Below, piece by piece: positions 1 to 64,000 of a stretch of DNA of 64,000 bases (position 1 is its first letter; every line of letters begins with the position of its first letter). Source of the stretch: Nitratireductor aquimarinus (GTDB lineage: Bacteria; Pseudomonadota; Alphaproteobacteria; Rhizobiales; Rhizobiaceae); assembly GCF_017255295.1 (NCBI RefSeq), contig NZ_JAFKDE010000005.1, positions 62,001 through 126,000 on the forward strand, read 5' to 3'. Position numbers and translations under genes: made by a program. The notes under the pieces are model-generated. The model saw only the letters and a program-made list of their open reading frames with translations, was not told the DNA's origin and ran no database searches.

Positions 1-600
1 CCGGACATCGAGGCCCGCGTGGTCGCAGACGATGGCAGCGAGGCAGCCCCCGGCGCGCCCGGCGAACTTCTGGTGCGCCATGCGGGCGAGGATTCGCGTT
101 TCGGCTTCTTCTCCGAATATTACGCCAACCCAGAGGCCACCGCCGAAGCGTGGGAAGGCGGCTGGTTCCACACCGGCGACATCGTCATGCGCGATGCCGA
201 TGGCGATTTCTTCTTCGTCGACCGCAAGAAGAACGTGATCCGCCGTTCCGGCGAGAACATCGCCGCCGTGGAAGTGGAATCCTTCCTCATGCAGCATCCC
301 GACATCAAGGCGGCAGCGGTTGCCGCAGCACCTGACGAACTGCGCGGCGACGAGGTCTTCGCCTGTCTCGTGGTCGAGAGCGGCGCGCGCGATGAGGCCC
401 GCGCCCGCGAGATCGCCGAATGGTGTCTGGATCGCGTGGCCTATTACAAGGTTCCCGGCTACATCGCCTTTGTCGACGCCCTGCCCCTGACCTCGACGCA
501 GAAGATCCAGCGCGGCGAACTGAAAACACTGGTCGCCCGGCTTCTCACCGATCCTGGAACGGTCGACACACGCTCCATGAAGAAAAGGCGCGCGGCCTGA
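1..600 (+). CDS. Acyl-CoA synthetase / AMP-dependent ligase, C-terminal part
   Basis: The reading frame is open from the first base, so the 5' end lies outside the window. About 200 residues remain. They carry the hallmarks of the C-terminal half of ANL adenylating enzymes: GWFHTGD (the conserved Asp that binds ATP ribose), the hinge region DRKKNVIRRSGENI, and a final TSTQKIQRGEL segment in the position of the catalytic C-terminal lysine. The expected role is activation of a carboxylic acid to its CoA thioester. Its stop overlaps the next start (TGATG), so it is translationally coupled to the thiolase-like gene and probably supplies the CoA substrate for the cluster. The substrate cannot be read from this fragment. 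Confidence 0.9.
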   Translation, partial: PDIEARVVADDGSEAAPGAPGELLVRHAGEDSRFGFFSEYYANPEATAEAWEGGWFHTGDIVMRDADGDFFFVDRKKNVIRRSGENIAAVEVESFLMQHPDIKAAAVAAAPDELRGDEVFACLVVESGARDEARAREIAEWCLDRVAYYKVPGYIAFVDALPLTSTQKIQRGELKTLVARLLTDPGTVDTRSMKKRRAA

Positions 601-1784
601 TGGCGGGCCGCACCTCAAGGCGGATGGGCTATGAGGGCGTGGTGCTCGCCGCGCCCGCCACCGCGCCCTATCAGCGTTTCTCCAAGGAAACGGCGCATTG
701 GTGGATCGCCCGCGCGCTGCGCCAGTCGCTTCAAAGCGCCGGCCTCAGCCCCCGCGATGTCGACGGCTTCTCGGTGGCAAGCTTCACGCTCTTTCCCGAT
801 ACGGCGGTGGGCCTGACCCAGCATCTCGGCCTCACCCCGCGCTGGCTCGACCACATCCCCATGGGCGGGGCAAGCGGCGTCGTGGCGCTCAGGCGTGCAG
901 CCCGCGCGGTGCAGGCGGGCGACGCCGACATCGTCGCCTGCGTTGCCGGCGACACCAACCATGTGGACAGTTTCCGGCGCATGCTCTCAAGCTTCAGCCG
1001 CTTCGCGCAGGACGCCTCATACCCTTACGGAGCAGGCGGACCGAATGCCTGTTTCGCGCTCCTGACCGACCACTATATGAGCGCGTATGGCGCGATCCGC
1101 GAGGATTTCGGCCGCATCTGCGTCGCCCAGCGCGACAATGCGCTCCGGAACCCGCATGCGGTGATGAAGAAGCCGCTCACCATGGATCAGTATCTCGGCG
1201 CGCGCATGATCTCCGATCCCATCGCGCTGTTCGATTGCGTCATGCCCGTCAGCGGCGCAGAAGCGTTTCTCGTGATGCGTGAGGAGGACGCCCGCGCCGC
1301 CGGCCTTCCTTACGCACATATTCGCGGCAGCATCGAACGCCACAACGCCTTCCCCGAAAACCCGATCCAGATGCGCGGCGGCTGGGCCATGGATATCGAC
1401 GAGCTTTACGCCATGGCAGACGCCAGGCCCGACGACATGGACCTGTTGCAGACCTATGACGACTACCCGGTCATCTCCATGATGCAGTTCGAGGATCTGG
1501 GGTTCTGCGGGAAAGGCGAGGGCCCGGCCTTCGTGCGCGAGCGCGATCTCACCATTGCCGGCGACTTTCCGCACAACACGTCGGGCGGTCAGCTTTCAGC
1601 CGGACAGGCAGGAGCCGCCGGCGGCTTCATCGGCATGGTCGAGGCCATCCGCCAGGTCACCGGCACCGCCGGCCCCACACAGGTGAAAGGGGCGGCGACT
1701 GCCATGGTCTCGGGCTTCGGCATGATCAATTACGACCGTGGCGTCTGCTCCAGCGCCGCCATCATTTCGGGAGCGGGCACATGA
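600..1784 (+). CDS. Thiolase-like protein (SCP2/lipid-transfer type) lacking canonical catalytic residues
   Basis: This is a 394-residue thiolase-fold protein. The start at 600 overlaps the upstream stop (TGATG). The N-terminal thiolase segment is recognisable, but where active thiolases have Cys-Ala-Ser-Gly the sequence is GGASG (residues 89-93), so the nucleophilic Cys is absent. The second motif, normally GHPxGA, reads NTSGGQLSAGQAGAAGG (326-342), with Gln in place of His. The C-terminal CxG motif is also not conserved. Thiolase-like proteins paired with a DUF35 protein include the Ltp2-type retro-aldolases of steroid side-chain degradation, and the next gene here encodes DUF35. Inference: it forms a complex with that protein and does C-C cleavage or another CoA-ester reaction rather than classical thiolysis. 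Confidence 0.85.
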   Translation: MAGRTSRRMGYEGVVLAAPATAPYQRFSKETAHWWIARALRQSLQSAGLSPRDVDGFSVASFTLFPDTAVGLTQHLGLTPRWLDHIPMGGASGVVALRRAARAVQAGDADIVACVAGDTNHVDSFRRMLSSFSRFAQDASYPYGAGGPNACFALLTDHYMSAYGAIREDFGRICVAQRDNALRNPHAVMKKPLTMDQYLGARMISDPIALFDCVMPVSGAEAFLVMREEDARAAGLPYAHIRGSIERHNAFPENPIQMRGGWAMDIDELYAMADARPDDMDLLQTYDDYPVISMMQFEDLGFCGKGEGPAFVRERDLTIAGDFPHNTSGGQLSAGQAGAAGGFIGMVEAIRQVTGTAGPTQVKGAATAMVSGFGMINYDRGVCSSAAIISGAGT

Positions 1785-3040
1785 CCGACGCCATCCTGCC
1801 ACCGCCGAAGAAAGACCCGCAGAAGCGCACCCGCACACAGACACTGCCTTCGGGCCTCAGGAGCCGCGCGGCGCTGGGGCTCACGGCGGCTGCCGCCGAG
1901 GGGCGCTTCATGCTGCAGGTCTGCGGCGAATGCGGCGCGCTGCAATACCCGCCGCGCGACGCCTGCTCCACCTGCCTGTCGACCGACCTGCCATGGCGCG
2001 ACATCGACCCGGCGGGCGAACTCATCGCCGAAACGACCGTGCGCACCAGCACCAACACCTATTTCCGCGAACGCACCCCATGGCGTGTCGGCACCGTCCG
2101 GCTCGACGCCGGCCCCTCCGTCATGTGCCATGTCCATGGCGACGCGCCACGCGGCGGCCGGGTGCGCATCATCAACCGGCTCGACAAGTCGGGCCAGGGC
2201 GTTCTCTACGCCCTGCCTCCCGAAGGGACGCCCAACATGGAAGACGATCCGCAACTGCGCGAAATCACCGCCGATCCGAAATTCCGCCGCGTGCTCATCA
2301 CCGACGCACGCAGCGAAAGCACACCGGCGCTGGCCGAGGCCTTCGCGAAGGCCGGCGCGTCGATCATCTTCATCGGCGAGCCCGAAGGCTGGCGGCCCTA
2401 TCCGCACCGCACCGCGCTCGAAGCGATCCCCAATGTCCAGATCGTGCCGCTCGACGTCACCGACACCGCGTCGGTCGCCGAGCTTGCCGGCGAGATCGGC
2501 GGCAAGACGGACATTCTCGTCAACAATGCTCGCTTCGTGCGCCCCGGCGGCATCATGGACCGTGGAGACACCGTGTTCGCCCGCGACGAGATGGAAGTGA
2601 ATTATCTCGGCCTGATGCGGCTTGCCCAGTCCTTCGGCCCGGCCATGCGCGGGCGCGGCGCAGACGGCGACAACAGCGCCGCCGCCTGGGTCAACATCCT
2701 GTCGGTCTACGCTTATTCCAACATGCCGGCCTTTGGCGCGTTCTCCGCGTCCAATGCCGCCGCCTACTCGCTGTCGCAGTGCCTGCGCGCGGAGATGCGG
2801 CCCGGCGGCGTGCGCGTGATGAACGTCTATACGGGCCCGACGGACGACGCCTGGCACCAGCCCCTGCCGCCACCCAAGGTCGCGCCCGCAGCACTTGCCC
2901 GGGCCATCGTCTCCGGCCTCAAAGACGGGCTGGAAGACGTGTTCGTCGGCGATGTGGCGAAGGACCTGATCGAGCGCTGGCGCGCCGGCGCAAAAGTGCT
3001 GGAGCGCGAGATGAGCGAAACCGACGGAGGCGGCGCATGA
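1781..3040 (+). CDS. DUF35 (zinc ribbon plus OB-fold) fused to a degenerate short-chain dehydrogenase domain
   Basis: This 419-residue protein has two domains. Residues about 35-145 are DUF35: a rubredoxin-like zinc ribbon with Cys48, Cys51, Cys62 and Cys65 (CGECG...CSTC), followed by an OB-fold. Residues about 168-405 have an SDR-type Rossmann fold. The SDR part is degenerate. The glycine-rich motif TGxxxGxG is TDARSEST (174-181), NNAG is NNAR (248-251), Ser308 is kept, but the Tyr and Lys of YxxxK are Phe321 and Asn325. Classical NAD(P) oxidoreductase chemistry is therefore unlikely. Start ATGA overlaps the thiolase-like stop by four bases, and the end overlaps the cyclase start, so all three are tightly coupled. 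Inferred role: non-catalytic partner or scaffold of the thiolase-like protein. Confidence 0.88.
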   Translation: MTDAILPPPKKDPQKRTRTQTLPSGLRSRAALGLTAAAAEGRFMLQVCGECGALQYPPRDACSTCLSTDLPWRDIDPAGELIAETTVRTSTNTYFRERTPWRVGTVRLDAGPSVMCHVHGDAPRGGRVRIINRLDKSGQGVLYALPPEGTPNMEDDPQLREITADPKFRRVLITDARSESTPALAEAFAKAGASIIFIGEPEGWRPYPHRTALEAIPNVQIVPLDVTDTASVAELAGEIGGKTDILVNNARFVRPGGIMDRGDTVFARDEMEVNYLGLMRLAQSFGPAMRGRGADGDNSAAAWVNILSVYAYSNMPAFGAFSASNAAAYSLSQCLRAEMRPGGVRVMNVYTGPTDDAWHQPLPPPKVAPAALARAIVSGLKDGLEDVFVGDVAKDLIERWRAGAKVLEREMSETDGGGA

Positions 3041-3840
3041 ACGTCCACGCAACCGACCCATCCGCCCTTCTGGGCAATCTCGCGGAGGCGCTCGCCACCG
3101 GCGCCATCGAGGTGGTGGACCTCACCCACACGCTCGATCAGGATTTTCCGGTCATCGTGCTGCCGCCCGAGTTCGGCCAGTGCGCCCGCTTCCGCATGGA
3201 AGAAGTGTCCGCCTATGACCATCGCGGCCCGGCGTGGAAATGGCACAACTTCACCTGCAGCGAGCACACCGGCACCCATTTCGATGCGCCCTCGCACTGG
3301 ATCTCCGGCCGCGACGTGCCCAATGGCAGCGTCGACGAGATTGCCGCCGAGCGCTTTATCGGCCCGGTCTGCGTGATCGACTGTTCTGACGGCGCTGCCG
3401 CCGATGAGGATTTCGAACTCACGCCGGAAATCATCGAGGCGTGGGAGGCCGAGCACGGCCGCATTCCCGCCGAGAGCTGGGTTCTGATGCGCACCGACTG
3501 GTCGAAGCGCCGCGGCGCGGCCTATCTCAACATGCGCGAGGACGGCGCACATTCCCCCGGCCCCACACCGGCGGCGATTCGGCTTCTGGTGGAGAAACGC
3601 GGCATTCGTGGTTTCGGCACAGAAACGGTCGGCACCGATGCCGGTCAGGGATCGCACTACACGCCGCCCTACCCGGCCCATTTTTATCTTCACGGCGCAG
3701 GCCGCTACGGGCTGCAATGCCTCAACAATCTCGACCGGCTGCCGCCCACCGGGGCCATGCTGATCGCAACCCCGCTCAAGATCAAGAACGGCACCGGCAG
3801 CCCGCTGCGCGTGGTGGCGCTCGTGCCCGGCAGGAACTGA
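3037..3840 (+). CDS. Cyclase-family metal-dependent hydrolase (kynurenine formamidase / isatin hydrolase superfamily)
   Basis: A 267-residue protein starting at an ATGA overlap with the DUF35-SDR stop. It has the cyclase-family metal motif HTGTHFDAPSH (His77, His81, Asp83, His87), which binds Mn or Zn in kynurenine formamidase and isatin hydrolase. It is longer than the roughly 210-residue bacterial KynB proteins and resembles the larger uncharacterised 'cyclase family protein' branch. Family knowledge suggests hydrolysis of an amide, lactam or cyclic ketone-type bond. In this context it probably opens a ring or cleaves an intermediate made by the neighbouring CoA enzymes; the substrate is unknown. 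The fourth gene of the cluster follows after 4 bases. Confidence 0.87.
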   Translation: MNVHATDPSALLGNLAEALATGAIEVVDLTHTLDQDFPVIVLPPEFGQCARFRMEEVSAYDHRGPAWKWHNFTCSEHTGTHFDAPSHWISGRDVPNGSVDEIAAERFIGPVCVIDCSDGAAADEDFELTPEIIEAWEAEHGRIPAESWVLMRTDWSKRRGAAYLNMREDGAHSPGPTPAAIRLLVEKRGIRGFGTETVGTDAGQGSHYTPPYPAHFYLHGAGRYGLQCLNNLDRLPPTGAMLIATPLKIKNGTGSPLRVVALVPGRN

Positions 3841-3844
3841 CACG

Positions 3845-4573
3845 ATGGACAAAGAGCTGACAGCCGTCATCACCGGCGGCAACAAGGGCATCGGCGCGGA
3901 CCTCGCCCGGACCATGCTGGATGCGGGCTACCGCGTCGTCTCGGTTGCGCGCCGCGCGCCGGAGTTCTCGCATGAACGTCTGAGCTCGGTCGAAGCCGAC
4001 CTGCTGGACGACACAGCCGTCAGCGCAGCCGCAGCCGAGATCGCCGGCAGGCACGACGTCACCCATTTCGTGCAGAATGCAGGCCTCATCTGGCCGAACC
4101 TCATCGAAGACGCCAGCGCCGAAGACATCACCGGCCTCGCCCAGCTTCACCTGGGTTCCGCCCTCACGCTTTTGAAGGCCTTCCTGCCTGCCATGAAGGA
4201 ACGCCGCTTCGGCCGTGTTCTCTTCAATGGTTCGCGCGCAGCACTGGGCGCACAGACCCGCACCGCCTATGGCGCATCCAAGGCCGGTATGGTGGGCATG
4301 GCGCGCACCTGGGCGCTGGAGCTCGCCCCCCACGGCATCACCGTCAATGTGGTGGCGCCCGGCCCGATCCAGACCGACAATTTCTGGGGCATCATCCCGA
4401 AGGGCAGCGAGCGGGAAGCAGAGCTTGCCAAGCGCATTCCCGTTGGCCGGCTCGGCGCGGTGGAAGACGTCACCAACGCCTTCATGTTCTTCGCCGATCC
4501 GAAGGCAAGCTTCGTCACCGGGCAGACGCTCTATGTGTGCGGCGGCGCAAGCGTTGGCAGCATGCAGCTCTGA
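3845..4573 (+). CDS. SDR family oxidoreductase with intact active site
   Basis: A 242-residue classical short-chain dehydrogenase. The cofactor motif TGGNKGIG is at residues 10-17, the NAG motif at 78-80, Ser130 and YGASK (Tyr142, Lys146) form the catalytic set, and the APGPIQT stretch follows. Unlike the SDR domain fused to DUF35 two genes upstream, every key residue is present, so this is the likely redox enzyme of the cluster, for example a beta-hydroxyacyl or cyclic alcohol dehydrogenase. It is the last gene on this strand and ends 12 bases from the convergent LysR gene. NAD or NADP preference was not determined. Confidence 0.9.
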   Translation: MDKELTAVITGGNKGIGADLARTMLDAGYRVVSVARRAPEFSHERLSSVEADLLDDTAVSAAAAEIAGRHDVTHFVQNAGLIWPNLIEDASAEDITGLAQLHLGSALTLLKAFLPAMKERRFGRVLFNGSRAALGAQTRTAYGASKAGMVGMARTWALELAPHGITVNVVAPGPIQTDNFWGIIPKGSEREAELAKRIPVGRLGAVEDVTNAFMFFADPKASFVTGQTLYVCGGASVGSMQL

Positions 4574-4585
4574 CGCACCCTGTCG

Positions 4586-5461
4586 TCAGAGCGCGGCGGT
4601 GACGATGGCATTGGCCGCGCGCAGAAGCGGGTCGTCCACGCGCTCCCCGAGGCAGGCGAAAAGAAGCCGCGTCGCAGCCAGAGCCTCGCAGATCAGCTCC
4701 ACCTCGCCAGCCGCCTCGGCCTCGCGCGCGGCGTCCGCATGCAGGAGCCCGACCCCCACCCCGCCGGCGATCAGCGTCCGCGTGACCTGCTCCCGGTCAA
4801 CGCTGATGATGCGCTCGGGGCGAAAATTGTGCCGGCAAAAGAGCGCTTCCGCCGCCTCGCCGCAACATGTGTCCGGGGCCGGGCAGATCCACGGAAAATC
4901 CGCCAGCCTGCGCCAGTCGGGACTGTCTTTCGCCACCGCCATTCCCGGCGGGCCCGCAAGATAGATGGCGAACCGCGAAATCTCGACAACGCTCAGATCT
5001 TCTTCCGGCTCACCCGTCTCATTGTAGAACCCGGCATCGAGGCTGCCATTGCGAACGCCCTCGGCAATCGAGCGCGATGTGCCGTGCCGCAGCACCACAT
5101 CCACCTGCGGATAGCGCTCGGCAAACCCCGTCATCAGATGGCCAAGCGCTTCCGTGCCGGAATTGCACCCCATGCCAAGCCGCAGACGTCCGGTCAGGGT
5201 GCTCTTGATCCGCGCCGCCTCCTCGAGAAGCGCACGATGCGCGGCCAGCGTCTGCTCGGCCCTTTCCAGCAGGCGTTCGCCGTCGCGCGTCAGATCCATG
5301 CCGCGCGGGGTCCGCTCGAACAGCGCAAGCCCCAGCGTATCCTCCATCGCCTTGATGTGAGCGCTGACGGCGGGCTGGCTGAGATGAACCCGCTCCGAGG
5401 CGCGCGTGATGCTCCCCTCGCGCGCAACGGCGACAAATGTTCTCAGCTGCTGGATGTCCAT
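4586..5461 (-). CDS. LysR family transcriptional regulator
   Basis: A 291-residue LysR-type regulator with an N-terminal winged helix-turn-helix (MDIQQLRTFVAVAREGS..., recognition helix around SQPAVSAHIKAME) and a C-terminal type 2 periplasmic-binding-fold effector domain. The chosen start, MDIQQL, matches the usual LysR N-terminus; an in-frame ATG 30 bases upstream is possible but adds an untypical leader. It lies just downstream of the SLC13 transporter gene on the same strand (36-bp gap) and converges on the catabolic cluster. It therefore probably senses a cluster substrate or intermediate and controls the transporter, the cluster, or both. No clear T-N11-A operator was identified. Confidence 0.9.
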   Translation of the reverse strand: MDIQQLRTFVAVAREGSITRASERVHLSQPAVSAHIKAMEDTLGLALFERTPRGMDLTRDGERLLERAEQTLAAHRALLEEAARIKSTLTGRLRLGMGCNSGTEALGHLMTGFAERYPQVDVVLRHGTSRSIAEGVRNGSLDAGFYNETGEPEEDLSVVEISRFAIYLAGPPGMAVAKDSPDWRRLADFPWICPAPDTCCGEAAEALFCRHNFRPERIISVDREQVTRTLIAGGVGVGLLHADAAREAEAAGEVELICEALAATRLLFACLGERVDDPLLRAANAIVTAAL

Positions 5462-5497
5462 CACCGCGCCCCGCACCAGATTGGTCTGCATTCATTC

Positions 5498-6937
5498 CTA
5501 TACCAGCCCGAGCACATGCCACCACACAAGATCAAGCGGCAGGAGCACGACAAGGCCGATGACGAACAGGGCAAGACACAGGCGCGCGACGCCCCCCACC
5601 GGCAGATTGCCCAGCTGCATCGCCATGACAAGCGGCGGCGCCTGATAGGGCAGGAACACATTGGAGAAGGCGAGAACCTGCGTCATCAGAACCGTTGTCA
5701 GCGGCAGTCCCGTCAGCACGGCCAGTTTCTCCGCCATCGGCGTCATGACAGCGGGAACGCCCGGCAGATTGGTGATCATCGCCACCACCGTCGAGATGCC
5801 GGTGAGCATCACCACATTCCAGACCGGCCGGTCGACCGAGAAATCCGCATGCCCGCTCAGCCCCGCCACCACCGCCTCGCCAAGCCCGGTGGACGAGATC
5901 ACCGCGCCAAGTCCCAGAATGCCGGCAACGAAGAAGAGCGATGCGTAATTCACCTCTTCATTGATGCACTTTTTCGATGTCAGCCCTGAAGCAGGCCACA
6001 GGCAATAAAGCGCCGCCGCCAGCGCAATCCAGCCCGGCGATATCTGATGAAGCGCATCCGTCAGCCACAGCGCGAGGCACAGCGCCAAAACCAGCGCAAG
6101 CCGCTTTTCCGCAGGCGTCATGGCCGTCGCCCGGTCATGCGCCGCCGGCTGGCGTTGCGGATCGCCATCGGGAAACATCTTCAGGATCAGCACCACCAGC
6201 ACCCCGGTCTTGAGCAGGCCAAGCACGGGAAAATGCGCCAGCAGATAGCCCCAATAGGAAAAGCGCGCGCCATAAAGCGTTTCCGCCATGCCGGCCATGA
6301 TCATGTTCGGCGCGTTTGCAGGCAGGATCGTGAAGGCCGGCAGAAACGTGCCGAAGGCCGCAGCCGCAATCATCCCCGTGCGCCCGTTCGCGCCCGCGCC
6401 ATAGCCCATGTGATCGGCAAGCCCGATGACGATGGGCAGAAGCAGCACGATCCGGCCAATGGAAGACGGCATCACGAAGGCCAGCGCCAGGCTGAACGCC
6501 GTCACCCCCATGATCACCGTGGAATAGCGCGTTCCAAGCATGCCCGAGAGCGCCGCCGCCATGCGCGCGCCAAGCCCCGTGTAACGGATCGAAGCGCCCA
6601 GAATGATCCCGCCGAACAGCAGCCAGAAGGTCGATGAATAAAACCCGGAAAACACCGTCCGGGGCGGCGCGACGCCCGACAGCACCGCCACCAGAAAGAA
6701 CACAAGCGCGGTCCAGTATTCCGGCGCAGCCGCCGTCGCCCACATGCCGATGCAGAAGACGGCGAGCGCCGCCGCAAGCGCCATCGGAACCGGCAGGGAA
6801 GAAGCGGCCAGCAGTCCCACAGCGCCTGCCGCAACCGCGATGCCGATTGATTTCAGCGTATTCCGCGCGGGTCCCCCACCCGGCTGCGCCGCTGCGGGTG
6901 ATCGCCCGCTCGCCCGCGATAAAGTCTGCTCCGACAT
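5498..6937 (-). CDS. SLC13/DASS-type anion transporter
   Basis: A 479-residue polytopic inner-membrane protein with roughly 12 hydrophobic segments, of the ion transporter superfamily that includes SLC13 (DASS) and ArsB/NhaD-like carriers. These proteins import dicarboxylates, sulfate or related organic anions with Na+ or H+. A soluble linker (DGDPQRQPAAHDRA) separates the two halves, and repeated conserved segments (AFVMPSSIGRIVLLLP; ITNLPGVPAVMTPMAEKL) lie in the expected pseudo-symmetric positions. The start MSEQTLS is preferred over an ATG 39 bases further upstream because the extra residues are not membrane-like. It is probably cotranscribed with the downstream LysR gene. Placed beside the CoA cluster, it may import that cluster's acid substrate; this is inference. 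Confidence 0.85.
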   Translation of the reverse strand: MSEQTLSRASGRSPAAAQPGGGPARNTLKSIGIAVAAGAVGLLAASSLPVPMALAAALAVFCIGMWATAAAPEYWTALVFFLVAVLSGVAPPRTVFSGFYSSTFWLLFGGIILGASIRYTGLGARMAAALSGMLGTRYSTVIMGVTAFSLALAFVMPSSIGRIVLLLPIVIGLADHMGYGAGANGRTGMIAAAAFGTFLPAFTILPANAPNMIMAGMAETLYGARFSYWGYLLAHFPVLGLLKTGVLVVLILKMFPDGDPQRQPAAHDRATAMTPAEKRLALVLALCLALWLTDALHQISPGWIALAAALYCLWPASGLTSKKCINEEVNYASLFFVAGILGLGAVISSTGLGEAVVAGLSGHADFSVDRPVWNVVMLTGISTVVAMITNLPGVPAVMTPMAEKLAVLTGLPLTTVLMTQVLAFSNVFLPYQAPPLVMAMQLGNLPVGGVARLCLALFVIGLVVLLPLDLVWWHVLGLV

Positions 6938-7053
6938 GAAATGAACGCGCCTCGTGAAAATACAACGCGGCGACACTGCTCATTTCCGGCCCGCTCAATC
7001 CAATTGATTGTTCAGAGGGCCGCCCTCAAGAAAACCGAACGCCCGGTCTCAGC

Positions 7054-8154
7054 CTATCCGGCAACCCACCGCATCAGCGTCTCCACCGGCCCGCGTTTGA
7101 AGGCGCGCGACCAGACAAAGGCGAACACCGCCGAGGCCGCGCAGAAGATCAGCGCCGCCAGAACCGCCGCCCCCGGCGTCTGCCCGCCCAGCATGCCAAG
7201 CGCCTCCAGCACACCCATGCCCACCACGATATGCGCGATGTAGAGCGTCAGCGTCTGCCGACCCGCAGGCACCACCGCCCGCATCACCGGAGCCATTGCC
7301 GGCCGCTCGGCCAGCGAGAGGCAAAGCCCGATGACCAGGGACGCCACGCCCATCCCCGCCAGCGTGTAGAGCGGCATGGGCGGCACCGGCCCCGTTGCGA
7401 CCAGATAGGCAAGCTCCGGGTCGATTGCGCCCAGAAGCGGCTGAAGCCGCGCCGCCAGCACTTCCGCCAGAAGAAACGCCGCCAGCCCGCCCAGCGCAAG
7501 CGCATTGCGGACGCGCCTTTCGCCAAGATCAAGCCGGCTCAGGATCACGCCGAACAGCAGAAAACCAAGCCACGGAATGACCGGATGCCAGCCATTGAAG
7601 AAGAGGTTTCGTACAAAGCCCGCCGGCGTCCAGAAATCGGCATAGCTGTAATCCACCCAGTCGCGCCCGGTATCGTAATCCAGCACAAAGTTCATCCCCA
7701 CAAAGGCGATGTTGAGCGCCACGATCACCCAGACCAGCGTCCATGTGCGCAATGGAAGAAGGAAGACGCCGAACAGGAAGTAGAACGCGTAGTAATGCAG
7801 AATGTCCGCATCGAAGATGAGGCTGTTCAAGAGGCCGACGACCAGCAGAAACAGCGCCCGCCTGATCGTGTCGGAAACCGTGCGCTCCATGCCCCGCGAT
7901 GCGGCGAGCCCCAGTCCCAGCCCGGCGAGCACCACGAAGGTCGCCGCCGCCCGCCCTTCCAGCAGCAGCGTCATTCCGGCCAGAAGCCCGCCACCGCCTT
8001 CAACACCGGCCTCAGCCCCAACCCCAGTCTCGGCCCCCATCACAATCGTGAAATTCACGATCACCATGCCGACAAAGGCCAGAAAGCGCGCAAGGTCGAG
8101 CCCTTCGAAACGGGCGCGCGACCGCACATTCCCCACCACAACTGCGTCAGCCAT
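7054..8154 (-). CDS. DUF418-like integral membrane protein
   Basis: A 366-residue polytopic membrane protein with about ten hydrophobic segments. The N-terminal signature RFEGLDLARFLAFVGMVIVN resembles the 'R..lDalRGfal.GillvN' opening of the YeiB/DUF418 and HGSNAT-like families. The C-terminal part GRQTLTLYIAHIVVG and the final GPVETLMRW match the DUF418 pattern (GrmaLTnYl...GPlEwlWR), though weakly. Members are putative membrane acyltransferases of unknown substrate. A Gly/Ala-rich loop at residues 42-57 is unusual. It is divergent from a TetR gene, and a TetR-like palindrome lies between them, so it may be that regulator's target. It is separated by about 115 bp from the SLC13 gene and is not obviously part of that cluster. 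Confidence 0.75.
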   Translation of the reverse strand: MADAVVVGNVRSRARFEGLDLARFLAFVGMVIVNFTIVMGAETGVGAEAGVEGGGGLLAGMTLLLEGRAAATFVVLAGLGLGLAASRGMERTVSDTIRRALFLLVVGLLNSLIFDADILHYYAFYFLFGVFLLPLRTWTLVWVIVALNIAFVGMNFVLDYDTGRDWVDYSYADFWTPAGFVRNLFFNGWHPVIPWLGFLLFGVILSRLDLGERRVRNALALGGLAAFLLAEVLAARLQPLLGAIDPELAYLVATGPVPPMPLYTLAGMGVASLVIGLCLSLAERPAMAPVMRAVVPAGRQTLTLYIAHIVVGMGVLEALGMLGGQTPGAAVLAALIFCAASAVFAFVWSRAFKRGPVETLMRWVAG

Positions 8155-8298
8155 GCCCCGCCACCCCTGCGCCCTGCCGCCACAAACCCATAAGATCCAT
8201 CACCGCTTTCTCCAGCCTGCCTGAAACCGATGCACTGCCGGAATCCTGTGGCTATCGCCCCGGGTCCCTTGCCTCGCCCACCGCCATTCACCAATATA

Positions 8299-8316
8299 TG
8301 AACGGTCGTTCGTTCA
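8299..8316. promoter_or_regulatory. TetR-type operator palindrome
   Basis: The inverted repeat TGAACG-N6-CGTTCA (extended by one base to ATGAACG...CGTTCAT) lies 28 bp before the TetR start at 8345 and about 145 bp before the divergent DUF418 gene. TGAACG/CGTTCA half-sites are typical of TetR-family repressors. It is the likely autoregulatory site and may also control the DUF418 gene. Half-sites are perfect; binding is inferred. Confidence 0.6.
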
Positions 8317-8344
8317 TTTAGAGATCAAAAGCCGGGACTGCAAG

Positions 8345-8932
8345 ATGGCCGAGAAGACAAAACCCGCCGCACATCCGCGCAGGCTGCAGATCGTGGAGGC
8401 CGCGCTGGCCTGCTTTCTGGAAGCCGGCTATCACCAGACAGGCGTGCGCGACATTGCCCGCCGCGCGGGCATCAGCCTTGGCAATCTCTACAATCACTTT
8501 TCGGGAAAAGAGGCCGTTCTGGCCGAGATCGCGCGGCTCGAAGCCGATGAGCTTCGGCCATTCTGCACGATTTTGACCGAAGGGCGCGATCCGCACGCAA
8601 CGCTCAGGCGCTTCGTCAGCGACTACGCCGCCTATGCGTCACGCCCGGAGAATGCGGTGCTTGGTCTGGAAATACTGTCGGAAGCCATCCGCGCGCCCCG
8701 GATCGCCGCTCTTTTCTCCGACAATCGCGCAGCGCTTGTGACGGCCCTGGCCGACCTGCTCGCCCGCGGCTCCAAGAGCGGCGCGTTCCGCCCCTTCGAC
8801 ACCCCAAAAGAAACCGCCCGCCTCCTTCTGGATGTCATCGAAGGCCGCGCACTCAGAACCCTGCTGGAAGAAAAACCCCAAGCCGGCAAGGACGCTCTCT
8901 GGAGTTTTGTCGAGGGGGCGGTGGGCGTTTAG
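8345..8932 (+). CDS. TetR/AcrR family transcriptional regulator
   Basis: A 195-residue TetR-family repressor. The N-terminal HTH is clear: RRLQIVEAALACFLEAGYHQ, then VRDIARRAGISLGNLYNHFSGKE (around residues 33-56). The C-terminal ligand domain is typical in length. The promoter contains the palindrome at 8299-8316, supporting autoregulation. The divergent neighbour is a DUF418 membrane protein; the downstream neighbour is another TetR gene on the opposite strand, converging. The ligand is unknown. The start at 8345 places the HTH at the usual distance, although the Shine-Dalgarno sequence is weak. Confidence 0.9.
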   Translation: MAEKTKPAAHPRRLQIVEAALACFLEAGYHQTGVRDIARRAGISLGNLYNHFSGKEAVLAEIARLEADELRPFCTILTEGRDPHATLRRFVSDYAAYASRPENAVLGLEILSEAIRAPRIAALFSDNRAALVTALADLLARGSKSGAFRPFDTPKETARLLLDVIEGRALRTLLEEKPQAGKDALWSFVEGAVGV

Positions 8933-9014
8933 GCGGGCGGGTAAGCACCTTCAGCGCCCGCCATTCAGCCTGATATCGCAGGACTTGGAGATTCCGAGAC
9001 AAGACGCATTGTCG

Positions 9015-9590
9015 CTATGGACGCACCCCGATGCCTTCAACGACGATACGAATGATGTGCCGGATTTCGCCCTCGGCGAACCTCCCTCCGTTGAGGACTG
9101 AAAGCATGGACTGCCCGTAGATTCCAAGAAGAACCAGCGCCATGAAATTGGGGTCATCATCCTGGCGAATGACACACTGCTTTTGGCCAAGCATCAGAAT
9201 ATCTCTGACAAGCCGCTGGAATGATGGTCGGTCGGGAGGCGGCTCAAGGGACGGCCGCTCAGCAGGAGCAAGGACCAGCTTCGCAAGCGAAGGATTTGCC
9301 AAACACCAATGAGCGCTGTCGAGAAAGACGCTTTCGAGCAAGAGTAACACATCGTCGCCGGCCTCTATTCGATCGCGATACGGCGCATCGTTTGCCTCCA
9401 CGCGAGCTATGAGCTGCGAGGCGATATCGCCCTTTGACGCGAACAGGTTGTAGACGGTCTTGCGGGTCAAGCCCGCCCGCATTGCAATCTCCTCAACGGA
9501 GGTGCTGGAGAAACCCTTTTCCCGAAACGCCGCGTCAGCAGCATCAAGGATGAGGTTTCGGGATCGATCGGTTCGCTTTGGGATTGCCAT
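9015..9590 (-). CDS. TetR family transcriptional regulator
   Basis: A 191-residue TetR-family protein: RSRNLILDAADAAFREKGF, then VEEIAMRAGLTRKTVYNLFASKGD form the HTH. I start it at MAIPKRTDRS (9590); an upstream in-frame ATG at 9620 would translate through a perfect 20-bp palindrome (9591-9610) and add an unlikely peptide. With the 9590 start, the palindrome abuts the start codon, so the mRNA would be leaderless or have a very short leader. It is divergent from a DUF4336 gene whose start is 54 bp away, so one operator can control both. Base composition of this TetR-DUF4336 pair is visibly less GC-rich than that of its neighbours, hinting at later acquisition. Confidence 0.88.
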   Translation of the reverse strand: MAIPKRTDRSRNLILDAADAAFREKGFSSTSVEEIAMRAGLTRKTVYNLFASKGDIASQLIARVEANDAPYRDRIEAGDDVLLLLESVFLDSAHWCLANPSLAKLVLAPAERPSLEPPPDRPSFQRLVRDILMLGQKQCVIRQDDDPNFMALVLLGIYGQSMLSVLNGGRFAEGEIRHIIRIVVEGIGVRP

Positions 9591-9610
9591 ATTTATACAA
9601 TTGTATAAAT
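9591..9610. promoter_or_regulatory. Perfect 20-bp palindromic operator between divergent tetR and DUF4336 genes
   Basis: The sequence ATTTATACAATTGTATAAAT is identical to its reverse complement. It sits directly upstream of the TetR start at 9590 and 35 bp upstream of the DUF4336 start at 9645, and it contains TATAAA-like -10 elements on both strands. This is the arrangement expected for a TetR repressor controlling itself and a divergent target. Binding itself is inferred. Confidence 0.75.
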
Positions 9611-9644
9611 TTATACTCATGTAAACCCTAACGGAGCAGCTGTC

Positions 9645-10337
9645 ATGCTAAAGGGGTTCGGCCCGAATATCTGGATTGCGGACGGCCCAACTGTCACGGC
9701 GGCTGCCGGTTTTCGCTATCCCACGCGCATGGTCGTCATCAGGTTGAGCAATAGCGAGCTGCTCCTTTGGTCGCCAACCGCGGCCACCAAAGACCTTCGC
9801 ACTGCGGTCGAAGCATTGGGCACGGTGCGCTATCTGATCTCTCCCAATTCCCTCCATCACACTTTTCTCGGTGACTGGCAGCAGGCATATCCTGACGCCA
9901 CTGTCTATGCACCGCCCGGCTTGCGGGAGAAGCGCAAGGATATCAGGCCCGACGCTGCTATTGGCAACACCCCAATCGCGGCGTGGGCAGGTGAGATTGA
10001 CCACGCGATCATGTGGGGCAATCGGATCACAACGGAAGTTGTTTTCTTTCACCGCCAGAGCGGGACCGCCATTTTCACAGACCTGATCCAACAATTCCCG
10101 CGCGGGTGGTTTGAGGGCTGGCGGGCGCTTGTTGCCCGACTGGACCTCATGACAGCCGCCGAACCTACGGTGCCCCGAAAATTTCGAGTCGCCTGGACTG
10201 ATCGACACGCCGCGCGTGAATCTCTCCGGCGCATTCTCGCGTGGCCCACGGAAAAAGTGATCATAGCCCACGGCCCGCCGGTCACTGATGACGGGCAAGC
10301 GTTCCTGCGTCGGGCGTTTCGCTGGTTAGCTGACTAG
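9645..10337 (+). CDS. DUF4336 domain-containing protein
   Basis: A 230-residue protein of the DUF4336 family, distantly related to metallo-beta-lactamase-fold hydrolases. Recognisable family segments are the opening FGPNIWIADGP, RMVVIRLSNSELLLWSPT, YLISPNSLHHTFLGDWQQAYPDATVYAPPGL, and a late EKVIIAHGPPV. The conserved His residues (HH in the PNSLHH segment and the H of the AHG segment) could be remnants of a metal site. The biochemical function of the family is not known. A GGAG ribosome site (acggagcagctgtc) precedes the ATG. Divergent transcription from a TetR gene and the shared palindrome suggest induction by a small molecule. Confidence 0.85.
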   Translation: MLKGFGPNIWIADGPTVTAAAGFRYPTRMVVIRLSNSELLLWSPTAATKDLRTAVEALGTVRYLISPNSLHHTFLGDWQQAYPDATVYAPPGLREKRKDIRPDAAIGNTPIAAWAGEIDHAIMWGNRITTEVVFFHRQSGTAIFTDLIQQFPRGWFEGWRALVARLDLMTAAEPTVPRKFRVAWTDRHAARESLRRILAWPTEKVIIAHGPPVTDDGQAFLRRAFRWLAD

Positions 10338-10360
10338 GGAAAGCCGTCCCTAGGGCTCTA

Positions 10361-10450
10361 TGGCGGAGAGGGAGGGATTCGAACCCCCGATACCCTTGCG
10401 AGTATGCCGCATTTCGAGTGCGGTGCTTTCAACCACTCAGCCACCTCTCC
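10361..10450 (-). tRNA. tRNA-Ser (anticodon CGA)
   Basis: On the minus strand the sequence folds as a class II tRNA. The acceptor stem GGAGAGG pairs with CCTCTCC, followed by discriminator G and an encoded CCA. The anticodon stem CCGCA/TGCGG holds the loop CTCGAAA with anticodon CGA, which reads UCG serine codons. A long variable arm (CATACTCGCAAGGGTAT) and the T-arm GGGGGTTCGAATCCCTC are present. Length is 90 nt including CCA. It stands alone between the DUF4336 gene and rplU. Confidence 0.96.
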
Positions 10451-10698
10451 GCGAGATGCTGGTCTGCTGTTGCCAGCGCGGCGCACTAGATAACCGGTCA
10501 TCGCCTCCGACACAAGGGCCAATCTGCGGCATTTTCAACCCGTCAACTTGACCTTGTGGCAAGCTTCCGTTATGGACACGCGTCCTGCGACGTGGGAAAG
10601 CCCTGCGCCGCATGGCGTTTAACCCTCAGGACTGACAAAAAGACGGCAGGCCACAAAGTCGTGGACCAAAGCCGGACCGGACACCGAAAGGAAAAAAG

Positions 10699-11319
10699 AT
10701 GTTCGCAGTCATTAAAACCGGCGGCAAGCAGTACCGCGTTTCCGCCAATGACCTGCTTCAGGTCGAACTCATCGCCGGCGAGCCCGGTGAGATCATTCAG
10801 TTTGCAGACGTTCTCGCCGTTGGCGAGGGCGAAGACGTGGCGTTCGGCGCGCCGCTCGTTGAAGGCGCCAGCGTGGCTGCCGAAGTGGTCGAGCAGGGCC
10901 GCGGCAAGAAGGTCATCGCGTTCAAGAAGCGTCGCCGCCAGAATTCGCGCCGCAAGCGCGGTCATCGTCAGCTTCTGACCACCGTGCGGATCTCCGAGAT
11001 CCTGACGGGCGGTGCGAAGCCGTCGAAGAAGGCAGCCGCCAAGAAGGAAGCCGCGCCGAAGAAGGCCGAAGCAAAGACGGAAGCGCCCGCAGCGGCAGCG
11101 CCGCTCTTCACCGCTCCGGCAGGCGAGCCCGACGATCTGACGAAGATCAAGGGCATCGGCCCGGTCGCAGCCGGCCAGCTCGCCGAGCAGGGCATCACCA
11201 CCTACGCTCAGGTGGCCGCCCTGACCGACGAGGACGTGGTGCGCATCGATGAGGCCATGCCGTTCAGCGCCGACCAGATCAAGGACTGGCGCGAGCAGGC
11301 CGCAGAACTGGCGAAATAA
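10699..11319 (+). CDS. rplU: 50S ribosomal protein L21 with C-terminal helix-hairpin-helix extension
   Basis: Residues 1-103 are a standard bL21 protein ([14 protein letters not shown]..., [16 protein letters not shown]), which binds 23S rRNA in the large subunit. At 206 residues the protein is about twice the usual length. A Lys/Ala-rich linker (about 107-135) leads to a helix-hairpin-helix domain ([22 protein letters not shown], 146-166) and an acidic helical tail ending in [10 protein letters not shown]. This extension is known in Hyphomicrobiales L21 proteins; its role is undefined. A ribosome site (GGAAAAAAG) precedes the start. It is followed by rpmA after 79 bp, the usual rplU-rpmA operon. 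Confidence 0.97.
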
Positions 11320-11398
11320 TCGCCGCAGGGTTGAAATCGGGCGCCTGACGGCGCAATAGGAATACGAGCGCTCTCAAGGGCGCAAAGGAGCAAGCGAA

Positions 11399-11668
<270 letters not shown>

Positions 11669-11738
11669 CCGGTCCGCGCACCAAACACCGGCGACCCATC
11701 TCGGGGACCGGTGTCTGGACATTCCGGAAATAGGTTCA

Positions 11739-11770
11739 AAAAGGGGAGATGGGTCGCCATCTCCCCTTTT
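11739..11770 (+). terminator. Rho-independent terminator after rplU-rpmA
   Basis: A perfect 14-bp stem (AAAAGGGGAGATGG / CCATCTCCCCTTTT) with a 4-nt GTCG loop ends in a short U tract. It lies 70 bp after the rpmA stop and just before the GNAT gene. The A-rich left arm makes it able to act in both directions. Confidence 0.9.
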
Positions 11771-11789
11771 CTATTGTCCGGAGGAAAAA

Positions 11790-12383
11790 ATGGTCGCCGA
11801 AAGTGAAGACATCGAGGGTGAAAGTCCCAGCGTCAGCATAGATTGTCCCGTTCTGGTCACGGAACGCCTCGTCCTGCGCATCCCGCGCGATGACGATGTG
11901 ACCGAGCTGGTGGAACTCGCCAACAACCGGCATCTGGCCGAAATGCTCGGCCGTCTGCCCAATCCCTATCGCGTTGCCGACGCACACAGTTTTCTGTCCA
12001 GCATCCGCGCCGGCGCGATCAGCGGCTGCACCTATGCCATCACCCTGTCCGAAAGCGGCGCCTTCATCGGCTGCGCGGGGCTGGAAAACCGCGCCCACGG
12101 TCTTGAGATGGGATACTGGATCGGCGAACCCTACTGGGGGCGCGGCTACGCAACGGAAGCGGCCCACGCCCTGGTGGACCTCGCCTTCCGCGCCACGGAT
12201 ATCGACCGGCTCAATGTTTCCTGCCGCGTCACCAACACCGCCTCGCGCCGCGTCATTCACAAATGCGGTTTCCAGTTTGCCGGTCAGGGCATGATGGATT
12301 CCGTGGTGGCCGGCCGGGTGCCCGTCGAGCGCTACCAGCTCGACCGCCGCACCTGGGTCAGCCTCAGGAGCTGGGGCGCATAA
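11790..12383 (+). CDS. GNAT family N-acetyltransferase (RimJ/RimL-like)
   Basis: A 197-residue acetyltransferase of the RimJ/RimL type. Signs are the opening LVTERLVLRIPRDDDVTELVEL, the acetyl-CoA-binding segment YWIGEPYWGRGYATEAAHALVD (motif A, with the GRGYA loop), and the motif B stretch RLNVSCRVTNTASRRVIHKCGF. It probably acetylates a protein N-terminus or a small amine; the substrate is unknown. A GGAGG ribosome site directly precedes the ATG, and the gene lies between the rpmA terminator and obgE. Confidence 0.88.
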   Translation: MVAESEDIEGESPSVSIDCPVLVTERLVLRIPRDDDVTELVELANNRHLAEMLGRLPNPYRVADAHSFLSSIRAGAISGCTYAITLSESGAFIGCAGLENRAHGLEMGYWIGEPYWGRGYATEAAHALVDLAFRATDIDRLNVSCRVTNTASRRVIHKCGFQFAGQGMMDSVVAGRVPVERYQLDRRTWVSLRSWGA

Positions 12384-12453
12384 GAAATTGAGACGAGAGC
12401 AGGCAGGCACGCGCGCCCTGTCTGCTCTCGCACTTCGGCGCGCAATGCTGTAG

Positions 12454-13530
<1,077 letters not shown>

Positions 13531-13537
13531 GCAGACC

Positions 13538-14701
13538 ATGACCCGCCCCGCGCTCAACAGTCACCGTCGCATCACGGTCAAAATCGGCTCCGCCCTTCTG
13601 GTGGACCGCAAAAAGGGTTTGAAGCGCGAATGGCTCTCCGCGCTTGTCGATGACATCGCCAATCTCAATGCCGATGGCGTTGAGGTTCTGGTCGTGTCGT
13701 CCGGCGCCATCGCGCTTGGCCGCACCATCCTCGGCATTGAGCGGCGCACGCTGAAGCTGGAAGAAAGCCAGGCTGCGGCTTCCGTGGGACAGATCGCGCT
13801 CGCCGGCGCATGGGACGAGGAGCTGCGCAAGCGCGGGCTCAAATCGGGCCAGATCCTCGTCACGCTCGGCGACACGGAAGAGCGCCGCCGCTATCTCAAT
13901 GTGCGCGCCACCGTCTCCACCCTTCTCAAGATGGGCGTCGTGCCCGTCATCAACGAAAACGACACGGTCGCCACCAGCGAGATCCGCTATGGCGACAATG
14001 ATCGCCTGGCCGCGCGCGTCGCCACCATGCTTGGCGCTGACCTTCTGGTTCTGCTCTCCGATGTGGACGGGCTCTACACCGCGCCGCCGGCCAGCGATCC
14101 CGATGCGCAGTTCATCCCCGTGGTCGACGCCATCACGCCGCAGATCGAGGCCATGGCGGGCGCTGCTGCTTCCGAGCTTTCGCGCGGCGGCATGCGCACC
14201 AAGCTCGATGCCGGGCGCATCGCCACGGCGGCTGGCACCTCCATGATCATCGCCTCGGGCACGCGGCTCAATCCGCTGGCCGCGATCGACAGCGACGCCC
14301 GCTCCACCCTGTTCAGGGCAAGCACGACACCCGTGCGCGCCTACAAGACATGGATCGCCGGTCAGCTCGAGCCCGCCGGCACAATCGGCGTGGATGCCGG
14401 CGCGGTTCTGGCGCTTGCTGCCGGAAACTCGCTTCTACCGGCTGGCGTCACACAGGTTTCGGGCAGTTTCGCCCGTGGCGACACGGTTGCCATTCACGGC
14501 CCCGACGGGCGCGAGGTCGCCCGTGGACTGGTTGCCTATGATGCCGCCGATGCCGTAAAAATCGCCGGTCTGAAAAGCGGCGACATTGCCGAGGTGCTCG
14601 GATACGAAGCGCGCACCGCCATGGTGCATCGCGATGACCTGGTCACGACGCCGCATGTGCGCCAGAGCCAGCCAGACATGATTGAAAAAGCGGAGGGTTG
14701 A
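13538..14701 (+). CDS. proB: Glutamate 5-kinase
   Basis: A 387-residue glutamate 5-kinase, first step of proline biosynthesis: ATP-dependent phosphorylation of glutamate. The amino acid kinase domain carries [26 protein letters not shown] and GGMRTK. The C-terminal PUA domain starts around residue 290 ([13 protein letters not shown]). The start MTRPALNS is 7 bp after the obgE stop; an upstream in-frame ATG inside obgE would add a non-conserved leader. proA follows immediately after the stop codon, so substrate-channelling partners are cotranscribed. Confidence 0.96.
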
Positions 14702-15988
14702 ATGCTGATGGAAAACAGGCAGGACAGTGCGGACATCGCCGCGCTGATGAACGATCTCGGTGCGCGCGCCCGCGCCGCCGCCGGCCCGTTGTCCATCGCC
14801 ACGTCAGACCAAAAGAACGCCGCACTGGAAGCCATGGCCGATGCGCTCACGCGCAATGAGGCGGCGATCCTTGAGGCCAACCGCGAAGACATGGCGCGCG
14901 GCGAGAAAGCATGCCTGTCGCCGGCCCTCCTCGACCGGCTGAAGCTGGATCCCGCGCGCATCGCCGCCATTGCAGAGGGCATGCGCGCCATCGCCGCACT
15001 GAAAGACCCGGTCGGGAGCGTAATCGCCGCATGGGATCGCCCCAACGGTCTCCAGATCGAGCGCGTGCGCACGCCGCTCGGCGTCATCGGCGTCATCTAT
15101 GAAAGCCGCCCCAACGTGACCGCCGATGCCGGCGCGCTGTGCCTCAAGGCCGGCAATGCGGTGATCCTGCGCGGCGGTTCCGATTCCGCGCGCTCGTCCG
15201 CCGCCATCCATGCCTGCCTCGTCGAAGGACTTGAGAAGGCCGGCCTGCCCGCCGACGCCATCCAGCGCGTGCCGGTCACCGACCGCGCCGCCGTTGGCGA
15301 AATGCTGAAAGGCCTCGGCGGCAATGTCGACGTCATCGTGCCCCGCGGCGGGCGCAGCCTCGTCGAGCGCGTGCAGAGCGATGCGCGTGTCCCCGTGTTC
15401 TCGCATCTGGAAGGCATCTGCCACCTTTACCTCGACCGCTCGGCCGACACCGACATGGCCGTCTCCATCGCCGTCAACGCCAAGATGCGGCGCACCGGCA
15501 TCTGCGGCGCGGCTGAAACGCTGCTGGTGGATCGCGCTGCGGCCGACCGCCTTCTCACGCCCGTTCTGACCGCGCTGCAAGAAGCCGGTTGCGCCATTCG
15601 CGGCGATGAAGAGGTCTGCGCCCGCTTTGCTTCGGCAACACCCGCGACCGAAGAGGACTGGGGCACGGAATATCTCGACGCCATCATTTCGGTGAAGCTG
15701 GTCGACGGGGTCGATGAAGCGATCCGCCATATCGGCACATGGTCCTCGCACCACACCGAGGCCATCATCGCGGAAGATGCGGCAGCCGTTGAGCGCTTCT
15801 TCAACGAGATCGACTCCGCCATTCTGCTGCACAACGCCTCGACCCAGTTCGCCGATGGCGGCGAGTTCGGCATGGGCGCGGAAATCGGCATTGCCACCGG
15901 CAAGATGCATGCGCGCGGACCGGTGGGTGTCGAACAGCTCACCTCGTTCAAATATCGCGTTCGCGGCTCCGGCCAGACCCGGCCCTGA
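14702..15988 (+). CDS. proA: Glutamate-5-semialdehyde dehydrogenase (gamma-glutamyl phosphate reductase)
   Basis: A 428-residue NADPH-dependent reductase converting gamma-glutamyl phosphate to glutamate-5-semialdehyde in proline synthesis. Conserved segments include [27 protein letters not shown] and the catalytic Cys region [17 protein letters not shown] at 14702 directly follows the proB TGA; a second ATG at 14708 is an alternative start. Length is normal for the family. Confidence 0.97.
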
Positions 15989-16002
15989 GCGGCCGCTTCG
16001 CG

Positions 16003-16665
16003 ATGCAGCAGTCCGACGAGAACAGCACGATCAGCACGCCGACGCCATCGGTGCCGGCGCGCTATCTGCGCATGCCGCATGTGGAACGCGGCATGGCTGT
16101 CGGCCTGTTTGGCGGCTCGTTCAACCCGCCCCATGCCGGTCATGCGTTGGTGGCGGAAATCGCCATGCGGCGGTTACGGCTCGACCAGCTCTGGTGGATC
16201 GTCACCCCCGGCAATCCGCTGAAGAGCCATCGCGAACTCGCACCTCTTGCCGAACGGATCGCCCTTTCGGAGAAATGCACCACCGACCCGCGCGTGAAGG
16301 TCACCGCATTCGAGGCCGGCCACCGCGTCCGCTTCACGGCGGATACGATCAAGCTGGTTCAGGCGCGCAATCACGGCGTGAACTTCGTCTGGATCATGGG
16401 GGCGGACAGCCTGCGCGACTTCCATCGCTGGGAGCGCTGGCGCGATATCGCGCAGTCCATGCCCATCGCCGTGATCGACCGTCCGGGCGCAACGCTCGCC
16501 TTTCTCTCATCCACCATGGCGAAGACATTCGACCATGCCCGCATAGACGAGGACGACGCGCCGATCCTCGCCAGAAGCAAGCCGCCGGCCTGGACATTCA
16601 TCCACGGTCCGCGCTCCCCGCTCTCCTCGACCGCAATCAGAAATGCGGCAAAAGGGGCGCAATAA
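16003..16665 (+). CDS. nadD: Nicotinate-nucleotide adenylyltransferase
   Basis: A 220-residue NaMN adenylyltransferase of NAD synthesis. The nucleotidyltransferase motif GLFGGSFNPPHAGH is at residues 34-47, and the C-terminal SSTAIRNA matches the ISSTxIR motif. A leader of about 30 residues precedes the fold, which is common in rhizobial homologues. The gene is the last of the obgE-proBA-nadD run; 158 bp with a candidate promoter separate it from rsfS. Confidence 0.95.
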   Translation: MQQSDENSTISTPTPSVPARYLRMPHVERGMAVGLFGGSFNPPHAGHALVAEIAMRRLRLDQLWWIVTPGNPLKSHRELAPLAERIALSEKCTTDPRVKVTAFEAGHRVRFTADTIKLVQARNHGVNFVWIMGADSLRDFHRWERWRDIAQSMPIAVIDRPGATLAFLSSTMAKTFDHARIDEDDAPILARSKPPAWTFIHGPRSPLSSTAIRNAAKGAQ

Positions 16666-16700
16666 CCGCCAAAGCTCGCAAAACATGTGATCGGCGGATG

Positions 16701-16730
16701 TCTTGAAACTGTAAGGAGACTCTGCCTATC
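16701..16730 (+). promoter_or_regulatory. Candidate sigma-70 promoter before rsfS
   Basis: CTTGAA (16701-16706) and CTATCT (16725-16730) are separated by 18 bp and match the alphaproteobacterial housekeeping consensus CTTGAC/CTATAT well. They lie about 95 bp before the annotated rsfS start, in the 158-bp gap after nadD. This is a pattern match only. Confidence 0.4.
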
Positions 16731-16823
16731 TATTGGATACCGTAGGACATGCGTCCACGGTGAGCTTGTTCTTATTGGAAAGGAAAGACACTGAGAACAG
16801 CAACCACGAAGAAGGTCGACACC

Positions 16824-17222
16824 GTGCCTTCGCCGGCCGAGGCCAGCCGAAACCTGGTTTCCCAGGCCGTTGAAACAGCCCTCACGAGTCTTGAAGACTC
16901 GAAGGCGGAAAACATCGTCTCCATCGACATCCAGGGCAAGTCCCCGCTCGCCGATCACATGATCATCGCGTCGGGACGGTCGCATCGACACGTCGCTGCG
17001 GTCGCGGATCACCTGATCCGTGCCTTGAAGGAAGCCGGCTGCGGCAATGCAAAGGTCGAAGGCCTTGCAAGCGCCGACTGGGTTCTGGTCGATACGGGCG
17101 ACATCGTCGTTCATGTCTTCCGTCCGGAAGTTCGGGAATTCTACAACATCGAAAAGATGTGGCAGACGCCCGATCTGGAGCCCGGTCTTGAGCCCGGTCT
17201 TGAGGATGAAACGGTTCACTGA
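16824..17222 (+). CDS. rsfS: Ribosome silencing factor RsfS
   Basis: A 132-residue DUF143/Iojap protein that binds L14 and blocks subunit joining. Family residues are visible: ALTSLEDSKAENIVSIDIQGKSPLADHMIIASGRSHRHVAAVADH in outline, then WVLVDTGDIVVHVF and REFYNIEKMW. The start is a GTG with AGAAGG 8 nt upstream; an open frame also continues upstream to a CTG at 16791 that has an equally good AGGAAAG site. The C-terminal tail contains a short repeat (LEPGLEPGLE). It sits between nadD and rlmH, the conserved order. Confidence 0.95.
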   Translation: MPSPAEASRNLVSQAVETALTSLEDSKAENIVSIDIQGKSPLADHMIIASGRSHRHVAAVADHLIRALKEAGCGNAKVEGLASADWVLVDTGDIVVHVFRPEVREFYNIEKMWQTPDLEPGLEPGLEDETVH

Positions 17223-17223
17223 C

Positions 17224-17246
17224 CGCCGTCTTTTTTGACGGCGTTT
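17224..17246 (+). terminator. Small hairpin between rsfS and rlmH
   Basis: CGCCGTC and GACGGCG (17224-17230 and 17237-17243) form a 7-bp stem around a T6 loop, followed by TTTG. It starts 1 bp after the rsfS stop. The U tract is short, so this is at most a weak or attenuating terminator before rlmH. Confidence 0.4.
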
Positions 17247-17281
17247 GTGGGCTCCTCCGCCCACCGGGCAGAGAGGCTGGA

Positions 17282-17764
17282 ATGCATATTGGGATTTGCG
17301 CCGTGGGCCGGATGAAAGCCGGCCCCGAGAGGGATCTGGCGGACCGTTATCTGGACCGCTTCTCCAAGGGCGGCCCGGCCATCGGGCTTGAATTCTCCGG
17401 CGTCAGCGAGATCGCTGAAAGCCGCGCCAAATCCACCGACGAAAGACGGCGCGAAGAGAGCCGCAAGATCGCGCAGATGCGCCCGGAAGGCTCGGCGCTC
17501 TTCCTGCTCGACGAACGCGGCAAGAACCTCACCTCCCGGGAACTGAGCCAGGCCATCGCGGATCTGCGTGATGAAGGCCGGCGGCATCTTTCCATCGTCA
17601 TTGGCGGGCCGGACGGGCACGATCCCGAGTTGCGGCGCATGGCAGACCGGACCATCGCGTTCGGCGCGCAGACATGGCCGCACCAGATCGTTCGGGTGAT
17701 GCTGGCCGAACAGATCTACCGTGTTTCCACCATTCTTTCAGGCCATCCCTATCATCGGGACTGA
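17282..17764 (+). CDS. rlmH: 23S rRNA (pseudouridine1915-N3)-methyltransferase RlmH
   Basis: A 160-residue SPOUT methyltransferase that methylates pseudouridine 1915 in helix 69 of 23S rRNA. Conserved parts: MHIGICAVGRMKAGPE, ALFLLDERGKNLTSRELS, FVIGGPDGH-like SIVIGGPDGHDPEL, and the C-terminal QIYRVSTILSGHPYHRD knot segment. Length is typical. It follows rsfS by 59 bp. Confidence 0.97.
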   Translation: MHIGICAVGRMKAGPERDLADRYLDRFSKGGPAIGLEFSGVSEIAESRAKSTDERRREESRKIAQMRPEGSALFLLDERGKNLTSRELSQAIADLRDEGRRHLSIVIGGPDGHDPELRRMADRTIAFGAQTWPHQIVRVMLAEQIYRVSTILSGHPYHRD

Positions 17765-17979
17765 ACGGCTCCACGAACAATTCGGTGCGCCCGGATGGGC
17801 GCTCAGACGGACGCACGGCGATCAGGTAGGCCGGCGCAACCCGCCTGCATTGACAATGGGGAAAACACAACCAAAAATTGTGCGGCAATTCCCGTATGGT
17901 TGATGCTTCCTTAAGAAAGCGACGCCTATACTGCCCGAATGCGATTTCCCGACCGCGCGAAAACAGCAGACCAAGGATG

Positions 17980-19284
17980 ATGAAAGCGCACATGCCGCGC
18001 CCGCCCTTTTCCAGGATCAGGACAGCAGCAGCCGCTGCGACCTGCCTTTGCGTCCTGACCGCCTACGCCGCGGCGCAGGACGGCATAGAGGTTCTGGAAA
18101 CGCAGCATGGCAAGACGCAGACCGAATTTCAGGACATCAACCGCGAGATGGCGCTGACCGAGCAGCGCCTCGCCGAAATCGCATCCGAGATCGACGCCAT
18201 CAAGGATGACAATGCGGCCATCACCGCAGCCCTCATCCAGGCCGCCAAGACCGAGCGCAAGCTCAGCGAAGACATCGACGCCATTTCGCTGCGTCTCACG
18301 GAACTGCGCCATCAGGAAGGCTATCTGCGCGAATCGCTGCAATCGCGCCGCGGCGTTCTGGCCGAGGTTCTCGCAGCGCTCCAGCGCATGGGCCTGAACC
18401 CGCCACCGGCAATTCTCGTGCGCCCGGAAGATGCGCTCGCCTCCGTGCGCAGCGCCATTCTGCTCGGCGCGGTCGTGCCGGAGCTGCGGGTCGAGACGGA
18501 AATCCTCATCGGCGACCTGAAAGACCTCTCGCGCATCGTCACATCCATCGAAAGCGAGCGCGACAAACTTCAAAAAACCGTGACCGAACAGGTCGAGGAA
18601 AAGAAACGCCTCTCGCTTCTGCTCGATGAAAAGAAGCGCCTGCAGCAGGATGCCGAAAGCCGCATGGCCACCGAGCAGCGCGAAGCCGAGGCGCTGGCCG
18701 CCCGCGCCACCAGCCTGCAGGAGCTGATCGGCTCGCTGGAAACCGAGATCGCATCGCTGCGCAAGGCCGAGGCAGAGCGCGCAAGGCGCCTTAATCAGCC
18801 GACTTCGCCGGAACACCGGCTAAGTGCCGGCGCATCCTTTGCCAAGCGCACGGGCGGCGTGGCCCTGCCCGTGTCCGGCCAGTTCGGAGCGCGATTCGGT
18901 GAAGATGACGACACCGGGGCGCGCCTTCAGGGCGACATTCTAAGAACACAATCGGGCGCAATCGTTACCGCGCCTGCGGGGGCGACGGTTCTGTACGCGG
19001 GACCGTTCCGTTCCTATGGTCAGCTATTGATACTCAACGCCGGCGACGGTTATCATATCGTGCTTGCCGGCTTAGAGAAGGTAAGCGTGACGCTGGGGCA
19101 ATCCGTTTTGGCGGGCGAACCAATCGGCATGATGGGGGATGCTCGCCTGGCAAGCATCGCAGGACCGGGGACTGAGAACGTCACACCGGAGCTGTATGTG
19201 GAGTTCAGGAAGAACGGAAAACCGATCAATCCTAAACCCTGGTGGGCTCCGGGACACTCTGGAAGGACAGGAAATGAAACGTAA
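17980..19284 (+). CDS. EnvC-like murein hydrolase activator with degenerate LytM domain
   Basis: About 434 residues: signal peptide (TAAAAATCLCVLTAYAAAQ), a long coiled coil (about 30-270, heptad-rich QTEFQDINREMALTEQRLAEI and later segments), and a C-terminal LytM/M23 domain (about 300-420). The zinc ligands of active M23 enzymes are missing: the first His site is in GARLQGDILRTQ, and the HxH site reads LYVEF. This matches EnvC proteins, which activate amidases rather than cut peptidoglycan. The start is taken at the second ATG of 'aaggatgatg'; 17977 and 17992 are alternatives. Its last codons overlap the ctpA start by 11 bp, linking septal amidase activation to CtpA. Confidence 0.92.
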   Translation: MKAHMPRPPFSRIRTAAAAATCLCVLTAYAAAQDGIEVLETQHGKTQTEFQDINREMALTEQRLAEIASEIDAIKDDNAAITAALIQAAKTERKLSEDIDAISLRLTELRHQEGYLRESLQSRRGVLAEVLAALQRMGLNPPPAILVRPEDALASVRSAILLGAVVPELRVETEILIGDLKDLSRIVTSIESERDKLQKTVTEQVEEKKRLSLLLDEKKRLQQDAESRMATEQREAEALAARATSLQELIGSLETEIASLRKAEAERARRLNQPTSPEHRLSAGASFAKRTGGVALPVSGQFGARFGEDDDTGARLQGDILRTQSGAIVTAPAGATVLYAGPFRSYGQLLILNAGDGYHIVLAGLEKVSVTLGQSVLAGEPIGMMGDARLASIAGPGTENVTPELYVEFRKNGKPINPKPWWAPGHSGRTGNET

Positions 19285-20599
19285 CTTGTCGCTATTGTTT
19301 GCCGGCGCCCTGATGGGCGCATCTGCGGTCTCGCTCCTTCACGGTACGAGTGGCTTCTCTGCGAACGCCGCCGGTTCCGAGACCTACCGGCAGCTCGCGA
19401 TCTTCGGCGACATCTTCGAGCGTGTGCGCGCCCAGTATGTGACCCCGCCGGATGACAAGAAGCTGGTGGAGAGCGCCATCAACGGCATGCTCACCTCGCT
19501 CGACCCGCATTCGTCCTATCTCGACGCGGACGCCGCCAAGGACATGCGCGTGCAGACCAAGGGCGAGTTCGGCGGCCTCGGCATCGAAGTCACCATGGAC
19601 AGCGAGCTGGTCAAGGTGGTTGCGCCCATCGACGACACGCCCGCCGCACGCGCCGGCGTTCTGGCCGGTGACCTGATCTCCGCCATCGATGGCGAGGAAG
19701 TGCGCGGCATGTCGCTCAACGACGCCGTCGACAAGATGCGCGGCGCGGTCAACACGCCCATCGAACTCACCATCATTCGCGAAGGTGCGGACAAGCCCAT
19801 CGATCTCACCATCGTGCGCGACATCATCAAGGTGAAGGCGGTCAAGTACCGCGTCGAAGAGGATGTCGGCTATCTGAAGATCACCTCCTTCACGGAGAAG
19901 ACCTTCGATGACCTGATGACCGCCATCGACACGATCAGCGAAGAAGTGCCGGACGATCAGCTCAAGGGCTATGTGCTCGACCTGCGCCTCAATCCGGGCG
20001 GCCTGCTTGATCAGGCAGTCAGCGTCTCCGACGCCTTCCTGGATCGCGGCGAGATCGTCTCCACCCGCGGCCGCGAGGCCAATGAGATTGCCCGCTTCGA
20101 TTCGCGGCCCGGCGATGTTCTGAATGGCAAACCGGTCATCGTGCTCATCAATGGCGGCTCGGCCAGTGCTTCGGAAATCGTTGCCGGCGCGCTGCAGGAC
20201 CACCGCCGTGCGACGGTTCTGGGTACCCAGTCCTTCGGCAAGGGCTCGGTCCAGACGATCATCCCGCTCGGCGAGAACGGCGCTCTGCGCCTCACCACCG
20301 CGCTCTACTACACGCCGTCCGGCGAATCGATCCAGGGCAAGGGCATCACGCCCGACATCAAGGTCGATCAGCCCCTGCCCGAGGAATTACAGGGCCGGGA
20401 TCTGCGCCGGGGCGAGTCCGACCTGCGCGGTCACATCAAGGGTGAGGAAGAAAGCGACGAGGGTTCCGGCTCCATCGCCTATGTGCCGCCGGAGCCTAAG
20501 GACGACATGCAGCTCAAGGCAGCCCTGGAACTGCTGCGCGGCGAGAAAACCGATCCCGCTTTCCCGCCAAATCCCGACAAGGCGGTCATGAACCGCTAG
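19274..20599 (+). CDS. ctpA: C-terminal processing peptidase CtpA (S41 family)
   Basis: A 441-residue periplasmic serine protease. An N-terminal signal or anchor (LSLLFAGALMGASAVSLLHG) precedes a PDZ domain (about 95-170) and the S41 protease domain. The Ser-Lys dyad is Ser298 in GGSASASEIVAGAL and Lys323 in GTQSFGKGSVQT. The C-terminal tail is charged and low in complexity. Family members process lipoproteins or peptidoglycan enzymes. The ATG lies within the envC end (ATGAAACGTAA), so translation is coupled. A degenerate short repeat begins exactly at the stop codon. Confidence 0.96.
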   Translation: MKRNLSLLFAGALMGASAVSLLHGTSGFSANAAGSETYRQLAIFGDIFERVRAQYVTPPDDKKLVESAINGMLTSLDPHSSYLDADAAKDMRVQTKGEFGGLGIEVTMDSELVKVVAPIDDTPAARAGVLAGDLISAIDGEEVRGMSLNDAVDKMRGAVNTPIELTIIREGADKPIDLTIVRDIIKVKAVKYRVEEDVGYLKITSFTEKTFDDLMTAIDTISEEVPDDQLKGYVLDLRLNPGGLLDQAVSVSDAFLDRGEIVSTRGREANEIARFDSRPGDVLNGKPVIVLINGGSASASEIVAGALQDHRRATVLGTQSFGKGSVQTIIPLGENGALRLTTALYYTPSGESIQGKGITPDIKVDQPLPEELQGRDLRRGESDLRGHIKGEEESDEGSGSIAYVPPEPKDDMQLKAALELLRGEKTDPAFPPNPDKAVMNR

Positions 20600-20653
20600 A
20601 GCCATCCCTGGAAAAGGGGAAACCGGATTCCACTTTTCGGTCCGATGCTCTAA
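20600..20653 (+). repeat. Degenerate copy of the 'gagcaattccaggaaaa' intergenic repeat
   Basis: Starting with the last base after the ctpA stop, 'agagccatccctggaaaag' and the following 'ttttcggtccgatgctcta' resemble the elements at 38238 and 53019 (shared skeleton gagcAAT/ATCC-GGAAAA-CCGG-TTTTC-GTCCG). It is the most diverged of the copies found here. Confidence 0.6.
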
Positions 20654-20661
20654 ACATCTTT

Positions 20662-20696
20662 TGTCACCGCCGGTTTCTCGCAAACCGGCGGTGACA
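20662..20696. repeat. Perfect 15-bp inverted repeat (hairpin) after ctpA
   Basis: TGTCACCGCCGGTTT and AAACCGGCGGTGACA are exact reverse complements around a 5-nt loop CTCGC. The hairpin lies 63 bp after the ctpA stop. No clear U tract follows, so it could stabilise the 3' end or terminate weakly. Confidence 0.75.
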
Positions 20697-20851
20697 TTCT
20701 GGCGACACAGACCGCCAGTAACACGAATTTCGCGCATGGCTGCCTTCCGGCCGCCCTACGTTTGGAAAGACAGAATTTTGACGCCGCGTCCGCCTTCTTA
20801 GAAGACGAGGACCGGTCTGGTTTCTGGCCTCGGCCATCGTGACGGGTGGGT

Positions 20852-22039
20852 ATGACTTCCGGGAAAAAAGACATCGATCGCCCGCTGGGCCACGACAAGC
20901 GCCCGAACAAGCGCCCAGACAAGCCTAAGCGCCAGGGCGCCTTCACCACCGGCCGTATCGTCACCGCTCTCGCCGCCATTGCGGTTCTCGGCACGTCCAC
21001 GGCTGTCGCATTGCGAGACCGCCCCTTCCGCAGCCCTTCTCCTGTCGCCGTCACGTCACCCGTGGAAGAGACCGTCGCGCGGTCCTCCGGGTCTGACACA
21101 GCAACGGCCACGCCCGCATCCGGCGCGCCCGATGCGTCGATCACCCGTCTCCAGCCGGAAGACCCGTCCGAAAACGGCGTCATCATCATTCGCGATCCTT
21201 CGGCCATGGGCCAGCATCCGCGTCTGGCGCATCTGCCCGACCGGGCGCTGATCGAGGAGTCCGAGACAGGCCCCCTGCCCGTGCGCGATGCCGGCGGCCG
21301 GCGGCCCTTCGATGTTTATGCCCGCTCCTGGTCGGGCACGCGGGGCGCGCGCATCGCCATCATCATCGGCGGGCTGGGCCTTTCGCAGACAACCACGGAA
21401 TACGCCATCGAGACGCTCCGCCCGGAGATCACCCTGGCGTTCGCACCGGCGGGCAACAGCCTGTCACGCTGGATGCAGCAGGCCCGCAAGGAAGGCCATG
21501 AGGTCATTCTGCAGGTGCCCATGGAGCCCTTCGGTTATCCGACGCAGAACCCGGGCCGCAACACGCTCACGCTTGATGCATCCCCCGGCCAGAACATGTC
21601 GCGCATGCGCTGGGCGCTTTCCCGCCTCACCAACTATACGGGCGTGATGAACTATATGGGCGGACGCTTCACGGCCGATGACGAAGCCATGGGCGATGTC
21701 ATGGCGGAGCTTGGCCAGCGCGGTCTGATGTATATCGATGATGGCACATCCGCGCGCAGCGTCGCACAGGATCTCGCCCTTCAGGAGGGCGTGCCTTTTG
21801 CCGCGTCCGACGCGCTCATCGATCCGACCGGCAAGAACCGTCGCCCCGAGCGCGCCGAAATCCTCAAGAAACTTGATGAACTCGAGCGCATCGCACGCGC
21901 CAGAGGCTACGCCATCGGCACAGGCTCTGCATTCGACGAGACCATCGACGCCGTAGCGTCATGGTCCAATGAAGTCACCGGACGCGGAATCGAGCTCGTT
22001 CCCGTCTCGGCCGTCGCCGCCGATCCTCAACCACGATAG
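20852..22039 (+). CDS. Divergent polysaccharide deacetylase family protein (DUF610/YibQ type)
   Basis: About 395 residues. A cytoplasmic basic N-terminus (about 35 residues) precedes one transmembrane anchor ([19 protein letters not shown]), a variable linker, and a C-terminal divergent deacetylase domain (about 165-385) with [26 protein letters not shown] and [13 protein letters not shown]. The usual NodB catalytic Asp/His set is altered, as in the YibQ group. Function is unknown; it is commonly next to EnvC and CtpA, so a cell-wall or septum role is likely. The ATG at 20852 is chosen over a GTG 6 bp upstream. Confidence 0.9.
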
Positions 22040-22056
22040 AAACGGAAATCGTCCGC

Positions 22057-22578
22057 ATGGCCGAGAAGACAAAGAACGCAGCCGATCTGCCCTATCGCCC
22101 CTGCGTGGGCATCATGGTGCTCAACGACAGGGGCCTTGCCTGGGCGGGCCGCCGCATCGTTCAGCCCGACACGGACGAGTTATCCGGCGCAACGCAGCTC
22201 TGGCAGATGCCCCAGGGCGGCGTCGACAAAGGCGAAGAGCCTCGCGAGGCGGCCTATCGCGAACTCTATGAAGAGACCGGCATGAAGTCCGTTTCGCTTC
22301 TCGCCGAGACGCCCGACTGGATCACCTACGAACTGCCCGAACATCTCCTTGGCATTGCCCTCAAGGGAAAGTATCGCGGGCAGAAGCAGAAGTGGTTTGC
22401 CTTCCGCTTTGAAGGCCCCGATTCGGAGATCGCGATCAACCCGCCGCCCGGCGGACATGAAGCCGAGTTCGACATGTGGGAATGGAAGCCGATGACCGAT
22501 CTGCCCGGTCTGATCGTTCCCTTCAAGCGCAGGGTCTATGAGAGCGTCGTCTCCGCCTTCCGCCACCTCGCACCCTGA
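22057..22578 (+). CDS. rppH: RNA pyrophosphohydrolase RppH (Nudix)
   Basis: A 173-residue Nudix hydrolase that removes pyrophosphate from mRNA 5' ends, starting 5'-end-dependent decay. The Nudix box [22 protein letters not shown] occupies residues 54-75, with the RppH-typical [11 protein letters not shown] start and the [10 protein letters not shown] strand. It lies 17 bp after the deacetylase stop, the conserved ctpA-deacetylase-rppH order. It converges with the M23 peptidase gene. Confidence 0.96.
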
Positions 22579-22600
22579 GGCGTCCCGGCACTTTCGCCGG

Positions 22601-23617
22601 CTATTTCAGGATATCTTCAACGGCGATCACGGTCTGCCCGCGGACCGGTTCGCCGCGCAGCTTCAATGCTCCATTGGCGCGATAGTTCTGAAACTGCGCC
22701 GGCAAACCCTTTCCCGCACCCAATTCCGGTGTCGTCTGCATATGCACGTGAAGGTGGGGCTCTGACGAGTTCCCGCTGTTGCCGCAGCGGCCAATCTCCT
22801 GCCCCTCATCGACATGCTGCCCACCGCTCACGGCAACCGAGCCGTTGCGCAGATGCGCAAGGAAGATGAACTCTTCATTGCCCAGGTCGAGCACCACATG
22901 GTTGCCCGCCGGCCGGTCTGCATCCATCTCGCCCAGAGGCTGGTCCGGCAGCCCGTCAACACGGGCAACGACCGTGCCCTCTGCCGGTGCCAGAATGGGC
23001 TCGTCCCAGCAGTAATAGTCCGTGAGCGCCGTACCATCCCCCGTGTGGGTTTTGCCCGCGCGCTGGATTACGAAGTCATAGGCAAAGCGCTGGCCCGCAT
23101 CTGCGGCATGGTAGTTTTCTTCCACCGAGCGCCCACCCCAGAAGACCTTCCAGTAGCCGGCGAAGGGCAGACGCAGCGCAGCCTGTGTCTGATAGTCGAG
23201 ATAGGCGGAATCCGCCTCCACGGGCACACGCCGCACGTAAAAGCCCTCGATCCCGTCATCCTGACCGAAGCTCCATTGCCAGATGAGATCCGAACCGTTC
23301 TCGTGCCCGGCACGGCGGCGGTAGGTCCGCAGTCCGTCTTTCTCTTCCGTCAGCTCTTCATGAACCGACACTTCGGGGCCATAGGCGCTGTTGATGGACG
23401 CCTGAAACCCTTTCAGATGATAGAGATCGCCAAGCGCCGACTGCATTCGCTCCGACATGTGCTGCCAGACCTCTTCAGCGGACCCTTTCTGGAAGATGTC
23501 GGTAAATTGCCGGCCAAGCGTGGCCGTTTTCGGATCAAGTTCCTCCGCCACGCCCGGGCTCGCAGCCACAACGACCATGAGCCAGCAAAGAAACCGCGCC
23601 ACCCTGCGCAATGCCAT
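22601..23617 (-). CDS. M23 family metallopeptidase (LytM endopeptidase)
   Basis: A 338-residue secreted protein with a signal peptide (VARFLCWLMVVVAASPGVA). A DUF3887-like or NTF2-like N-terminal half is followed by an M23 domain. Zinc ligands appear intact: His170 and Asp181 in NYHAADAGQRFAYDF, and the HxH pair in EPHLHVHM (288-292). It should be a peptidoglycan endopeptidase, in contrast to the degenerate EnvC domain encoded nearby. A Cys occurs near the catalytic cleft (RCGNSGNSS). It is downstream of the atp operon on the same strand but separated by that operon's terminator, so it has its own promoter or depends on read-through. Confidence 0.88.
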   Translation of the reverse strand: MALRRVARFLCWLMVVVAASPGVAEELDPKTATLGRQFTDIFQKGSAEEVWQHMSERMQSALGDLYHLKGFQASINSAYGPEVSVHEELTEEKDGLRTYRRRAGHENGSDLIWQWSFGQDDGIEGFYVRRVPVEADSAYLDYQTQAALRLPFAGYWKVFWGGRSVEENYHAADAGQRFAYDFVIQRAGKTHTGDGTALTDYYCWDEPILAPAEGTVVARVDGLPDQPLGEMDADRPAGNHVVLDLGNEEFIFLAHLRNGSVAVSGGQHVDEGQEIGRCGNSGNSSEPHLHVHMQTTPELGAGKGLPAQFQNYRANGALKLRGEPVRGQTVIAVEDILK

Positions 23618-23654
23618 GAAGTATACCCCTGCCTTTCACAATAGAAAGCAGGCT

Positions 23655-23682
23655 AACAAAAAAGCCGGGCATTGGCCCGGCT
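23655..23682 (-). terminator. Rho-independent terminator of the atp operon
   Basis: On the minus strand AGCCGGGC and GCCCGGCT (23675-23682 and 23663-23670) pair around a 4-nt loop and are followed by TTTTTTGTT. It lies 27 bp after the atpC stop. Confidence 0.9.
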
Positions 23683-23708
23683 GTTTTCGCACCATATACG
23701 CCTGCCGA

Positions 23709-24113
23709 TCAGGCAGGCAGAATGGCACCCTCAAGGGTCGTCAGCTGATGCAGGAAGTCTTCGGCACGCAGACGCGCCTCGTGATCCCCCGCATCTTCCA
23801 GATCCTCGCGGGCCTCCTGAATGCGGCGCGCGATATCTTCGCGGTTGATGTCATCCACATGCACAGCCGATTCGGCGAGAACCGTGCAGCCATCGGGCAG
23901 AATGTCGGCAAAGCCGCCAAACACCACATAGCGTTCGGTCTTGCCGCCAGCCGTCACTGCAACGACGCCCGGCTTGATGCTGGTCATTGTCGGCGCATGT
24001 GTGGCCATCACGGTCAGTTCGCCCTCAGTGCCGGGAATGACAACCGATTCGACGTCCTGGGAAACCAGGAGCCGCTCGGGCGAGACCAGATCGAATTTGA
24101 AGGATTGAGCCAT
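23709..24113 (-). CDS. atpC: F1F0 ATP synthase subunit epsilon
   Basis: A 134-residue epsilon subunit, part of the F1 central stalk and an inhibitor of ATP hydrolysis. The N-terminal beta-sandwich is recognisable (FKFDLVSPERLLVSQDVESVV, IPGTEGELTVMATHAP). A helical C-terminus follows (REDIARRIQEAREDLEDA). It is the last gene of the operon. Confidence 0.97.
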   Translation of the reverse strand: MAQSFKFDLVSPERLLVSQDVESVVIPGTEGELTVMATHAPTMTSIKPGVVAVTAGGKTERYVVFGGFADILPDGCTVLAESAVHVDDINREDIARRIQEAREDLEDAGDHEARLRAEDFLHQLTTLEGAILPA

Positions 24114-24176
24114 CGTGTCCTACCGGTTTGGCATGAAGGCGGGAGGCCCGAACGGACCTCCCGGTCATTGCCTTGA

Positions 24177-25730
<1,554 letters not shown>

Positions 25731-25747
25731 TTAACCTCTTCGGTCCG

Positions 25748-26623
25748 TTAGAGCGCTTCCGCGCCCGAAATGATTTCGATGAGTTCCTTGGTGATCTGCG
25801 CCTGGCGCTGGCGGTTGTAGGTGATCGAAAGCTTGTCGATCATCTCGCCTGCGTTGCGCGTCGCGCTGTCCATGGCGGTCATCTTGGCACCCATCTCGCC
25901 GGCCGCGTTCTCCAGGAGCGCGCGGAAGATCTGAACCGCGATATTGCGCGGGATCAGATCGGCAAGAATGGCGGGCGCGTCAGGCTCGTACTCGTAGACT
26001 GCGTCAGAACCCTGGCCCTCGTCCCCGGCGGGAACGGCAGCCGGGATGATCTGCAGTGCGGTCGGCACCTGCGACATCACCGATACGAACTCGGAATAGA
26101 ACAGCGTGCAGACGTCGAACTCGCCCTTTTCGAACAGGCCGATGACCTGACGGGCGACGTCGTTCGCGTTGTCGAAACCGATCTTCTTGACCTCGCGGAG
26201 ATCCACGCGGTCCATGATCAGATCGCCATGATCGCGACGCAGGACATCATAGCCCTTCTTGCCGACGCACAGCACTTTCACCGTCTTGCCTTCGCCAAGC
26301 AGCGCGCGGATATGCTCGCGCGCCTTCTTGGCGATCTGGCTGTTAAAGCCACCGCAAAGACCACGCTCGGCGGTGCAGACCACCAGAAGATGCGTTTCGT
26401 CCTTGCCGGTACCTGCCATCAGCGGCGGCGCGTCGTTGCCCGACACGGCGCCGGCGATGTTGGTGAGCACGGCCCCCATGCGTTCCGCATAGGGCCGCGC
26501 AGCCTCGGCCGCCTCCTGGGCGCGCTTCAGTTTCGCCGCGGCGACCATCTGCATCGCCTTGGTGATTTTCTGCGTCGCCTTGACCGAGGCGATTCGGTTG
26601 CGAAGTTCCTTAAGGGAAGCCAT
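25748..26623 (-). CDS. atpG: F1F0 ATP synthase subunit gamma
   Basis: A 291-residue rotor subunit. The N-terminal helix is [24 protein letters not shown], and the C-terminal helix contains [25 protein letters not shown] in outline. The insert around residues 195-215 ([16 protein letters not shown]) is a short alphaproteobacterial variant. It is 12 bp downstream of atpA. Confidence 0.98.
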
Positions 26624-26635
26624 GCTCGCTTAGCC

Positions 26636-28165
26636 TCAGGCGAAGTTCTTGGCGAATGCGTCGATCTGTGCCTTGAGCTTCTCACGCAGATCGTCGGAAA
26701 GCGCCTTTTCCTTGCGGATCGCATCAAGCACGTCCTTGCCGTCCGCACGCATGTGCGAAAGCAGGCCCTGCTCGAAACGGGTGACATCGGCAAGCGGAAG
26801 CTTGTCGAGGTAGCCATTCACACCGGCAAAGATCACGGCAACCTGCTCTTCCGTCTTCAGCGGCGAGAACTGCGGCTGCTTCAGGAGTTCGGTCAGGCGT
26901 GCACCGCGGTTGAGCAGGCGCTGGGTCGAGGCGTCGAGGTCAGAACCGAACTGCGCGAACGCAGCCATTTCACGGTACTGGGCGAGCTCACCCTTAATGG
27001 AGCCGGCAACCTGCTTCATCGCCTTGATCTGGGCTGCGGAGCCGACGCGCGACACCGACAGACCGACGTTCACAGCCGGGCGGATGCCCTGGAAGAACAG
27101 GTTGGTCTCGAGGAAGATCTGACCGTCGGTGATCGAGATCACGTTGGTCGGAATGTAGGCCGACACGTCGTTCGCCTGCGTCTCGATGACCGGCAGAGCC
27201 GTGAGCGAGCCGGAGCCCTGCTCGTCGTTCATCTTCGCCGCGCGCTCGAGCAGGCGGGAGTGCAGGTAGAAAACGTCGCCCGGGTAAGCTTCACGGCCCG
27301 GCGGGCGGCGCAGCAGGAGCGACATCTGACGGTAAGCAACGGCCTGCTTGGACAGATCGTCATAGGCGATCACGGCGTGCTTGCCGTTGTCGCGGAAGTA
27401 CTCGCCCATGGCGCAGCCGGCGAACGGAGCCAGGAACTGCATCGGAGCGGCGTCGGAAGCGGTGGCGGCGACGATGATCGAGTATTCGAGCGCGCCGCGC
27501 TCTTCCAGAACCTTCACCAGCTGAGCAACCGTGGAGCGCTTCTGGCCAACGGCAACATAGACGCAGTAGAGCTTCTGGCTCTCGTCGTCACCGTCGTTGA
27601 GCGGCTTCTGGTTGAGGAAGGTGTCGAGAACGATGGCGGTCTTGCCGGTCTGGCGGTCGCCAATGATCAGCTCGCGCTGGCCGCGGCCAATCGGGATCAG
27701 GGCGTCAACGGACTTCAGACCGGTCGACATCGGCTCGTGAACCGACTTGCGGGGAATGATGCCCGGCGCCTTCACGTCAACGCGGGCGCGCGCTTTTGTC
27801 TTGATCGGGCCCTTGCCGTCGATCGGGTTGCCAAGCGCGTCAACAACGCGGCCGAGCAGCTCCGGACCGACCGGAACGTCCACGATGGCGCCCGTGCGCT
27901 TCACCGTGTCGCCTTCTTTAATGTCACGGTCGCTACCGAAGATAACGACGCCGACATTGTCGACTTCCAGGTTGAGCGCCATGCCGCGGATGCCGCCTGG
28001 GAACTCCACCATCTCACCGGCCTGGACATTGTCCAGACCATAGACGCGGGCAATGCCGTCGCCCACGGAGAGCACCTGGCCAACTTCTGAAACTTCGGCT
28101 TCCTTGCCGAAGTTCTTTATCTGATCCTTCAGAATTGCGGAAATTTCCGCCGCACGGATGTCCAT
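26636..28165 (-). CDS. atpA: F1F0 ATP synthase subunit alpha
   Basis: A 509-residue non-catalytic nucleotide-binding alpha subunit with Walker [10 protein letters not shown] and the conserved start [19 protein letters not shown]. Its ATG overlaps the atpH stop by one base (TGATG). Length is typical. Confidence 0.98.
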
Positions 28166-28725
28166 CAGCCGACCTCTTTCAGTGCAAGCTTGAGCGAATT
28201 AAGTTTGGTTTTGAGCGATGTGTCGATCTGGCGCGAGCCCATCTTGACCACCAGCCCGCCGAGAATGGAGGGATCAACGGAAACGTTGATCGAAACGTCC
28301 TTGCCAGCCACTGCCTTGAGGGCGGCCTTCAGTTCCTTCTCCTGCGTCGCGTTGAGCGCGTGCGCCGCAACCACGTCCGCCGTCGTCTCACCGCGATCTT
28401 CTGCGGCGATATGGCGGAATGCGCGGATCATCTGCGGAACGGCGAACAAACGCCGGTTCTGCGCAACGACACGCAGGAAATTGCCGACCAGGCCCGAAAT
28501 CCCGGCCTTGTCGAGAACGGCGCTGATCGCCTTCAGCTGGTCGTCAGCCGAGAACACGGGGCTCTCGACGAGACGCTGCAGGTCGTCGCTGCCTTCAAGA
28601 AGTTTCTCGAAGCGGTCGAGGTCAGCCTCGACTGTGGAAATCGCCTTGGCTTCCTTCGCCAGTTCAAAAAGCGAACCAGCGTAGCGCCCTGCCATTCCGG
28701 AAATCATGGAGCCAGATTGTGCCAC
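28165..28725 (-). CDS. atpH: F1F0 ATP synthase subunit delta
   Basis: A 186-residue delta (OSCP) subunit that joins the peripheral stalk to F1. The start is read as GTG at 28725 (product [22 protein letters not shown]), matching known rhizobial delta subunits; the frame stays open for 38 more codons but those residues are not delta-like. An AGAGA-type ribosome site precedes the GTG. It is the first gene of atpHAGDC. The upstream 226 bp should hold the operon promoter; TTGCGA (28892-28887) and CTAGAC (28870-28865) with 16-bp spacing are a weak candidate. Confidence 0.95.
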
Positions 28726-28951
28726 GGGATGGTCTTCTCTCACGCCTAGAAGGCCACAAGATTTTATGCTGGAGCTACCTGCTCGGGCTAAATCTCTGAC
28801 CTGATTGAATTTTTCCCCTCGCAAAAAGACATAGGACATGCCTTCCTGCTGAAAGCCGATTGCCGTCTAGCACAGGCTTCCGAGAGTCGCAACACGCATA
28901 GACCCCGCCATAACGGTTGCTTTGTCGCAGTTTCGACGCATTTTTATTCCG

Positions 28952-29347
28952 TCAGGCCACGAATCCCATGACAAATGCCAGCGGAAGCACCGCCAGAACG
29001 AGCGACAGAACAAGAAACACCCAGCTGTAGAGAGCCTTCGCTCCATCCGACAGCATCGAGATCACGCAGCCGAAGACCGACACGGTCCAGGCCGCACCAA
29101 GCGCCAGATAGATGAAGGGCTGCGCCAGCATCATCGCCGCCAGTCCGAAGCCGATATAGAAACCGCCAATGATGGCGCGCGGCACCACAAGCATCTCGGT
29201 GCGTTCCGCCGCCGGCTGCAGCCTGAAAAGCTTCAGCGCCAGCCGCGGCATGAACATCACGAACAGGCCGATGAGAATCGTCACCGCCGCTGCAGACCAT
29301 GCCAGCCATTCGCCCTGGGTTACCGGCCAGGGAAAGGACAACGCCAT
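28952..29347 (-). CDS. Small integral membrane protein, DUF4345-like
   Basis: A 131-residue protein with four hydrophobic helices. The start MALSFPWPV is fixed by a near-ideal ribosome site (AAGGAGGT, 4 nt before ATG); an upstream ATG at 29380 lacks one. The segment RAIIGGFYIGFGLAAMML resembles the 'Ra.gG.ylglgl' motif of DUF4345 proteins. Function is unknown. It lies between priA and the atp operon, same strand as both. Confidence 0.75.
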   Translation of the reverse strand: MALSFPWPVTQGEWLAWSAAAVTILIGLFVMFMPRLALKLFRLQPAAERTEMLVVPRAIIGGFYIGFGLAAMMLAQPFIYLALGAAWTVSVFGCVISMLSDGAKALYSWVFLVLSLVLAVLPLAFVMGFVA

Positions 29348-29449
29348 CAGAACCTCCTTGGTTGTGTTGCAGGCAAACATGCCCGCGTCGCGCTTTCGGC
29401 CCTCTTAAACCGTATTGCGGTCACAGCGGCATAGCAGCGATGCCACACT

Positions 29450-31618
29450 TCACAGGAAACTCTGCGGATCGATGTCCACCTGCACACGCACGGAGCCGCG
29501 CGGCTTCGGGCCGGCCTTCAAAAGGTCGCGCAGAAAACCCTGAATGTCCGAGCGGCGCGCGCCATGCACAAGAAGCCGGAACCGATGCCGCCCCGCCACC
29601 ACGGCAAGCGGCGCTTCGGCCGGTCCCAGCACATCGATTTCCGGGGCCTGTGGCGCTGCGCGGCGCAGGCCGCGCGCGTGGCCTTCGGCCTCCATGCGCG
29701 TTGCCGCACTCACGATGATGGCGGCCAGACGCCCGAAAGGCGGCAGGCCCGCGCGCTCGCGCTCGGCGGTCTCGCGGTCGTAAAACGCCTCCGCATCCCC
29801 CGTCACGATGGCCCGCATCACCGGGTGTTCCGGCTGATAGGTCTGGAGAAGGCCAAGGCTCTTTCGCCCCGTGCGCCCGGCGCGGCCGGTCACCTGCGCC
29901 AGAAGCTGGAATGTGCGCTCGGCCGCACGCGGATCGCCATTGGCAAGCCCCAGATCCGCATCCACCACGCCCACCAGCGTCATGCCGGGGAAGTTGTGTC
30001 CCTTGGCCACGAGCTGCGTGCCGATGATGATGTCCGCCTCGCCCTTCTCGATGGCCTCCAGTTCCAGCCGCAGCCGCTTCACGCCGCCCATCATGTCTGA
30101 CGACAGCATGATGGTGCGCGCGTCCGGGAAAAGCCGGTCAACCTCTTCGGTGATGCGCTCCACGCCCGGCCCGCAGGCAACCAGATGATCGAGCGTTCCG
30201 CATTCCGGACAGGCTTCCGGGCGCGGTTCGTTATAGCCGCAGTGATGGCAGACGAGCTGCCCGCGAAAACGGTGCTCCACCAGCCAGCTCGAACAGTCGG
30301 GGCACTGGAAGCGATGGCCGCACACCCGGCAAAGCGTCAGCGGCGCATAACCGCGCCGGTTCAAAAACAGCAGGGACTGCTCGCCGCGCGCCAGCGTCTT
30401 CTTCATCTCCTCGATGAGAACCGGCGAGAGAAAGCCGCCACGCTCGGGCGCGGCCTTGCGCATGTCCACCGTGGCGAGGTCCGGCAGGGCCGCATCTGCA
30501 AAGCGCGACGACAGGACGATGCGCTCATAACGCCCCTGATTGGCGTTGACCCGGCTTTCCAGCGATGGCGTTGCCGAGGCCAGCACCACGGGAAACCCGC
30601 CGATATGGCCGCGCACCACGCCCATGTCGCGCGCATTGTAGAAGACCCGGTCTTCCTGCTTGTAGGCCGGGTCGTGCTCTTCATCGATCACGATCAGGCC
30701 GAGCTCGCGAAACGGCAGGAAAAGCGCCGAACGCGCCCCCGCCACCACCCGCAGCTGCCCTTCGGCCACCTGCCGCCAGACACGCTCGCGTTTCTTTGGC
30801 GCAAGGTCGGAGTGCCATTCGGCAGGCTTTGCGCCGAATCGGTTGTGGAAGCGCTCCAGAAAGGCCTGCGTAAGCGCGATCTCGGGAATGAGGATCAGCA
30901 CCTGCTTGCCGCGCTCCAGCGCCGCCGCCACCGCCTCGAAATAGACTTCCGTCTTACCCGAGCCCGTCACACCGTCGATCAGCGTCACGCTGAAAGCGTC
31001 GGTCCCGGCCTTTTCCCGCAGGCGCGCGGCGGCTTCCGCCTGGCCATCGGTCAGGGTCGCGCGCCCGAAGGTCGGGTCGGGTGCAGCCACCAGCGGGCGC
31101 GGCGGGATCGAAACCGTCTCGAACACGCCCTGCGAACGCAAGCCTTCAATCACGCTGGAGGAAACGCCTGCCGCATGGGCAAGCCCGGCCCGCGTCCAGG
31201 CCTGGCCGTCGCCGGCCATTTCCATCACGCGTTCGCGCGCCGCCGTCAGCCGGTCAGGCCCCATCCCGTCGACGAGCCGCAGCCCCTCGGTCGGCGGCTC
31301 GGGGTCAAACGCCGCCGGCGCGCGCAACAGCATGCGCGCCACCATGCCGGGCGGCGAAAGCGTGTAGCTTGCCACCCAGTCGACGAAACGGCGCATCTCT
31401 TCGGAGATCGGCGGGCAGTCGAAAACCGCGCTGATGGCCCTCAGCCTCTTGGCGGCCACCGCCTCGCCCGGCCCATCCCACACGATGCCGGCCACCTCGC
31501 GCGGCCCCAGCGGCACGCGCACGATGGAGCCCGGCTCCACGCGCATGTCTTCCGGCACCGCATAGGAGTAAGGCCGCTCGGCGGGCATCGGCACCATGAC
31601 CGGCACGACGGTGCTCAT
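29450..31618 (-). CDS. priA: Primosomal replication protein PriA (replication restart helicase)
   Basis: A 722-residue PriA helicase that reloads replisomes at stalled forks. The N-terminal DNA-binding domain is followed by the helicase core with Walker [16 protein letters not shown], the DEEH box [14 protein letters not shown], and the zinc-binding insertion [16 protein letters not shown] / [18 protein letters not shown]. Motif [17 protein letters not shown] is intact. The start [10 protein letters not shown] is chosen over an ATG 18 bp upstream. It is divergent from the transaldolase gene. Confidence 0.97.
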
Positions 31619-31743
31619 TGGCGAATCTTTTGTCATCGGGCGTGACCTTGCCCTGTTCTTGCATTAGAGCAAAGACCGAACATGTGGAGGATGTCGTCGC
31701 ATCCTCTCAATCCCGGCCTTCCGACTGCCTTAAGGAGTTTGCC

Positions 31744-32397
31744 ATGAAGTTCTTCGTCGACACCGCCGACGTAAACGAAATCCGTGAGTTGAGCGAAACG
31801 GGTCTGCTCGACGGCGTCACCACCAACCCGTCGCTGATCATGAAGTCGGGCCGCGACATCATGGAAGTGACCAAGGAAATCTGCGGCATCGTCGATGGTC
31901 CGGTTTCCGCCGAAGTCACCGCGACGGATTTCGAAGGCATGATGAAAGAGGCCGAAATCCTCTCCAAGATCGCAGACAATATCTGCATCAAGGTGCCGCT
32001 CACCATGGACGGCCTCAAGGCCTGTAAGGCGATCACCTCTTCGGGCCGCCTCGTCAATGTCACGCTCTGCTTCTCGGCAAACCAGGCGCTGCTCGCCGCC
32101 AAGGCCGGCGCAACCTTCATCTCGCCCTTCATCGGTCGTCTCGACGACATGGGCATCGATGGCATGGACCTGATCGCCGAGATCCGCACGATCTACGATA
32201 ATTACGGCTTCAACACCGAGATCCTCGCTGCATCGATCCGCACCGTGAACCACGTGAAGCAGGCCGCCCTGATCGGCTCCGACGTGGCAACCGTGCCGCC
32301 GTCCGTTCTCAAGGCGCTGGTCAAGCACCCGCTCACCGACAAGGGCCTCGAAGCCTTCCTCGCCGACTGGGCGAAGACCGGCCAGAAGATCGGCTGA
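31744..32397 (+). CDS. fsa: Transaldolase / fructose-6-phosphate aldolase family (TalB-short type)
   Basis: A 217-residue short transaldolase-family protein. [32 protein letters not shown] in outline is the family opening, and the Schiff-base lysine is in NICIKVPLT. Members of this short subfamily act as transaldolase or fructose-6-phosphate aldolase; the sequence alone does not decide between them. The ATG at 31744 with an AAGGAG ribosome site (ttaaggagtttgcc) is clear. Repeat-rich DNA follows the stop. Confidence 0.95.
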
Positions 32398-32445
32398 GGC
32401 TTCTCACGCTCAAAACATCGGTGCAGGAAAATCACCGGCATCGAA

Positions 32446-32488
32446 GCCCCTTCTCCCCGCAAGCGGGGAGAAGGTGAGGATGAGGGGC
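32446..32488 (+). repeat. Palindromic intergenic repeat, copy 1
   Basis: GCCCCTTCTCCCCGC-AAGCGGGGAGAAGG folds into a hairpin, with the tail TGAGGATGAGGGGC. Four more copies of this family are in the window (32803, 33010, and the two ends of the element at 41794-42012). Such elements are common between genes of Hyphomicrobiales. Confidence 0.85.
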
Positions 32489-32540
32489 GAGCGCCAGCGC
32501 CAGCAGCAGGCGCGCCCTTCCTCTCCGAAAACTGATTTCT
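32463..32540 (+). repeat. 78-bp direct repeat, copy A
   Basis: This block starts inside the palindromic repeat and runs to 'cgaaaactgatttct'. It recurs with only a few substitutions at 32822-32899. Between the two copies lies the partial acyltransferase pseudogene. Confidence 0.85.
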
Positions 32541-32583
32541 ACCATCGCACGCCCCTCGGCATGCGTCTCGCCAACCGTGGCCG

Positions 32584-32765
32584 CTAACCTTCAAAGGTCG
32601 CGTGCGGGTCTTCGCGAAGCCGGTGCACGGTGTGCTCCTGAAGGCGCACGACCATATCCGCCGGCTCCCCCTCACCCAGCGCATCCGGCCCTTCTTGTTC
32701 AGAAGCTCATGGAACAGCGTCATGTCGCGCAGTTCGGTGGAATAGCGCGGCAGTAGATGGAACCT
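32584..32765 (-). pseudogene. Partial, frameshifted copy of the 3' end of the adjacent acyltransferase gene
   Basis: The sequence from the stop codon (CTA on plus, 32584) upward matches 33116-33328, the end of the intact acyltransferase gene, at high identity, including the encoded SRYSTELRDMTLFHELLNKKG stretch in outline. It lacks 37 bp between short CCGG repeats (present at 33221-33257 in the intact gene), which shifts the frame, and homology stops near 32765. Downstream flank homology also extends to about 32548 ('cgcccctcggcatgcgtctcgcc' in outline). It is a non-functional remnant of a local duplication. Confidence 0.9.
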
Positions 32766-32776
32766 AAAGTACCCCC

Positions 32777-32795
32777 CGGTGCAAGTCTTGCACCG
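32777..32795. repeat. 9-bp inverted repeat
   Basis: CGGTGCAAG-T-CTTGCACCG is a perfect inverted repeat with a 1-nt centre, located between the pseudogene and the second palindromic repeat. Confidence 0.6.
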
Positions 32796-32802
32796 ACACA
32801 GG

Positions 32803-32848
32803 CGCCCCCTTCTCCCCGCCCGCGGGGAGAAGGTGAGGATGAGGGGCC
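32803..32848 (+). repeat. Palindromic intergenic repeat, copy 2
   Basis: Same hairpin as copy 1 (CCCCCTTCTCCCCGCC-CGCGGGGAGAAGG plus TGAGGATGAGGGGC), same orientation, 357 bp further on. Confidence 0.85.
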
Positions 32849-32899
32849 GGTGCCAGCGCCAGCAGCAGGCGCGCCCTTCCTCTCCGAAAACTGTTTTCT
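32822..32899 (+). repeat. 78-bp direct repeat, copy B
   Basis: Second copy of the block at 32463-32540, offset by 359 bp, differing at a few positions (for example GGCCGGT for GGCGAGC and TGTTTTC for TGATTTC). Confidence 0.85.
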
Positions 32900-33009
32900 G
32901 GAGCATTTTGCAGTCAGGTGATCTCACCTGACGTCCGCACAAATGCGGAAAAAACGATAAATTGAGCAGAGCGACGTTTCCGTGAAACGGTGAACCGCTC
33001 GAACGTCGC
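32900..33009. repeat. Structured non-coding spacer with three small hairpins
   Basis: TCAGGTGA-TC-TCACCTGA (32914-32931), CGCACAAATGCG and CGTTTCCGTGAAACG are inverted repeats in about 110 bp with no ORF. The 'gagcattttgcagtcaggtg' wording looks like a recurrent rhizobial intergenic element, from general familiarity only. Confidence 0.45.
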
Positions 33010-33063
33010 ACGCCCCTCATCCCCCTGCCGGGACCTTCTCCCCGTTCACGGGGAGAAGGGGGC
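33010..33063 (-). repeat. Palindromic intergenic repeat, copy 3 (inverted)
   Basis: GCACGCCCCTCATCCCCCTG, then CCTTCTCCCCGTTCACGGGGAGAAGGGGG. It is inverted relative to copies 1 and 2 and ends about 50 bp from the acyltransferase stop. Confidence 0.85.
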
Positions 33064-33115
33064 TGTCACGATGTTCAGCACGCCCCTCGGCATGCGTCTC
33101 GCCAACCTTCGGCCA

Positions 33116-34027
33116 CTAACCTTCAAAGGTCGCGTGCGGATCTTCGCGCAGCCGGTGCACCGTGTGCTCCTGAAGGCGCGCGGCCATATCCGCCGGCTCC
33201 CCCTCACCCAGCGCATCCGGCATGATCGGCTTGCCGATCACCATGTTGATCGCCCGGCCCTTCTTGTTCAGAAGCTCATGGAACAGCGTCATGTCGCGCA
33301 GTTCGGTGGAATAGCGCGACAGAAGATAGAACAGGCCCGAATTGCGCGCCGTCATGTTCATCGGCACAACCGGCACCTGATAGCGGCGCGCCAGCGCAAC
33401 GACTGAAGGCTGCCACGGGCGCTCGGTGAGCTTGTCCCTGTTCCAGTAGGCAATGCGCCCGGACGGGAACAGAACGATGGCCTTGCCGCCGGTGAAGGCC
33501 TTGGCCGTCATCTCCAGCGTGTCACGGCTCTTGGCGTGGGATTTTTCGCCCGCGCGCCATTCCACCGGAATGATGAGATCGCGGAACCGCGTGTTGACCC
33601 GCAGCGCATCGCGGTTGGCGAAGATCGCGAGATCCGGCCGCACGCCCTTCATCAGATCATAGACGGCGATGCCGTCGGCGATGCCGGTCGGGTGATTCGG
33701 CGCGAGAATGAAACCGCCCTTTGCGGGGATGTTCTCCATCCCGCTCGCCGAAATCTCCAGCGACAGGAGCCTGCTGATGTAATCGAAGGATTCCCAGCCG
33801 GAGAGTTCCGCCACTTCGTCAGCCATCACCACCGCCTGGCGGTAGTGCAGGAAGCGGTAGAGGAATGGCTGCGCCAGCGGCCACAGCATGTTCTGCGAAA
33901 GATGGGTGGTGCGCTCGGCGATCAGCTGATCGACCACATGCGGGTCTTCGGGCGCGTGAACATCACGGCCCAGAACGCGGTTCCCCAGAACCGCGGCCAC
34001 AGACGTCAGCGTCGTGTGCAGAGCCAT
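33116..34027 (-). CDS. PlsC-like phospholipid/glycerol acyltransferase
   Basis: About 303 residues with a PlsC-type acyltransferase domain. ILAPNHPTGIADG is a variant of the NHx4D catalytic motif, and FPSGRIAYW is the later substrate-binding block. It probably transfers an acyl chain to a glycerol phosphate or related acceptor at the inner membrane. The start MALHTTLTS is preferred; the frame stays open 33 codons upstream but those residues are Arg/Ser-rich and unlike the family. The 3' end of this gene has been partly duplicated downstream (pseudogene at 32584-32765). Confidence 0.87.
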   Translation of the reverse strand: MALHTTLTSVAAVLGNRVLGRDVHAPEDPHVVDQLIAERTTHLSQNMLWPLAQPFLYRFLHYRQAVVMADEVAELSGWESFDYISRLLSLEISASGMENIPAKGGFILAPNHPTGIADGIAVYDLMKGVRPDLAIFANRDALRVNTRFRDLIIPVEWRAGEKSHAKSRDTLEMTAKAFTGGKAIVLFPSGRIAYWNRDKLTERPWQPSVVALARRYQVPVVPMNMTARNSGLFYLLSRYSTELRDMTLFHELLNKKGRAINMVIGKPIMPDALGEGEPADMAARLQEHTVHRLREDPHATFEG

Positions 34028-34241
34028 GGACGAAGCGCTCCCTGAAGCATCTCGGTTCCTGTCATGACCGTCATCCCGCTCCTTCGTCTTACCCGAAGAG
34101 GATCTCTCACGGAAACTGGGCAACATTCAGAGATCACGCCTCGCAGGCTGTTTCACCGAATACTGTGACGACGCAATGACACGAACGCAAGAATGGGCTC
34201 CGTGGTTGCAACGATACCGCGAACATGCCGCCGGGTCGCGT

Positions 34242-34787
34242 TTACGATCCGGCCCCGGCGCGCGCCAGGTCCTGTCCGAGCGCCAGACGCAGCTGCTCGG
34301 CCAGCTCGCGGGCCGCACGGTCCTCGGCATTGCGCGCAGCGCGCAGTGCCGCAAACTCCTGACGCGGCACGTCATAGGCGGAAGAAATCTCACGCTTTCC
34401 GGTCGCGACAACCTTTCCGGTCTCGCCATCGGTCAGCTTGTAGACGGCGGTCATGGTGAGAAGGCTGGCGGTGGGCTCGTTGTCGGTGCGCACCTGAACG
34501 CGGGCCGCTGCAGAGCTCGAACGCGTGATCTTGAGATCAAGCGCGTAGCGCGCACTGGCCGGCTGCCCGGCTCCGCCGTTAAGCAGGAAAATCAGATGGT
34601 TGCGGACCTGCTGCCCGTAGCGCGTGTCCACCGGCGCGATGGCGATGGACGACATCGCCGGCGATGAGGCAACGCCGCTCGACGTTACGTCCGGCGTCGC
34701 CATAAGGGGGCGCACCGTGCAGCCAGACGCCACGGCTAAAGACAAAGCCAGGCCGGCCAGAAGCGAAACACGAAACGTCGGGTTCAA
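34242..34787 (-). CDS. lptE: LPS-assembly lipoprotein LptE
   Basis: About 181 residues. The product reads MNPTFRVSLLAGLALSLAVA then SGCTVRPLM, a lipoprotein signal with lipobox A-S-G-C. LptE plugs the LptD barrel in the outer membrane for LPS export. I place the start at a TTG (34787) because AGGGGGA lies 5 nt upstream and the resulting signal peptide is classical; ATG starts at 34814 or 34871 would add residues before the signal and overlap leuS. It follows leuS as in rhizobia. The usual downstream holA is absent; the next gene is the acyltransferase. Confidence 0.85.
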   Translation of the reverse strand: MNPTFRVSLLAGLALSLAVASGCTVRPLMATPDVTSSGVASSPAMSSIAIAPVDTRYGQQVRNHLIFLLNGGAGQPASARYALDLKITRSSSAAARVQVRTDNEPTASLLTMTAVYKLTDGETGKVVATGKREISSAYDVPRQEFAALRAARNAEDRAARELAEQLRLALGQDLARAGAGS

Positions 34788-34833
34788 GGTTTCCCCCTGT
34801 TTTCCAAACAGCATAAATCCAGGCCCCGCAGCA

Positions 34834-37464
34834 TCAGGCAACGATGTTGACGATGCGCTGCGGAACGACAATCACCTTGCGCGGCTGCGAACCGTTCAGC
34901 GCCTTCTTGACGAAATCGAGTTTGAGCGCCGCATCTTCGACCGCAGATTGATCTGCGTCGCGCGCAATTGTCAAATCACCGCGCTTCTTGCCGTTGATCT
35001 GCACGGGCAGAACGATTTCATTGTCCACGACCAGCGCCGGATCGAATTCCGGCCAGGCGCTCGCGGCAACCATGCCTTCGCCGCCAATCTGCGCCCAGCA
35101 CTCTTCGGCCAGGTGCGGCATGAAGGGGGCAACCAGATGGATCAGGATGTCGACAGCCTCGCGCGCTGCGGCCTTCGCGGCCTCGTCGGCGCCGGCGTCA
35201 AGTGCGGAAAGCGGCTCCTGCAGATCGTTGACGAGCTGGTGGACACGCGCGATGGCGCGGTTGAAGGCCAGCTTCTCGATGTCCTCGCCCACGGCCTTGA
35301 GCGCCTTGTGCGCCGCCTTGGACGCAGCAAGAACCGGTCCGTCGGTTGCCGCCTTCGGCGTCACGCCGCGCACATGTTCCGCCGTTTCGCAGACCAGACG
35401 CCAGACGCGCTGCACGAAGCGGTGTGCGCCCGTCGCGCCGTCGTCGGTCCATTCCACGTCGCGCTCGGGCGGCGAATCCGACAGCATGAACCAGCGCGCC
35501 GTGTCCGCGCCGAAGGACTCGATGATGTCCTCGGGGCTCACCGTGTTCTTCTTGGACTTCGACATCTTTTCCAGCGCGCCGATCGTCGCCGGCTCGCCGG
35601 TCGAGATCTCGACAGCCGAACGCGCATCGCCCGAACCGGAGAATTCGATCTCGTTGGGAGCCAGCCAGCGGCCATCGGCGGCACGGTAGGTCTCGTGCAC
35701 CACCATGCCCTGCGTGAACAGCCCCTTGAAGGGCTCCGCCAGGCTCAGATGACCGGTGTCGCGCATGGCGCGGGTGAAGAAGCGCGAATAGAGCAGATGC
35801 AGGATCGCATGCTCGATGCCGCCGATATACTGATCGACCGGCAGCCATTCATTGGCCGCTTCCGGGTTGGTCGGGTCATTCTCCCACGGCGCGGTGAAGC
35901 GCGCGAAGTACCAGGACGAATCGACGAACGTGTCCATCGTGTCCGTCTCGCGCCGCGCGTCCGAGCCGCATTTCGGGCATTTGACATGCTTCCAGGTCGG
36001 GTGACGGTCAAGCGGGTTGCCGGGACGGTCGAACTCGATGTCGTCGGGCAGCTTGACCGGCATGTCGGCCTTCGGCACCGGCACCACACCGCAATCGTCG
36101 CAGTGGATCATCGGGATCGGGCAGCCCCAGTAACGCTGGCGCGAAACGCCCCAGTCGCGCAGGCGGAAGTTCACCTTGCGCTCGCCCACCGGGCGGCCAT
36201 TGATCGTCTCGGAGGAGAGGCGGTTGGCCACTTCCTCAAACGCCGCCTTCGGCTTCATGCCGTCGAGGAAGCGCGAGTTGATCATCACGCCATCATCGGT
36301 GAAGGCTTCCTCGGTGATCTGGAAAGTCGCGGCATCCGCGCCCTCCGGCATCACCACCGGCGTCACCGGCAGGCCGTATTTGTTGGCGAAGTCCAAATCG
36401 CGCTGGTCGCCCGACGGACAGCCGAAGATCGCGCCCGTGCCGTAGTCCATCAGCACGAAATTGGCGACATAAACCGGCAGCGTCCATTCCGGATCGAAGG
36501 GATGACGCACGCGCACGCCCGTGTCGAAGCCCTTCTTCTCGGCCGTTTCCAGCGCCGCTGCCGAAGTGCCCATGCGGCGGCACTCTTCGCAGAATGCGGC
36601 GAGCTCGGCATTGTCGGCGGAAAGCGTCTTTGCAAGCGGGTGATCGGCAGCAATCGCCATGAAGGATGCGCCAAACAGCGTGTCGGGCCGGGTCGTGTAG
36701 ACCTCCAGCTCGTTCGTGCCCTCGTTCATGCCCCCGGGCGCGCTCTCTTCCGTCAGCGCCCAGCGGACCAGCATGCCCTCGGAACGGCCGATCCAGTTGC
36801 GCTGCATCAGGCGCACCTTCTCCGGCCACTGGTCCAGATCGTCGATGGCGTCGACCAGATCCTGCGCGTAATCGGTGATCTTGAAGAACCACTGCGCCAG
36901 CTCGCGCTGCTCGACTTCCGCGCCCGAACGCCAGCCGCGACCGTCGATCACCTGCTCATTGGCGAGCACGGTCTGATCCACCGGGTCCCAGTTGACCTTG
37001 GAGGTCTTGCGCATCACCAGGCCCTTTTCGAAGAAGTCGACGAACAGCATCTGCTGGCGGTGGTAGTAGTCCACGTCGCAGGTGGCGAACTCACGGCTCC
37101 AGTCCAGCGACAGGCCGAAGGTCTTGAGCTGATCGCGCATCACCGCAATGTTCTGATAGGTCCACTCCTTGGGGTGCACCTTGTTCTGCATCGCGGCGTT
37201 TTCCGCCGGCATGCCGAAGGCGTCCCAGCCCATCGGGTGCAGAACATTGTAGCCCTTGGCGCGCTTGTAGCGCGCAACCACGTCGCCCATCGTGTAGTTG
37301 CGGGTATGACCGATGTGAATGCGGCCCGAGGGATAGGGAAACATCTCGAGCACGTAGTATTTCGGACGCCCGTCATCATTGCTGGCCTCGAACAGCTTGG
37401 CCTCGTCCCAGGCCTTCTGCCAGCGGGGTTCTGCTACGCGGGGGTTATAACGTTCGGTTGCCAT
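34834..37464 (-). CDS. leuS: Leucyl-tRNA synthetase
   Basis: An 876-residue class I synthetase. The HIGH motif is in [16 protein letters not shown], the KMSKS motif in [12 protein letters not shown], and the zinc-ribbon-like segments CDDCGVV and [10 protein letters not shown] are present. The editing domain (CP1) is complete. Length is normal. It is divergent from yggS with 110 bp between starts. Confidence 0.98.
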
Positions 37465-37574
37465 GGCCGGATTTTCACAAGATAAGAGCGGAAATTATGT
37501 TGGCGGACCTTCACCATGGTTTCGGCGAACCGTCAACTCCAAGAGGCCTTTTTGAAAGAGGGATCAGCGACAGG

Positions 37575-38237
37575 ATGAGCCACGCCGTCGAAAATCTGCA
37601 GGACGTCAAAGCGAAGATCGCCGCCGCCGAAAAGGCCGCAGACCGCGCTCCGGGCGCGGTCACGCTGGTCGCCGTTTCCAAGACTTTCGAGGCCGATCAG
37701 GTGCGTCCGGTCATCGAAGCCGGCCAGCGCGTTTTCGGCGAAAACCGTGTTCAGGAAGCCCAGGGCAAATGGCCCGCGCTGAAGGAAGCCTTCCCCGACA
37801 TCGAGCTTCGCCTGATCGGCCCGCTCCAGTCCAACAAGGCCGCCGACGCCGTCGCCCTGTTCGATGTGATCGAGAGCGTCGATCGCGAAAAGATCGCCCG
37901 CGCGCTTGCCGCCGAGATCAAGAAGCAGGGCAAAGCCCCGCGTCTTTATGTCCAGGTCAATACGGGGCTTGAAGAACAGAAGGCCGGCATAGATCCACGC
38001 CAGACCGTCACCTTCGTCAAACATTGCCGCGAGGAATACGGCCTCGCCATCGAAGGGCTCATGTGCATTCCGCCCTTTGACGAGCACCCCGGCCCGCATT
38101 TCGCGCTGCTCAGGAAGCTCGCAGCCGAAGCCGGCGTCGAGAAATGCTCCATGGGCATGTCCGGCGATTACGAGAAGGCCGTTGCCTTCGGCGCGACCAG
38201 CGTGCGCGTGGGATCGGCGATCTTCGGCGCACGCTAA
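37575..38237 (+). CDS. yggS: YggS family pyridoxal-phosphate homeostasis protein
   Basis: A 220-residue fold-type III PLP-binding protein. The PLP lysine is in LVAVSKTF; FGENRVQEA, LIGPLQSNK and the C-terminal CSMGMSGDYEKAVAFGAT and VRVGSAIFGAR are family hallmarks. It balances free PLP and amino-acid pools rather than catalysing a known reaction. The ATG at 37575 has an AGGA site upstream. A short intergenic repeat begins right after its TAA stop. Confidence 0.95.
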   Translation: MSHAVENLQDVKAKIAAAEKAADRAPGAVTLVAVSKTFEADQVRPVIEAGQRVFGENRVQEAQGKWPALKEAFPDIELRLIGPLQSNKAADAVALFDVIESVDREKIARALAAEIKKQGKAPRLYVQVNTGLEEQKAGIDPRQTVTFVKHCREEYGLAIEGLMCIPPFDEHPGPHFALLRKLAAEAGVEKCSMGMSGDYEKAVAFGATSVRVGSAIFGAR

Positions 38238-38340
38238 AGCAATTCCAGGAAAAGTGGGAACCGGTTTTCCGTCCGGAATTGCGCAAGAACAGTGAACTGG
38301 AACGTTCTCGCAATTCCAGGAAAAGTGAGAACGCTCTAGA
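38238..38340 (+). repeat. 'gagcaattccaggaaaa' intergenic repeat (double unit)
   Basis: The unit AGCAATTCCAGGAAAAGTG...GGTTTTCCGTCCGGAATTGC is palindromic, and a second half-unit (CGCAATTCCAGGAAAAGTGA) ends in GCTCTAGA. It starts directly after the yggS stop. A near-identical double unit follows purH at 53019. Confidence 0.9.
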
Positions 38341-38357
38341 CCTGCGTCTTCCGCCCA

Positions 38358-38741
38358 TCACCCGCCGGAGGTCGCACGGCCCGTCGAGCGCGCCACGATT
38401 ATCAGGAACAGAAGCGCGGAAAGCAGAACGAGGGTCGCGCCTGCCTTGGCGAGGCCTTCGCCGGCATTCATGATCGCCATCGCAATGCCCGGCACCATGA
38501 TGATCACGCCCACTTCAGCGAGGATCACCTGCACCCCGGCCAGCCGGCTTTCGGCCGCCGTCGGCACGAGCGTGTAGAACGTTCCGTAAAGCGCGATGCT
38601 CGCCCAGCCCACCAGGTTGAGGTGCCCATGGGCCGGCGACAGGGTGTGATCCCCGGACGCCGCCATATAGATGCCGAAACTCATTCCGAGCACGGCGTAA
38701 AGAGCCGCCGTCACCCAGCAGATTCTTGCAAGTGTTTTCAT
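38358..38741 (-). CDS. Small membrane protein resembling a haem-copper oxidase subunit I fragment
   Basis: A 127-residue protein with four hydrophobic helices. The segment DHTLSPAHGHLNLVGWASIALYG in outline resembles the helix of NorB/CcoN-type oxidases that carries haem-ligand histidines (His38, His40). Only four helices are present, so it cannot be an oxidase by itself; such stand-alone proteins are often annotated as cytochrome-c-oxidase-like. Function is unknown. The start MKTLARICWV is chosen over an ATG 12 bp upstream. Confidence 0.7.
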   Translation of the reverse strand: MKTLARICWVTAALYAVLGMSFGIYMAASGDHTLSPAHGHLNLVGWASIALYGTFYTLVPTAAESRLAGVQVILAEVGVIIMVPGIAMAIMNAGEGLAKAGATLVLLSALLFLIIVARSTGRATSGG

Positions 38742-38907
38742 GTCTTTGCCCAATCTGCGCAGGCCGCGACACTGTTCGCGCCCTGCGCGTTTCCCCCCGC
38801 GTTGTTTTTGCGGATCACAAATTTACGCCCCACGGGAGGTGGGTGAAAAGATCATCAAAAAGGCGTAGTTCCTACGGGCCCGGCACCTCAGCCATGGGCC
38901 TTACGCC

Positions 38908-39180
38908 TCAGTGCAGAACCAGCTCTCCCGCCAGGCTGCGCCATTCGCTCGGCGAAATCAGCTTCCTGTGCGTGTAGGTCACCGAGTGAAGCGGCCCGTC
39001 GAGGGTCTCGTTCCAGAAGTCGATGAACCGGTAGAGCGCGGGAAAGTCCGGCGCGGTGTCGTAGTGTTGCCAGATGAAACTCTGCAATATCGTCGGGTGG
39101 TCCGGCAGGTGGTAGAGAAACTCCGCCGTCGTCAGCCCATAGCCCCGGAGCATCAGCTCCATTTCGCCCGTTTGCTGCAT
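38908..39180 (-). CDS. usg: Usg family protein
   Basis: A 90-residue protein of the alphaproteobacterial Usg family: LRGYGLTTAEFLYHLPDHP, LQSFIWQHYDTAPDFP and FWNETLDGPLHSVTYTHRKL are characteristic. Usg was named from an ORF near trpF in Caulobacter; its function is unknown. The start at 39180 has a good GGAAAGG site 6 nt upstream. The 296 bp between this gene and acs hold an AT-rich stretch and a 7-bp inverted repeat (GTTAGCA 39292-39298 / TGCTAAC 39314-39320), otherwise nothing recognised. Confidence 0.88.
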   Translation of the reverse strand: MQQTGEMELMLRGYGLTTAEFLYHLPDHPTILQSFIWQHYDTAPDFPALYRFIDFWNETLDGPLHSVTYTHRKLISPSEWRSLAGELVLH

Positions 39181-39476
39181 GTGCTGCCTTTCCGAATCAG
39201 GTTCCGGATCAAAAAAGTGTCGGGCTAAAACCGGCGACCGTCCAGTTGAAAGCGCTCACGCAGACGTAAATTTATCGTGTTATTACATATTGTTAGCAGC
39301 CTTTCGGAATCGGTGCTAACGGCCTGGACCATGCGTTCTTTCGCCGCCGCACCCGTGCCGCCAAATGTCTAATGTTGTAGCAACAGGCAGAATGGTAATA
39401 ATGCGCGCGAGCCAGGAGCCTCCGCGTCGCATGACGCGATTCCAGTCCCAGCAAGTGCCTACCCGGAGGAGGAAAA

Positions 39477-41432
39477 ATGTCCGAAGTGCATGTTCACCGC
39501 GTCCAGCCAGCGTGGAAGGAAAACGCGCTCATCGACAATGAGACGTATCTCGAATGGTATGAGAACAGCATCAAGGACCCGGAGAAGTTCTGGGAAAAGC
39601 ACGGCAAGCGCATCGACTGGTTCACGCCTTACACCAAGGTGAAGAACACCTCGTTCGAGGGCGACGTGTCGATCAAGTGGTTCGAGGATGGCGTCACCAA
39701 CGTCTCCTACAACTGCATCGACCGCCATCTGGAAAAGCGCGGCGACCAGACCGCCATCATCTGGGAAGGCGACAACCCCTACGACGACAGGAAGATCACC
39801 TATCGCGAGCTGCACGACAGGGTCTGCCGGCTCGCCAATGTGATGAAGTCGAACGGCGTCAAGAAGGGTGACCGCGTCACCATCTACATGCCGATGATCC
39901 CGGAAGCGGCCTATGCGATGCTCGCCTGCACGCGCATCGGCGCGGTTCACTCGGTGGTGTTCGGCGGCTTCTCGCCCGATTCGCTCGCCGGCCGCATTGA
40001 GGACTGCAAGTCCGATTTCGTCATCACCGCCGATGAGGGCCTGCGCGGCGGCCGCAAGGTTCCGCTGAAGGAAAACACCGACAAGGCCATCGCGCTTGCC
40101 GAAGCAGCCGGAGCGAAGGTGCGTCACGTGCTGGTCGTGCAGCGCACCGCCGGCAAGATCAACTGGTTCGAGGGCCGCGACCTCTGGTACCACGAGGAAA
40201 CCGCGAAGGCGGAGCCCGTGTGCGAACCGGAGAAGATGAACGCCGAAGATCCGCTGTTCATCCTCTACACCTCCGGCTCCACCGGCAAGCCGAAGGGCGT
40301 TCTGCACACCACGGGCGGCTATCTCGTCTACGCCTCGATGACGCATGAATATGTGTTCGACTATCACGAGGGCGACGTCTACTGGTGCACGGCCGATGTG
40401 GGCTGGGTCACGGGCCACAGCTACATCGTCTACGGTCCACTCGCCAACGGCGCCGTCACGCTGATGTTCGAGGGCGTGCCGAACTATCCGGACGCATCCC
40501 GCTTCTGGCAGGTGGTCGACAAGCACAACGTCAACATCTTCTACACCGCCCCCACCGCGATCCGCGCGCTGATGGGCGCCGGCGACGACTTTGTCACCCG
40601 CACCTCGCGCAGCTCCCTGCGCATTCTCGGTTCGGTCGGCGAGCCGATCAATCCGGAAGCATGGGAGTGGTATTACAACGTGGTCGGCGAGAAGAAGTCG
40701 CCCATCGTCGATACCTGGTGGCAGACGGAGACCGGCGGCATTCTCATCACGCCGCTGCCCGGCGCAACGGATCTCAAGCCCGGCTCGGCCACCCGCCCCT
40801 TCTTCGGCGTGCAGCCGCAGCTCGTCGATGGCGAGGGCAAGGTGCTCGAAGGCGCGACCAGCGGCAATCTGTGCATCACGGATTCCTGGCCCGGCCAGAT
40901 GCGCTCGGTCTATGGCGATCATGAGCGCTTCATCCAGACCTACTTCTCCACCTACAAGGGCAAGTATTTCACGGGTGACGGCTGCCGCCGCGACGAGGAC
41001 GGCTTTTACTGGATCACCGGCCGCGTCGATGACGTGATCAACGTGTCCGGCCACCGCATGGGCACGGCCGAGGTCGAATCCGCGCTGGTCAGCCACGACA
41101 AGGTGTCGGAAGCCGCCGTCGTCGGTTACCCGCACGATGTGAAGGGTCAGGGCATCTACTGCTACATCACGCTGATGGCCGGCGAAGAGGGTTCCGAGGA
41201 GCTCAAGAAAGAGCTGGTTGCGCATGTACGCAGCGAGATCGGCCCGATCGCCTCGCCGGACAAGATCCAGTTCTCGCCGGGCCTGCCGAAGACCCGCTCG
41301 GGCAAGATCATGCGCCGCATCCTGCGCAAGATCGCCGAGGACGATTACGGCGCGCTGGGCGACACCTCGACGCTCGCCGATCCGGCCGTGGTCGACGATC
41401 TGATCGACAACCGTCAGAACAAGAAGGGCTGA
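39477..41432 (+). CDS. acsA: Acetyl-CoA synthetase
   Basis: A 651-residue AMP-forming acetate-CoA ligase. The P-loop-like [11 protein letters not shown], the [10 protein letters not shown] acetate-pocket motif, [13 protein letters not shown], and the C-terminal [12 protein letters not shown] with the catalytic, acetylation-controlled lysine are all intact. It activates acetate and replenishes acetyl-CoA. A strong GGAGGAGG ribosome site precedes the ATG, and a perfect-stem terminator follows the stop. Confidence 0.98.
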
Positions 41433-41488
41433 CGCCCTGCCCGGAGCCGGAAGCGGCTCCCGGGCGCATACAAACGGACTTTGGGCAG

Positions 41489-41526
41489 AACGCCGCGCAT
41501 TCACCCGAATGCGCGGCGTTTTCTTT
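41489..41526 (+). terminator. Rho-independent terminator of acsA
   Basis: A perfect 14-bp stem (AACGCCGCGCATTC / GAATGCGCGGCGTT) with loop ACCC is followed by TTCTTT. It lies 57 bp after the acsA stop. Confidence 0.93.
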
Positions 41527-41530
41527 GCCC

Positions 41531-41560
41531 CTTGCACGAGGCGGCATCCATCTCCACATT
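41531..41560 (+). promoter_or_regulatory. Candidate promoter of the small transcript downstream of acsA
   Basis: CTTGCA (41531-41536) and CACATT (41555-41560) are 18 bp apart, placing a start near 41567, just after the acsA terminator and 30 bp before the small ORF. The -35 fits the alphaproteobacterial consensus, the -10 poorly. Confidence 0.35.
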
Positions 41561-41596
41561 GTGTGTATCGTCAACGAACCGAAAGGGGGTGATCCA

Positions 41597-41665
41597 ATGT
41601 CGAGTGATTTCCGTTCAAACGTGGTCTCGATGGATTGCCTTCACGGGGAGCAGACTTCCCGCTGA
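41597..41665 (+). CDS. Putative 22-codon small ORF with very strong ribosome site (small mRNA or dual-function RNA)
   Basis: ATG at 41597 opens a 22-residue frame (MSSDFRSNVVSMDCLHGEQ, then TSR and stop). The 16 bases before it, GAAAGGGGGTGATCCA, match the complement of the 16S rRNA 3' end (GAAAGGAGGTGATCCA) at all but one position, among the strongest Shine-Dalgarno sequences possible. The transcript unit is bounded by the acsA terminator upstream and its own terminator at 41734-41766. A small GC hairpin (GGCCTGC-TTCG-GCAGCC) lies between ORF and terminator. There is no downstream gene on this strand, so it is not an ordinary leader peptide. I do not recognise the peptide; it may be a small protein or the leader of a regulatory RNA. 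Confidence 0.45.
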   Translation: MSSDFRSNVVSMDCLHGEQTSR

Positions 41666-41733
41666 AGCGCATGAAACGCGGACGGCCTGCTTCGGCAGCC
41701 TGACCATGACCGCGTGCGAATTCGAAAACACGG

Positions 41734-41766
41734 GGCCGTTCCTTCGGGAGCGGCCTTTTGTTTTTT
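41734..41766 (+). terminator. Rho-independent terminator of the small transcript
   Basis: GGCCGTTCC-TTCG-GGAGCGGCC (one G-U pair, stable UUCG tetraloop) is followed by TTTTGTTTTTT. It ends a unit of roughly 200 nt beginning after acsA. Confidence 0.9.
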
Positions 41767-41793
41767 GGGTATGGGTTCCCTGTCTGAAAGGAA

Positions 41794-42012
41794 GGCGCTC
41801 GCCCCTCATCCCCCTGCCGGGACCTTCTCCCCGCCAGCGGGGAGAAGGACGCCATGCTCGAGCGTCGAACCCGAATCGGCCTTAAACTCCAAGTTTGAAT
41901 CAGGTCCTTTGTGCCTCCACATGAACGCACAACGACCCAGGAAGAAGACGCAGGCTTAAACGCCCCCTTCTCCCCGTGCACGGGGAGAAGGTGAGGATGA
42001 GGGGCGAGCGCC
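41794..42012. mobile_element. MITE-like element with 18-bp perfect terminal inverted repeats
   Basis: GGCGCTCGCCCCTCATCC at 41794-41811 and GGATGAGGGGCGAGCGCC at 41995-42012 are exact inverted repeats. Just inside each end is a hairpin CCTTCTCCCCG..CGGGGAGAAGG, the palindromic family also present at 32446-33063. The 219-bp element has no coding frame. No target-site duplication is obvious. It could be a non-autonomous transposable element or two palindromic repeats in opposite orientation. Confidence 0.6.
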
Positions 42013-42033
42013 GACGCTTCAAAACCCGCCCCA

Positions 42034-42489
42034 TCAGCAGACAAACGAAACCCGCCGGCCACCGCCATAGGCAGCCACCAGCTGCGCATCGAGCAGCCGC
42101 GCGGCCACATCGCCACCCGGCTCCGTCGCGACATCGGCCAGAACCCGCCCGTAATATTTGCCGCCGCTGATGGCGCTGATCCACACCGTTCCGCCATCCA
42201 GAAGCACTTGAAGCGCAGCCTTCGCCTGGCGGGCCGCCGCCTTCTCGGCGGCGCATCGGCTGCGAAGCTCCGGCGCGTCGACGCCGCGAATGCGCACACT
42301 CACCGTGATGCGCTGCCCCGGCCATATATGCGCCTCGGCGATGAAGGTGTCGCCGTCAACAACGCGCAGAACGCTCGCCCGCACGGGGCCGGGTATCGCC
42401 TCTCTGCGCCCGGCAAGCGCAGCCGTCTGCCCGCTCCAGAAGAGCGCGAGCAAGACAATGACCATGCATTTCAGGCGAGACCGGATCAT
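42034..42489 (-). CDS. Thermonuclease family protein (SNase-like)
   Basis: About 151 residues: an N-terminal signal peptide (MVIVLLALFWSGQTAALA) and a staphylococcal-nuclease-type OB-fold with VVDGDTF, RIRGVDAPELRSRC (catalytic Arg and Asp region) and YYGRVLADV. It should be an exported Ca-dependent nuclease, or a related extracytoplasmic domain with unproven activity. ATG at 42489 is used; an in-frame ATG at 42510 is possible. Both starts lie inside a 40-bp dyad. Confidence 0.88.
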   Translation of the reverse strand: MIRSRLKCMVIVLLALFWSGQTAALAGRREAIPGPVRASVLRVVDGDTFIAEAHIWPGQRITVSVRIRGVDAPELRSRCAAEKAAARQAKAALQVLLDGGTVWISAISGGKYYGRVLADVATEPGGDVAARLLDAQLVAAYGGGRRVSFVC

Positions 42490-42520
42490 GGAAGGAATAT
42501 ATTCCTTCATTAGGATCCGG
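42481..42520. promoter_or_regulatory. 40-bp dyad covering the thermonuclease start region
   Basis: The central perfect palindrome GAAGGAATATATTCCTTC (42491-42508) is flanked by CCGGATC (42481-42487) and GATCCGG (42514-42520), also inverted. Both possible start codons of the nuclease gene are within it. It could be an operator or an mRNA hairpin controlling initiation. Confidence 0.6.
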
Positions 42521-42529
42521 GCAACCCTG

Positions 42530-42736
42530 TCAGAAATCGGTGGCGATGCCCTTCACTTCCCAGTCGCCGTAGCGCGCCGGGTCATGGCCGCCGCGCCCGC
42601 CCAGCTCCTTCGGAGCCTTTGCGGCAGCAGCCTCGATGTTCTTCCGGCGCGCCTCGGCTTCCGCCAGCGCGCGCTCGGCTGCCGGCGAGAGAACCTTTGC
42701 CGACGCATCTTCTTTTCGGTCCGTTTCGTCTTTCAC
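42530..42736 (-). CDS. DUF1674 protein, succinate dehydrogenase assembly factor 4 (SdhAF4)
   Basis: A 68-residue protein. The C-terminal signature [20 protein letters not shown] then GIATDF is that of DUF1674/SdhAF4, which binds the flavinylated SdhA subunit during complex II assembly. The N-terminal half is charged and helical. It is divergent from htpX and upstream of the nuclease on the same strand. Confidence 0.92.
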
Positions 42737-42855
42737 CGCAACTTCCTCTCGAAAACCGGATTATTGAATACACGAAGCGCGTTCCCCATCATATAAGCGA
42801 TTGGTCGCGCGGTCGAAAATGCCCGGCGCGGCCTGTTTCTGGAGCTTGGACAACA

Positions 42856-43905
42856 ATGAACACGATACGCACCGCGATGCTCTTGGCCTTCATGACGGCC
42901 CTTTTCATGGGCGTGGGCTATCTGATCGGAGGCAGTGGCGGCATGATGATCGCCTTCCTGTTTGCCGCCGGCATGAATCTGTTCAGCTACTGGAATTCCG
43001 ACAAGATGGTGCTCAAAATGCACCACGCCGTCGAAGTGGACGAGCGCAACGCCCCGGAATATTACGCCATCGTGCGCGATCTGGCGGCCCGCGCCGACCT
43101 TCCCATGCCGCGCGTCTACCTGATCAAGAACGACCAGCCCAACGCGTTTGCCACCGGCCGCAACCCGCAGAATGCCGCTGTCGCAGCCACCACCGGCCTG
43201 CTCGACCGGCTGAGCTATGAAGAGGTCGCCGGCGTGATGGCGCACGAGCTCGCCCATGTGCAGAACCGCGACACGCTGACCATGACGATCACGGCGACGC
43301 TGGCCGGCGCGATCTCCATGCTCGGCAATTTCGCCTTCTTCTTCGGCGGCAACCGCGACAACAACAATCCGCTCGGCTTCATTGGCGTGCTCGTTGCAAT
43401 GATCGTCGCTCCGCTCGCCGCCATGATGGTGCAGATGGCCATCAGCCGCACCCGCGAATATTCGGCCGACCGGCGCGGCGCGGAGATCTGCGGCAACCCG
43501 CTGTGGCTCGCCTCCGCGCTCGACAAGATCGCCCGGCGCACCAAACAGGTGGTCAATCAGGACGCCGAGCGCAATCCCGCCACCGCACACATGTTCATCA
43601 TCAACCCGCTGTCGGGCGAGCGCATGGACAATCTGTTCTCCACCCACCCCGACACGGACAACCGCATCGCGGCCCTCTACGCCATGGCGGAGGAACCCCG
43701 TGGCGGCGGGCGGCAGGCCTGGCCTTCCGCCCCACAGCGCGATCCCGCACCTGAAGAGGATGCGAACCACGGCCCGTGGGGGGCAAGACCGGGGGCGAGA
43801 CCGGACGCACGGCCAGACGAACCGCCTCAGCGACCAAAGCCCGCCCCAAAGCCCCAGCAGAAATGGGGCCGTGACGCCGATGGATCGAAAGGCCCCTGGT
43901 CGTGA
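42856..43905 (+). CDS. htpX: Zinc metalloprotease HtpX
   Basis: A 349-residue inner-membrane M48 protease for quality control of membrane proteins. Two N-terminal helices precede the HELAH zinc motif (residues 130-134), two more helices follow, and the third zinc ligand is in the [10 protein letters not shown] segment. After residue about 280 there is a Pro/Arg/Lys-rich tail ([16 protein letters not shown]) not present in E. coli HtpX. The start MNTIRTAML fits the family. Stop overlaps the rsmB start (GTGA). Confidence 0.95.
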
Positions 43906-45296
43906 GCCGCCCGAACGCACGCCGCACGGCCGGGAAGAAGCCCGCCGGTCAGAACCGCCCAGTAAACCAAGAGCCTGATAAGCCCGGCCTTGAAACGCGC
44001 CGCGTGGCGACAAAGCTGCTCGCCGCCGTCGTGGATGCCCACGCCTCGCTCGACGGGCTTACCGACCCGGCCCATGGCCAGCCCAATTTCCGCGCGCTTG
44101 ATGCGCGCGACCGCTCGCTGGTGCGCGCCATCCTGATGAGCGCCCTGCGCCATCGCAGCACCATCGAGGCCCTGCTCGCGCGCCGTCTGGAGCGCCCCCT
44201 GCCGGCCAATGCCCGCGCGCTCTCTCACGCGCTGCATGTGGCGGCAGCACAGATCCTGTTTCTCGACGTGCCCGACAGCGCCGCCGTCGACCTCGCCGTC
44301 ACCCAGGCGAAGAGCGACCCGCGCCTTGCCCGCTTTGCCGGTCTCGTCAATGGCGTGCTGCGTAATCTGATCCGCGTGAAGGCGCGCGCACTGCCCGCCG
44401 CCCTCGACCAGACGCGTGAAGCGCCGGACTGGTTTGCCGGGCGGCTGGAAGCGGCCTATGGCGCGGAGACCACCGCCGCCATTCTCGCCATGCATCGCGT
44501 TGAGCCGCCGGTGGACTTTACCGTCAAGGAAGACCCGCAGCGCTGGGCCGAGGCGCTGGGCGGCATCGTGCTGCCCACGGGCACCGTGCGGATCGCCCGG
44601 CTCGAGGCCGGCGTCGACACGCTTCCGGGCTTCGAGGAGGGCGCGTGGTGGGTGCAGGACACGGCTGCCAGCCTGCCCGCAAAGCTGCTCGGCGACATCG
44701 CCGGCGCGCGCGTGGCGGATCTCTGCGCCGCCCCCGGCGGCAAGACCGCGCAGCTCATCCATGCCGGCGCAGACGTCACCGCCGTCGACCTGTCGAAGAG
44801 CCGCCTGAAGCGGCTTGCCGAGAACCTGACGCGGCTTCGCCTCGATGCTGAGATCGTCGAGTCCGACATCCGCAAGTTCCAGCCGGACACGCCCTTCGAC
44901 GCCATCCTCATCGACGCCCCCTGCTCGTCCACCGGCACGGTGCGCCGCCACCCGGATGTGCCGTGGACCAAGTCGCCTGAAGACATCGAGAAGCTCGCCG
45001 CCCTGCAGCGCGCCCTGCTCGACCATGCCGTGACGCTGGTGAAACCCGGCGGGCGGATCGTGTTTTCCAACTGCTCGCTCGACCGGGCCGAAGGCGAGGA
45101 CATGCTTGAAGCCTTCCTGGCCGAAACGCCGGACGTGGCGCTCGATCCCATCCAGCCTGACGAAGCGCCCGGCATCGCCGCCTTCGTCACGCCCGAAGGC
45201 TTCCTGCGCACCACGCCCGCCGACACGCTCGGCGAGGATCCGCTGGCGCGGGGGCTCGACGGCTTCTTCGCTGCGCGCCTCATTCGCCAGCGCTGA
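43902..45296 (+). CDS. rsmB: 16S rRNA (cytosine-C5)-methyltransferase, RsmB/NOP family
   Basis: A 464-residue protein with an N-terminal NusB-like helical domain (about 25-165) and a C-terminal SAM-dependent m5C methyltransferase domain. SAM site: [15 protein letters not shown]. Catalytic Cys motifs: [17 protein letters not shown] and the second, [13 protein letters not shown] (TCS changed to NCS). The start is a GTG overlapping the htpX stop. E. coli RsmB modifies C967 of 16S rRNA; the same target is probable here. Confidence 0.93.
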
Positions 45297-45347
45297 GCCG
45301 GCCCTGCCATCTGTGCGTCCTGATATATTTCAACTTCGCACAAATCT

Positions 45348-47123
45348 TTGAATCATTTAGACTCTCGCCTGATTTGGGGTCACAGAAAGAAAACTCGGTC
45401 GTTGGATCAAGCACGAGGACATTCCCCCCACGAGCTGTGGGGCCTTGTTGCGCGGCAGGCGTGGGCGCGCCTGCGCCGCCGCTTGCGCGCGGGTCCGACC
45501 TATCGCTGGCGCTATTCCGGCCGCACGCCCGAGCGGGTGCTGATCGCCCCGCCTGATCTGCGCATCGCAGACCCGCAGGTGGCGCGCGACATCTATCACG
45601 GCCAGTTCCTGCTCGCCGGCCAGCTGGTCGAAACACGCGGCCAGTCGCCGTTCCGCGTTCCCGTCACCGACCGCCCCTGGCAGGAGGCCCTGCACAGCTT
45701 CCGCTGGCTGCGCCACATGCGCGCCGCCCAGAGCGAGCTGGCCTCTGCCAATGCCCGCGCGCTGGTGGAAGAGTGGATGACGCTCTACGGCAAACGCATC
45801 TCCGGCACACCATGGGAGCCCGGCACCACGGCCAAGCGTCTCATCGCCTGGCTACAGCATTCCTCGGTGGTGCTGCAGGGAGCGGAGCTGCCCTTCTATC
45901 GCCAGTTCCTGAAAATGCTCGCCGTGCAGATGCGCTATCTGCGCACCAACACCCGCGAGATGCCCGATGGCGAAGACCGGCTGCGCGCCCGCATCGCGCT
46001 CGCCTTCTGCGCCCTTTCGCTGCCGGCCCCCGCCGCCGCGGTCAAGACAGCCAGCCGCAATCTCGCCCAGGAGCTCGAACGCCAGATCCTCGCCGATGGT
46101 GGCCATGTATCGCGCAATCCGCGCGCCATCATGGAGCTTCTGACCGACCTGTTGCCGCTCCGGCAAACCTACACCAATCAGGCCGAGCAGCCGCCGCAGG
46201 CGCTCATCGACGCCGTGGAGCGCATGCTGCCGGCGCTGCGCTTCTTTCGCCACCGTGACGGCTCGCTCGCCCGTTTCAACGGCATGGGCATCACCCAGCA
46301 CGACAGCGTCGCCGCCATCCTGCGCTATGACGACACCGGCGGCGCGCCGCTCCTGCATGCACCCCATTCGGGCTATGAGCGGCTGGCGCTCGGCGCCACC
46401 ACGGTTATCGCCGACACGGCCGCTCCGCCACCGGCAGACCTCTCCCATTTCGCCCATGCGGGCTGCCTCTCCTTCGAGATGTCGTCGGGCCGGCATCAGT
46501 TCGTGGTCAACAGCGGCATCGACAATTACGGCGATGACAGCTACCGCCCGCTTGCCCGCACCACGGCGGCCCATTCCACCGTCACGCTCAACGACACATC
46601 GCAGGCCCGCTTCAGCCTCTCCTCGCGCTGGAGCGAGCTGATCGGCACGCCGCTCATCGGCGGCCCGCGCAAGGTCGAATGCCAGCGCGACGACGCCAAT
46701 GGCGTCCACCGCTTCACCGCCAGCCACAATGGCTATGTCTCGCGCTTCGGCCTCCTGCATGAGCGCGCCCTCTCCCTTTCCGAAGACGGCGCATTTCTCG
46801 AAGGCGTCGACCGCGTCATGCGCCCGGACGGCTCGCCGTCCACGGCTGTCGGAAACGATGCCGTGGCCGTGCGCTTCCACATCCACCCCGACATCGACAT
46901 CTACCGCGATCCCGAAGGCCGCCACATCCTCGCCGGCGAGGCGACCGACACCTGGCTCTTCACGGTCGAGAACATCGTTCCCGTGGTCGAGGAATCGATC
47001 TTCTTCGCCGGCCTTGGCGGCCCCCGCAAGAGCCGCCAGATCGTGCTCTACACCGCGGCTTCCGAGAACCCGGAAATCCGCTGGCAACTGCGCAAGACAC
47101 ACGCCATCAACGGCAACAGCTAG
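45348..47123 (+). CDS. Heparinase II/III family protein
   Basis: About 560-590 residues. An alpha/alpha-toroid N-terminal domain (with YRWRYSGRTPERVLIAPPD, WQEALHSFRWLRHM, HVSRNPRAIMELLTDL) is followed by the heparinase II/III beta-sandwich (GCLSFEMSSGRHQFVVNSG, TTAAHSTVTLNDTSQ). This rhizobial group follows rsmB and may be a polysaccharide lyase for uronic-acid or cell-surface polymers; the substrate is unknown. No signal peptide is evident. The translation start is uncertain: the TTG at 45348 has no ribosome site, and a TTG at 45402 is an alternative. Confidence 0.85.
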   Translation: MNHLDSRLIWGHRKKTRSLDQARGHSPHELWGLVARQAWARLRRRLRAGPTYRWRYSGRTPERVLIAPPDLRIADPQVARDIYHGQFLLAGQLVETRGQSPFRVPVTDRPWQEALHSFRWLRHMRAAQSELASANARALVEEWMTLYGKRISGTPWEPGTTAKRLIAWLQHSSVVLQGAELPFYRQFLKMLAVQMRYLRTNTREMPDGEDRLRARIALAFCALSLPAPAAAVKTASRNLAQELERQILADGGHVSRNPRAIMELLTDLLPLRQTYTNQAEQPPQALIDAVERMLPALRFFRHRDGSLARFNGMGITQHDSVAAILRYDDTGGAPLLHAPHSGYERLALGATTVIADTAAPPPADLSHFAHAGCLSFEMSSGRHQFVVNSGIDNYGDDSYRPLARTTAAHSTVTLNDTSQARFSLSSRWSELIGTPLIGGPRKVECQRDDANGVHRFTASHNGYVSRFGLLHERALSLSEDGAFLEGVDRVMRPDGSPSTAVGNDAVAVRFHIHPDIDIYRDPEGRHILAGEATDTWLFTVENIVPVVEESIFFAGLGGPRKSRQIVLYTAASENPEIRWQLRKTHAINGNS

Positions 47124-47134
47124 ATCAGGCCGGC

Positions 47135-48154
47135 TCAAAGCCCGGCAAACGCCGCGATCTCCTCGACAATCGCCTCGTGAACCGCCGCCCGGTCTGCGCC
47201 GTCCGGGTCGTCACACACCGGGTCGTCCTTCTCCTCGGCCAGCATTGCCGCCCCTTCCGGCTTGCACTTCGCGAGGAAGGTGAAGTGATGCGCCGGCGCA
47301 ATCGTCTTCAACACGGCAGAGGGCAGCTTTCCGGCAAGATCGCTCCCGTCCGGCCCCACATCCGCAGCCTTGAACAGATGGGCCTCACCAAGATTGATGA
47401 GCAGCACCGGCATGTCGGTCCCCGCAATGCTCTCAGGCGTCGCCGCATAGGTCATGCCCGGATCGATGGCGATGGCCCGTCCGATGCGCTCATCACGCAG
47501 CTGCGCGCCAAAGCCCTCCGGCAGTGCATTCAGATCGACACCGCCTTTGGAGAAGAACACACAGTCCTGACCACCATCACCAATCCAGGCGCAATAGTCG
47601 GCAAACGCATCAGGATCGAAGCGCAGCCCGGCAAGGTTCAGCGCCGTAGCCCCGCCCAGCGAAAAACCCAGCGATGCGATGCGGGACCGGTCCACGTGAT
47701 CAACAAAAGCCGGCTCATCAAACAGCGCATCCAGCGCGGCGCTCAGATCGGCCGCCCGCTCATCGAGCCGCACCGAGCGGCGTGGCGAGGAATCGCCCGA
47801 CGTGCTGCCCGGGTGGTTCACCGCCAGCACCATCGCGCCGCGCAGGGCAAGCGCTGAGGAAAGCCACGAGATGGCGTCCATATTGCCGCCCGAGCCATGG
47901 GACAGCACGAACAGCGGAAACCGCCCTTCCGCCACCCCCGCACCCACATAGGCGGACGTGCCCTGAAACACGGCATTGTCGCCCACCAGCCCGCGATAGG
48001 TCGGCGTGCCCGCCGGATACCACACCGAAGCCGCCAGAACCGACGGGCGGTGATCCGCCTTCACGGTCAGTCGATCATAGCCGGCAAACGGCTGGGCCAA
48101 GGCCGCGCCCGTCAGACCCATGCCAATGAGAAAAGCAGAAAGCAGTTTTTTCAT
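47135..48154 (-). CDS. Secreted alpha/beta hydrolase (dienelactone-hydrolase-like)
   Basis: A 339-residue exported protein. The signal peptide is MKKLLSAFLIGMGLTGAALA. The alpha/beta hydrolase core shows the oxyanion region FVLSHGSGGN and the nucleophile elbow GFSLGGATAL; the C-terminal His is likely in APAHHFTF. It resembles the 'predicted dienelactone hydrolase' group, which includes lipases and esterases of broad specificity. The start at 48154 has AAAGGA 9 nt upstream; the long frame further upstream runs through an inverted repeat and is not coding. Confidence 0.85.
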   Translation of the reverse strand: MKKLLSAFLIGMGLTGAALAQPFAGYDRLTVKADHRPSVLAASVWYPAGTPTYRGLVGDNAVFQGTSAYVGAGVAEGRFPLFVLSHGSGGNMDAISWLSSALALRGAMVLAVNHPGSTSGDSSPRRSVRLDERAADLSAALDALFDEPAFVDHVDRSRIASLGFSLGGATALNLAGLRFDPDAFADYCAWIGDGGQDCVFFSKGGVDLNALPEGFGAQLRDERIGRAIAIDPGMTYAATPESIAGTDMPVLLINLGEAHLFKAADVGPDGSDLAGKLPSAVLKTIAPAHHFTFLAKCKPEGAAMLAEEKDDPVCDDPDGADRAAVHEAIVEEIAAFAGL

Positions 48155-48270
48155 ATCCGTCATCCTTTCATCTGGATGACGCCAATCTGCCCGGGCCACC
48201 GGCAATCCGCGTCCTTGAACCGGTTTCAGGTCGCGCCAAACCGAATTTCGCACCATGGGTTCTGGATGCC

Positions 48271-48381
48271 GTGCGTGGTTCGACAAGCTCACCATGAGGG
48301 ATGGCATTGGTTGTGCCCCCCTCAACGGAAGCTCTTTGCAAAGCACCACTTCCCTCATGGTGAGCTTGTCGAACCACGCAC
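48271..48381. repeat. 31-bp perfect inverted repeat
   Basis: GTGCGTGGTTCGACAAGCTC... (48271-48301) and its exact reverse complement (48351-48381) are separated by 49 bp, between the divergent hydrolase and AraC genes. The 'GGTTCGACAAGCTCACCATG' wording is a recurrent bacterial interspersed repeat. After it, 48400-48430 (ccactttttgatccgatgctt) looks like a fragment of the repeat family found after ctpA. Confidence 0.9.
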
Positions 48382-48486
48382 AACGTCAACGCAGTGGAAA
48401 CCCGGAGACCACTTTTTGATCCGATGCTTCGGCGGATATTGCCACCGGCCGGTGGCGATGCCACAACCCAAGCCCTTGCAGGAAAC

Positions 48487-49500
48487 ATGCAGACACCGCC
48501 CATGCTGGTTCTTCCCATTCCGATGATCGTCGCGCTCGTGCTCGGTGCGCTCCTCATCCGGATCGCCATTTCCGGCGAGCGCCCGCCATTCCTGATGGCG
48601 CTTCTTGCGGCCTGCGCACTGCAGAGCCTCATCGTTTCGCTGCGCCAGCATTACGGCATAGACGCACTCCTGCCCCTTCAGCCCGTCACCGCCACCTTCG
48701 TGCCGCCGCTCACATGGCTGGCATTCCAGACGGCCTCGTTCCGGCCATTCTCGCTGCCGCGCGATCTCGTGCATCTGACGGCGCCGGCCTTCGCCGCCTT
48801 CTGCGTCATCTTTGCGCCCGGCACGCTGGACGTTGTGGTGCCGGGCGTCTTCGTTCTTTACGGGGTCGCCATTCTGGTGAAGCTGCGCCGCAGTGGCGAC
48901 GACCTGCCTCTGGCGCGGCTTGAGGCCGGTCGCCTGCCGGCCCGGCTCTGGGGCGGCATCGGCCTCGCTCTCATCCTGTCCGCGCTCAGCGACGCGCTCA
49001 TTGCGCTCGCCGTCATGACCGGCCAGAGCTGGCTGCCGCCGCTCATCATCAGCGTCTTCTCGTCAGCCGCCCTGCTCGCCATCGGCCTGTTGAGCGTGTC
49101 GCCCAGCGCCACCGGCGAGCCAGAGCCGGAAACCATGGCCGAGCCCCCGCATCCAAGCGAAGAAGACGCCCATCTCGTCCAGCGGCTCGACGCGCTGCTT
49201 CAGTCCGAAACGCTCTATCTCGATCCCGCACTCACACTTGCGCGGCTCGCCCGACGGCTCCACGTGCCGGTCAAGCAGCTCTCTTCGGCCATCAATCTGG
49301 TGAGTGGAGAGAACGTCTCGCGCTACATCAACGCGCACCGCATTCATCATGCCTGCCGCGCGCTGGAGGATGGCGCGAATGTCACCGACGCCATGCTCTC
49401 AAGCGGCTTCAACACCAAGTCCAATTTCAATCGTGAATTCCGGCGCATCACCGGCACGACGCCAAGCGAATGGAAGCCCGGCACCGCCGGTCAGAGATAG
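48487..49500 (+). CDS. AraC family regulator with membrane-spanning N-terminal sensor
   Basis: A 337-residue protein: seven or so hydrophobic helices (about 5-215) followed by a C-terminal AraC-type HTH (about 245-335; LARLARRLHVPVKQLSSAIN and FNTKSNFNREFRRITGTTPS). Membrane-anchored AraC proteins of this layout sense envelope or extracellular signals. A GGAAAC ribosome site precedes ATG 48487. It is divergent from the secreted hydrolase, a plausible target. Its 3' end overlaps the convergent LysE gene by 10 bp. Confidence 0.87.
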   Translation: MQTPPMLVLPIPMIVALVLGALLIRIAISGERPPFLMALLAACALQSLIVSLRQHYGIDALLPLQPVTATFVPPLTWLAFQTASFRPFSLPRDLVHLTAPAFAAFCVIFAPGTLDVVVPGVFVLYGVAILVKLRRSGDDLPLARLEAGRLPARLWGGIGLALILSALSDALIALAVMTGQSWLPPLIISVFSSAALLAIGLLSVSPSATGEPEPETMAEPPHPSEEDAHLVQRLDALLQSETLYLDPALTLARLARRLHVPVKQLSSAINLVSGENVSRYINAHRIHHACRALEDGANVTDAMLSSGFNTKSNFNREFRRITGTTPSEWKPGTAGQR

Positions 49501-50114
49501 GCGAGCGCCACCGACCCGATTGCGAAAGCGGCGAACGCCAGAAGGATCACGCCGGAGATGCGCGACACCCAGCGCGACAGGCTGTCCGGCAGCCGCGTGC
49601 GCGCCAGCGCCACCCCGCCGCTCAGAATGCACCACCAGAGCAACGAGCCGAGGAAGACGCCCACAACCACCACCAGCGCATCGGCGGGATGCGGAGAATC
49701 CGCCAGCCCGAGCCCGGCAAACATCGCCGCAAAGGCCAGAATGGTCATCGGATTGGTGATCGTCAGGAAAAAGGTCGCGGCAGCCGTACCGGCGAGATCG
49801 CTCGCCCGCGCCTCCGCTGCGGCCCGAACAGGCGCAGGCGACAGGCTCTTCCAGCCCAGCCAGGCGAGAAACGCCCCGCCGACAAGCTTGAGCGGCACAT
49901 CCACGACCGCCAGCGCGGCCGCGAAGGCCGCAAACCCGATGGCCGCCAGCGCGGCATAGACGGCATCGGCCAGCGCCGTGCCCAGCCCGCCGGCAACACC
50001 GGCCCACAGGCCATGCTCCAGCGTCCTGTTCACGCACAGGGCGCCAATCGGTCCAAGGGGCGCTGCCACGGCCAGCCCGAGCAGCAGGCTTTTGCCGAAC
50101 AGCAGCGTGTCCAT
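49491..50114 (-). CDS. LysE/RhtB family amino-acid exporter
   Basis: A 207-residue membrane protein with six predicted helices. LLLGLAVAAPLGPIGALCVN near the N-terminus and TNPMTILAFAAMFAGLG in the middle are LysE-family hallmarks. It exports amino acids or related compounds. The ATG lies 1 bp after the stop of the Lrp gene on the same strand, so regulator and exporter form one operon, as in the LysG/LysE and Lrp/LysE pairs. Confidence 0.92.
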   Translation of the reverse strand: MDTLLFGKSLLLGLAVAAPLGPIGALCVNRTLEHGLWAGVAGGLGTALADAVYAALAAIGFAAFAAALAVVDVPLKLVGGAFLAWLGWKSLSPAPVRAAAEARASDLAGTAAATFFLTITNPMTILAFAAMFAGLGLADSPHPADALVVVVGVFLGSLLWWCILSGGVALARTRLPDSLSRWVSRISGVILLAFAAFAIGSVALAYL

Positions 50115-50115
50115 T

Positions 50116-50568
50116 TCAGGGCTTCTCGACCGGTGCGAAGGAGCCGGGCTCCACGGTCGACAGTGCGACGACAGACTCGCTGCGCGCCAGATAGCCATGC
50201 TTCTTCATGTCGTCCAGCACGCTCTCCACATCGGCCAGCTCCGGCACCCGCGCCTTGATGAGATAGGACCACGGCCCCGTCACATGGTGGCATTCCTCCA
50301 CCGCCTTGTGCGCGGAGGCAAAGATCCGGAAGGCCTCTTCATTGACGTTCTGAACCAGCGACACCCAGATGAAGACCAGAACCGGGCAGCCAAGCGCGTC
50401 AGGATCGGCGTCCACCGTGAATCGCCGGATCACGCCGCTCGCGGTCAGCCGGCGGATGCGCTCATTGACCGCCGATGCGGAAAGCCCCACCACGCCGCCA
50501 ATATCGGCAAGCGAGCGCCGGGCGTCTTCGGCGAGAAGAGTCACGATTTTACGGTCGATCTGATCCAT
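50116..50568 (-). CDS. Lrp/AsnC family transcriptional regulator
   Basis: A 150-residue Lrp-type regulator: N-terminal HTH (MDQIDRKIVTLLAEDARRSL, GVVGLSASAVNERIRRLTAS) and C-terminal RAM ligand domain (about 65-140). It probably senses an amino acid and controls the cotranscribed exporter. Several small dyads lie upstream (50607-50677), consistent with autoregulation. Confidence 0.93.
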   Translation of the reverse strand: MDQIDRKIVTLLAEDARRSLADIGGVVGLSASAVNERIRRLTASGVIRRFTVDADPDALGCPVLVFIWVSLVQNVNEEAFRIFASAHKAVEECHHVTGPWSYLIKARVPELADVESVLDDMKKHGYLARSESVVALSTVEPGSFAPVEKP

Positions 50569-50606
50569 GTCAGGCCCTGATCCTGAGAAACAAACTCAAT
50601 ACCGTA

Positions 50607-50677
50607 TATTTTATCGCAAAATAAATTGCAATATGCAAAATATGCAGCTTTCAGAGTTTATGCCGCATAATTTGCGG
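50607..50677. promoter_or_regulatory. Cluster of AT-rich dyads upstream of the lrp-like gene
   Basis: Three short inverted repeats occur in a locally AT-rich 71 bp: TATTTT-N5-AAAATA (50607-50623), TTGCA-ATA-TGCAA (50626-50638) and CCGCA-TAATT-TGCGG (50663-50677). Repeated degenerate dyads are how Lrp-type octamers usually bind. The rest of the 266-bp gap up to the GNAT gene shows nothing recognisable. Confidence 0.5.
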
Positions 50678-50834
50678 TTCTGCGTCACTTCTCACGAACA
50701 GGCCGTCATGCTTGCCTTTGGCAAAACGGCAGCGCGTTTCTTTTTGCCACAGCCAAAGGCGCGGGTCGAGCGCCACCGCGTGCAGCGTCCATGCCCGGCT
50801 TCAGGGCAGGAGAACCATTTCTGCGACCAGCGGT

Positions 50835-51257
50835 CTACCGCTCCCGACCGTGCCAGAACGCATCGCTGATCCGGTTCATGCCGATGCGCTCGTAGAAGCC
50901 CACCGCATCCGGCACGGAAGCCAGCATCAGGCTCACCTCCGGGCCGAGTTCGCGGCGGGTCGCATCGATCAGCCCCTGGCCGATGCCAAGCCCCTGCGCC
51001 TTCGAAGAAACCGCGAGGTCGGAAAGATAGGCGCACCACGAAAAGTCCGTCACCGAGCGAGCCACGCCCACCAGCGGCTTTCCTTCCACATTGCGCCGCG
51101 CCGTCATCACCAGACCAGCGCCCGCAATCATGCGCTGAAGCCGCGCCTCGTCATCCACCGGGCGGATCGCATCCAGACCGGACTCGCGCAGCACCTGGGC
51201 AAACTCGGACACCGGTAAATCCGGCTCGCAGGCGTAAAGAACAGCGGGTTTCTCCAT
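50835..51257 (-). CDS. GNAT family N-acetyltransferase
   Basis: A 140-residue single-domain acetyltransferase. The acetyl-CoA site is in YLSDLAVSSKAQGLGIGQGL (QGLGIG as the pyrophosphate loop), with a final FYERIGM segment. Substrate unknown. The start MEKPAVLY is chosen; ATGs at 51260 and 51296 are alternatives. It is divergent from purH. Confidence 0.88.
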   Translation of the reverse strand: MEKPAVLYACEPDLPVSEFAQVLRESGLDAIRPVDDEARLQRMIAGAGLVMTARRNVEGKPLVGVARSVTDFSWCAYLSDLAVSSKAQGLGIGQGLIDATRRELGPEVSLMLASVPDAVGFYERIGMNRISDAFWHGRER

Positions 51258-51401
51258 CATGACGCGCAGCAATGCCGTTTTGCCCCGACAATGCAACCCG
51301 TTTCAGTGGCAAAAGCGCCCCGCAACCCGCGCCACGCTTGATTTGCATGCCGCCTGCCGGTACGTCCCCAGCATCCTTTCCCAAAGCCGGAGCCGCCTCG
51401 C

Positions 51402-53018
51402 ATGTCCGTTGCAGCAAAGAACATTCCCGCACCCGATCTCGTTCCCGTCCGCCGTGCGCTCCTGTCCGTTTCCGACAAGAGCGGCATCGTCGATTTCGCC
51501 CGCGCGCTTTCGGGCCGCAATGTCGAGATCGTCTCCACCGGCGGCACATCCAAAACACTCGCCGGCGAAGGCATCGCCGTGCGCGACGTTTCGGAGCTGA
51601 CCGGCTTTCCCGAGATCATGGACGGGCGCGTGAAGACGCTGCATCCGGGCGTTCATGGCGGCCTGCTCGGCATTCGCGACGATGCGGACCATGCGAGCGC
51701 GATGAAAGAGCACGACATCGCGCCCATCGACCTTCTGGTCATCAATCTCTATCCGTTCGAAGAGGTGCGTTTCGGCGGTGGCGATTATGCAACCACGGTC
51801 GAGAACATCGACATCGGCGGCCCGGCCATGCTGCGCGCGGCAGCCAAGAACCACGCCTATGTGGCCGTGGTCACGGAGCCGGCAGACTATGCCCGCATCC
51901 TTGAGGCCCTGGCCGAAAACGATGGCGCACTGCCCTACCGCCTGCGTCAGGAACTGGCCGCCAAGGCCTTTGCCCGCACCGCAGCCTATGATGCGGCCAT
52001 CTCCGGCTGGTTTGCTGAAACGCTCGAGGTCGACGCACCGGATTTCCGCGCTGTCGGCGGCAGGCTCAAGGAAGTGATGCGCTACGGCGAGAATCCGCAC
52101 CAGAAGGCAGGCTTCTACGTCACCGGCGAAAGCCGCCCCGGCGTCGCCACCGCGACCCAGCTTCAGGGCAAGCAGCTTTCCTACAACAACATCAACGACA
52201 CGGACGCCGCCTTCGAACTCGTCTCCGAGTTCTCGCCGGAGCGCTCCGCCGCCGTCGCCATCATCAAGCATGCCAATCCGTGTGGCGTGGCCGAGGGCGC
52301 GACGCTGCGCGAAGCCTATGAGAAGGCGCTCGCCTGCGACCCCGTCTCCGCATTCGGCGGCATCGTGGCGCTCAACCGCCCGCTCGACGCGGAAGCGGCC
52401 ACCGAGATCGTCAAGATCTTCACCGAAGTCATCATCGCGCCCGACGCGACAGAAGAGGCGCGCGCCATCGTCGCCGCCAAGAAGAACCTGCGCCTGCTCG
52501 TCACCGGCGGCCTTGCCGACCCGCGCGCACCCGGCCTTTCCGTCAAGACCGTGGCCGGCGGCGTTCTGGTCCAGTCGCGCGACAATGGCGTGGTCGATGA
52601 TCTCGACCTCAAGGTCGTGACCAAGCGCGCGCCGAGCGAGAAGGAAATGGCCGACCTCATCGTCGCCTTCCGCATCGCCAAGCACGTCAAGTCGAACGCC
52701 ATCGTCTATGTCCGCGACGGCGCGACCGTGGGTGTTGGCGCCGGCCAGATGAGCCGTGTCGATTCCGCCCGCATCGCCGCCCGCAAGGCGGAAGATGCAG
52801 CCGAAGCTGCCGGCAATGCAGAGCCGCTGACCAAGGGATCGGTCGTCGCTTCAGACGCCTTCTTCCCCTTCGCCGACGGACTTCTGTCGGCCGTTGAGGC
52901 CGGCGCCACCGCCGTCATCCAGCCGGGCGGCTCCATGCGCGACGACGAAGTGATCGCCGCCGCCGACGAGCATGGCATTGCCATGGTCATGACCGGCATG
53001 CGCCACTTCCGCCACTAG
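51402..53018 (+). CDS. purH: Bifunctional AICAR transformylase / IMP cyclohydrolase
   Basis: A 538-residue enzyme for the last two steps of IMP synthesis. The N-terminal MGS-fold cyclohydrolase ([45 protein letters not shown]) precedes the transformylase domain with [10 protein letters not shown] and the conserved [11 protein letters not shown]. Length is standard. A short repeat begins directly at its TAG stop. Confidence 0.98.
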
Positions 53019-53117
53019 AGCAATTCCAGGAAAAGTGGGAACCGGTTTTCCGTCCGGAATTGCGCAAATGCAATAAGCTAGAGCGTTTTCGCAATTCCAG
53101 GAAAAGCGGGAACGCTA
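53019..53117 (+). repeat. 'gagcaattccaggaaaa' intergenic repeat (double unit)
   Basis: The first unit (AGCAATTCCAGGAAAAGTGG...TTTTCCGTCCGGAATTGC) is identical over about 46 bp to that after yggS at 38238, and is followed by a second half-unit. It starts on the base after the purH stop codon and ends 16 bp before the convergent MFS gene. Confidence 0.9.
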
Positions 53118-53133
53118 CGCCTGAACAGACAGA

Positions 53134-54570
53134 TCAGGAGGCATCCGCCTCCTGATGCCTGCTCTTCACGAAGGGCACCAGCACAAGGCCGATGAGGAAC
53201 AGCGCCAGGATCGGCGTCACGCCGAGACGCTGTGCATCCTCATTCGAAAAGCCGAAACTCTCCGAAGCGAAATAGCCCGTCGCAATGGCGATGGCGAACG
53301 GCCCGATAAAGGCCGTGGCCTTGCCCGAAAGGGCATAGAGCCCGAAGGCTTCCGTCACCCGCTCGCGCGGCACCTGGTCCACCAGAAGCGTGCGCGACGC
53401 CGCCTGTATCGAACCGCCCGCAGCCCCGATGAACGCACCCGCCACGAAGAAGGCGATGTCCGGCAGGCTGCTTGCCCCGCCGCCGCTGATCGGCATGAAC
53501 AGGAGCTCGTCGCGCGTGGTGGAGATCACCAGAAGCGCGCACAGCGTCAGCACCACGATGGAGATGCTCACCACGAGTTTCGGCCCGAAACGCCGGTCCA
53601 TCCGCCCGCCGAGCCACGCGCCCAGCGCGCCCGTCACATTGGCGAGAATGCCGAACAGGCCGATCTGCGTGATCGACCAGGACAGCACGCCCGCCGCATA
53701 GATGCCGCCAAAGGCATAGAGCGCGTTGAGCGCATCGCGGTAGAACATGGATGACAGGAGGAAGCTGAAATAGCTGCGCTGTCCCGGCAGCCGCTTCAGC
53801 GTGCCGCCCAGCCGCTTCATCCCCTCGCGGATCGCTCCCGTCGCTGCCCTGCGGCGCGGCGCGTCCGGCGTGAACAGGAACATCGGCAGCACGAACAGCG
53901 CATACCACAGGGCCGTCAGCGGCCCCGCCGCGCGGTCGCCCTCATGCGTCGCCGCATCAAGGCCGAAGATCGGCTCAAAGCCGAGCAGCGTGCGGCCCGT
54001 GTCCGGCTGCGCCGCCATGAAGCCAAGCACCAGCACCAGCGACAGAAGCCCGCCAATATAGCCAAGCCCCCAGGCCGAGCCCGAAAGCCGGCCAAGCTCG
54101 GAGCGCGGCACAAGGTCCGGCATCATCGCATTGTTGAAGACGGCGGCGAATTCCATGCCGAACACGGCCAGCGCGACACCCATGAGAATGAGCGTGACAT
54201 GCCCGCCGCCCGGCGTGGCGAACCACAGCGAGGCGCAGGCGATAATGCCGATCAGCGAGAACACGAAGATCCACGGCTTGCGCGGCCCCGTCGCATCGGC
54301 AATCGCGCCAAGAATGGGCGAGGAAAGCGCAATCGTGAGACCGCCGATCCCCGTCGCCAGCCCCCACAGCTCCTGTCCGCGCGCCGCATCCGGCGCCACG
54401 GAGGCGGCGAAATAGGGCGCAAAGACGAAGGTGATGATGAGGGTATGAAAGGGCTGCTGCGCCCAGTCGAACAGCATCCAGCCCCAGATGCCACGGCGGG
54501 GCACAGCCCTGTGCTCCGCCTCTGGCCGGTTCATAACCGCGTCGTCCGGCGCCCCGGCTGCATCAGACAC
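53134..54570 (-). CDS. MFS transporter, UMF1/Atg22-like
   Basis: A 478-residue permease with about 12 hydrophobic segments. GIWGWMLFDWAQQPFHTLIITFVFAPYF resembles, in outline, the N-terminus of UMF1-family transporters related to yeast Atg22. Atg22 exports amino acids from the vacuole; bacterial substrates are not known. The start is a GTG overlapping the gdh stop by 8 bp, so it is coupled to the NAD-glutamate dehydrogenase gene, hinting at amino-acid transport. Confidence 0.87.
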   Translation of the reverse strand: MSDAAGAPDDAVMNRPEAEHRAVPRRGIWGWMLFDWAQQPFHTLIITFVFAPYFAASVAPDAARGQELWGLATGIGGLTIALSSPILGAIADATGPRKPWIFVFSLIGIIACASLWFATPGGGHVTLILMGVALAVFGMEFAAVFNNAMMPDLVPRSELGRLSGSAWGLGYIGGLLSLVLVLGFMAAQPDTGRTLLGFEPIFGLDAATHEGDRAAGPLTALWYALFVLPMFLFTPDAPRRRAATGAIREGMKRLGGTLKRLPGQRSYFSFLLSSMFYRDALNALYAFGGIYAAGVLSWSITQIGLFGILANVTGALGAWLGGRMDRRFGPKLVVSISIVVLTLCALLVISTTRDELLFMPISGGGASSLPDIAFFVAGAFIGAAGGSIQAASRTLLVDQVPRERVTEAFGLYALSGKATAFIGPFAIAIATGYFASESFGFSNEDAQRLGVTPILALFLIGLVLVPFVKSRHQEADAS

Positions 54571-57500
54571 TCAGGTCACTCATCAGACCGGACGCGACGG
54601 TGAGACGTGACACGGTCAGGTCACCGCCCTCCACCAGCGAGTGCAGACGTTCGCGCACGCGCACGACATGCTCGCCGCCGGCCTCGACCCATTTCGCAGC
54701 CGGATCATCGTCCTTCGCGTAATCGGTGAGTGCTGCAATGCTCATGCCACGACGGGCCGCGCTGATCATGTCGGTGGCGCGGAACAGCGCCAGCCCGTCA
54801 TAATAGTCCGACGGCACGATGGCGTGCGCGGCATCCTCGATCCGGCCGATGCGGAAGGCCTCGGTGACACCGAAGAACGCCCTTGCGGCCTTCTCCAGCG
54901 GCGCACCGGATTTCTCCGCCACCAGTTCGATGTCCGGCACCATCTGCGCAACCGAGAGGAAGGCGAGACGCCTGGCCAGTTCCTCCGGCGCACCCGACGC
55001 CACAAGCTGCGCCTGACGATTGTCCAGACGCTCGCGCATGAAGGCGGGCAGCATCGGCAGAAGCTTCGGCTCCAGCGCTTTGCGCGCGGCCAGCAGGCGC
55101 TCGATGCGCTGCCCGACGGTTTCCTTGCCGCTCACATTCTTGAGCTGCCAGGAGGTCGCCGCGTAAATCAGACGCCAGACGAGCTGGTAGAGCTCGAGCT
55201 GCGCCATGCCGTCGATCCGGTTGTCCAGCGCGTCGATGGCCCTGTAGACGTCACGCAGTTCAAAGCCCTCGCGCACCACGGCAAAGGCGGCGACAATATC
55301 GGCAGCCGGCTGCCCCGTCAGATCCTGCAGGCGCGTCACGAAGCTCGGCCCGCCACGGTTGATCACATCGTTTGCCAGTTCGGTGGCGATGATCTCGCGC
55401 TTCAGACGGTGCGCACGGATTTCCGTTTCGTACTTCTTCGCCATGCGGTCGGGGAAGTAGGCGAACAGATCCTCTTCCAGATGCGGCGCATCCGGCACCG
55501 GGCTCGCAACGATCTCATCGAACAGCACGATCTTGGCATAGGCCAGAAGCACGCCGATCTCCGCACGCGTCAGCGGCTCGCCGCGGCTTTCGCGGTCGGC
55601 CAGCTCCTGCGGCCCGGGCAGGAACTCGACCGCCCGGTCGAGAAGCCCGCGCTGCTCGAGCAGCGTCATCATGCGCGCCTGGTGCGGCATTTCCGGCATG
55701 CCCCGCTTGACCACCTGCGAGATGGCCAGCGTCTGCTGGTAGTTGTTGGCCAGCACAAGCCCGGCAACCTCGTCGGTCATCTCGGCCAGAAGCTTGTCGC
55801 GCGCAGGCCGTTCGAGCCCGCCGCCACGCATCGCCGCCGCCAGCGCGATCTTGATGTTGACCTCCACGTCCGACGAGTTCACGCCGGCCGAGTTGTCGAT
55901 GGCGTCGGAGTTGCAGCGGCCGCCCTTCATGCCAAACTCGATGCGGGCAAGCTGGGTCATGCCCAGATTAGCCCCTTCGCCGACCACCTTCGCGCCCACT
56001 TCACGCGCAGCCACGCGGATCGCGTCATTGGCGCGGTCACCCACATCCTGATCGCTTTCGCCAGCGCCGCGCACATAGGTGCCGATGCCGCCGAACCACA
56101 GAAGGTCCACCGGAGCGCGCAGGATCGCCATCATGATCTCGGTGGGAGACGCCGTCACCTTGTCGAGCCCGATCGCGTCAGCCGCCGCCTTGGGCAGCGT
56201 GATCGACTTCTGCGAACGCGAGACGATGACACCGCCCTTGGAGAGCTTGTCCTTGTCGTAGTCCTGCCAGCTTGAACGCCCCATGTCGAAGAGGCGCTTG
56301 CGCTCGGCATAGGAAACCGCCGTATCCGGATCGGGGTCGATGAAGATGTCGCGGTGATCGAATGCCGCCACCACCTTCGTGCAGGTGGAAAGCAGCATGC
56401 CGTTGCCGAACACGTCGCCCGACATGTCGCCCACGCCCACGGCGGTGAAGGGCTCCGTCTGGATGTCGCGGTTCATCTCGCGGAAATGCCGCTTCACGGC
56501 CTCCCACGCACCGCGCGCGGTGATGCCCATCTTCTTGTGGTCGTAGCCGGCCGAACCGCCCGATGCGAACGCATCGTCGAGCCAGAAATCATGCGCCTGG
56601 CTGATGCCGTTTGCCGTGTCGGAGAACGTTGCCGTTCCCTTGTCGGCGGCCACCACGAAATACGGATCGTTGCCGTCATGGCGGACCACGCCTTCCGGCG
56701 GCAGAACCCTGTCGCCGTCCAGATTGTCGGTCAGCGACAGCAGGCTGGAGATGAAGTTGATATAGGCTGCACGGCCCGCCTCGAAGACTTCCTGGCGGTT
56801 GCCGCCAACGGGCAGACGACGCGGGTAGAAGCCGCCTTTCGCGCCCACCGGCACGATCACGGCATTCTTCACCTGCTGCGCCTTCACCAGTCCCAGCACT
56901 TCGGTGCGGTAGTCCTGCGCACGGTCGGACCAGCGCAGGCCACCACGCGCCACCGGGCCGTAGCGCAGATGCACGCCCTCCACTTCCGGACCGTAGACGA
57001 AGATTTCGCGCCACGGGCGCGGCTGCGGCAGGCCGGTGATGGCGCGGGAATCGAATTTCAGCGCCAGCGACCGCACCGCCTCGTCCTCCTTCGGACGATA
57101 ATGGTTCGTGCGCAGCGTGGATTCAATGAGGTTCAGGAAGCGACGGATGATCGTATCATCATCCAGGTTCGGCACCGCATCCAGATCGGTCTCGATGGCC
57201 TTGCACAGCGCTTCGGCCTCGTCCTTCGCACTGGCCTTCTCGGCCCGCGCCGGGTCGAAACGCACCACGAAGAACTCGAACAGCCTGCGCGCGATCTGCG
57301 GATAGCGGTTCAGCGTCGCCGCGATGAAGCCCTGGCTCTGCGGAATGTTGGCCTGCGCCAGGAAGCGGCTGTAGGCGCGCAGAATGGCGATCTCGTCCAC
57401 CCGCAGGCGCGCCGTCTGCGCCAGCGCGTTAAGGCGGTCGTCATCATGCTCGCTGCGCCAGACCGAAAGGAACATCTCCTCGAACAGCGCGCCCTCGTCC

Positions 57501-59362
57501 GAAAGGTCGATGGCCCCGTCAAAGGCGTTCTCCAGCTCCATGTCATGCACGAAAATCTGGGCGCTGTCGGTGTCGTCAGCGTCGCCGACCTCGAAGGTCC
57601 GCTCGCTGATCACACGGAAACCCATGTTCTCCAGCAGCGGCACGCGCTCGGTCAGCGGCACCGGCGTATCGTAATGATAGATCTTCAGCGCGGCCTGCGC
57701 CTCGTCCTGATCTTCATGACGATGGAAATCGATGGCGATCGGGTTCTTTCTGGAAAGCCGGCTGATGCGCTCGGCATCGATCAGCGCCGTCTCCGCAGAG
57801 AAACCGTTGCGGTAGCTGTCGGGGAAGCCAGCCGCCACCTTGGCGAGCTTGATGTCGGCGCCGGTTTCTTCCACCGCCTCCTGCAGCGCGTCGTCCCAGG
57901 TGCGCACGATCTTGCGGATTTCGGCTTCCAGCGTCTCCGTCTCGATGCGCGGGGTCTTGCCGCCCGAACGCCCGATGATGAAGTGAACACGCGCCAGCGT
58001 GCCTTCCGGGAAGGCCGGATAATAGGCCGAGACGCGACCCTTGAAGACGTCCTTCAGGTAATTGCCGATCTCCACGCGCGCCTGCGAATCGTAGCGGTCG
58101 CGCGGCACGAAAACGATCACCGACACGAAGCGGTCGAACTGGTCGACGCGGTAGAGGGCGCGCACGCGCGGGCGCTCGCCCAGCGCAAGGATCGCCTCGG
58201 CATGCTTGCGCAGGATAGGCAGGCCGATCTGGAAAAGCTCGTCGCGCGGATAGGATTCCAGCACATTGGTGAGCGCCTTGCCCGAGTGATCGGTGGGCGC
58301 AAAGCCGGATTTGACGATCACGGCTTCCGCCTTGGAGCGCAGATACGGGATCTTCATCACCGAGCGCGTGTAGGCGGTGGAGGTGAACAGGCCCACGATG
58401 CGCAGCTCGCCGGTCAGCTTGCCCTCATCGTCGAATGTCTTGATGCCGATATAGTCGAGATAGGCGCGGCGGTGCACCACCGTCTTGGCGTTTGCCTTGG
58501 TCACGATGAACGGATCGGGACCATGCAGGAAGGCGCGGATTTCCGGCGTCGTCGAAACGGTCTCATTGCCGCGACGCAGAACCAGAACGTCGGGATCGGA
58601 CAGGATGCCGAGGCCCTTCTTGTCGGCGCGCTCCAGCGTGCCGCTTTCCTCACCGCCGGTGTAGAGGAATTCGCGCATGCCGAGGAAGGTGAAATTGTCG
58701 TCGCGCAGCCATTCCAGGAAGGCAATGGCCTCGGCCACGGCGTCTTTTTCCAGCGGCACCGGCGCGTAGCGCAGCTCGGTGATCTGCTGGTCGAGCCGGG
58801 CCAGCATCGGCTTCCAGTCGGCGACGGCTGCACGCACCTGCGCCAGCGTCTTGTCGAGCTGCGCCTTCAGGCTCTCGCTCTGCTCGTCGGTCAGTTTCGG
58901 CAGGTGAACATGGATAAGGCTCACCTTGTCATCGTCGGGGCCGACCTTGGTGTTCGCCACGTCGCCGACGATCTCGTCCACGCCGTTCTTGCCATGCCGA
59001 ACAACCAGAACCGGATGCAGCACCAGCGTCGCCTCGACGCCGAATTCGCTGAGTTCGCTCATCACCGAGTCGAACAGGAAGGGCATGTTGTCGTTCACGA
59101 GCGTCACCGTCGTGACGCCCCGGCCGCAACGCTCCACGCCGGTGCTGTTGTCCACGCGAACCACGCTGGTGCCGGGCTTGTGCGCCGAAATCGCCGACGC
59201 TGCGTCCTCGGCCGCCAGCAGCAGTGCGGCGTCCTCATACGCGCGAAGGTCCTCCGCTGGCGCGCGCGACAGAATGATCTGATGCACGCTCTCCACGCCT
59301 CCAGTCTTGCCCTTGGCTCCGCCCTTCTTGGCGGTCTTGGAGGTCTTTGCTTTGGCTACCAT
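54563..59362 (-). CDS. Large NAD-specific glutamate dehydrogenase (GDH-180 type)
   Basis: A 1599-residue protein of the large NAD-GDH class (called GdhZ in Caulobacter, GdhB in Pseudomonas), which deaminates glutamate to 2-oxoglutarate. The N-terminal ACT-like regulatory region (about 30-600) is followed by the catalytic GDH domain; the substrate-lysine motif is in VIVPVGAKGGFYPRRLP, preceded by RYGPVARGGLRWSDR, and the Rossmann region contains GDMSGDVFGNGML. The start MVAKAKTSK is preferred to a TTG 27 bp upstream. A Lys/Thr/Gly-rich N-terminal tail precedes the fold. The MFS gene is coupled downstream. Confidence 0.97.
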   Translation of the reverse strand: MVAKAKTSKTAKKGGAKGKTGGVESVHQIILSRAPAEDLRAYEDAALLLAAEDAASAISAHKPGTSVVRVDNSTGVERCGRGVTTVTLVNDNMPFLFDSVMSELSEFGVEATLVLHPVLVVRHGKNGVDEIVGDVANTKVGPDDDKVSLIHVHLPKLTDEQSESLKAQLDKTLAQVRAAVADWKPMLARLDQQITELRYAPVPLEKDAVAEAIAFLEWLRDDNFTFLGMREFLYTGGEESGTLERADKKGLGILSDPDVLVLRRGNETVSTTPEIRAFLHGPDPFIVTKANAKTVVHRRAYLDYIGIKTFDDEGKLTGELRIVGLFTSTAYTRSVMKIPYLRSKAEAVIVKSGFAPTDHSGKALTNVLESYPRDELFQIGLPILRKHAEAILALGERPRVRALYRVDQFDRFVSVIVFVPRDRYDSQARVEIGNYLKDVFKGRVSAYYPAFPEGTLARVHFIIGRSGGKTPRIETETLEAEIRKIVRTWDDALQEAVEETGADIKLAKVAAGFPDSYRNGFSAETALIDAERISRLSRKNPIAIDFHRHEDQDEAQAALKIYHYDTPVPLTERVPLLENMGFRVISERTFEVGDADDTDSAQIFVHDMELENAFDGAIDLSDEGALFEEMFLSVWRSEHDDDRLNALAQTARLRVDEIAILRAYSRFLAQANIPQSQGFIAATLNRYPQIARRLFEFFVVRFDPARAEKASAKDEAEALCKAIETDLDAVPNLDDDTIIRRFLNLIESTLRTNHYRPKEDEAVRSLALKFDSRAITGLPQPRPWREIFVYGPEVEGVHLRYGPVARGGLRWSDRAQDYRTEVLGLVKAQQVKNAVIVPVGAKGGFYPRRLPVGGNRQEVFEAGRAAYINFISSLLSLTDNLDGDRVLPPEGVVRHDGNDPYFVVAADKGTATFSDTANGISQAHDFWLDDAFASGGSAGYDHKKMGITARGAWEAVKRHFREMNRDIQTEPFTAVGVGDMSGDVFGNGMLLSTCTKVVAAFDHRDIFIDPDPDTAVSYAERKRLFDMGRSSWQDYDKDKLSKGGVIVSRSQKSITLPKAAADAIGLDKVTASPTEIMMAILRAPVDLLWFGGIGTYVRGAGESDQDVGDRANDAIRVAAREVGAKVVGEGANLGMTQLARIEFGMKGGRCNSDAIDNSAGVNSSDVEVNIKIALAAAMRGGGLERPARDKLLAEMTDEVAGLVLANNYQQTLAISQVVKRGMPEMPHQARMMTLLEQRGLLDRAVEFLPGPQELADRESRGEPLTRAEIGVLLAYAKIVLFDEIVASPVPDAPHLEEDLFAYFPDRMAKKYETEIRAHRLKREIIATELANDVINRGGPSFVTRLQDLTGQPAADIVAAFAVVREGFELRDVYRAIDALDNRIDGMAQLELYQLVWRLIYAATSWQLKNVSGKETVGQRIERLLAARKALEPKLLPMLPAFMRERLDNRQAQLVASGAPEELARRLAFLSVAQMVPDIELVAEKSGAPLEKAARAFFGVTEAFRIGRIEDAAHAIVPSDYYDGLALFRATDMISAARRGMSIAALTDYAKDDDPAAKWVEAGGEHVVRVRERLHSLVEGGDLTVSRLTVASGLMSDLSV

Positions 59363-59487
59363 GCCGAAAAATCCCTGTTGGTTTACCAAACTGGCCCATC
59401 GTATTCAGACAAAAGCGGTTTGACGACCCGTCATTCCACCATGCAGGCTCCATACACCTCTATTCCTATCGAAAGGGTGTTCGCAAA

Positions 59488-60069
59488 ATGACGCAACCGG
59501 TCACTGCATTGCATTTTCCGCCTCTTGAAGGCTTGAGCGAAGAGACGGAAGCCTATTTCGCAAAGTGCCGCGAAAAGCTGGGCCTCGTTCCCAACGTTCT
59601 GCTTGCCTACGCCTTCGATGAGAACAAGCTCAGGGCGTTTACCCAGATGTACAACGACCTGATGCTGAGCGATTCGGGGCTTTCCAAGCTCGAACGTGAA
59701 ATGATCGCCGTTGCCGTCTCCAGCGTGAACCACTGCTTCTACTGCCTGACTGCCCATGGCGCGGCGGTGCGCGAGCTTTCGGGTGATCCCGTGCTTGGCG
59801 AACTGATGGTCATGAACTACCGCGCGGCCCGGCTCGATCCGCGACAGAAGGCGATGCTCGATTTCGCGGTGAAGATGACCGAAACCCCTGACAAGATCGA
59901 GGAAAAGGACCGGCAGGCGCTTCGCGAGAACGGTTTTTCCGAGCGCGATATCTGGGACATCGCCGCCGTCGCCAGCTTCTTCAACATGACCAACCGCATG
60001 GCCGCTGCCGTCGATATGCATCCCAACCCCGAATATCATGCCGTGGCGCGGGAGCCCGCAGAGAGGTAA
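59488..60069 (+). CDS. Peroxidase-related AhpD/carboxymuconolactone decarboxylase-family protein
   Basis: A 193-residue protein with the AhpD-like core. The redox motif CFYC (Cys83, Cys86) followed by His90 in NHCFYCLTAHG is intact, so a thiol peroxidase-type or disulfide reductase activity is likely. It matches the 'uncharacterised peroxidase-related enzyme' group. It is divergent from the NAD-glutamate dehydrogenase with about 125 bp between starts. ATG 59488 fits the family N-terminus. Confidence 0.9.
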   Translation: MTQPVTALHFPPLEGLSEETEAYFAKCREKLGLVPNVLLAYAFDENKLRAFTQMYNDLMLSDSGLSKLEREMIAVAVSSVNHCFYCLTAHGAAVRELSGDPVLGELMVMNYRAARLDPRQKAMLDFAVKMTETPDKIEEKDRQALRENGFSERDIWDIAAVASFFNMTNRMAAAVDMHPNPEYHAVAREPAER

Positions 60070-60088
60070 CCGGCCCAGGGTCCTGCCC

Positions 60089-60637
60089 CTAGCGGTGAAC
60101 CCTGATTCGGGTGCGCGGGCCGATCAGCGGCAGAATGCGGGCCATGGCCTGCGGCGAAACCGCGATACAGCCTTCGGTCGGCGGAAAACCGGGCCTGGCG
60201 ATGTGGAAAAAGATCGCGCTGCCGCGATTGCGCATTGCCGGGCGCATGTTCCAGTCGGAGACCATGCACACATCATAGAGCCGGTCTTCACGCTCCATCC
60301 GTTCATGGCTTGCCGGATAGGGCAGCCGGACGGGGCGGTTGTAATTGCGGTCGCCGGAAGCATCGCACCAGCCATCGCGCGGATCGATTCGCGTCATCGC
60401 AAGGCGGGATGCGGGCGGGCCGGAGCGGGCGCGGTCGCCGCGAAAATAACCGTAGAGCAGGCGCATCCGGGTGAGCGGCGTTGCGCCGTCGCCCTCGCGT
60501 TTCAGCATGGTCGTGCCGCCGCGCCCGAGCGCGCAGGGAAAAACGAGCGGCCCGACCGTCAACAGCGCCTGGGTCGGTTTTCCCGGCCTGCGCCGCACCT
60601 CGATCAGATCAACCTTTTTGCCGGCTTTGTACTGCAT
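60089..60637 (-). CDS. L,D-transpeptidase family protein (YkuD-like)
   Basis: About 182 residues. The C-terminal motif FFHIARPGFPPTEGCIAVS corresponds to the YkuD HxnGC(I/V) catalytic block with Cys nucleophile, in the variant form used by short rhizobial L,D-transpeptidases. The enzyme would form 3-3 peptidoglycan cross-links or attach proteins to peptidoglycan. No signal peptide is visible from the chosen start at 60637, and the frame remains open upstream, so the N-terminus is uncertain. It is divergent from the CenR-like regulator, which governs the envelope in relatives. Confidence 0.82.
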   Translation of the reverse strand: MQYKAGKKVDLIEVRRRPGKPTQALLTVGPLVFPCALGRGGTTMLKREGDGATPLTRMRLLYGYFRGDRARSGPPASRLAMTRIDPRDGWCDASGDRNYNRPVRLPYPASHERMEREDRLYDVCMVSDWNMRPAMRNRGSAIFFHIARPGFPPTEGCIAVSPQAMARILPLIGPRTRIRVHR

Positions 60638-60791
60638 TCTGGGAAAAACCCGCGTCTTCGAATATGTTGCCCTGTGGAACAAATGTTCGCCATGGTCTTT
60701 TCGCACTGTCACGTTCCGCATAAAGCTGGAATGGTCAACACTGCAATTCCATTTGAACCAGCAAACGTTTTCCTGGATAGTGGATCGAATT

Positions 60792-61475
60792 ATGACGTCA
60801 CGCACCATCCTAATCGTTGATGATGATGAAGACCTGAGGACGACTCTCGTCGAGCAATTGTCGCTCTATGAAGAGTTCGACATTCTTCAGGAAGAAACGG
60901 CAACGAAGGGCATACAGGCTGCGCGCAGCGCAATTGTCGATCTGCTCATCATGGATGTCGGCCTGCCCGACATGGATGGCCGCGAGGCCGTCAAGCTTCT
61001 GCGCAAGGGCGGTTACCGGGCGCCGATCATCATGCTCACGGCGCAGGACACCGATTCGGACACCATTCTCGGGCTCGAGGCCGGCGCCAACGACTATGTG
61101 ACCAAGCCGTTCCGCTTCGCGGTGCTTCTGGCCCGCATCCGCGCACAGCTTCGCCAGCACGAGCAGAGCGAGGACGCGACCTTCGCGGTTGGCCCCTACA
61201 CGTTCAAGCCATCGCAGAAACTTCTCCTGGACGAGCGCGGCGGCAAGATCCGCCTGACGGAGAAGGAAGCCGCGATCATCAAATATCTCTACCGCGCCGA
61301 GCAGAAAGTGGTGACCCGCGACGTGCTCCTGGAAGAGGTATGGGGCTACAATTCGGGCGTGACGACGCACACGCTTGAGACACATGTTTATCGCCTTCGG
61401 CAAAAGATCGAGCGTGATCCTTCCAAAGCTGAAATTCTTGTGACAGAAAGCGGTGGTTATAAGCTCGTTCCGTGA
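60792..61475 (+). CDS. cenR: OmpR-family response regulator, CenR/OtpR-like
   Basis: A 227-residue response regulator: receiver domain with acidic pocket (DDDED, residues 10-14), phospho-acceptor Asp55 in LIMDVGLPDMDG, and KPFRF; then a winged-helix DNA-binding domain (LTEKEAAIIKYLYRAEQKVV, THTLETHVYRLRQKIE). It closely resembles the essential alphaproteobacterial envelope regulator CenR, called OtpR in Brucella. The following gene encodes a cyclic-nucleotide-binding protein, the same pairing as Brucella otpR. The partner kinase CenK is not in the window. The symbol rests on recognition, not on a search. Confidence 0.85.
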   Translation: MTSRTILIVDDDEDLRTTLVEQLSLYEEFDILQEETATKGIQAARSAIVDLLIMDVGLPDMDGREAVKLLRKGGYRAPIIMLTAQDTDSDTILGLEAGANDYVTKPFRFAVLLARIRAQLRQHEQSEDATFAVGPYTFKPSQKLLLDERGGKIRLTEKEAAIIKYLYRAEQKVVTRDVLLEEVWGYNSGVTTHTLETHVYRLRQKIERDPSKAEILVTESGGYKLVP

Positions 61476-61528
61476 GTCAGCGCGTAAGGCGTTTACAGAT
61501 CGTCGGGAACGGGTCGGGGACGACGTAA

Positions 61529-61984
61529 ATGGCGCTGGACGATGACATTCGCATTCTGTCCGGTGTGAGTCTTTTCGAAGGGTTCACGCGGGAGCAGTTG
61601 CGCCTCATGGCCTTCGGCGCCGAAAGCATGACGCTTTCCGCCGGACGGGATATCTATGGGGAAGGCGCTTTTGCCGACTGCGCCTTCATTGTCGCCTCGG
61701 GAAAAGTCGTCCTTTTCACCGAACATGACGACAGGCGGCAGATCATCGAAACGCTTGGGCCGGGCCAGATCATGGGCGAATTCGCGCTGATCGCGGAAGG
61801 CCGGCGCATGACCAGCGCGATGACCGAAAGCGAAACACGGCTGATCCGCGTCAGCCGCTCGACCTTTCACCGCATTCTCGAAGAATTTCCCGAAACGGCC
61901 ATGCGCCTGCACCAGCGGATTTCGAAAAATCTGCAGGCGATGATCGCGCGCATGGAAGAGGCGGCGTCGCGCCTTATCCGGTGA
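61529..61984 (+). CDS. Cyclic-nucleotide-binding domain protein (no DNA-binding domain)
   Basis: A 151-residue single-domain protein with a CRP-type cNMP fold. The phosphate-binding cassette region GQIMGEFALIAEGRRMTSAMT is recognisable. There is no HTH, so it is not a CRP transcription factor. It lies 53 bp after the CenR-like gene and is probably cotranscribed; in Brucella the equivalent gene is linked with otpR and beta-lactam tolerance. Ligand specificity cannot be read from sequence. Confidence 0.9.
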   Translation: MALDDDIRILSGVSLFEGFTREQLRLMAFGAESMTLSAGRDIYGEGAFADCAFIVASGKVVLFTEHDDRRQIIETLGPGQIMGEFALIAEGRRMTSAMTESETRLIRVSRSTFHRILEEFPETAMRLHQRISKNLQAMIARMEEAASRLIR

Positions 61985-62000
61985 TTCGCACGGTTTGGAG

Positions 62001-62075
62001 TTTTTTCCGGAATTTGCTCTGAAACGGGCTCGTTTTACGCCGTTTCAGGAAAAAGCCGGAAAAATTCCGAAAAAA
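62001..62075. terminator. Nested dyad between convergent genes (bidirectional terminator)
   Basis: The outer arms TTTTTTCCGGAATTT (62001-62015) and AAATTCC-G-AAAAAA (62062-62075) pair with one bulge, and inner arms CTGAAACGG (62019-62027) and CCGTTTCAG (62040-62048) form a second stem. The terminal T and A tracts give a U tract on either strand, fitting the convergent cNMP and xthA genes. Confidence 0.75.
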
Positions 62076-62079
62076 GAAA

Positions 62080-62889
62080 TCAGCCGAAATCGAAGCCGGC
62101 AATCACCGGCACATGGTCCGACGGACGGTCCCAGCCACGCGCCTCGCGCAGCACCTCGATCCGGCTGAGCGCCGGCGAGAGGTTGGGCGACGACCAGATG
62201 TGATCGAGCCTGCGGCCGCGGTCGGAAAGCGCCCAGTCCTTCGCGCGGTAGCTCCACCAGGTGAAGATCTTCTCTTCCGGCGGGATCTTCTCGCGCATCA
62301 GGTCCACCCAGCCGCCTTCCCTGCGCAGCCGCTCCAGCCCTTCGGTCTCGACCGGGGTGTGGCTGACCACTTTCAGAAGCTGCTTGTGCGACCAGACATC
62401 GGTTTCCAGCGGTGCGATGTTCAGATCGCCGACAAGGATCGAACCGGAGTTGCCGTCCTCTTCCGCCCGCAGGGCATGCATTTCGGCGAGGAAGTCGAGC
62501 TTGTGGCGGAATTTCGGATTGATGTCCGGGTCGGGTTCGTCGCCGCCGGCGGGAACGTAGAAATTGTGCAGGAGCACGGAACGACCGGGCGCGGCCTCGA
62601 CGGAAACGGAGATGTGGCGGGTGTCGCCCATGCCGCAGAATTCGCGCTTCTCGACCAGTTTCAACGGCCGGCGGGCAACGGTGGCGACGCCGTGATAGCC
62701 CTTCTGGCCATGGATCGCGATATGCTCATAGCCGGCCTTGCGGAAAGCGGCGGCGGGGAACTGGTCGTCAGCGCATTTGGTTTCCTGCAGGCACAGGACA
62801 TCCGGACTGTAGCGCTCCAGAAACTGCTCGACGAGCGGCATGCGCAGCCGCACGGAGTTGATGTTCCAGGTGGCGATGGAGAAGGGCAT
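62080..62889 (-). CDS. xthA: Exodeoxyribonuclease III
   Basis: A 269-residue AP endonuclease / 3'-5' exonuclease for base excision repair. MPFSIATWNINSVRLR, the metal-binding Glu in LCLQETKC, GDLNIAP, and the C-terminal SDHVPVIAGF (catalytic Asp-His) are intact. The start MPFSIATWN is fixed by homology; the frame stays open far upstream. Order ftsK-lolA-xthA is typical for Hyphomicrobiales. Confidence 0.97.
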   Translation of the reverse strand: MPFSIATWNINSVRLRMPLVEQFLERYSPDVLCLQETKCADDQFPAAAFRKAGYEHIAIHGQKGYHGVATVARRPLKLVEKREFCGMGDTRHISVSVEAAPGRSVLLHNFYVPAGGDEPDPDINPKFRHKLDFLAEMHALRAEEDGNSGSILVGDLNIAPLETDVWSHKQLLKVVSHTPVETEGLERLRREGGWVDLMREKIPPEEKIFTWWSYRAKDWALSDRGRRLDHIWSSPNLSPALSRIEVLREARGWDRPSDHVPVIAGFDFG

Positions 62890-63032
62890 GAAACGGGTCC
62901 GGGATTGATCGCTTGCGAGAAGCGTAAAATTGCCCGGAAGCCGCCGCGAAGACAAGCGCGGCATTCTGCCGAAAAGGAAAAGGCCGGGCTGTCCACAGCC
63001 CGGCCCCTCATAAAACGCGCAGAAACGCCCGG

Positions 63033-63668
63033 TCAGCGCTTGTTGCGGCTCATCTTGTCGACGCGGCGATAGTCGATCTCGAACACGCTCGGATCGAAGG
63101 TCACGCCCTGCTGGACGTTGAAGATCATGACCGTCGTGTCCTTGCCCTGCGCGTCGGTGATGGTCCACTGGCGCAAATCGTAGGAGGCGGAATCGAACAT
63201 CATGGTGATGGTCGAGTTTCCGAAGACCGACTTGTCGGCCATCTTGATCGTCGTCAGGTCATCGTCCTCGCGAACGGTCTGAACCTTGTCGCCGGACAGG
63301 TCGATGCGCTCGTCGAGCAGCAGCTTCAACGGCGTCTTGGACAGCGGATAGAGATCCGCCGTGTTGAGCTTCTTGTTCATGATCACCACCGAGCTGCCGT
63401 CGGAGGTAACGCGGAAGCCGGAGGGGGCTTCATAGTCGAAGCGGATCTTGCCCGGACGCTCGATGTAGAACTTGCCGCCGGTCTGCTCGCCACGCGGCCC
63501 GAACTGCACGAACTCGCCCATCATGGTGCGGACGCTGGAAAAATGCGCCGCAATCTGATCGGCGCTCTGGGCGGCCTGCGCCACCATCGGCGCGACAAGA
63601 GATGCCGCCAGAGCCAGTGCTGCAATGGCTGCGCGTCGCGCCAGAAAGTCGGTTGCCCGAAAAATCAT
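63033..63668 (-). CDS. lolA: Outer-membrane lipoprotein carrier LolA
   Basis: A 211-residue periplasmic chaperone that ferries lipoproteins to the outer membrane. Signal peptide: AAIAALALAASLVAPMVAQA. The LolA fold shows FVQFGPRGEQTGGKFYIERP, RPGKIRFDYEAP and the late VQQGVTFDPSVFEID. It lies between ftsK and xthA on the same strand. Confidence 0.95.
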   Translation of the reverse strand: MIFRATDFLARRAAIAALALAASLVAPMVAQAAQSADQIAAHFSSVRTMMGEFVQFGPRGEQTGGKFYIERPGKIRFDYEAPSGFRVTSDGSSVVIMNKKLNTADLYPLSKTPLKLLLDERIDLSGDKVQTVREDDDLTTIKMADKSVFGNSTITMMFDSASYDLRQWTITDAQGKDTTVMIFNVQQGVTFDPSVFEIDYRRVDKMSRNKR

Positions 63669-63776
63669 CGTGTTCGATCTCCACATTTGCCCCACCGGTA
63701 ACCAACCAGTAGGGCCGAATTTTGGCTGCCCGATAACGACCTGACGGGCCCCGGGTTCCAGCGTTGCGGGCCGGTG

Positions 63777-64000
63777 TCAGACCTCGTCCTGCTCGGTGGG
63801 CACGAGGATTTCGCGCTTGCCGGCGTGATTTGCCGGGCCGACGACGCCCTCTTCCTCCATGCGCTCGATGATCGAGGCGGCGCGGTTGTAGCCAATGCCC
63901 AGACGACGCTGGATGTAGCTGGTGGACGCCTTGCCATCGCGCAGCACCACGGCCACGGCCTGATCGTAAGGGTCTTCGGAATTGCCGAGATTGCCGCCGC
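63777..64000 (-). CDS. ftsK: DNA translocase FtsK, C-terminal end
   Basis: Only the last 74 codons are in the window; the gene continues beyond 64000. The FtsK gamma winged-helix domain is clear (SEDPYDQAVAVVLRDGKAST, SYIQRRLGIGYNRAASIIE, RMEEEGVVGPA), ending in REILVPTEQDEV. This domain reads KOPS sequences and contacts XerD during chromosome segregation. Confidence 0.95.
   Translation of the reverse strand, partial: GGNLGNSEDPYDQAVAVVLRDGKASTSYIQRRLGIGYNRAASIIERMEEEGVVGPANHAGKREILVPTEQDEV

Follow-up and report, generated by a model that had tools for sequence, protein, structure and literature searches.

Organization of the unit

The window, a stretch of 64,000 nt of Nitratireductor aquimarinus DNA, carries 3' of acsA a unit of about 200 nt in which a promoter-like site, an extended Shine-Dalgarno (SD) stretch, an ATG, a 22-codon ORF and a terminator follow one another. 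Its features and the terminator preceding it are listed below; P1 denotes a long-range helix, H1 and H2 are hairpins.

41489..41526, + strand: terminator that follows acsA upstream of the unit; 14-bp stem at 41489-41520, then a T-rich tail, by direct reading
41531..41560, + strand: promoter-like site, CTTGCA (41531-41536) and CACATT (41555-41560)
41581..41596, + strand: extended SD stretch, judged by 16 possible pairs with the 16S 3' end and by duplex energy
41597..41665, + strand: 22-codon ORF MSSDFRSNVVSMDCLHGEQTSR, one Cys, stop TGA; length and stop conserved in relatives
41604..41626, + strand: P1 5' strand within the ORF, 19 pairs with 41708-41731, duplex -22.6 kcal/mol; covariation in relatives
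41644..41661, + strand: hairpin H1, CGGGGAG-CAGA-CUUCCCG, in the last codons of the ORF, one base 5' of the stop codon
41680..41705, + strand: hairpin H2, 3' of the stop codon, predicted from the single-sequence fold of the window only
41708..41731, + strand: P1 3' strand, abutting the terminator stem
41732..41766, + strand: downstream terminator, stem 41732-41757 and T-tract, from the terminator scan

The rule of the terminator scan did not list the stem at 41489-41520, and a sigma-70 scan called no promoter at 41531-41560; from the promoter-like site we infer a transcription start near 41567-41570. The unit was compared with 299 distinct alphaproteobacterial sequences from 318 loci. In these relatives, CTTG occurs at -65 to -67 from the start codon far above background, and a loose -35/-10 match was found in 188/299 as against 21/299 in a control stretch. 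The motif [CA]AAC lies 5' of the SD in 266 of the 299 (47 in the control), and 226/299 have a terminator-like site (7/299 after shuffling). The sequence-only reading of this DNA had described an autonomous transcript between two strong terminators with no gene following on the same strand. This description agrees with the promoter-like site and terminator present in the window and its relatives, which point to a unit that is probably transcribed on its own, with the two flanking stems and their T-rich tail or tract, and with the position of the next gene, of the SNase family (42034-42510), on the opposite strand. Just 3' of the unit, at 41785-42021, lie nested inverted repeats with two CCTTCTCCCCG-type palindromes that resemble REP elements. 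A gene for an RsmB/F-type 16S rRNA methyltransferase with a NusB domain (43902-45296) follows about 2.1 kb past the unit, probably by coincidence.

Pairing of the start region with 16S rRNA

The stretch GAAAGGGGGTGATCCA (41581-41596, + strand) directly abuts the ATG at 41597 and is identical to the complement of the 16S 3' end at 15/16 bases. The odd base is a G opposite U, so that all 16 bases are able to pair (one G-U). Since no 16S sequence was obtained from the assembly of the window genome itself, the tail CTGCGGCTGGATCACCTCCTTTCTAAGGA was taken from a genome of the same family (L320). The duplex is predicted at -29.0 kcal/mol, while the best value among 176 mechanical ORFs of at least 100 aa in the window, scored at whichever of their first three starts paired best, was -20.9 kcal/mol and the median -11.4 kcal/mol. 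The exceptional pairing with the anti-SD noticed in the sequence-only reading is thereby upheld by the predicted energies. A GAAAGGGGGTGATCCA-type start site has a single match in the window genome, and the unit was present in 10/10 genomes of the genus that were searched, its own included.

Distribution among genomes

The start-site pattern was found in 97/199 genomes of the family, 177/397 of the order, 76/289 of the class and 56/299 of the phylum. In the phylum search, which used a shared pattern that does not match the GGGGG form of the window itself, the positive genomes were 56/113 of the Alphaproteobacteria and 0/186 of the other Pseudomonadota. Reversed patterns served as controls and matched in 0/199 family, 2/397 order and 1/289 class genomes, with 0 matches in the phylum. 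Roughly half of the searched genomes lack the pattern, which counts against the ribosome-gating reading set out below. Positive genomes nearly always had a single match, the exceptions seen being G818, whose second match appears unrelated, and G069, whose two matches differ before the start (CCGATG, CGAATG) and may be a duplicate. A scan of species genomes yielded at least 119 stretches, and among the matches listed there were Sphingomonas, Novosphingobium, Rhodobacteraceae, Bradyrhizobium, Methylobacterium and Roseococcus.

The invariance of the SD in the relatives is partly a matter of construction, because most of them were gathered by an SD pattern; four extra units found by BLAST or a covariance model have nearly the same SD (GAGAGGAGGTGATCC twice, GAAAGGAGGTGGTCC and GAAAGGAAGGTGATCC). 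The start codons (ATG 209, GTG 90) are likewise partly set by pattern design. Where the start base was left free, in the order and family searches, the matches listed had ATG or GTG, save for one unrelated-looking TTG, and the class-level search also lists TTG starts.

Relation to CC2171

At its own cut-offs, an Rfam search of the window returned tRNA only and nothing at this locus. In a permissive search, the model of CC2171 (RF01867) aligned over its full length (1-159) to 41573-41756 with 31.6 bits and an E-value of 5.5e-5, and in the whole-genome search the locus was the only RF01867 match in the window genome (E 1.2e-4). Other weak Rfam matches at the locus had lower scores and were taken as chance. 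Given the full-length alignment and a score below the gathering cut-off of 75 bits, we regard the window RNA as a divergent relative of CC2171 that is not a member by the Rfam rule. The covariance-model search thus relates to a named family a unit that the sequence-only reading did not recognise.

The association extends to other genomes. Matches to RF01867 were obtained in 24/40 genomes searched (own included), one of them above the cut-off, and 24 of the 26 matches listed coincide with the unit; the remaining two (G003:C21 and G022:C15) are without SD and ORF on reading. Caulobacter vibrioides was the only matching genome among 14 controls and passes the cut-off. Among eight records of GTG-type units, six exceed the cut-off at 82.5-91.5 bits, including Bosea, Methylobacterium, Brevundimonas and a Caulobacterales MAG, and the others score 64.2 and 28.3. 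The window RNA has in common with CC2171 the terminator and a 5' block composed of CAAC, GAAAGGAGGUGAUCC and the start codon, the part with GAAAGGAGGUGAUCC and the start codon being kept with one G for A. The Rfam structure of CC2171 also contains a long-range helix like P1. The two differ in the start codon, which is ATG and not GTG in the window RNA, and in the sequences of P1 and of the hairpin (MSS type).

CC2171 is filed by Rfam as an sRNA, and the original Caulobacter report is that of Landt et al. from 2008. Our search of the literature on CC2171 and RF01867, conducted partly by title and abstract, returned no account of the ORF, of its overlap with P1 or of the spread of the unit, and the letters of the start site used as a query returned no paper. 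In the passages available, the Rfam paper gives one further covarying pair for the family (PMC11701678) and CC2171 is among the predicted sRNAs of Mesorhizobium huakuii (PMC5596092), while the main-text passages of PMC5082802 and PMC10117765 do not name the RNA.

Conserved structure of the RNA

Hairpin H1 was assessed in an alignment (A1) of the 48 of 129 MSS-type sequences with a recognised terminator, in which 94.8% of cells are paired and 6/7 pairs change on both sides. Double changes occupy 50 cells as against 14.1 after shuffling, and slid versions of the hairpin reach at most 67.8% paired. H1 is present in 128/159 MSS-type relatives; the loop falls in the main frame in 105 of these and outside it in the other 23.

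The helix P1 joins codons 2-12 of the ORF to the 28 nt at the terminator, with a mean of -24.5 kcal/mol over 223 relatives. Moving the windows reduced this to -14.4 to -16.6 kcal/mol on the 3' side and to -13.6 to -19.3 kcal/mol on the 5' side. Swapping P1 strands between relatives cost 8.9 (MSS), 6.6 (MSH) and 7.4 kcal/mol (other types). No cost was seen in the Sphingomonad type, which speaks against ribosome gating; the Rhodobacter type offered only four swaps and Bradyrhizobium none. Dinucleotide shuffles matched P1 in 118/2580 (MSS), 26/580 (MSH) and 85/580 (other) cases, and in the separate types in 25/280 (Sphingomonad), 49/300 (Rhodobacter) and 33/140 (Bradyrhizobium), the last of these being a further point against gating. 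A CAC at the terminator, found in 102/129 MSS-type sequences, served to anchor a further comparison; there, the five scored positions that follow are paired in 65.1%, as against 52.4% (maximum 57.6%) after shuffling. H1 and P1 therefore both covary in the relatives, and these are the compensatory stem changes that the sequence-only reading had named as support for an RNA.

P1 belongs to the best fold of 121/223 free RNAs and of 201/223 RNAs whose SD is held open. It is clear and covarying in the relatives, while in the window it competes with other folds: the free fold of the window RNA (-82.0 kcal/mol) is without P1 and has a hidden SD, and forcing P1 gives -77.8 kcal/mol. With the SD held open, P1 is limited to its inner half, the T-tract being an alternative partner of the outer 3' strand; this too is a point against ribosome gating. 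In the free fold, SD positions 41585-41596 pair with 41631-41642, the ORF segment UGGAUUGCCUU, which resembles the 16S tail, and such masking is a possible second switch in the modelled window RNA. As a general device, an internal anti-SD mimic hiding the SD was set aside and is kept as a side observation, since across relatives it pairs only moderately better than dinucleotide shuffles, which paired as low in 162/1290 (MSS), 92/290 (MSH), 23/150 (Rhodobacter type) and 2/70 (Bradyrhizobium type) cases.

The open reading frame and its peptide

An in-frame stop ends the ORF in 299/299 relatives (TGA 184, TAA 71, TAG 44). A length of 14-36 codons was found in 297/299; the corresponding counts averaged about 101 (maximum 115) for shuffled sequences and were 99 and 73 for the other two frames. 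Of the stop codons that had changed within 87 near pairs, 16 were again stops and one was a sense codon. This conservation of length and stop points to selection for translation, and the small ORF proposed in the sequence-only reading can be considered real. The two long ORFs are those of L098 and L151. The former, from Azospirillum, has 59 codons and a start like that of a signal peptide, and may represent an ordinary gene instead of this RNA.

The peptide itself shows a different picture. The 81 independent near pairs contained 73 synonymous and 155 nonsynonymous single changes, with 57 multiply changed codons set aside, and substitutions fell on codon positions 1, 2 and 3 in numbers of 104, 130 and 115. 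These pairs replaced per-group ratios (0.35 to 16 in frame 0), which were pairwise and non-independent. Depending on the rate model, dN/dS was 0.71 or 0.84. A synonymous excess in the reading frame had p = 0.24 when transitions were favoured and p = 0.018 at equal rates (dN/dS 0.71); the latter value is a point against ribosome gating, tempered by the non-coding frame 2, where equal rates gave p = 0.038. The reading frame thus does not stand out from frame 2 in its excess, and no clear peptide signal tied to the frame emerges. Weak constraint on the peptide is still possible, also because RNA pairing constrains synonymous sites. The Ka/Ks comparison suggested earlier as support for a protein thus leans towards one under equal rates, does not do so when transitions are favoured, and reads alike in frame 2.

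Across orders the peptides have little in common beyond Met-Ser, the TC of the second codon being fixed by the patterns; the peptide MSSDFRSSVVSMDCLRGEQSSR is carried by one record (L045) and three congeners. The motif MSSD..EQP had suggested a conserved protein, a view reversed by the codon counts and by the frame of the hairpin: the conserved 'EQP' is the loop of H1.

Discussion

Comparison of the relatives shows an anatomy that consists of an extended SD, a start codon, an ORF of 14-36 codons with its stop, H1 (in MSS-type relatives) and P1. We read the unit as a translated, ribosome-gated riboregulator. In our main reading, to which we give a probability of roughly 45%, this divergent relative of CC2171 is a structured small RNA, about 200 nt long, whose short ORF persists for the sake of translation itself, not of the peptide.

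In the window, the first pair of P1 lies 7 nt past the initial base of the start codon and thus inside the mRNA channel, so that a docked 30S subunit could place the start codon only by opening P1. P1 and ribosome entry are therefore expected to be mutually exclusive. The very strong SD would admit ribosomes to the closed RNA, and a translating ribosome would strip P1 and H1 and depart at the stop before reaching the 3' strand of P1; the stop codon lies at least 20 nt before the terminator, and so ahead of this strand, in 222/226 relatives. As P1 is in the best fold more often with the SD open than in the free RNA, and as the ribosome would remove it, docking is expected to favour the closed form and translation the open form. 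P1 is hence a switch in principle, which cells may put to use. The shape of the RNA would then report ribosome engagement, and its 3' half would be expected either to work in trans or to determine how stable the RNA is. As a tentative extension, which we consider less likely than not, the RNA would be an alphaproteobacterial housekeeping RNA and a sensor of the initiating 30S subunit, in which the ORF is conserved only for the passage of ribosomes, docking and translation flip the closing helix, and the peptide is discarded.

The evidence bears differently on the other explanations. Short ORFs ahead of genes often act as regulatory leaders, and the unit could control the next gene. This gene lies on the same strand in 87/200 and on the opposite strand in 113/200 cases, the upstream genes are divided similarly (102 same, 95 opposite), and a terminator lies between, all of which argues that the unit is not a leader and makes control of the next gene hardly credible. 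The pairing of the start region with the 3' end and the strong SD are also found in the fold-back mRNAs of type I toxins, which would stay silent until their ends open. The unit occurs across the class, almost always as a single copy, and the listed peptides, judged by eye, are mostly polar and not conserved, with no conserved hydrophobic peptide among them, so a toxin is very improbable. The conserved start, frame, length and stop, and the synonymous excess under the one substitution model, would be accounted for if the unit were a gene for a functional small protein served by a very strong SD. Such a gene is unlikely in view of the same excess in frame 2, the even spread of changes across codon positions and the variation of the peptides between orders; moreover, the shared residues follow from H1, which places them out of frame in 23/128 cases. 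The highly translated small protein offered by the sequence-only reading is therefore not supported as a conserved peptide, while its other options, an RNA that contacts the 30S subunit or a dual-function sRNA, stay among the candidates.

The unit may also be a conventional base-pairing sRNA whose ORF merely protects the RNA or turns it over, in keeping with the cataloguing of CC2171 as an sRNA and with a free-standing layout of promoter-like site and terminator. We find this rather doubtful, as it leaves the pairing of ORF codons 2-12 with the 3' end unexplained. The main rival, to which we allow a modest chance, is capture of 30S subunits: the RNA would be docked by 16 pairs, and a standby complex closed by P1 would mask the anti-SD and favour leaderless or non-SD mRNAs. 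This fits the docking half of the data, since the duplex is far stronger than that of the stretch upstream of any other ORF in the window and P1 is compatible with an occupied SD in 201/223 relatives. It also suits the many Caulobacter genes without an SD, 75.4% according to the passages available of PMC4117421, which also state, without names, that two earlier ncRNAs are translated. However, both an open frame and a stop are conserved, and pure capture has no need of them.

If the ribosome-gated reading holds, CC2171, which is without an assigned function in the literature searched, would gain an anatomy and a testable mechanism, and many relatives below the Rfam cut-off are now linked to it. 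The unit would further represent a natural case in which selection on translation and on the peptide seem separable, and an RNA with a 16-base SD in a class with many SD-less genes may provide a handle on the use and regulation of the anti-SD.

Several known systems are similar in part. In Alphaproteobacteria, rnTrpL/peTrpL (PMC10117765) and Pos19 (PMC5036791) are short RNAs with a translated short ORF, for which, according to the parts of these papers available, the peptide or the downstream operon matters, whereas the peptide of window-type RNAs appears free to drift. Extended SD sites with 16S pairing beyond the SD core are described for Staphylococcus aureus in the accessible part of PMC13009471; there, two further pairs occur in ordinary mRNAs, while the window unit has 16 possible pairs in a structured RNA. 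The alphaproteobacterial sRNA ar14 (RF02344) is likewise built on the SD/anti-SD code, but has CUCCUCCC loops that resemble the anti-SD, whereas the window RNA carries the SD instead. An over-threshold ar14 lies just past the unit on the opposite strand in one record (L024:1730-1851, - strand), and a sub-threshold ar14 was seen about 1.7 kb before the unit in another (L145).
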